A stretch of DNA of 21,516 bases, taken from a virus. Every line of letters begins with the position of its first letter. Position 1 is the first letter of the stretch. Position numbers and translations under genes: made by a program. The notes under the pieces are model-generated. The model saw only the letters and a program-made list of their open reading frames with translations. It was not told the origin of the DNA and did not search any database. Shown in pieces: positions 1-21,516 of this stretch. Where the stretch lies: positions 1 through 21,516 of the IMG/VR virus record IMGVR_UViG_3300006100_000095; one strand, 5' to 3'.

Positions 1-37
1 CCACCTTGTTGCATCCTTCAACGCCCCATTGACCGCC

Positions 38-805
38 TTATTTATGATTGTTCTTTAACTGCCAAAATTCTAACAGTTTGGTGAACATCAGCCAGTAACG
101 GTCTAAATCTGCTAAATCGTGTTCTATAAGCTTTACTTGGCCTATGTGGGTACTTGATACAAAAAGATTGGCGCAACGTGCCTTGGGCATATTAAAACCC
201 ATGCGGTACGCCGCTAATTGCATACCGTGTTCTGGGTAAATATCTACTTTAGACAAATCACCTTCTTTGGTTTTTATATCAACCACTATGCCTGTAAAAA
301 CATGGTTAGATTTGACATACAAATCGCACTTGCCACCAAATCCTAATTCATGGGCAAATGAATGTTCTGGCAACCAAAGTTGTGGCCCAAAATAAGCGTT
401 TAAAGCTTCTTCCACGGGTCGGCACATTGGAATAGCTTCTGGTATCAAATGACCTTCAAAAAACGCTTGAATGGTCGCATGAATGGCCGTACCACGTTCT
501 GCCGCTAATCTTCCAGTTTGTTTGGAATCTAGCATGACCCTTTCAAGCCATGATTCTTCCGTTTCCCCATCTTCTTTAGGAAGCGTTAAAGCACTTAATA
601 AAACCTGTTGTTGCTTCCATTGGTCCAAGCCTGGCCGTGCCGCAACTCCCAATATTGTTGTGACAGATGGACATAAATTGAGGGTGCGGGCATCACGTAG
701 GGTCGTTCCTCTTTCTTTGCCATTTTTTCCAATGGTTGTATAGGCTGGATTGCCAGACCGGTCATACCAATGTCCACTTTCACTTTGCCGTTCTTTAACT
801 AGCAT
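38..805 (-). CDS. PD-(D/E)XK nuclease, RecB/Cas4-like phage exonuclease
   Basis: The 255-residue product shows the motif series of the RecB/Cas4-type PD-(D/E)XK nuclease fold: GTAIH (His109), an acidic PEHSF (Glu147), GGKCDLYV (Asp161), the catalytic DIKTK (Asp176 to Lys178) and MQLAAY (Gln196). Such phage enzymes degrade DNA ends in a metal-dependent way and usually supply the exonuclease half of a recombination pair; that role is inferred from the family and from the SSB-like gene in the same leftward operon. An upstream in-frame ATG at 901 exists, but I chose the ATG at 805, which has GGAAG ten bases upstream and overlaps the preceding gene by only 11 bases. It is the last gene of the operon seen here. 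Confidence 0.82.
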   Translation of the reverse strand: MLVKERQSESGHWYDRSGNPAYTTIGKNGKERGTTLRDARTLNLCPSVTTILGVAARPGLDQWKQQQVLLSALTLPKEDGETEESWLERVMLDSKQTGRLAAERGTAIHATIQAFFEGHLIPEAIPMCRPVEEALNAYFGPQLWLPEHSFAHELGFGGKCDLYVKSNHVFTGIVVDIKTKEGDLSKVDIYPEHGMQLAAYRMGFNMPKARCANLFVSSTHIGQVKLIEHDLADLDRYWLMFTKLLEFWQLKNNHK

Positions 806-1025
806 TTTTTGGTTTTCTTCCACGTTTAGGTTTAAATTCATCAGTAGTAATGTCGTAAACAGTTGTTTCTTCAAATTCGACATTGACCGGCACATTAACA
901 AATTTGTTACTAAATTCGCCGCACCAATCTTGCTGTGATTTATTTTCTATATGTGGAAAACGTTTGCAAACTCCGTATTGGTCGCTAATTTGCCCAGCGT
1001 ACCATTTGCAATCAAAACATTTCAT
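795..1025 (-). CDS. Small four-cysteine (zinc-knuckle-like) protein
   Basis: A 76-residue protein of unknown function. Cysteines at positions 3, 6, 20 and 35 (MKCFDCKWY, GVCKRF, DWCGEF) look like a small zinc-binding knuckle. The C-terminus is basic (KPKRGRKPK) and resembles an AT-hook, so contact with nucleic acid is possible but only inferred. It sits two bases downstream of the 66-residue gene and overlaps the start of the nuclease gene by 11 bases, which indicates translational coupling. Short proteins of this type are common in phage early operons; no specific function is known to me. Confidence 0.7.
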   Translation of the reverse strand: MKCFDCKWYAGQISDQYGVCKRFPHIENKSQQDWCGEFSNKFVNVPVNVEFEETTVYDITTDEFKPKRGRKPKNAS

Positions 1026-1027
1026 AG

Positions 1028-1228
1028 TTACCCTAATTGTTGAAGTATTAAATTTCTGTTGTCAGAATCCAACACTTTGTCCGCACATTCCCGAACAATA
1101 GCATTGGTAAATGCCGACAAATCTTCCATGTTGAAACCAATTATTTCCTGTTCGTCATCGTACCCAACTTCCTGATGAGTTTTCAAGGTATAGGTTTCAG
1201 TCAAAATACATTTAATAGCTGGTTTCAT
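1028..1228 (-). CDS. Small hypothetical protein, 66 residues
   Basis: Unrecognised small acidic protein (begins MKPAIKCILTE) with no motif I can name. The reading frame extends further upstream, but the ATG at 1228 is preceded by AAGGA about nine bases away, and starting there leaves a clean 13-base gap after the SSB-like gene; the longer version would overlap that gene by 62 bases. It is co-oriented with and tightly packed among the leftward early genes, so it probably belongs to the recombination operon. Function unknown. Confidence 0.65.
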   Translation of the reverse strand: MKPAIKCILTETYTLKTHQEVGYDDEQEIIGFNMEDLSAFTNAIVRECADKVLDSDNRNLILQQLG

Positions 1229-1241
1229 ACATTTTTCCTTT

Positions 1242-1877
1242 CTAGAATGGAATATCGTCATCCAATTCTGATTCGCTGGGAACTGATACCGAATGTGGTT
1301 CAAAAGTATTTCGGTATTCAGCAGACTTTTTAATCAGGTTTTGCAACCCTTCCGACAACTTGTCAAACTTAGCTTGGTCAAACGGGTCCAGGCTAAATAT
1401 CAACAATTCATTAACACCAGTTGGTTCGCCCAGTTTTTTCATAGCGGCCGGTACTTGACTGATGCTTGCAATGTTGGCGTACTTTTTATCGTTGTAATCC
1501 GAATGGGTAATCGCCACCATGCAAAACTTTCCAAGCAATACTTCAAGATTGAATCCATCAAGTTCTGCTTGGGTAAATTCTTTGCCCCGCCAAGCTTCTA
1601 AATCCTTGCGTAGCGTTGCTTTTTCATCTAAAGAAAGGGTGTATCGCTTAGACACAACCAATGGCTTACCATCGTCCATGGCTAATGGATTGCCGTCATT
1701 ATCTTCACCGTGCAATTCAAACATACAGATGATTTTGCGTTGCATCTTTTTTTTACCCATCCATTCAGTTGTTTGGGTGCCAATATCAATAATGCGATAC
1801 AGACGTGCCAAAAAGCTTCCTGGGGGTGGAAGTTTAAAATCGGTGTTACCACTACTGTTTTGTTTAGCTACTATCAT
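1242..1877 (-). CDS. SSB-like phage single-stranded DNA-binding protein
   Basis: A 211-residue protein. After a flexible start comes a segment (PPPGSFLARLYRIIDIGTQ, then KIICMFELHGED) typical of the OB-fold phage proteins that often sit next to recombination nucleases and are annotated SSB or DUF669-like. It ends with an acidic tail and a hydrophobic tip, DDDIPF, the hallmark of bacterial SSB C-termini that dock partner proteins. Role inferred: coat single-stranded DNA and recruit replication or recombination enzymes. The start at 1877 is supported by AAGGA seven bases upstream and lies four bases past the previous stop; an in-frame ATG at 1913 has a poorer site and would overlap the upstream gene. 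Confidence 0.65.
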   Translation of the reverse strand: MIVAKQNSSGNTDFKLPPPGSFLARLYRIIDIGTQTTEWMGKKKMQRKIICMFELHGEDNDGNPLAMDDGKPLVVSKRYTLSLDEKATLRKDLEAWRGKEFTQAELDGFNLEVLLGKFCMVAITHSDYNDKKYANIASISQVPAAMKKLGEPTGVNELLIFSLDPFDQAKFDKLSEGLQNLIKKSAEYRNTFEPHSVSVPSESELDDDIPF

Positions 1878-1881
1878 TTTT

Positions 1882-2076
1882 TTATCCTTGTCCAAAAATT
1901 GTTCCAAATTCATTAAATAATTCCGTCAATACTTGATTCTTTACTAATTTAGGCTTACCGCAAGCCGCACGAATTACTGCAATATCGTCCGGTGATGCGT
2001 AATCATGTTCAATGTTTTCCAAAGCTTCTTCTAAGCGTTCTTCAAACTCTTGCATTACTTGGGCCATTTCATCCAT
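1882..2076 (-). CDS. Small hypothetical protein, first gene of leftward operon
   Basis: A 64-residue, acidic, largely helical protein (FEERLEEALENIEHDY) of unknown function. The ATG at 2076 has an excellent ribosome binding site, AAAGGAG, five bases upstream, better than the in-frame ATG at 2097. It is the first gene after the divergent control region, so it would be expressed immediately from the leftward promoter. Its stop lies inside the ribosome binding region of the SSB-like gene, suggesting coupled translation. Confidence 0.65.
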   Translation of the reverse strand: MDEMAQVMQEFEERLEEALENIEHDYASPDDIAVIRAACGKPKLVKNQVLTELFNEFGTIFGQG

Positions 2077-2095
2077 GTCAACTCCTTTATTTATC

Positions 2096-2111
2096 ACGGC
2101 ACTATTGCCGT
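2096..2111. promoter_or_regulatory. 16-base perfect palindrome, operator or leader hairpin
   Basis: ACGGCA, four bases, then TGCCGT form a perfect inverted repeat just upstream of the first leftward gene. It overlaps the -35 of the candidate rightward promoter and would lie in the untranslated leader of the leftward mRNA. It could be a protein-binding operator distinct from the GTAAA sites, or a stem that modulates translation. Which it is cannot be decided from sequence. Confidence 0.5.
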
Positions 2112-2126
2112 ACTTAGGAATTTAAA

Positions 2127-2158
2127 GTAAACTTTACCGAAAGTAAAGCAATATTTAC
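2127..2158. promoter_or_regulatory. Tandem GTAAA/TTTAC operator-like palindromes
   Basis: Two palindromes built from the same half-site lie side by side: GTAAACTTTAC at 2127-2137 (one-base centre) and GTAAA-N6-TTTAC at 2143-2158. They overlap both candidate promoters and end 16 bases before the ATG of the Cro-like gene. Repeated dyads of one half-site next to a regulator gene are characteristic of phage operators. The natural ligand would be the adjacent HTH protein or a repressor outside the window; this is inference. Confidence 0.55.
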
Positions 2159-2174
2159 CACGTGAGGAAAATAA

Positions 2175-2405
2175 ATGACAGATGCACAAATCATTGACCT
2201 ATTGGGCAAGCCAGCAAAAGTAGCTAAGTTGTGTGGCGTTTCCGTCCAGGCGGTATGTCAATGGCGTAACAACAACAGTATTCCGTTTGGTCACTTGACC
2301 ACAATGGCCGCCACAATTGAAAAAGAATCCCATGGTTTAGTCACTAGAAAAACGTTGTTTCCAAACAACTGGTGGTTAATTTGGCCTGAACTAAAAAATA
2401 TTTGA
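2175..2405 (+). CDS. Cro/YdaS-like helix-turn-helix regulator
   Basis: A 76-residue DNA-binding protein. Residues about 13-33 form a helix-turn-helix (VAKLCGVSVQAVCQWRNN) followed by IPFGHLTTMAATIE, and then the VTRKTLFPNNWWLIWPEL end typical of P22-Cro/YdaS-family proteins, where the family carries a conserved 'vTr.dLrPd' segment. These proteins act as early transcription switches in lambdoid phages. The ribosome binding site GAGG lies eight bases before the ATG. Immediately upstream is the palindrome cluster it probably binds, and downstream follow the non-coding island and the replication genes. No CI-type repressor is visible in the window. Confidence 0.8.
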   Translation: MTDAQIIDLLGKPAKVAKLCGVSVQAVCQWRNNNSIPFGHLTTMAATIEKESHGLVTRKTLFPNNWWLIWPELKNI

Positions 2406-2410
2406 TGTAA

Positions 2411-2615
2411 ACTTGCTGTCCGTTCTTAGCTGGGGATTCACCACCACCAGCGGCTAAGACGAAAGTGCTACTGGGGGAATAAAGGATGTAACAGCACACA
2501 AGTCGGTGGCGAAGCTAGTGCCGATTCCTTGAACGACTGGCGGGTTCTGTGGCTCCGAACAGGTAAAACAGTTGAAGGCGAACCAGGTGGGCTAGGTTCG
2601 TCCACCAAACGGTAA
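2411..2615 (+). ncRNA. Candidate structured non-coding RNA or replication-origin element
   Basis: This gene-free stretch is GC-rich compared with what follows: by hand count 108 of 200 bases are G or C in 2411-2610, against 27 of 100 in 2611-2710. It reads as a chain of hairpins: TCTTAGC 2424-2430 with GCTAAGA 2453-2459; GTGCT 2465-2469 with AGCAC 2493-2497; AGTCGG 2501-2506 with CCGATT 2521-2526; ACTG 2536-2539 with CAGT 2569-2572 enclosing GTTC/GAAC; and a pair of overlapping hairpins at 2577-2606. There is no open reading frame of note. It lies between the Cro-like gene and the replication-domain gene. It may be a small RNA, a long 5' leader or an origin; the family is not one I recognise and the strand is assumed. 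Confidence 0.42.
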
Positions 2616-2714
2616 TGTAGTTTTAATACAACATAATAAAATATCTATACTTCTAAATAAATCTTTAGTATGATTCAAGTACGGTTATGTGACCGTGAAT
2701 GAAAAGGACTAAAA
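2616..2714 (+). promoter_or_regulatory. AT-rich leader of the replication gene
   Basis: A sharply AT-rich stretch between the hairpin island and the replication gene. It contains a TATGAT hexamer (2669-2674) that could be a -10, though no convincing -35 accompanies it, and a small inverted repeat ACGGT-N6-ACCGT (2681-2696) 18 bases before the ATG. AAAGGA precedes the start codon at a good distance. An AT-rich segment next to a structured element and a replication gene is also what an origin unwinding region would look like. Confidence 0.3.
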
Positions 2715-3089
2715 ATGTTTGAACAGTTTTGGAAGTTGTACCCACGCAAGGTAGCTAAAAAAGCCGCACAAACCGCATTTCAACGGCTTTCTAAAGATGA
2801 CCAAGAAAAATGTGTTGAATCAATTGAACAACACGTTGCATACTGGAAGTTAAAAGATACCGCAACAGAATTTATTCCCCACGCAAGTAGTTGGATTAAT
2901 GGTTTACGGTTCCTTGACGAATTGGACATGACACCAAAAGAAATGAAGCGCCCAGCATTGCCTTGGTATAGTAATGATGAATTAACTTTGGCTAAAGGCC
3001 GTGAACTAGGATTAAATGCGTATGCCGGCGAATCAATGGCCCAGTATAGACAGCGAATCAGCCAAGCTATTGGAAAGGTTCAGGTATGA
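2715..3089 (+). CDS. Stand-alone phage replication-protein domain
   Basis: A 124-residue protein that begins directly with FEQFWKLYPRKVAKKAAQ and continues to FIPHASSWINGLRFLDE. This is the conserved module usually found at the C-terminus of phage replication initiation (O-type) proteins. The last third (WYSNDELTLAKGRELGLNA, then GESMAQYRQRI) matches the tail that often follows it. The usual N-terminal winged-helix DNA-binding part is absent and the upstream 300 bases are non-coding, so this is a minimal version, not an obvious truncation. AAAGGAC with good spacing precedes the ATG. Role inferred: origin recognition or helicase-loader recruitment. Confidence 0.65.
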   Translation: MFEQFWKLYPRKVAKKAAQTAFQRLSKDDQEKCVESIEQHVAYWKLKDTATEFIPHASSWINGLRFLDELDMTPKEMKRPALPWYSNDELTLAKGRELGLNAYAGESMAQYRQRISQAIGKVQV

Positions 3090-3255
3090 GTGCGAAATAC
3101 GCCAGTTACTTCAATATCGGCATCAACTCGGCCTTGTCGGGTTCAGGGCTTATTTTGCTAACCCTAAGTTTAATAAACGGCGCCACACACTTACTGCCGA
3201 CCTATGGGATCAATGGTCTAAAGGAAGCCGTGGCCAGAAAGGTATGTGGTTATGA
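3016..3255 (+). CDS. DUF7696-like small phage protein
   Basis: A 79-residue frame whose core, RYECEIRQLLQYR through the WDQWSKGSRGQKGMW ending, resembles a widespread small phage family (DUF7696-like, 'CE.R..L' at the start and 'QW..GNRG..G.W' at the end). Function unknown. The start is uncertain: the ATG at 3016 has AGGA four bases upstream but overlaps the replication gene by 74 bases; a TTG at 3070 would give about 61 residues and fit the family length better. The stop overlaps the next start as ATGA, supporting this frame over the competing 59-residue frame that starts at 3086. Confidence 0.55.
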   Translation: MRMPANQWPSIDSESAKLLERFRYECEIRQLLQYRHQLGLVGFRAYFANPKFNKRRHTLTADLWDQWSKGSRGQKGMWL

Positions 3256-3482
3256 ACGCAAATGAAATAGCTGATAAATTAGAGCAAGGTCATTGGGAAG
3301 GTGGCACAAGAGAACAAGCAGCCACCATGCTACGCCAGCAACAAGCTGAAATTGAGGCGTTGAAAGCAAAGACACTAACAGATGACGAAATAATTGAAAT
3401 TTGGTGTGTCATGGAAACTGACACAGGCGAACAAAACATTGAATTTGCTAGAGCAATACTAAGAAAGGCGCAAGAGAAATGA
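3252..3482 (+). CDS. Small helical protein, paralogue 1 of a tandem pair
   Basis: A 76-residue protein (MNANEIADKLEQG, then AATMLRQQQAEIEALKA) predicted to be helical with a short coiled-coil segment. Function unknown; proteins of this pattern recur in phage early regions. I start at the ATG at 3252, two codons inside the longest frame, because it overlaps the previous stop as ATGA and has AAAGG nine bases upstream. The following gene is a clear paralogue that shares both the MNANE start and the AATMLRQQ segment, so this pair arose by tandem duplication. Confidence 0.7.
   Translation: MNANEIADKLEQGHWEGGTREQAATMLRQQQAEIEALKAKTLTDDEIIEIWCVMETDTGEQNIEFARAILRKAQEK
3316..3343 (+). repeat. 28-base direct repeat, copy 1
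   Basis: An exact 28-base match with 3546-3573, encoding the AATMLRQQ segment in both tandem paralogues. The conservation at third codon positions implies a recent duplication or gene conversion between the two genes. Confidence 0.85.
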
Positions 3483-3673
3483 ACGCAAATGAATTAGCTG
3501 AACTAATCGAACACCTTGAAAATGCAAAGTATGTTGGTGCAAGTAAAGCAGCCACCATGCTACGCCAGCAACACGCAGAACTTACACAACTTAAAAATCT
3601 TTTTTTGGATAACCAAATATTGCTTGATAAAACACTTAATGCTTGGGCCAAAGAAATGGAAAGAAAAAAGTGA
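3479..3673 (+). CDS. Small helical protein, paralogue 2 of a tandem pair
   Basis: A 64-residue protein (MNANELAELIEHLENAK, AATMLRQQHAELTQLK). It is homologous to the preceding gene in its first half; the second halves have diverged, with this copy ending in a lysine-rich tail. Its ATG overlaps the previous stop as ATGA, implying coupled translation. Function unknown. The shared segment suggests a conserved amphipathic helix, perhaps for oligomerisation, but there is nothing in the sequence that names a partner. Confidence 0.7.
   Translation: MNANELAELIEHLENAKYVGASKAATMLRQQHAELTQLKNLFLDNQILLDKTLNAWAKEMERKK
3546..3573 (+). repeat. 28-base direct repeat, copy 2
   Basis: Second exact copy of the 28-base repeat at 3316-3343, in the same reading frame of the neighbouring paralogue, 230 bases away. 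A recombination between the copies would fuse the two genes in frame. Confidence 0.85.
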
Positions 3674-4011
3674 AACCAGATACCAAAGTTGTTGACCCTA
3701 ATGATTGCGTTGATTACCTTTATGAATACGCACCAGAGTACGCAAAAGCCAAAGGTGAGTTGGCGGAATTAGAAGCCTATCGTCATTCATTACGTTCAAT
3801 AATGATGAAAAAGTCTAATGAACAATCATTGGGCGCACAAGAACGTGAAGCTTATGCCAGTCAAGAATATCAAGACCTATGCAAAGCTATTGGTGCCGCA
3901 ACTTATAAAACAGAAATGTGGAAGTTTAGATTAGAAGCGGCCAAGCTTCGTTTTGAAGCCTGGCGTACCCAAGAAGCAAGTAATCGTAACCTTGAAAGAT
4001 TAACCAAATGA
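3670..4011 (+). CDS. Helical phage protein of unknown function
   Basis: A 113-residue, highly charged, probably all-helical protein (YEYAPEYAKAKGELAELEAY, AAKLRFEAWRTQEASNRN). The pattern 'YA.AK.E...L...R.SL...M' followed by 'E.R...A.....Y' and ending 'R.E.WR.QEA..R' occurs in many phages without assigned function. I chose the GTG at 3670, which overlaps the preceding stop as GTGA and has GGAAAG six bases upstream, over a TTG at 3643. It sits in the coupled chain of small early genes before the nuclease-fold gene. Confidence 0.7.
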   Translation: MKPDTKVVDPNDCVDYLYEYAPEYAKAKGELAELEAYRHSLRSIMMKKSNEQSLGAQEREAYASQEYQDLCKAIGAATYKTEMWKFRLEAAKLRFEAWRTQEASNRNLERLTK

Positions 4012-4184
4012 TTGACCGTTCAGAATTGATTATTAGTATGCAAAAGGGCGTAAATAAACTTTACGAATTACAAAACAATAAAAAATATGAAGATGCAATT
4101 AAAATTGCCCACCGATTAGTCAATGATGCTATGGCTATTGAAGTTGATTGTTTACGTGAAATTAAAAAGCAATGGACGTCATAA
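4008..4184 (+). CDS. Small hypothetical protein, 58 residues
   Basis: A short frame starting at an ATG that overlaps the previous stop as ATGA and ending 13 bases inside the next gene, so it fills an otherwise unexplained gap in the coupled chain. The product (MIDRSELIISMQKGVNKLYE and onward) looks helical and amphipathic, with a single cysteine near the end. Ribosome binding is weak (AAAGA), consistent with translational coupling. No family recognised; the support is position and codon use, not homology. Confidence 0.6.
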   Translation: MIDRSELIISMQKGVNKLYELQNNKKYEDAIKIAHRLVNDAMAIEVDCLREIKKQWTS

Positions 4185-4618
4185 TTCAGTTGTCGCCAGC
4201 AGAAATTCAAATGGCGGCTTTTGTAGGATGCCAACGTACCGTGCAATGCCTTCAGAACGGTTCAAAAAATCGTTACGGCGCTAAAGATACCAATGGCTGG
4301 CAAATGTCTATTGAAGGCGCATTAGCTGAATGTGCGCTTGCTAAACACTTGCAAATCTTTTGGTCTAAAGGTACGCCAGGTGCGTGTGATGTAGGTCCGC
4401 ATGATGTACGTGCTACAGAACATTTACACGGTAGTCTTATAATCCATCCTACAGATGCAGATGAAAGAAAATATTATTTGTTAACTGGATGTAATGGTAA
4501 GTATTACGTGCGTGGTTATATGTACGGTTATCATGCAAAGCAACAAAAGTATTGGAAAGACCCACAAGGCGGCCGACCAGCATTTTTTGTACCCCAGGCA
4601 GATTTAATTAATGACTAA
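4172..4618 (+). CDS. Conserved phage protein, possible PD-(D/E)XK nuclease fold
   Basis: A 148-residue protein of a widespread phage family. Landmarks are IEGALAECALAKHL (Glu53), GACDVG (Asp73), HDVRAT (79-82) and the C-terminal GRPAFFVPQADL. The order of an early helix glutamate, an aspartate in a strand and a following charged strand resembles a PD-(D/E)XK nuclease core, but the canonical lysine motif is not evident (VRAT in its place), so activity is uncertain. It lies immediately before an HNH nuclease gene, overlapping it by 8 bases, and shares the recombination-rich context. Confidence 0.55.
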   Translation: MDVIIQLSPAEIQMAAFVGCQRTVQCLQNGSKNRYGAKDTNGWQMSIEGALAECALAKHLQIFWSKGTPGACDVGPHDVRATEHLHGSLIIHPTDADERKYYLLTGCNGKYYVRGYMYGYHAKQQKYWKDPQGGRPAFFVPQADLIND

Positions 4619-4889
4619 AAATGACAAAATCCGTAATAATAAAATCGCTGACCTCGGATGTGCGTTATGTCGGCATCAAGGAAATGAGGGAACACCAGCG
4701 GAATTGCATCACATTAGACGAAGTGGCGTTAGAAGCCAGTCGCCAATTATTCCGTTGTGTACCTTTCACCATCGAGGAACAAGTGCCGGTATTCATGGAG
4801 TTGGGCGCAAATTTTGGGAAAAACAGCACCAAATCACGGAAGAAGAATTACTTGAACAAACGAAAGCTTTAATTAATGAGAACAATTAG
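4611..4889 (+). CDS. Ref-like HNH endonuclease
   Basis: A 92-residue HNH protein. Zinc-type cysteines C17 and C20 precede AELHHIRRSG (His33, His34), followed by IPLCTFHHRGTSAGIHGVG with C50, H53, H54 and H62. This pattern matches the Ref-type recombination-enhancement nucleases, which in phage P1 cut DNA held in RecA filaments. The protein is about half the length of P1 Ref and lacks its long basic N-terminus. It overlaps its upstream neighbour by 8 bases and its downstream neighbour by 14, so it is tightly embedded in the early operon. Requirement for RecA is inferred from the family only. Confidence 0.75.
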   Translation: MTKNDKIRNNKIADLGCALCRHQGNEGTPAELHHIRRSGVRSQSPIIPLCTFHHRGTSAGIHGVGRKFWEKQHQITEEELLEQTKALINENN

Positions 4890-5610
4890 TTGGTTTTCAT
4901 GTGGTGCCGCTAGTGCTGTTGCTACCAAACTGGCTATTGCAGAAAGCACAACACCTATTGAAATTGTTTATTGTCACGTTCAAGAAGAACATCCTGACAA
5001 TTTGCGGTTCATGAAAGATTGTGAAAAATGGTTTGGTCAGCCAATAAAGGTTATTCAAAACGACAAATACAATGGCAGTATTTACGAAGTATTTAAAAAG
5101 CGAAAATACATCGTAGGAATTGGTGGCGCACCTTGTACGGTTCACCTTAAAAAAGATATGCGTAAAGCGTTTGAATTACCAAATGACCGTCAAGTATTTG
5201 GTTATACAATAGAAGAACAAGACCGTGTAGATAGATTTATTGATGCTAATAATAATGTAAATTTATGGTCAATTCTGATAGATAAAGGTTTAAAAAAATC
5301 TGATTGTTTGGCAATAATTAACCGTGCTGGTATAGAGTTACCAGCAATGTATAAATTAGGCTATCAAAACAATAATTGTATTGGATGCGTTAAAGGCGGT
5401 CTTGGGTATTGGAATAAGATACGTTATGATTTTCCAGAACAATTTGACCACATGGCACAAATAGAACGTACAGTAGGGGCTAAAATTCTTAAACATAAAG
5501 GCGAACGGATTTGGCTGACAGAATTACCATTAGATGCTGGTGATTACCCTACAGAACAAGCTATTGAATGTGGTATTTTTTGCCACATGGCAGAAGATGA
5601 TATTAAATGA
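4876..5610 (+). CDS. PAPS-reductase-like PP-loop protein
   Basis: A 244-residue member of the adenine-nucleotide alpha-hydrolase superfamily. The PP-loop is SWFSCGAASAVA (residues 5-16). Further marks are GGAPCTVHLKK (Cys87), NNCIGCVKGGLGYWNKIR (Cys168 and Cys171) and CGIFC near the end (Cys232, Cys236). The cysteine sets suggest a metal or iron-sulphur site, as in thiolation enzymes and DndC-like relatives, and phage copies are routinely labelled phosphoadenosine phosphosulfate reductase. Substrate is unknown: sulphur assimilation, nucleic-acid thiolation and DNA modification are all possible. It is translationally coupled to the HNH gene upstream and to a membrane protein downstream. Confidence 0.72.
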   Translation: MRTISWFSCGAASAVATKLAIAESTTPIEIVYCHVQEEHPDNLRFMKDCEKWFGQPIKVIQNDKYNGSIYEVFKKRKYIVGIGGAPCTVHLKKDMRKAFELPNDRQVFGYTIEEQDRVDRFIDANNNVNLWSILIDKGLKKSDCLAIINRAGIELPAMYKLGYQNNNCIGCVKGGLGYWNKIRYDFPEQFDHMAQIERTVGAKILKHKGERIWLTELPLDAGDYPTEQAIECGIFCHMAEDDIK

Positions 5611-5759
5611 GTTCTAATTTAATTATTCTTACAGGACTTGTATATGCTTATATTTGCGTTGAAAGTTTTTGGAAAGGAAATTTTGGATTGGGTTGGATGT
5701 ATTTTGGATATGCTGTTGCGAATTATGGGGCTTACTTAATGGTTACCAAGTATTTATAA
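5607..5759 (+). CDS. Small two-helix membrane protein
   Basis: A 50-residue protein starting at an ATGA junction with the PP-loop gene. Residues about 4-19 (NLIILTGLVYAYICVE) and 29-47 (GWMYFGYAVANYGAYLMVT) are hydrophobic and would span the inner membrane as a hairpin. Similar tiny membrane proteins ('lTG..Y.......GN.G......GYa.AN.G') are frequent in phage early regions and have no established role. Its last six bases overlap the end of the converging SprT-like gene on the other strand. Confidence 0.72.
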   Translation: MSSNLIILTGLVYAYICVESFWKGNFGLGWMYFGYAVANYGAYLMVTKYL

Positions 5760-6110
5760 TTCTAAGGGGTCTAGGCCAAGTTCATGGGCAACCATAGAAC
5801 ACCTAGTACGGAATTGTTTGGAATGATGCGCCCACTTGTCACCTTTTTGCCGGTGAAAACTCATGTGAACACATTCATGGCATAACACACGAATTACTGT
5901 CATCATGTGGCCACATAATGCGGCAGATACAGTAATGGTATGTGCATAGTCATCACCCGTGTCATACATATACGTTCCCATGGTTGTCTTATCGTGCTTA
6001 TCAACTTGAAAATCAATTTCTTCAGGCAATGGCAAATCCCATTTGGTAAAAGGGTACACACAATACAGCGTACTGTATAAATTGCGTAACACTTCAGGCG
6101 TTAACCTCAT
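5754..6110 (-). CDS. SprT-like zinc metallopeptidase-fold protein
   Basis: A 118-residue protein with the zinc-peptidase motif HECVH (His78 to His82), preceded by a strand-rich region with HTITVS and followed by HHSKQFRTRCSMVAHELGL, the layout of SprT/Spartan-like domains in which a third His or acidic residue completes the site. Cellular Spartan proteins degrade DNA-crosslinked proteins; the phage function is inferred only. I start at the ATG at 6110, which overlaps the upstream stop as ATGA; a TTG two codons earlier is the only alternative. It forms an inverted two-gene unit with the phosphoesterase. Confidence 0.78.
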   Translation of the reverse strand: MRLTPEVLRNLYSTLYCVYPFTKWDLPLPEEIDFQVDKHDKTTMGTYMYDTGDDYAHTITVSAALCGHMMTVIRVLCHECVHMSFHRQKGDKWAHHSKQFRTRCSMVAHELGLDPLEL

Positions 6111-7327
6111 TTCCAACTAATCCATTCTTTGCTAATTTCTTTTTGTTTACGTTCTACATAAACAGGCATACTGAACGTCAAACCATGTTCAGGGTGTGTA
6201 ATCCACAATGCTTGACGTGGTGGCTCAAAACCGAAGTTGTTAGCGTATGCGTACTCATCGTAACCTTTTAGGCTACCGTTGACGATAAGGCGTTCTAGTT
6301 GGATTAATTGATGCCAATGACCTAATATCATTGTGTCGTATTCCATGTCAATCTGGGCGTTTCTAGACCGTTTGCGGTGGTCGCCACGAATGATAGGACC
6401 TAAAGCGCCAATGACACCGTCACCCCCACGAAACTGGTCGCCGTGTGTAAGAAGATATTTATGTCCGTAGATTGAATAATAGGCATCGGAACCGTCAGGA
6501 ATGTGAAACTGCACACGGGTATCATTTTCAAACCTCTTTGATAGAAACTGATAGAGTAACCAATCAAAGGATGTGAAGTTGCGGCCTTTTGCCCTAATTT
6601 TGTGCGTGTTACGTCCATGGTTGCCAGATACGCACGGAACAAAGACATTTCCAAATTCATCGGCTAAAGTTTCAATACACCAAGTCAATACACCAAACAA
6701 ATCAATAACCGTTGGCATAATTTCCATAGAGTTGGTAGCCATCAATTCTTCATGAATGTCACCAGATACCATGTCGCCACCCAGCACAAATACAATGCCA
6801 GGGTAATCGGTCAATGCTACGTGATTCTTTAATAGGTCAATTGTCTTTTCAATCATTACCCTTGCACGGTCTTGTGCAATTGCTACGTTGTATTCGTTTA
6901 CGCCATTAATTTGATTAGGGTCAACTACTTCACCCCAATGCCAATCTGATGCCATTAATGTAGGAACACCAGCACTTCTTTTCTTTTTGTTTGGACGTAC
7001 CAGCCAATTAGGTGGCGATATTTCCTTTTTAGACATTTTTAAAATAGTTGACTTAATGTATTCAGCCGTCAACGTATTTTCTTCTTGGGCATGAATTGTT
7101 GCTTCTAATTGCCTGATTTTGTCTTTTGCTTCTAACAAAGCATTTACTTCTTTATTGGCAATTGCTACAGTAGGCGTAATGCCGGCGGAATATGCTGACC
7201 TAAGCCTAGTAGTGTATGTATTTGGATTTATGCCTATTAATTTGGCCGCTTCTGTTTTACTGCCAGTCTTTGCAAAAGCATTAACCGCTTCTTGCATTTG
7301 TTCACGTGTCAACCCTGGGTTAGCCAT
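6107..7327 (-). CDS. HTH-containing calcineurin-like metallophosphoesterase
   Basis: A 406-residue protein. Residues about 7-45 look like a helix-turn-helix (KTEAAKLIGINPNTYTTRL), followed by a charged helical linker with a coiled-coil character (60-82). Residues 120-400 carry the binuclear-metal phosphoesterase motifs in order: SDWHWGE (Asp128, His130), LGGDMVSGD (Asp185), SGNHGR (Asn236, His237), LTHGD (His295) and GHWH (336-339). Phage members are relatives of Mre11/SbcD-type nucleases, and the HTH suggests DNA targeting, but phosphodiesterase substrate is unknown. AAAGG sits six bases before the ATG. Confidence 0.85.
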   Translation of the reverse strand: MANPGLTREQMQEAVNAFAKTGSKTEAAKLIGINPNTYTTRLRSAYSAGITPTVAIANKEVNALLEAKDKIRQLEATIHAQEENTLTAEYIKSTILKMSKKEISPPNWLVRPNKKKRSAGVPTLMASDWHWGEVVDPNQINGVNEYNVAIAQDRARVMIEKTIDLLKNHVALTDYPGIVFVLGGDMVSGDIHEELMATNSMEIMPTVIDLFGVLTWCIETLADEFGNVFVPCVSGNHGRNTHKIRAKGRNFTSFDWLLYQFLSKRFENDTRVQFHIPDGSDAYYSIYGHKYLLTHGDQFRGGDGVIGALGPIIRGDHRKRSRNAQIDMEYDTMILGHWHQLIQLERLIVNGSLKGYDEYAYANNFGFEPPRQALWITHPEHGLTFSMPVYVERKQKEISKEWISWK

Positions 7328-7391
7328 AACTTACCTTTTTAAGAAGTTTGTGCAATACTACCAAAACTTTATTAAGAATCAAATACTTACT
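7328..7391. promoter_or_regulatory. Divergent promoter region between phosphoesterase and RusA
   Basis: Reading leftward, TTGATT (7382-7377), a 16-base spacer and an extended -10 TGG-TAGTAT (7363-7355) make a plausible promoter for the inverted phosphoesterase/SprT pair, with a leader of about 20 bases. Reading rightward, TTGTGC (7348-7353), 16 bases and TATTAA (7370-7375) is a weaker candidate for the RusA gene. The two overlap, so they would compete. Confidence 0.35.
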
Positions 7392-7739
7392 ATGACCGTT
7401 ATTAAACTGCCTTATCCACCATCTGTAAACACTTATTGGCGAAACTTTCGTGGCCATACCGTTTTAAGCAAAGCTGGGCGGGAATTTAAAACTGCTGTAT
7501 CAGAGTGCGTTATTGAACAAAACGTACCAAAGTATAATAACCAACGTTTAGAAGTTACGTTGTGGCTGTACCCACGGTCAAAGATAGTTACCGATTTAGA
7601 CAATAGGCTTAAAGCCGTGTTAGATGCCCTTGAAGATGCTGGGGTTTACGACAATGACGGCCAAATAGACGTTTTGATGATTCAACGTGGTGAAATTAGA
7701 AAAGGCGGCGGCGTTGATGTAATGATAGAAGTCCTATAA
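7392..7739 (+). CDS. rusA: RusA-family Holliday-junction resolvase
   Basis: A 115-residue protein with the RusA signature: LPYPPSVNTYWR at the start, TDLDNRLKAVLDALEDAGV (Asp68, Asp70) and YDNDGQID (Asp89), equivalent to the three catalytic aspartates of E. coli RusA, and a matching overall length of about 120. RusA dimers cut four-way DNA junctions symmetrically, resolving recombination or replication intermediates before packaging. The longer upstream frame is discarded because it runs over the divergent promoter region; the ATG at 7392 starts right before the conserved PPSVN motif, though its ribosome binding site is weak. Confidence 0.92.
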   Translation: MTVIKLPYPPSVNTYWRNFRGHTVLSKAGREFKTAVSECVIEQNVPKYNNQRLEVTLWLYPRSKIVTDLDNRLKAVLDALEDAGVYDNDGQIDVLMIQRGEIRKGGGVDVMIEVL

Positions 7740-7747
7740 AATTAGCC

Positions 7748-9328
7748 ATGCCTGATTTATCTGACCTTCTAAATTCTGCCATTAATTATGATGGCACCAC
7801 GTCTTTGCAAGATATTGCTAATACGGTCAGTAAACTTCCTGAAAACGTTGCCAGATTTGTTACAAATCCACAAGCATTTACACAGTTGTTTGGAAACAAC
7901 AGTATGCCCCAAGCCACAGGATTTGCCGCTGGTGCAACAGGACTTTCACCACAAAGTCCATACGGCGGGGGCGTATTAAATCCTAAAAATGCTGGATATG
8001 AAGAAGGTTATCAACAAGGCGAACCAGTAGCTATTGCGGCTAACTTTGCCCCATTTGTTAAGGGTAAACCCGTAGGTTTAAGCATGATTGGCCCTGAATC
8101 CGCTACATGGAACAGGGAAATGGCTTTTAATGCTGGAAAAATGGAAGCCAAAGGCGCAACACCACAGCAAATACATGAAACAACTGGCATGGTTAGGGGT
8201 CTTGATAACCAATGGCGTCAAGAAATAAGTGATTATTATTCAAAAATGAAAGGCGAAAACGATTTTGCTGATACTTTTCGCCGTGGTGGTTTAAATGGTA
8301 TATGGGCTAAAGATAAAGTAACAGTTAAAGACGTTTTAGACCATCCAGCTTTATTTGAATCATATCCACATTTGGGTGATATTACTGTTGAAACTCATAA
8401 AGCAGATACGCCAGTTAAAGGTTCTTATAAACAGTCTAAAAATACTATTACTGTTAGGGAAGATTTAAACCCTGAAGAAGCTAAATCTACGCTATTACAT
8501 GAATTAACCCATGCTGTTCAAGCAAAAGAAGGTTGGAATCGGGGTGCCAATTATTCCCAAGAAGTGCAAAAAGCACAAGCCCAAAAAGAAGCTTTAATGC
8601 CAGACATTATTAAGTTAAATGAAAAAATGTCAGATGCTAGTAAATCTGGCGACAATGAAAGATATAGATATTTAATGCACCAGCGGGATGCTTTAGTTGA
8701 TAAATATTTAGTAGCAAAACCTGAAGATATTGGGTATGAAAATTATAGATTGCATGGTGGGGAAGCTGAAGCTAGATTAGTGCAAGCAAGGCGTAATTTA
8801 AAACCTGAAGAATTGGGAAAACACTTTCCATACCAAGAAAGTTCTTTTTACGGTTTAGATATTGACCCTGACAAAGCAATTATTACTTCTGAACATCCAT
8901 CTACAACAAACATACCAAGCCAAGAATATGATTATCGGGGTACCCATAAGGCCGCATATAAAACCGATGATGGTACAACTGCACCAGGGCATGAATTAAA
9001 TAAAACTTACCCTTCTGATGTGTATGGACCTAATGGGCATAAGTATTACGGGATGGGCGACCAAATGGATAAAGATACCTTGACTATTATGAAAGCCGCC
9101 AAAGGTAAACCAGACCATCCAATTACTGTTTATCGTGCTGTACCGGCAGAACACGCTGGTGAAGATATACACCCTGGCGATTGGGTAACACCAAACTTAG
9201 ATTATGCTGAAAAACATGGGCAATATTTTGACAATGGTTATCATATTCTTGAAAAGACTGTGCCAGCCAAGCATATTTGGACTGATGCTAATTCACTTCA
9301 TGAATTTGGTTACGACCCTACAGATTAG
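7748..9328 (+). CDS. Polyvalent protein: HExxH peptidase-like plus ADP-ribosyltransferase-like domains
   Basis: A 526-residue multidomain protein. Residues 1-100 are low-complexity and look like a flexible entry segment. Residues 110-165 (LSMIGPESATWN, GMVRGLDNQWRQEI) match a module found in large polyvalent phage proteins. Residues 230-345 hold a peptidase-like zinc centre, STLLHELTHAVQAKEGWNRG (His251, His255) with HGGEAEAR (Glu339) as likely third ligand. Residues 395-526 resemble an ADP-ribosyltransferase fold: ITVYRAVP (Arg463), GDWVTPNLDYAEKHG (Thr481) and NSLHEFGYDP (Glu519), an R-S/T-E-type set. It may be injected or act on host proteins; that is inference. Ribosome binding is weak at the chosen ATG. 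Confidence 0.72.
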   Translation: MPDLSDLLNSAINYDGTTSLQDIANTVSKLPENVARFVTNPQAFTQLFGNNSMPQATGFAAGATGLSPQSPYGGGVLNPKNAGYEEGYQQGEPVAIAANFAPFVKGKPVGLSMIGPESATWNREMAFNAGKMEAKGATPQQIHETTGMVRGLDNQWRQEISDYYSKMKGENDFADTFRRGGLNGIWAKDKVTVKDVLDHPALFESYPHLGDITVETHKADTPVKGSYKQSKNTITVREDLNPEEAKSTLLHELTHAVQAKEGWNRGANYSQEVQKAQAQKEALMPDIIKLNEKMSDASKSGDNERYRYLMHQRDALVDKYLVAKPEDIGYENYRLHGGEAEARLVQARRNLKPEELGKHFPYQESSFYGLDIDPDKAIITSEHPSTTNIPSQEYDYRGTHKAAYKTDDGTTAPGHELNKTYPSDVYGPNGHKYYGMGDQMDKDTLTIMKAAKGKPDHPITVYRAVPAEHAGEDIHPGDWVTPNLDYAEKHGQYFDNGYHILEKTVPAKHIWTDANSLHEFGYDPTD

Positions 9329-9330
9329 AC

Positions 9331-9360
9331 TTGACATAGTAGTAAAATAGACGAAAATAT
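9331..9360 (+). promoter_or_regulatory. Candidate promoter with consensus TTGACA
   Basis: A perfect -35 hexamer TTGACA (9331-9336) begins two bases after the polyvalent gene's stop. With an 18-base spacer, AAATAT (9355-9360) would be the -10; the match is moderate. The gene-free gap and the hairpin that follows support a new transcription unit starting here for the small-protein and co-chaperonin genes. Confidence 0.45.
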
Positions 9361-9363
9361 GGA

Positions 9364-9387
9364 AACTAGGCTTTTCTAGTTCTTTTT
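9364..9387 (+). terminator. Hairpin with U-tract, terminator or attenuator
   Basis: AACTAG (9364-9369), loop GCTTTT, CTAGTT (9376-9381), then CTTTTT. A six-pair stem with only two GC pairs would be a weak intrinsic terminator, and it comes after the candidate promoter, so attenuation is possible. The U-tract is itself complementary to the next gene's ribosome binding site. Confidence 0.45.
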
Positions 9388-9395
9388 GCAAAAAG
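9382..9395 (+). promoter_or_regulatory. Palindrome covering the ribosome binding site
   Basis: CTTTTT (9382-9387), GC, AAAAAG (9390-9395) is a perfect palindrome whose right half is the start of the AAAAAGGA ribosome binding site of the gene at 9404. Pairing would be weak with so tight a loop, but the same U-tract is shared with the preceding hairpin, so the two features are linked. Confidence 0.35.
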
Positions 9396-9403
9396 GAAAT
9401 ATT

Positions 9404-9745
9404 ATGGGTTATTACAACAAAGAAGTTGAGCCTAAAGGCGCAAAATCAAGCGACCGTACCGGCGAAAAAAAGGGTTCTGAAAAGGGCGTAAATTCCACCA
9501 AATTCATGCCAGGCGCAACCGGCGAAAAAGTACCTAAAGGTGCAACATCAAGCGATACTACCGGCGAACGTCATGGTAAGCTTGTTGGCGGTGTAGCTAT
9601 GGGTATGGAAGATGGCATGGGTGTACGTCCTTCCGCACACATGGGCAAGCATGACGGCCGTTTGGGTGAATTTAATAGCGGTAACATGGGTGAGTCAGTT
9701 TGTTATGACCACAAACGTGTAGGTCACGACCAGGACGATATGTAA
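9404..9745 (+). CDS. Glycine-rich hydrophilic protein with internal repeats
   Basis: A 113-residue, charged, glycine-rich protein without hydrophobic core segments, probably disordered. Near-identical units KGAKSSDRTGEK and KGATSSDTTGER (first third and middle) are separated by a third related unit, GATGEK. The C-terminus is rich in Met, His and Asp (GKHDGRLGEFNSGNMGESV). Function unknown; position upstream of packaging genes leaves a structural or assembly role open. The ATG at 9404 is preferred over an upstream TTG because AAAAGGA lies at good distance. Confidence 0.65.
   Translation: MGYYNKEVEPKGAKSSDRTGEKKGSEKGVNSTKFMPGATGEKVPKGATSSDTTGERHGKLVGGVAMGMEDGMGVRPSAHMGKHDGRLGEFNSGNMGESVCYDHKRVGHDQDDM
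9431..9466 (+). repeat. 36-base degenerate repeat, copy 1
   Basis: Encodes PKGAKSSDRTGE. It aligns without gaps to 9533-9568, with five differences in 36 bases by hand count, showing that the repeat in the glycine-rich protein arose by duplication within the gene. Confidence 0.75.
9533..9568 (+). repeat. 36-base degenerate repeat, copy 2
   Basis: Encodes PKGATSSDTTGE. Partner of the repeat at 9431-9466 in the same reading frame. Confidence 0.75.
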
Positions 9746-9747
9746 TC

Positions 9748-9963
9748 ATGGCTGAATTTACCGCCAATCTGAACCCAGTTAGTAACCAAACTAGCTTGAC
9801 TGATTTGCTGAAAACATCAGCTTATCTAAAGGCCAATCGGATGGCGACCGTTGCTAAAAACAAAGGTACATGGAGTGATAAGCCAATGCAATCTGGCCAA
9901 ACCATTCCATTTACTGCTGGTTCTGGACAACAAGCACCAACTACAGTATCAGACGAAGATTAA
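9748..9963 (+). CDS. Small hypothetical protein, 71 residues
   Basis: Unrecognised polar protein, rich in Thr, Ser, Asn and Gln (NPVSNQTSLTDLLKTSAYLK; ending TTVSDED). No membrane segment or cysteine. It starts two bases after the preceding stop, so it is probably cotranslated with the glycine-rich protein, and it is followed directly by a strong hairpin that could end their transcript. Function unknown. Confidence 0.6.
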   Translation: MAEFTANLNPVSNQTSLTDLLKTSAYLKANRMATVAKNKGTWSDKPMQSGQTIPFTAGSGQQAPTTVSDED

Positions 9964-9967
9964 AAGC

Positions 9968-10004
9968 GAAAGACCTACAAGCACGTGAAACTTGTAGGCC
10001 TTTC
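9968..10004 (+). terminator. Strong hairpin, possible terminator
   Basis: GAAAG, mismatch, CCTACAAG (9974-9981), a nine-base loop, CTTGTAGG (9991-9998), mismatch, CTTTC. Eight plus five pairs make a stable stem right after the stop of the 71-residue gene. The downstream tract is only CCUUUCU, so termination may be partial; the stem could instead protect the mRNA 3' end. Confidence 0.6.
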
Positions 10005-10028
10005 TAACCAAGTAGTACGGAGAACTAA

Positions 10029-10355
10029 ATGGCTGATGTAGATTTTATATTAAAACCCATGGGCGACAAAATTGTTGTACGTCCGGATAAACGCACTCTA
10101 AGTACCGTAATTATTGTTGACAACAAAGAAGCCGACAATATGGGTACTGTTGTCGCTGTAGGCCCTGGAAGAAGAATAAACGGGCGCCGTGAAGCAATGC
10201 CGGTTCAAGTCGGTGATTACATAAGATTTGGGACAATGAGTAAAGATGCCCAAGAAGAATATTTAAAGTTCACAGAATACTTCCACGACAAAGAACGTTA
10301 TTTAATCATGTCATGGCAAGACGTTTGTTTTACTACTGAAAAGGCAGAAGCATAA
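10029..10355 (+). CDS. Phage GroES-like co-chaperonin
   Basis: A 108-residue protein matching the GroES fold: ILKPMGDKIVVRPD at the start, STVIIVDNKE in the region of the mobile loop, GTVVAVGPGRR, MPVQVGDYIRFG, and the closing KFTEYFHDKERYLIMSWQDV. Phage co-chaperonins such as T4 gp31 cap host GroEL and enlarge its chamber for capsid protein folding; here the neighbourhood of capsid genes fits that, but the substrate is inferred. A GGAG site precedes the ATG, after the terminator-like hairpin, so it may be separately expressed. The middle segment (residues 50-65) is charged and longer than in host GroES. Confidence 0.85.
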   Translation: MADVDFILKPMGDKIVVRPDKRTLSTVIIVDNKEADNMGTVVAVGPGRRINGRREAMPVQVGDYIRFGTMSKDAQEEYLKFTEYFHDKERYLIMSWQDVCFTTEKAEA

Positions 10356-10576
10356 TGGAACTATTAGATGGAACCCCCTTGTTTGAAAAGTTAATGAACC
10401 ACTTTGGCTGGTACAAAACCAAAAAAGTGGACATGGTTGTTGAAAATTTGGACGTTCATTACGTATTTAAAATTAAAGATGAAGCGCCAGAACCAACATT
10501 TCCGGCCCCAAAAGCTAAAAGCAAGCCAGCATTGAAAAAGGCTACAACCAGAAAGAGTGCTAAAAATGGCAACTAA
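10355..10576 (+). CDS. Small hypothetical protein with basic tail
   Basis: A 73-residue protein with an ordered N-terminal half (LFEKLMNHFGWYKTKKVDMV) and a proline, alanine and lysine-rich disordered tail (PAPKAKSKPALKKATTRK). The start shares one base with the stop of the co-chaperonin gene (TAATG), a tight coupling that may link them in expression. Function unknown; the basic tail suggests nucleic-acid or acidic-protein contact, which is inference. Confidence 0.65.
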   Translation: MELLDGTPLFEKLMNHFGWYKTKKVDMVVENLDVHYVFKIKDEAPEPTFPAPKAKSKPALKKATTRKSAKNGN

Positions 10577-10733
10577 ACCTGGCTTGTATGCCAATATCCA
10601 TAAAAAACAAACACGTATCGAACGTGAAAAGGCTGAAGGCAAGCCAGTAGAGAAGATGCGTAAGCCTGGCACTAAAGGCGCCCCAACAGCTAAAGCATTT
10701 AAAGAATCAGCTAAAACGGCTAAAAAAGGATAA
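10566..10733 (+). CDS. Small conserved basic phage protein
   Basis: A 55-residue lysine-rich protein (MATKPGLYANIHKKQTRIER; later KMRKPGTKGAPTAKAF). The pattern 'KPGLYANI..K..RI' and 'MRKPG.KGAPTA.AF..SAKTAK' is a short protein seen in many phages near the packaging genes; no function is established. It overlaps the end of the preceding gene by 11 bases. Confidence 0.72.
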   Translation: MATKPGLYANIHKKQTRIEREKAEGKPVEKMRKPGTKGAPTAKAFKESAKTAKKG

Positions 10734-10734
10734 T

Positions 10735-10878
10735 ATGCCATTAATTAAATCAGCAAAACCCGCCGCCTTCAAAAAGAATGTGGCCACCGAAGTTAAGGCT
10801 GGTAAGCCAGTTAAACAAAGCGTAGCTATTGCATATGCAGTTAAGCGTGAAGTAAAAAACAAATCCAAGAAAAAATGA
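10735..10878 (+). CDS. Small conserved basic phage protein, DUF6496-like
   Basis: A 47-residue protein (MPLIKSAKPAAFKKNVATEV; AGKPVKQSVAIAYAVKRE). The 'MPLIKS' opening with 'AGKP.KQ.VAIA..V.R' is recognisable as a widespread small phage family, close to DUF6496. Function unknown. It starts one base after the previous stop and its stop overlaps the endonuclease VII start as ATGA, so the three genes form a coupled string. Confidence 0.72.
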   Translation: MPLIKSAKPAAFKKNVATEVKAGKPVKQSVAIAYAVKREVKNKSKKK

Positions 10879-11159
10879 ATAAGTTTGCAAACAATGGTAC
10901 TTTGCCGGCTAATCTAAGATTAAACCAACGAAGATATGATGCAAAAAAGAAATATGGCATTACATTAGAAAAAGCGGATAAATTAAGACAAGAAAATTGT
11001 GAAATTTGCGGTAAAAAAGAAGCAAAAATGTGCATTGACCATAAAGAACCACAAACTTATCGTGGTGTTTTATGTCAACAATGTAATACCAGGCTAGGAT
11101 GGCTGGAAAAAAACTTAAATGTAATTTTAGAATATTTAAAAAAAGGACCTCAAAAATGA
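10875..11159 (+). CDS. Endonuclease VII-like HNH nuclease
   Basis: A 94-residue protein with the recombination endonuclease VII core: CEICGKKE (Cys42, Cys45), MCIDHKEP (Asp55, His56), YRGVLCQQCNTRLGWLE (Cys67, Cys70, Asn71). Four cysteines bind a structural zinc and the His/Asn pair belongs to the metal-dependent catalytic site. T4 endonuclease VII is about 157 residues and uses its C-terminus to dimerise; that part is missing here, so the protein is a minimal version. Cleaving branched DNA just before packaging fits its position next to the terminase genes. Confidence 0.85.
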   Translation: MNKFANNGTLPANLRLNQRRYDAKKKYGITLEKADKLRQENCEICGKKEAKMCIDHKEPQTYRGVLCQQCNTRLGWLEKNLNVILEYLKKGPQK

Positions 11160-11401
11160 GTTTAGATACATTGAAACTAGAATTTAGCCATTCCGTACAG
11201 GAAATGGAAATCATCCTAGCTGGCCTTAAAAAGCTACCTATGGAATTGGTAATGGAATTGTATGCAAAGCTTCATGCAAGCGCCAAACAACAAGTAGATG
11301 ACCATTTAGCGGCACAAGCACCAGCGATTAATCCTAACGACATTACGATTACATCCGAAGGTAGCCCAGCCCAAGCAGAAGCTACTACAACTGTTGCGTA
11401 A
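11156..11401 (+). CDS. Small hypothetical protein, 81 residues
   Basis: Unrecognised protein, helical in residues 1-50 (FSHSVQEMEIILAGLKKLPM) and disordered after about 55, with an alanine and threonine-rich end. The start at 11156 overlaps the previous stop as ATGA and has AAAGGA eight bases upstream; a frame extension further upstream overlaps the nuclease gene and is not needed. Function unknown, last gene before the terminase genes. Confidence 0.65.
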   Translation: MSLDTLKLEFSHSVQEMEIILAGLKKLPMELVMELYAKLHASAKQQVDDHLAAQAPAINPNDITITSEGSPAQAEATTTVA

Positions 11402-11424
11402 ATACCACAAAAAGTATTTATAAT
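11394..11424 (+). promoter_or_regulatory. Candidate promoter before small terminase gene
   Basis: A perfect TATAAT (11419-11424) lies nine bases before the terminase small-subunit ATG, with TTGCGT (11394-11399) at a long 19-base spacing. If used, transcription would start within a base or two of the ATG, giving a leaderless or nearly leaderless mRNA; the absence of a clear ribosome binding site there is consistent with that. Confidence 0.35.
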
Positions 11425-11432
11425 TCAAGAAT

Positions 11433-11738
11433 ATGGACGAACAAACGAATAATTCAAAAGGTGGACAGCCTGGCAACAACAACGCCAGCAAGAATAAGCC
11501 ATTCCTAGATGCTATGCGTAGGGCGTTAGCCCAGAATCCCCAAAAGATTGCCAAGATAGTAGATAAGGTTCTTGACCAAGCAGAAGCCGGTGAAGCATGG
11601 GCCGTAAAAGAAGTAGCGGATAGACTAGATGGCAAGGCAATCGCCATTCAAGAAATCCAAGGACCTAATGGTTCTGAACTTAAAACTGGCGTAGTAATAA
11701 CGTTTGTGGAACCTGATGGAACCATCACAACAGATTAA
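11433..11738 (+). CDS. Terminase small subunit
   Basis: A 101-residue protein. The disordered GGQPGNNNASKNKPFLDAMR start and the GEAWAVKEVADRLDGKAIA segment (about 54-72) are typical of phage small-terminase or DUF5681-like proteins, which recognise concatemeric DNA and feed it to the large subunit. It precedes and overlaps the large terminase by 23 bases, which supports the assignment. Small terminases diverge strongly, so the call rests on pattern and synteny. Confidence 0.75.
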   Translation: MDEQTNNSKGGQPGNNNASKNKPFLDAMRRALAQNPQKIAKIVDKVLDQAEAGEAWAVKEVADRLDGKAIAIQEIQGPNGSELKTGVVITFVEPDGTITTD

Positions 11739-13002
11739 AGATGCCATTGCTAGGGAACGGTTTCCAGCCAAATTAAGATGCTTATTTGAACCTAAGCAAT
11801 CACGCTATAGAATCCTGTACGGTGGACGTGGGGGTGCAAAATCTTGGGGAATTTCCCGTGCATTATTGATTAAGGGCATTAAAAACCCTATTCGTGTTCT
11901 ATGCGCCCGTGAGTTCCAAACCAGCATTAAGGATTCTGTCCACAAGTTATTGAGTGACCAAATTTATGCCATGGGATTGGAAGCCCATTATGAAATTACC
12001 CAAAACACCATTAGGGGTATCAACGGTTCTGAATTTATCTTTGCCGGCATAAAAAACAATATCAACGGTCTAAAATCTATCGAAGGAATTGATATTTGCT
12101 GGGTAGAGGAAGCCAACAACGTTAGTTCCCTGTCCTGGGGAGTATTGATACCTACCATCCGTAAAGAAAACAGCGAAATCTGGATAAGCTTTAACCCAGA
12201 ACTGCCCACGGATGAAACCTATAAGCGCTTTGTATTAAATCCGCCAGATAACGCCATTGTTACCAAGCTTAATTGGAGTGACAATCCATACTTTCCAGAA
12301 GTATTGGACATAGAACGCCGACAGTTAAAAGCACGTGACCCAGAAGCATATAACAACGTATGGGAAGGTATTCCACGCCAGACTATTGACGGTGCCATCT
12401 TTGCTAAAGAAATGACTATGGCTGAATTACAGGGCCGTATTACAAATGTTCCGTATGACGGAACTAAAGGCGTTCATGTTGTGTTCGATTTGGGGTGGAA
12501 TGACCATACGGCCGTGTGGTTTGTCCAGCTATTCCCAACGGAAACACGGCTTATTCGATACCTGGAAGATAGACAACAAACGATTAGCTATTGGTTGGCA
12601 AAAATTCAGTCATTTGGTTACATGATTGATACCATCTGGTTGCCACACGATGCAAAAGCAAAGTCCTTAGGAACTGGTCGTTCCATAGAGGAAATTGTAC
12701 GACAAACTGGTTTAATGACAAAAGTTTTAGACCGTGTTCCAGTTTCAGATTCCATTAATGCGGCACGAACAATCTTCAGCAAATGCTATTTTGATAGGCA
12801 AAATTGCGAAGAAGGCTTACAATGCTTAAGACATTACCGGTATGATGTTGACCCCGAAACGAAACAGTTTAGTCAGAAGCCACTTCACGACCATTACAGT
12901 AACGGGGCCGATGCCTTCAGGTACATAGGATTAATGATTAACGAACCAAGGAAGCCGCCCAAAAGGACGGTTCCGCACGTTCAATCTAGTTGGATGGGAT
13001 AA
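11716..13002 (+). CDS. Terminase large subunit (PBSX/Terminase_3 type)
   Basis: A 428-residue packaging motor. Walker A is GGRGGAKS (residues 36-43), the adenine-side motif CAREFQTS follows at 63-70, Walker B is IDICWVEEA (125-133), and the coupling motif is ISFNPE (157-162). The RNase H-like nuclease half starts with VVFDLGWNDHTA (Asp258), continues with WLPHDAKAK and ends with NGADAFRY, giving the acidic catalytic set. It drives ATP-dependent DNA translocation into proheads and cuts the concatemer. The ATG at 11716, with GGA just upstream, is preferred to a TTG at 11704. Confidence 0.95.
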   Translation: MEPSQQIKDAIARERFPAKLRCLFEPKQSRYRILYGGRGGAKSWGISRALLIKGIKNPIRVLCAREFQTSIKDSVHKLLSDQIYAMGLEAHYEITQNTIRGINGSEFIFAGIKNNINGLKSIEGIDICWVEEANNVSSLSWGVLIPTIRKENSEIWISFNPELPTDETYKRFVLNPPDNAIVTKLNWSDNPYFPEVLDIERRQLKARDPEAYNNVWEGIPRQTIDGAIFAKEMTMAELQGRITNVPYDGTKGVHVVFDLGWNDHTAVWFVQLFPTETRLIRYLEDRQQTISYWLAKIQSFGYMIDTIWLPHDAKAKSLGTGRSIEEIVRQTGLMTKVLDRVPVSDSINAARTIFSKCYFDRQNCEEGLQCLRHYRYDVDPETKQFSQKPLHDHYSNGADAFRYIGLMINEPRKPPKRTVPHVQSSWMG

Positions 13003-13005
13003 ATT

Positions 13006-15099
13006 ATGGCTGAAACGGTTGAATACGATTACGACCCACGAATTGAGGATGCAAAACAATTCCTAAGATTTGCGGCCGATGCCGACACCAATAACCGTTC
13101 AGAAGCCCTTGATGACCTAAAGTTTGCTGGTGGCGACCAATGGCCAGTTGAAATCCAAAACAGCCGTTCAGTCGAAAGCCGTCCTTGCCTAACAATCAAT
13201 AAGGTGGATGCGTATATCCGCCAGCTATGTAATCAACAACGTCAGCAACGCCCACGCATGAAGGCGCATGGTATGAATCATGAATCTGACGAAAAAATGG
13301 CAGAAATCATTACTGGTATCTGCCGTCATATTGAAAATCAATCCAATGCAGACCACGCATATGACACCGCTTATGAATCAGCCGTGCGTATGGGTTGGGG
13401 ATATTGGCGTGTAAATACCAAATATGTAAATGAAAAGTCATTTGACCAAGAAATCTACATTGATACGATTGACAACCCCTTTACCGTATATTTTGACCCC
13501 AATTCGGTGCTACCTGACGGTTCAGATGCCGAAAAAGTGTTAATCACAACGGTAATCCCTAAAGAAAACTTCAGGGCTATGTACCCAGGCGCCGAAGATG
13601 GAAGCGGATTTAGCGCACGTGGTACAGGCGATAGCAACGCTGAATGGGTAATGAAGGAAGATATTCGCCTTGCTGAATACTTTTATACCAAGATTGTGAA
13701 CACCGAACTTATTCTATTGTCCGATGGCACGCACGTTTATGAAGATGAAATGCCAAATCCAGACCTTTTGGAAGCCGCTGGCATTTATGAAGTGTCCAGA
13801 CGTACATCATGGCGCAAAGAAATCCATTGGTGCAAGCTAACAGCCATGCAAATCCTTGAAGAAGGGCGTTGGATTGGTAAGCACATTCCAGTTATTCCTA
13901 CTTATGGTCAACAACTGGTTATTGAAGGCAAACGTAAGAAGTTTGGTCTAGTACGTATGGCCAAAGACCCACAAAGAATGTATAACTTTTGGGTTACATC
14001 AATTACTGAATCGATCGCCCTGGCGCCCAAAGCCAAATGGATTATGGCGGAAGGACAAGATGAGGGTCACGAAAACGAGTGGTCACAAGCTAATACTAAA
14101 ACCATGGCTTATTTACGGTATAAGCAGACTGATACCGATGGCCAACCGGCACCACCCCCCATCCGCCAAGCACCGGAACAACCGCCAGCGGGAATTATGT
14201 CAGCGGCGGCGGGAATTAATGCAGACTTAATGGCAGTTGTAGGTATTTATGACCCAAGCCAGCTTCCACAAGGCAATGTGTCAGGAAAAGCCCTACAAGG
14301 TCAGCAAATGCAAGTGGACATGACCAATTTCCACTATTACGACAATTTGACACGTTCTATTGCCCATACAGGTCGCATCATTCTTGACTTGATTCCTAAG
14401 ATTTATGACAAAGAACGGGTAATGCGAATTATTGGGGATGATGGAAAGCCAAAAGTTATTACTATTAATCAGCGTGGTACAGACGAACAGGGCGTTGAAA
14501 AGATTTTAAATGACGTAACCGTTGGTCAATATGACATTGTTATGGACACCGGCCCTGGCTACAGCACTAAGCGCCAAGAAGCCGTTGAATCTATGATGGC
14601 CGCCCTGACAGCTAACCCTAATTTGTTTGGTCAAATCGGTGATTTGGTGTTCCGTAACATGGATTTCCCAGGTGCAGACGTTATTGCAGACCGTTTGGCT
14701 TCTGTTAACCCATTGGCTAAGATTGATGACAATTCAAGCGTTCCGCCACAGGTTCAGATGCAGATTCAGCAGATGCAAGCCGCAATGCAACAAATGGACC
14801 AGCAAAATCAGCAGTTACAAATGATGATTAAACAGCGCCAAGACATTGAACAGGTTAAACAAGCCCATGAGGACCAAAGGGCAATCCTTAATGCTGGCGT
14901 TAAAGTGCATGACCAAAACACACGGTCAATTACTAGCCAAAATAAAATGGAAATTGATGCAATTATGGAACTTTTGTTACACCATATGGACACCAATCGC
15001 CTTGAAAAAGAAATTGCCGCCCGTAACCGTGAACAGTATGAATACATGGGTCAAGCAAATGTCGGATTAGGACAAGGAAATGTTGCACAACCACAATAA
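13006..15099 (+). CDS. P22-like portal protein
   Basis: A 697-residue protein close in length to the P22 portal (725). The opening (FLRFAADADTNNR, then DLKFAGGDQWPVEIQ and RPCLTINKVDAYIRQL) and the segment GWGYWRVNTKY with IDTIDNPFTVYFDPNS are typical P22-type portal features. Later come ESIALAPKAKWIMAEGQ and GNVSGKALQGQQMQ. The C-terminal 120 residues are glutamine and methionine-rich coiled coil, like the barrel of the P22 portal. The dodecamer would form the DNA channel at one capsid vertex. It begins three bases after the terminase stop. Confidence 0.93.
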   Translation: MAETVEYDYDPRIEDAKQFLRFAADADTNNRSEALDDLKFAGGDQWPVEIQNSRSVESRPCLTINKVDAYIRQLCNQQRQQRPRMKAHGMNHESDEKMAEIITGICRHIENQSNADHAYDTAYESAVRMGWGYWRVNTKYVNEKSFDQEIYIDTIDNPFTVYFDPNSVLPDGSDAEKVLITTVIPKENFRAMYPGAEDGSGFSARGTGDSNAEWVMKEDIRLAEYFYTKIVNTELILLSDGTHVYEDEMPNPDLLEAAGIYEVSRRTSWRKEIHWCKLTAMQILEEGRWIGKHIPVIPTYGQQLVIEGKRKKFGLVRMAKDPQRMYNFWVTSITESIALAPKAKWIMAEGQDEGHENEWSQANTKTMAYLRYKQTDTDGQPAPPPIRQAPEQPPAGIMSAAAGINADLMAVVGIYDPSQLPQGNVSGKALQGQQMQVDMTNFHYYDNLTRSIAHTGRIILDLIPKIYDKERVMRIIGDDGKPKVITINQRGTDEQGVEKILNDVTVGQYDIVMDTGPGYSTKRQEAVESMMAALTANPNLFGQIGDLVFRNMDFPGADVIADRLASVNPLAKIDDNSSVPPQVQMQIQQMQAAMQQMDQQNQQLQMMIKQRQDIEQVKQAHEDQRAILNAGVKVHDQNTRSITSQNKMEIDAIMELLLHHMDTNRLEKEIAARNREQYEYMGQANVGLGQGNVAQPQ

Positions 15100-15112
15100 A
15101 GTGTTGTAATAT
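15083..15112 (+). promoter_or_regulatory. Candidate promoter before scaffold and coat genes
   Basis: TTGCAC (15083-15088), 18 bases, TAATAT (15107-15112) overlap the end of the portal gene. Both hexamers are imperfect. A promoter here would supply the high coat and scaffold expression that capsids need. Confidence 0.3.
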
Positions 15113-15124
15113 AGTCACAACCTA

Positions 15125-15140
15125 CCGTTGGGTTCAGCGG
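15125..15140 (+). promoter_or_regulatory. Hairpin in the scaffold leader
   Basis: CCGTTG, tetraloop GGTT, CAGCGG, with one G-U pair. It lies about 20 bases before the scaffold start, upstream of the GGAG ribosome binding site. It may stabilise the mRNA 5' region or tune the scaffold-to-coat ratio; too short to be certain. Confidence 0.3.
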
Positions 15141-15160
15141 GTCAAATCTTGGAGTTATCC

Positions 15161-16084
15161 ATGTCAGAAGCAAATGTAGCAGAACGTTTGGCATCAAACG
15201 TTGTAACAAGTGAAAATGTAGTTGAATGGAATGTTAATAAGTTAGGTTTAGCTACCGAACCGGCCCAAACTGCGGCTGAAACCGTTGAGGAAACTCCAGT
15301 TTCAGAGCCAGTAGCCGAAGAAGGTCAGAGTGAACCAGCCGTAACTGAACAGGAAACGACCGAAACAGAGGAACGAAAACCCAACCCCAAGTTGGAAAAG
15401 CGGTTTTCAGAGTTGACCAAAGCACGTAAAGCGGCAGAAGAACAAGCCGCCCAAGAACGTGCCGCTAGGGAAGCGCTGGAAGCACGTTTGCAAGCTTTAG
15501 AAGGACAGCAATCGAATAAGAAAACGAATGAGGTCAATACAAAGCCACAACCTGATGACTATGCAGATGCGTTTAGATACGCTGAAGCCTTAGCAGAATG
15601 GTCAGCAAACGAAGCAGTAGCAAGACGTGAACAGGAAATAAAGCAACAAGCTGAACAAGCCAAGCAACAAGAAGTAATGAAAACTTGGCAACAAAAGCTT
15701 GAAGCAGTTAAAGCTGAATTACCTGATTACGAAGATATGGTTGCATCATCAACCGTTGCTGTAAGTGATGCGGTGCGTGATGCGATTTTGGAAAGTGATG
15801 TTGGTCCACGGATTCTGTACGAATTAGCTTCAGATGATGAACTGGGCGCCAAAATTGCAAACCTATCTACTGCACAAGCTTTGAAAATGATTGGTAAGTT
15901 GGAAGCGAAGTTTGAAGCGAAAGCCGAAGAACCAGCTATTAGTAAGCCTGTTGCGGTGAAGTCTAATGCACCGAAACCTATTAATCCTATTCGTGGTACT
16001 GGCAGTCAAAGCGTTTATACAGATGGCGAACAAATTGACTATCAAGCTTGGAAAGCCGGCCGCAAATTAGGAAAGATTCGTTAA
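15161..16084 (+). CDS. Capsid scaffolding protein
   Basis: A 307-residue acidic, helical protein between portal and coat, the expected place for a P22-type scaffold (P22 gp8 has 303 residues). Residues 40-80 are a disordered Glu/Pro/Thr-rich region, then comes a long coiled coil (LEKRFSELTKARKAAEEQAA, about 87-130), a Gln/Glu-rich helix, and an ordered C-terminal part (LYELASDDELGAKIANLSTA) followed by a basic end. It would direct coat assembly into the prohead and then exit. The ATG at 15161 has GGAG six bases upstream; the longer frame lacks a site. Confidence 0.85.
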   Translation: MSEANVAERLASNVVTSENVVEWNVNKLGLATEPAQTAAETVEETPVSEPVAEEGQSEPAVTEQETTETEERKPNPKLEKRFSELTKARKAAEEQAAQERAAREALEARLQALEGQQSNKKTNEVNTKPQPDDYADAFRYAEALAEWSANEAVARREQEIKQQAEQAKQQEVMKTWQQKLEAVKAELPDYEDMVASSTVAVSDAVRDAILESDVGPRILYELASDDELGAKIANLSTAQALKMIGKLEAKFEAKAEEPAISKPVAVKSNAPKPINPIRGTGSQSVYTDGEQIDYQAWKAGRKLGKIR

Positions 16085-16121
16085 GGTAACAATTTAATTT
16101 ATCCTTAAAGGAATTAGTATC

Positions 16122-17366
16122 ATGGCAAATAATTTATTGACGATTTCAAAAATTACTAATGAAGCTTTGATGGTTCTAGAAAACGAACTAACATTTACTT
16201 CTGAAGTTGACCGCAATTATGATGATCAGTTCGCTGTCGTTGGTGGAAAAATTGGCGCAACCGTTAACGTAAGACGTCCTGGACGCTTCGTTGGTGCGAC
16301 AGGTCCCGCCCTTTCGGTCGAGGATTTTAACGAAACTTCTGTACCAGTCACATTGACAACTCAATTCCAAGTTGCGACCCAGTTCACAACCCAAGATTTG
16401 GCATTGTCTTTGGATATGTTTTCGGACAGAGTTTTGAAACCCGCTGTAGCAACTATTGCAAATAAGATGGACCGTGATGGTTTGTTGATGGCTAAAAACA
16501 ATACTGCAAACATCGTTGGTACCGCTGGTACAGCACCAACTGGTTTGATTACCTACTTGACAGCCGCCGCTTACCTTGATTCTGAAGGTGCGCCACGTGA
16601 CGGTCGCCGTAGCTGTATCGTTGAGCCATTCACATCAGCAACTATTGTTGATAGCTTAAAAGGTTTGTTCGTTCCACAAGAAGCAATTGGCGAACAGTAT
16701 CGTAAAGGCTTGATGGGTCGGGATTCCGGCGGCATGAACTGGAAAATGGACCAAAACGTTCAGGCACAAACATTTGGTAGCTACTCCGGTGCTACATTGT
16801 CTTGTAACGTTACAACTGCAACTGGTTTCTTGACTTCAGGTTGGGCGCAAACTTCTACCATCACTATTGGTGCTACAAGTGCGGCCGCTACATTGAACCA
16901 AGGTGACACATTCACCATCAACGGTGTTTATGCAGTTAACCCACAAAACCGTCAAGCTTACGGTTCAGGCAAACTACGTTCATTCGTAGTTACTTCAGCC
17001 GTGTCTATCAGTTCTGGTGGTACTGCTTCTGTTACTGTTTCCCCAGCCGTTATTACTGCTGGTCAGTTCCAGAACGTTAGCGTAACTTCAACTGGTTCAC
17101 AGACTGTTAATCCTTTCAACAACACCGGTACAACTTCTTCACAAAACATCATCATGCACCGCAATGCGTTTACGCTTGCAGTAGCTGACCTTGAGTTGCC
17201 TGAAGGCGTTCACTTTGCTGGTCGTGCATCTGATAAGGAAATTGGTTTGAGTATGCGTGTGGTTCGCCAATATACAATTAATAACGATTCCATTCCTACA
17301 CGTTTGGATGTGTTGTATGGCTGGGCTCCACTCTACCCAGAACTCGCTTGCCGTGTTGCATCGTAA
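16122..17366 (+). CDS. P22-like major coat protein
   Basis: A 414-residue protein, near the 430 of P22 gp5. The N-terminus (ISKITNEALMVLENELTFTS, then VDRNYDDQFAVVGGKIG and TVNVRRPGRF) and LSLDMFSDRVLKPAVATIAN are typical of P22-type coats with the HK97 fold. The middle (about 225-345) is Thr/Ser/Gly-rich beta sequence that would correspond to the inserted domain, and the end returns to conserved sequence (NAFTLAVADLELPEGVHFAG; DVLYGWAPLYPELACRV). AAAGGA lies upstream of the ATG, and a strong terminator follows the stop. Confidence 0.95.
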   Translation: MANNLLTISKITNEALMVLENELTFTSEVDRNYDDQFAVVGGKIGATVNVRRPGRFVGATGPALSVEDFNETSVPVTLTTQFQVATQFTTQDLALSLDMFSDRVLKPAVATIANKMDRDGLLMAKNNTANIVGTAGTAPTGLITYLTAAAYLDSEGAPRDGRRSCIVEPFTSATIVDSLKGLFVPQEAIGEQYRKGLMGRDSGGMNWKMDQNVQAQTFGSYSGATLSCNVTTATGFLTSGWAQTSTITIGATSAAATLNQGDTFTINGVYAVNPQNRQAYGSGKLRSFVVTSAVSISSGGTASVTVSPAVITAGQFQNVSVTSTGSQTVNPFNNTGTTSSQNIIMHRNAFTLAVADLELPEGVHFAGRASDKEIGLSMRVVRQYTINNDSIPTRLDVLYGWAPLYPELACRVAS

Positions 17367-17375
17367 GCATTAATT

Positions 17376-17402
17376 AGTGGGGCCTAAAAACCCCACTTTT
17401 TT
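17376..17402 (+). terminator. Intrinsic terminator after coat gene
   Basis: AGTGGGG (17376-17382), loop CCTAAAAA, CCCCACT (17391-17397), continuing into six T residues. A perfect seven-pair GC-rich stem with a full U-tract, ten bases after the coat stop, would end or reduce transcription beyond the head genes. Confidence 0.93.
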
Positions 17403-17425
17403 AAACCAAATTAAAGGAAATAATC

Positions 17426-17872
17426 ATGAGCAATCCAGGACCAGCATCAACCCAAACGATTCACCCATCAAATCTAGCTTCTAACCAAGCTATCCGTTTG
17501 ATTGGTGTTTTAGTTGGCGCAAACTTGAACCAAGGTAACAACACAGATTTGTTAATCCCAGTTCAAAACACAACTAACTTTTCAGTTAGCAACGTAATCG
17601 TTACCAACGCATCTACCAGCTTGTCATCGGCCACTATTGGTCTATACCCAGCCGCTAATGCACAAGGTACAGCTATCGTTGCTGGCGCTACTGCACTATC
17701 AGGCAATACCGGTGCTTCAGTAGTTAACCAGTTAACTGTTGCTTCTACTGCAACCCAAGCTGAACAAAATTTGTATGTTCGTATTGGTACAGCACAAGCC
17801 GCTACCGCTGACATTTATGTTTACGGTTACGACTTTAGCAACTACAACTTAACAAACCCTATTGGGGCTTAA
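17426..17872 (+). CDS. Small beta-rich virion protein, possible capsid decoration
   Basis: A 148-residue protein rich in Ala, Thr, Asn and Val with regular beta pattern (NFSVSNVIVTNASTSLSS; AEQNLYVRIGTAQAATADIY). No charged catalytic motifs, no cysteine, no membrane segment. It lies directly after the coat gene between two terminators with its own AAAGGA site, which fits a highly expressed accessory capsid or decoration protein. That function is inferred from position and composition; no named family is recognised. Confidence 0.65.
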   Translation: MSNPGPASTQTIHPSNLASNQAIRLIGVLVGANLNQGNNTDLLIPVQNTTNFSVSNVIVTNASTSLSSATIGLYPAANAQGTAIVAGATALSGNTGASVVNQLTVASTATQAEQNLYVRIGTAQAATADIYVYGYDFSNYNLTNPIGA

Positions 17873-17891
17873 TTAAGTAAGAAGTAAAGGG

Positions 17892-17921
17892 AAAGCCATC
17901 CTCAAAAGGGGTGGCTTTTTT
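17892..17921 (+). terminator. Intrinsic terminator after possible decoration gene
   Basis: AAAGCCATCC (17892-17901), loop TCAAAAG, GGGTGGCTTT (17909-17918), continuing as Ts to 17921. Ten pairs including one G-U, and a clean U-tract, 20 bases after the stop of the preceding gene. Second terminator in a row within the virion region. Confidence 0.92.
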
Positions 17922-17933
17922 CCTATTTGGACT

Positions 17934-17939
17934 TATAAT
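17934..17939 (+). promoter_or_regulatory. TATAAT -10 element after terminator
   Basis: A consensus TATAAT lies 13 bases after the terminator and 27 bases before the next ATG, the right place to restart transcription. No convincing -35 exists, since the expected position falls in the terminator stem and T-tract, so a phage activator or alternative sigma factor would be needed. Confidence 0.35.
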
Positions 17940-17966
17940 TAATCATCCTCATTTAAAGGAAAAATC

Positions 17967-18290
17967 ATGTCATCTACTACCGTTACACGTGGCAATGCCC
18001 ACGAAACTTTTTATATTTCTGTACCTTTGACACCTACCGCAGTTGCAACTTCAGGCGCATCACAAACTTATGCTTTGCCTGGATTACAAACAACTGACCT
18101 AGTATTTGTTCAAGGCGTTGTTGGTTCACAAACTGCTGGTGTTGTTGCCGCTGAAGCTGATTGCTTGGCCGCTAACGTATTGACTGTTCAATGGATTAAT
18201 GCAACTGGTTCTAGCGCAACTCCAGCAACCGGTAATTACATTATTCAAATTACACGTGCTGAAGGCCCATTGCCAGCAACGGCGGTTTAA
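17967..18290 (+). CDS. Small beta-rich virion protein
   Basis: A 107-residue protein (HETFYISVPLTPTAVATSGA; LTVQWINATGSSATPATGNY) with the alternating hydrophobic and Thr/Ser/Ala pattern of a small beta-sandwich. No family recognised. It begins a cluster of related small proteins after the terminator, with AAAGGA upstream of the ATG. Likely a virion component such as a head-surface or neck protein, inferred only from location and composition. Confidence 0.6.
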   Translation: MSSTTVTRGNAHETFYISVPLTPTAVATSGASQTYALPGLQTTDLVFVQGVVGSQTAGVVAAEADCLAANVLTVQWINATGSSATPATGNYIIQITRAEGPLPATAV

Positions 18291-18292
18291 TC

Positions 18293-18643
18293 ATGGCTAA
18301 CACTTCGGTATATCGCTTTATTGGCCCCACAACGGCAATTACCGTTAGTGGAACGTCATCTACTGCTGTAACTATTACCCCAGCCGGCAACGACCAAATC
18401 AACTATTGTGGTTTCCTCAATACTGGTGCAAACCCTGTTGCTATTACCATTACCCCAGTAGTTCAGGGTGTTGGTTCAGCACCAGCGGCGGTCTTGCCAA
18501 CTGGCGGGAATAGCAGTCAATCATTTGTATTGGGCGTAGCAATGTCCCAACCTACAGTCATTGCAGTACCACAGATTTTCAGCATTACCACTATTGGTAC
18601 TTCTGGAACTTTGTATGTAATGCCAATGGCCGACCAATCATAA
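18293..18643 (+). CDS. Small beta-rich virion protein
   Basis: A 116-residue protein (TTAITVSGTSSTAVTITPAG; NPVAITITPVVQGVGSAP) again of beta-sandwich composition, with a single cysteine. It starts two bases after the preceding stop, so the two are coupled, and it may be a structural partner of the neighbour. No named family; function inferred to be virion structure. Confidence 0.6.
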   Translation: MANTSVYRFIGPTTAITVSGTSSTAVTITPAGNDQINYCGFLNTGANPVAITITPVVQGVGSAPAAVLPTGGNSSQSFVLGVAMSQPTVIAVPQIFSITTIGTSGTLYVMPMADQS

Positions 18644-18652
18644 GGAATAATT

Positions 18653-19123
18653 ATGGCAAACCCAGGCGTAGCTAGTAGTTCAGTAATCAATCTTTTGCCC
18701 GTACAGGCCGAATATGATGCCAATGGCAATTGCCTGGGTCTTTTTGGTCAAGGCGGAAACGCATTACAAACACCAATAAATGCTACTAATTTAAGTGTTG
18801 AAGGAAATTTAGTAATTTCTGGTTCAAACCCAACATTAGGTTCTGGTTGGGGTACAAATCCTTCTATTTTGGCTAACAACACATTTTGTTTTAAGGTAAC
18901 GGTTGGTACTGGCGGTGCGGCTAATGGAACAATTAACCTTCCAACTGCACCTAATGGATGGTTAGGATTTGCGGCAGACGTTACTAGCGGCAATGCAGTA
19001 TTTTTGCAATTAACAGGAAGCACAGCAACATCAGTAACTTTTACTAGTTATTCAGTTACTACTGGTGCGGCCGCTAACATGACTGCTGGGGACATTGTTT
19101 TAGTCAACTGCATCGCTTATTAA
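18653..19123 (+). CDS. Virion protein sharing N-terminal module with tail fibre
   Basis: A 156-residue protein. Its first about 35 residues (SSSVINLLPVQAEYDANGN, then LGLFGQGG) clearly resemble the start of the following 773-residue fibre (SAIQNLLPVQAYFNLDGS, then FIGQG), while the rest is a different beta-rich, glycine and threonine-rich domain (GTINLPTAPNGWLGFAADVT; FLQLTGSTATSVTFTSYSV). The C-terminal part looks like a small receptor-binding or tail-surface domain. The shared start suggests the same attachment point on the virion. AAGGA lies upstream of the ATG. Confidence 0.7.
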   Translation: MANPGVASSSVINLLPVQAEYDANGNCLGLFGQGGNALQTPINATNLSVEGNLVISGSNPTLGSGWGTNPSILANNTFCFKVTVGTGGAANGTINLPTAPNGWLGFAADVTSGNAVFLQLTGSTATSVTFTSYSVTTGAAANMTAGDIVLVNCIAY

Positions 19124-19131
19124 GGTCTAGC

Positions 19132-21453
19132 ATGACTAGTCCATCAAATTCTGCAATACAGAATTTATTACCCGTTCAAGCTTATTTTAACCTTGACGGG
19201 TCGTTTAATACTTTTATTGGACAAGGAAAGCCGTTTTATGCAACGGCTAATCCTTTTCAATCAGGTTTAACAATTACCAATAGCACATTAGATTCAAGCC
19301 CAATTGGTTCAAATAGCCCATCTACGGGTGTTTTTACTAATATCAGCACCACAACTGGCCAAATAACAACCCAGCCAAGCGGTGCAACCGATATTGTTAA
19401 CTTATTGGCATTGCAATCTTATGCCGCTGGCATTAGCTGGAAACAACCAGTAGCTTGTGCGACTTTAACTAACATTAGTCTTACAGGGCTTCAAACGATT
19501 GATGGTTACACGACCTTATCTAGTGATAGGGTAATCGTCAAGAATCAGACAACAACGGCTGATAACGGCATTTATATTGCTTCTAGCGGTGCTTGGACAC
19601 GTTCTTCTGATGCAAATACATGGAATGAATTAGTTTCAGCGATTGCTTTCGTAGAATACGGTTCACAAGCTGGTAGTGCATGGTTCTGCACAGTAACCCC
19701 TGGCGGGACTTTAGGAACAACACCTGTAACTTGGTCGCAATTCACGACTTCTGCTACTTATAACGCAGGAACAGGGTTAACACTTACAGGCTTTACATTC
19801 AGCATTACAAATACCGCAGTTACAGCCGGTTCTTATGGTTCTGCATCATCTGTAGGTACATTTACAGTCAATGCACAAGGTCAATTAACCGCCGCAAGTA
19901 ATACAAGTATTGCCATTTCTAACACGCAAGTGTCAGGTCTTGGCACAATGTCCACCCAAAATGCTAATAACGTAGCAATTACTGGTGGAAGCATCACAGG
20001 AACGCCTATAAGCGGTTCTACAGTTGGTGGTACTACTATCACCGCATCTACTCAATTTAGCGGTCCTGGAACCGGTTTAACGGGTACAGCAAGCAGTCTT
20101 TCTATTGGTGGTAACGCCGCAACTGCAACAACGGCTGGAAGCGCAACAACTGCAACTACAGCAACTAATTTAGCTGGTGGTGCAAATGGTTCTTTGCCTT
20201 ATCAATCAGGAAGTGGTTCAACCACATTTTTGGCCGCTGGAACAAATGGGCAATACTTAACTTTATCTAGCGGTATTCCAGCATGGGTATCTTTGCCAAC
20301 TAATGTTTCATCATTTAGCGCTGGTACAACTGGATTTACGCCGTCCACAGCATCTACTGGTGCTGTAACGCTTGCTGGTACATTAAATATTGCAAACGGT
20401 GGTACAGGCAATACAACTGGTCAAGCCGCAAGTGTCGCTAATTCTGTTACATTTAATAACAGCGGAACAGGCGCCGCATCTGGTACAACATTTAATGGTT
20501 CTGCCGCCCAAACTATTTCATACAATACCGTTGGCGCATCCCCATTAGCCGGTTCTACAAGCTTAACAACGCTTGGAACAATAACTACTGGTACATGGAA
20601 TGGTTCTATTATTGGATTGCCTTATGGTGGTACAAATGCCAATTTAACAGCGGTTGCTGGCGGAGTAGTTTATTCCACCGCATCTGCTATGGCCATTACT
20701 GCCGCTGGTACAACTGGTCAATTTTTAACTTCTAATGGCACATCAGCCCCAAGTTGGTCAACAGTAACTACCGCTATTACCATTACAGATGACACTAGTT
20801 CTGCAACACCTTATTACCCATTGTTTGCCAGGGTAACTTCAGGAACAACCAATACTGAATACACCAGTTCTACAAAATTAAATTACACGCCTTCTACCGG
20901 TCTTTTGGCCGCAACATCATTTAGTGGCGCTGGAACGGGTCTTACTGGAACAGCAACTAGTTTAAGCATTGGCGGAAATGCGGCAACTGCAACTTCTGCA
21001 ACAACAGCGACTAATTTGGCCGGTGGAGTAGCTGGTGCAGTTCCTTATCAATCCGCAACTAATACAACTGGATTTACTGCGGCTGGAACAACTGGACAGA
21101 TTCTTCAGTCTAATGGCACATCAGCCCCTACTTGGGTAACATTTACTGGTGGCGCAACAATTACAGACGATACAACGACTAATGCTACTCGTTATCCATT
21201 GTTTGCAGCAGCCACAAGCGGAACACTATCAACTGCTTATACATCAAGCACAGAGTTAAAATGGAATCCCTCTACAGGCGATTTATCTGCCCCGCAAAGT
21301 ATTGCAAGCAACGGATTGATTCAAAACAGCGCAACAGTATCTAATAGTTATACTATTGCAACAGGAAATAACGCTGTTTCTGTTGGCCCAATCACAGTAG
21401 CAAGTGGTAAGTCAGTCACAGTTTCAAGCGGTCAACGATGGGTGGTTTTATGA
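19132..21453 (+). CDS. Tail fibre or spike protein with internal repeats
   Basis: A 773-residue Gly/Thr/Ser/Ala-rich fibre. Residues 7-37 are the shared NLLPVQA attachment module. Residues about 100-205 (SLTGLQTIDGYTTLSSDRVI; ADNGIYIASSGAWTRSSDAN) are a module common in phage tail fibres. Then come beta-repeats: FSGPGTGLTGTASSLSIGGN at 309 and again at 597; TAAGTTGQFLTSNGTSAPSW at 523 and 649; LNIANGGTGNTTGQAAS in between. The C-terminus (YTIATGNNAVSVGPITVASG, ending RWVVL) matches a frequent closing motif of fibres. It would form a trimer contacting the host surface; receptor unknown. AAGG precedes the ATG. Confidence 0.85.
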   Translation: MTSPSNSAIQNLLPVQAYFNLDGSFNTFIGQGKPFYATANPFQSGLTITNSTLDSSPIGSNSPSTGVFTNISTTTGQITTQPSGATDIVNLLALQSYAAGISWKQPVACATLTNISLTGLQTIDGYTTLSSDRVIVKNQTTTADNGIYIASSGAWTRSSDANTWNELVSAIAFVEYGSQAGSAWFCTVTPGGTLGTTPVTWSQFTTSATYNAGTGLTLTGFTFSITNTAVTAGSYGSASSVGTFTVNAQGQLTAASNTSIAISNTQVSGLGTMSTQNANNVAITGGSITGTPISGSTVGGTTITASTQFSGPGTGLTGTASSLSIGGNAATATTAGSATTATTATNLAGGANGSLPYQSGSGSTTFLAAGTNGQYLTLSSGIPAWVSLPTNVSSFSAGTTGFTPSTASTGAVTLAGTLNIANGGTGNTTGQAASVANSVTFNNSGTGAASGTTFNGSAAQTISYNTVGASPLAGSTSLTTLGTITTGTWNGSIIGLPYGGTNANLTAVAGGVVYSTASAMAITAAGTTGQFLTSNGTSAPSWSTVTTAITITDDTSSATPYYPLFARVTSGTTNTEYTSSTKLNYTPSTGLLAATSFSGAGTGLTGTATSLSIGGNAATATSATTATNLAGGVAGAVPYQSATNTTGFTAAGTTGQILQSNGTSAPTWVTFTGGATITDDTTTNATRYPLFAAATSGTLSTAYTSSTELKWNPSTGDLSAPQSIASNGLIQNSATVSNSYTIATGNNAVSVGPITVASGKSVTVSSGQRWVVL
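20056..20130 (+). repeat. Fibre repeat unit, first copy
   Basis: Encodes 25 residues from FSGPGTGLTG to GGNAATAT. A second copy lies at 20920-20994 with only two residue changes but many synonymous base changes, showing an old duplication held by selection on the protein. Confidence 0.75.
20920..20994 (+). repeat. Fibre repeat unit, second copy
   Basis: Encodes FSGAGTGLTG to GGNAATAT, partner of 20056-20130. Both copies are followed by a TNLAGG segment and a TAAGTTGQ- or LAAGTNGQ-type segment, so the whole repeat block was duplicated. Confidence 0.75.
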
Positions 21454-21516
21454 GTTCTATTGTTATATCAGGCGATACAAGCGGTGCTATTACCCTAGCT
21501 GCCCCAAGCGTAGCTG
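21450..21516 (+). CDS. Start of next tail protein (partial)
   Basis: Only the first 22 codons are in the window: MSSIVISGDTSGAITLAAPS and on. It overlaps the fibre stop as ATGA. The 'ISGDTSGAITLAAP' opening is a recurrent N-terminal start of phage tail and fibre-associated proteins, so it is probably another tail component. The remainder lies beyond the window. Confidence 0.65.
   Translation, partial: MSSIVISGDTSGAITLAAPSVA

What the first reader, a model, noticed from the sequence alone, without database searches (positions are those of the whole stretch)
2411..2615. GC-rich hairpin chain between Cro-like and replication genes: candidate new phage RNA or origin
Seen: no gene, 108 G+C in 200 bases (2411-2610), dropping to 27 in the next 100, and at least five consecutive hairpins with 4-8 pair stems. 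Inference: such a composition jump in an AT-leaning phage indicates selection for structure, either as a small RNA, a long leader controlling replication-gene expression, or a replication origin. I do not recognise it as any standard family (not a tRNA, tmRNA, 6S or RNase P pattern).
Basis: partly seen in the sequence, partly recalled or inferred. Interest (0 to 1): 0.8.

Follow-up and report, generated by a model that had tools for sequence, protein, structure and literature searches.

The report
Known phage RNA, fuller fold
A GC-rich stretch between a phage repressor-type gene and its replication gene is a real, deeply conserved folded RNA that public databases already list under a placeholder name (Betaproteobacteria-1 RNA, function unknown), but the listed model lacks its last third and its knots, and the RNA travels with phage DNA-replication genes.

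Summary
Observation confirmed: 2411-2610 has 108 G+C, the next 100 bases 27, no conserved frame, and five hairpin stems. The claim that it matches no known family is wrong: 2423-2545(+) matches Rfam RF02932, Betaproteobacteria-1 RNA, at 89 bits (cut-off 49). New here: the RNA is ~200 nt (2417-2616); the Rfam model stops 70 nt short and lacks three pseudoknot helices. In 68 diverse relatives, mostly phages of Burkholderiales, covariation is strong (score 0.48, shuffled 0.19; 571 two-sided changes, shuffled 213), and G-U outnumbers A-C three to one, so the plus strand folds as RNA. The 3' third carries a phage-specific 5-12 nt word twice, ~50 nt apart; its sequence differs between phages but matches within each. 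Wherever replication genes were recognised (45 of 78 relatives) the RNA lies on their strand, before or after them, in at least three unrelated replication modules. It has no terminator of its own and abuts its upstream gene in many phages, so I read it as part of the early/replication-operon transcript, most likely acting in cis. That role is inferred; antitermination and origin tests gave no support. Many relatives carry a second structured RNA, absent from Rfam, with its own promoter, directly upstream.

The parts
2417..2616 (+). Full structured RNA (extended RF02932)
   Evidence: Covariance model R1 built here, 160.1 bits over all 196 positions (the window was one of 68 training sequences); alignment
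2423..2545 (+). Part covered by Rfam RF02932, Betaproteobacteria-1 RNA
   Evidence: 89.3 bits, gathering score 49.4, model 1-120/120
2424..2459 (+). Hairpin P1: 2424-2430 with 2453-2459
   Evidence: Covarying; 59% of cells paired on the alignment, which is poor in this part
2447..2474 (+). Pseudoknot PK1 joining P1 loop and P2 loop: 2447-2450 with 2471-2474; not in the Rfam structure
   Evidence: Three of its four pairs 98% paired, the fourth 81%; C-G to U-A and A-U to G-C changes
2465..2497 (+). Hairpin P2: 2465-2469 with 2493-2497
   Evidence: 91% of cells paired, all five pairs with two-sided changes
2482..2530 (+). Pseudoknot PK2, P2 loop to P5 loop: 2482-2486 with 2526-2530; not in the Rfam structure
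   Evidence: 87% of cells paired, all five pairs with two-sided changes
2503..2524 (+). Pseudoknot helix P4: 2503-2506 with 2521-2524, interlocked with P5; not in the Rfam structure
   Evidence: 97% of cells paired, strong two-sided changes on the two variable pairs
2508..2514 (+). Invariant unpaired GGCGAAG
   Evidence: Invariant in all 68 aligned sequences; six of the seven bases were fixed by the search patterns, so invariance is partly by selection
2515..2540 (+). Hairpin P5: 2515-2519 with 2536-2540, conserved U-G wobble
   Evidence: 98.5% of cells paired; U-G 53, C-G 10 at one pair
2546..2572 (+). Hairpin P6: 2546-2550 with 2568-2572 (U-U at the outermost pair in this phage), beyond the Rfam model
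   Evidence: Covariation
2579..2600 (+). Hairpin P7: 2579-2584 with 2595-2600, beyond the Rfam model
   Evidence: 78% of cells paired, four of six pairs with two-sided changes
2543..2566 (+). Direct-repeat copy 1 (GGTTCTGTGGCTCCGAACAGGTAA)
   Evidence: Identity covariation with copy 2; own versus cross shared word 6.85 versus 4.34 nt, z 18.9
2595..2616 (+). Direct-repeat copy 2 (GGTTCGTCCACCAAACGGTAAT)
   Evidence: As copy 1
2175..2405 (+). Cro-like gene just upstream
   Evidence: PF14549 P22_Cro, at the curated cut-off; phrog_35
2715..3089 (+). Replication-initiation-type gene downstream (124 aa)
   Evidence: phrog_270, E 3.9e-19, matching only positions 179-272 of 383

Best explanation
This is a member of Rfam RF02932: a ~200-nt, multiply pseudoknotted non-coding RNA made from the plus strand as part of the early/replication-operon transcript of a P22-like podovirus, probably of a Burkholderiales host. 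Shown: family membership, plus-strand folding, the 3' extension, the pseudoknots, the paired direct-repeat words, co-orientation with replication genes. Inferred: because it abuts its upstream gene, has no terminator of its own and always lies on the strand of the replication genes, it works in cis on that transcript (on the transcribing polymerase, or on processing/stability of the mRNA). The invariant core would be the recognition centre, and the two matching words two sites for one phage-specific partner. Family identity is near certain (0.97); the confidence given below is for the cis role.
For: Rfam match; full-length model match to 48 sources incl. phage AP1, which was not in the training set; covariation incl. 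pseudoknots; G-U 255 versus A-C 79 cells, so the plus strand folds; all 45 loci with a recognised replication gene have it on the RNA's strand; the RNA starts within ~10 nt of the upstream stop codon in the window and many relatives; in relatives with a longer gap a promoter lies upstream on the same strand; no intrinsic terminator seen at the 3' end.
Against: Replication genes lie upstream as often as downstream (14 versus 15 loci), so no particular downstream gene is controlled; intrinsic terminators downstream are no more common than in shuffles (24 versus 23), so antitermination is unsupported; no transcript data; some chromosomal copies (L123, L125, L148) are not beside replication initiators.
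Confidence: 0.45

Rival explanations
1. Trans-acting RNA: the element is cut out of the operon transcript and works as a stable RNA or RNA-protein particle, for example against a host factor; the two matching words would be processing or partner sites.
For: Complex conserved fold; position relative to neighbours is free; one copy per phage record in nearly all cases.
Against: No terminator or constant promoter of its own in most loci; always on the operon's strand; no complement of the repeated word elsewhere in the L120 phage.
Confidence: 0.3
2. Replication origin or primer element: the transcript folds at, and primes or opens, the phage origin.
For: 29 of 38 well-flanked loci have a replication gene within 3.5 kb, on either side, in unrelated modules; a Thauera copy is about 1 kb from a plasmid-type Replicase gene; an AT-rich stretch follows in the window.
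Against: No GC-skew switch at the RNA where genes run the same way on both sides; in several phages a gene starts 2-13 nt after the RNA, leaving no AT-rich spacer.
Confidence: 0.18
3. Ligand-binding riboswitch or translational leader of the next gene.
For: In some phages the 3' repeat lies just before a start codon (L010, L086, L078, L120).
Against: The next gene is not conserved, the distance ranges from 2 to over 500 nt, and in half of the loci the replication genes precede the RNA.
Confidence: 0.07

Closest known systems
Rfam RF02932, Betaproteobacteria-1 RNA
   Same: Sequence and P1, P2, P5 structure over the whole 120-position model, 89 bits
   Different: The conserved RNA is ~200 nt: 70 nt more at the 3' end with P6, P7 and the doubled word, and three pseudoknot helices absent from the model. 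I could not read the original description, so it may already hold some of this.
HK022-type put antitermination RNAs (own knowledge; no paper held)
   Same: Structured RNA in a phage early operon just after cro
   Different: Much larger and pseudoknotted; no enrichment of downstream terminators; also found after replication genes; one copy, not one per early operon
C4 / P4-CI antisense immunity RNAs (RF01695, RF03163)
   Same: A short word present twice in a phage early transcript, as in C4 target repeats (own knowledge)
   Different: No antisense partner of the word found. C4 itself occurs separately in prophage L009, 6 kb from this RNA.

Membership tests
RF02932 Betaproteobacteria-1 RNA | Covariance-model score above the curated gathering cut-off (49.4) | tested here: met
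   89.3 bits, full model length
RF02932 Betaproteobacteria-1 RNA | Consensus stems P1, P2, P5 kept | tested here: met
   Alignment to the Rfam consensus; covariation
RF02932 Betaproteobacteria-1 RNA | Distribution in Betaproteobacteria and their phages | tested here: met
   Eight of nine genome contigs are Betaproteobacteria and the ninth has no model match; Acidovorax phage AP1
put-type antitermination RNA | Terminators downstream that must be read through | tested here: inconclusive
   Intrinsic terminators 24 observed, 23 in shuffles; Rho-dependent ones not testable
put-type antitermination RNA | Makes RNA polymerase pass terminators | not testable with these tools
   Needs a reporter assay
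C4-type antisense system | Antisense RNA complementary to the repeated words, and a C4 model match | tested here: not met
   No C4 match in the window; no complement of the word in L120
Bidirectional replication origin | GC-skew switch independent of gene direction | tested here: not met
   Skew +0.05 on both sides in the ParB-helicase-primase-RNA group; weak test

The most novel reading that the evidence does not exclude
The RNA, often with the unlisted promoter-headed leader RNA directly upstream, is the core of an undescribed RNA-based control or initiation module of phage replication in Burkholderiales phages. Its two matching phage-specific words would be alternately bound by one partner, giving each phage its own specificity, and the module would be shuffled among unrelated replication systems.
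Probability: 0.18. Interest if true: 0.8.

Novelty: new member of a known kind. Interest (0 to 1): 0.42.

Why it matters
The family is catalogued, as far as I could find, without a known function. The full boundaries, the three pseudoknots, the self-matching variable words and the link to replication modules turn a placeholder entry into a testable object. A revised covariance model, one deletion mutant and one RNA-seq experiment in a Burkholderiales phage such as AP1 would show whether phages use a large structured RNA to run their replication operon.

Tried and rejected
Single-sequence folding (z 0.03): uninformative. BLASTN of the window RNA against phage records: none; only Acidovorax phage AP1 with a relative's RNA; plasmids none. 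Weak RT-2 match (13 bits, cut-off 40): chance. Phaeodactylibacter pattern hit L129: rejected, no covariance-model match in its genome. L145 and L146: weak family matches (33-34 bits, below cut-off), treated as chance. Antitermination by terminator count: no support. Origin by GC skew: no support. Complement or third copy of the repeated word elsewhere: no complement, and only stray third copies of 8-9 nt words. Self-splicing or ribozyme ancestry: considered because of the knotted core, no evidence either way. RNAalifold on the alignment recovers only part of the structure, because pseudoknots cannot be written and the 3' part aligns loosely. Literature searches for the family name: nothing held.

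Full report
WHAT WAS CHECKED. The stated G+C counts are exact (108 in 2411-2610, 27 in 2611-2710; only 0.12% of 200-base stretches of the window are as rich). The stretch lies between a Cro-like gene (2175-2405; P22_Cro at cut-off) and a gene for a replication-initiation-type protein (2715-3089; phrog_270). The window carries a P22-type portal, a major head protein and a terminase, so it is a podovirus-like contig; it is a 21.5-kb virus record.

IDENTITY. Against Rfam 15, 2423-2545(+) matches RF02932, Betaproteobacteria-1 RNA, with 89.3 bits (gathering 49.4) over the whole model, and nothing else in the window reaches threshold.

RELATIVES. Eight of these are Betaproteobacteria; the ninth has no covariance-model match. 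Acidovorax phage AP1 is the only match found among the annotated phage records with the three queries tried. In Burkholderiales genomes the family is rare: 5 of 399 over the cut-off.

FULL EXTENT AND FOLD. The conserved part continues ~70 nt beyond the Rfam model. A covariance model of the whole RNA matches the window at 2417-2616 with 160 bits (the window was in the training set) and matches loci not used for training end to end (AP1 126 bits; L143 and L148 about 65 bits). A search over all column pairs and a count on 68 diverse sequences support five hairpin stems (P1, P2, P5, P6, P7) and three pseudoknot helices absent from Rfam: PK1 (P1 loop to P2 loop), PK2 (P2 loop to P5 loop) and P4 (interlocked with P5). 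Overall covariation is 0.482, against 0.190 in shuffles and about 0.1 when partners are slid. Cells with two-sided changes number 571, against 213. Since the structure was derived from an earlier alignment of overlapping sequences, the slid control leans in its favour. G-U cells outnumber A-C cells 255 to 79, so the plus strand is the one that folds, as RNA. P1 pairs poorly on this alignment (59%), which I take to be misalignment there.

THE DOUBLED WORD. Positions 2546 and 2598, 2550 and 2601, and 2558, 2561, 2563 with 2608, 2611, 2613 covary as identities, not complements. Most RNAs carry a word of 5-12 nt twice, about 43-61 nt apart, once in the P6 loop and once after P7, while flanking bases (GGCTCC in copy 1, CACC in copy 2 as a rule) stay different. 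In 68 non-redundant RNAs the longest shared word averages 6.85 nt, against 4.34 between RNAs, 18.9 standard deviations off the permutation mean; a control region shows nothing. In the 65-kb phage of L120 the word AACGGGTAAC occurs only in these two places and its complement nowhere. Two sites for one phage-specific partner, or two processing sites, would explain this; gene conversion is less likely because the copies keep their distinct flanks. This is inference.

CONTEXT. Of 78 non-redundant RNAs, 38 have at least 2 kb on both sides. In 29 of these a recognised replication gene lies within 3.5 kb, upstream in 14 and downstream in 15; in all 45 loci with such a gene it is on the RNA's strand. 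The modules are unrelated: cro-RNA-O-like; ParB-helicase-Toprim primase-RNA; RNA-ParB-helicase-primase. A Thauera copy (L126) lies about 1 kb before a plasmid-type Replicase gene (PF03090). Other chromosomal copies (Thauera L125, Azonexus L123, L148) show no replication initiator in the stretch held (by eye). The RNA abuts the upstream stop codon in the window and many relatives, no terminator of its own is apparent, and the next gene starts 2 to over 500 nt later.

MECHANISM. Best supported is a structured element inside the early/replication-operon transcript, acting in cis on that transcript (0.45). A processed trans-acting RNA (0.30) and an origin or primer element (0.18) remain. Two predictions failed to give support: intrinsic terminators are not enriched downstream and GC skew does not switch at the RNA where genes do not diverge. 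A gene-specific riboswitch is unlikely because the downstream gene and the distance to it are not conserved.

A SECOND RNA. In many relatives a sigma-70-like promoter (a -10 of at least 5/6 in 14 of 15 tested leaders, 25% in shuffles) heads a leader directly upstream of this RNA. The leader folds into a 35-40 bp hairpin whose ~7-nt bulge is complementary to the leader's 5' segment, ending in a T-run. It has no Rfam match in the carrier loci scanned. It is absent from the window and was only partly followed up.

VERDICT. The additions here (boundaries, pseudoknots, doubled word, link to replication modules) make the family testable. Interest 0.42.

Noticed in passing
L006, L024, L037, L061, L083, L098, L116, L120, L069, L075, L033, L017 and others: about 80-250 nt upstream of the GGTGGCGAAG motif: A second structured RNA, with no Rfam match where scanned, with its own sigma-70-like promoter: a 35-40 bp hairpin ending in a T-run, whose ~7-nt bulge is complementary to the leader's 5' segment with sequence changing in step (own 5.18 versus 3.97 cross, permutation maximum 4.42). 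Absent from the window.
   Followed up: partly
window 2715-3089: The replication-initiation-type protein matches only positions 179-272 of the 383-position family profile, so it may lack the usual origin-binding N-terminal part.
   Followed up: no
L009 1540-1745: Paraburkholderia prophage region with C4 antisense RNA and, below their cut-offs, isrK and c4-a1b1 matches, 6 kb from the RF02932 RNA.
   Followed up: no
IMGVR_UViG_3300047557_000594 (L035, L044; G016 417 and 35631): Two RF02932 copies of equal score 35 kb apart on one 44-kb contig with different downstream sequence: second locus or assembly artefact.
   Followed up: no
window 7748-9328: 526-aa protein with a metalloprotease-like stretch and a C-terminal part annotated 'ParB C-terminal domain' between early and structural genes.
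   Followed up: no
L125 (Thauera), L148: Divergent chromosomal copies sit beside genes that look like SOS-mutagenesis polymerases (UmuC-like in L125; DnaE2-like upstream of L148), judged by eye from the sequence. Shared insertion site or regulation not tested.
   Followed up: no
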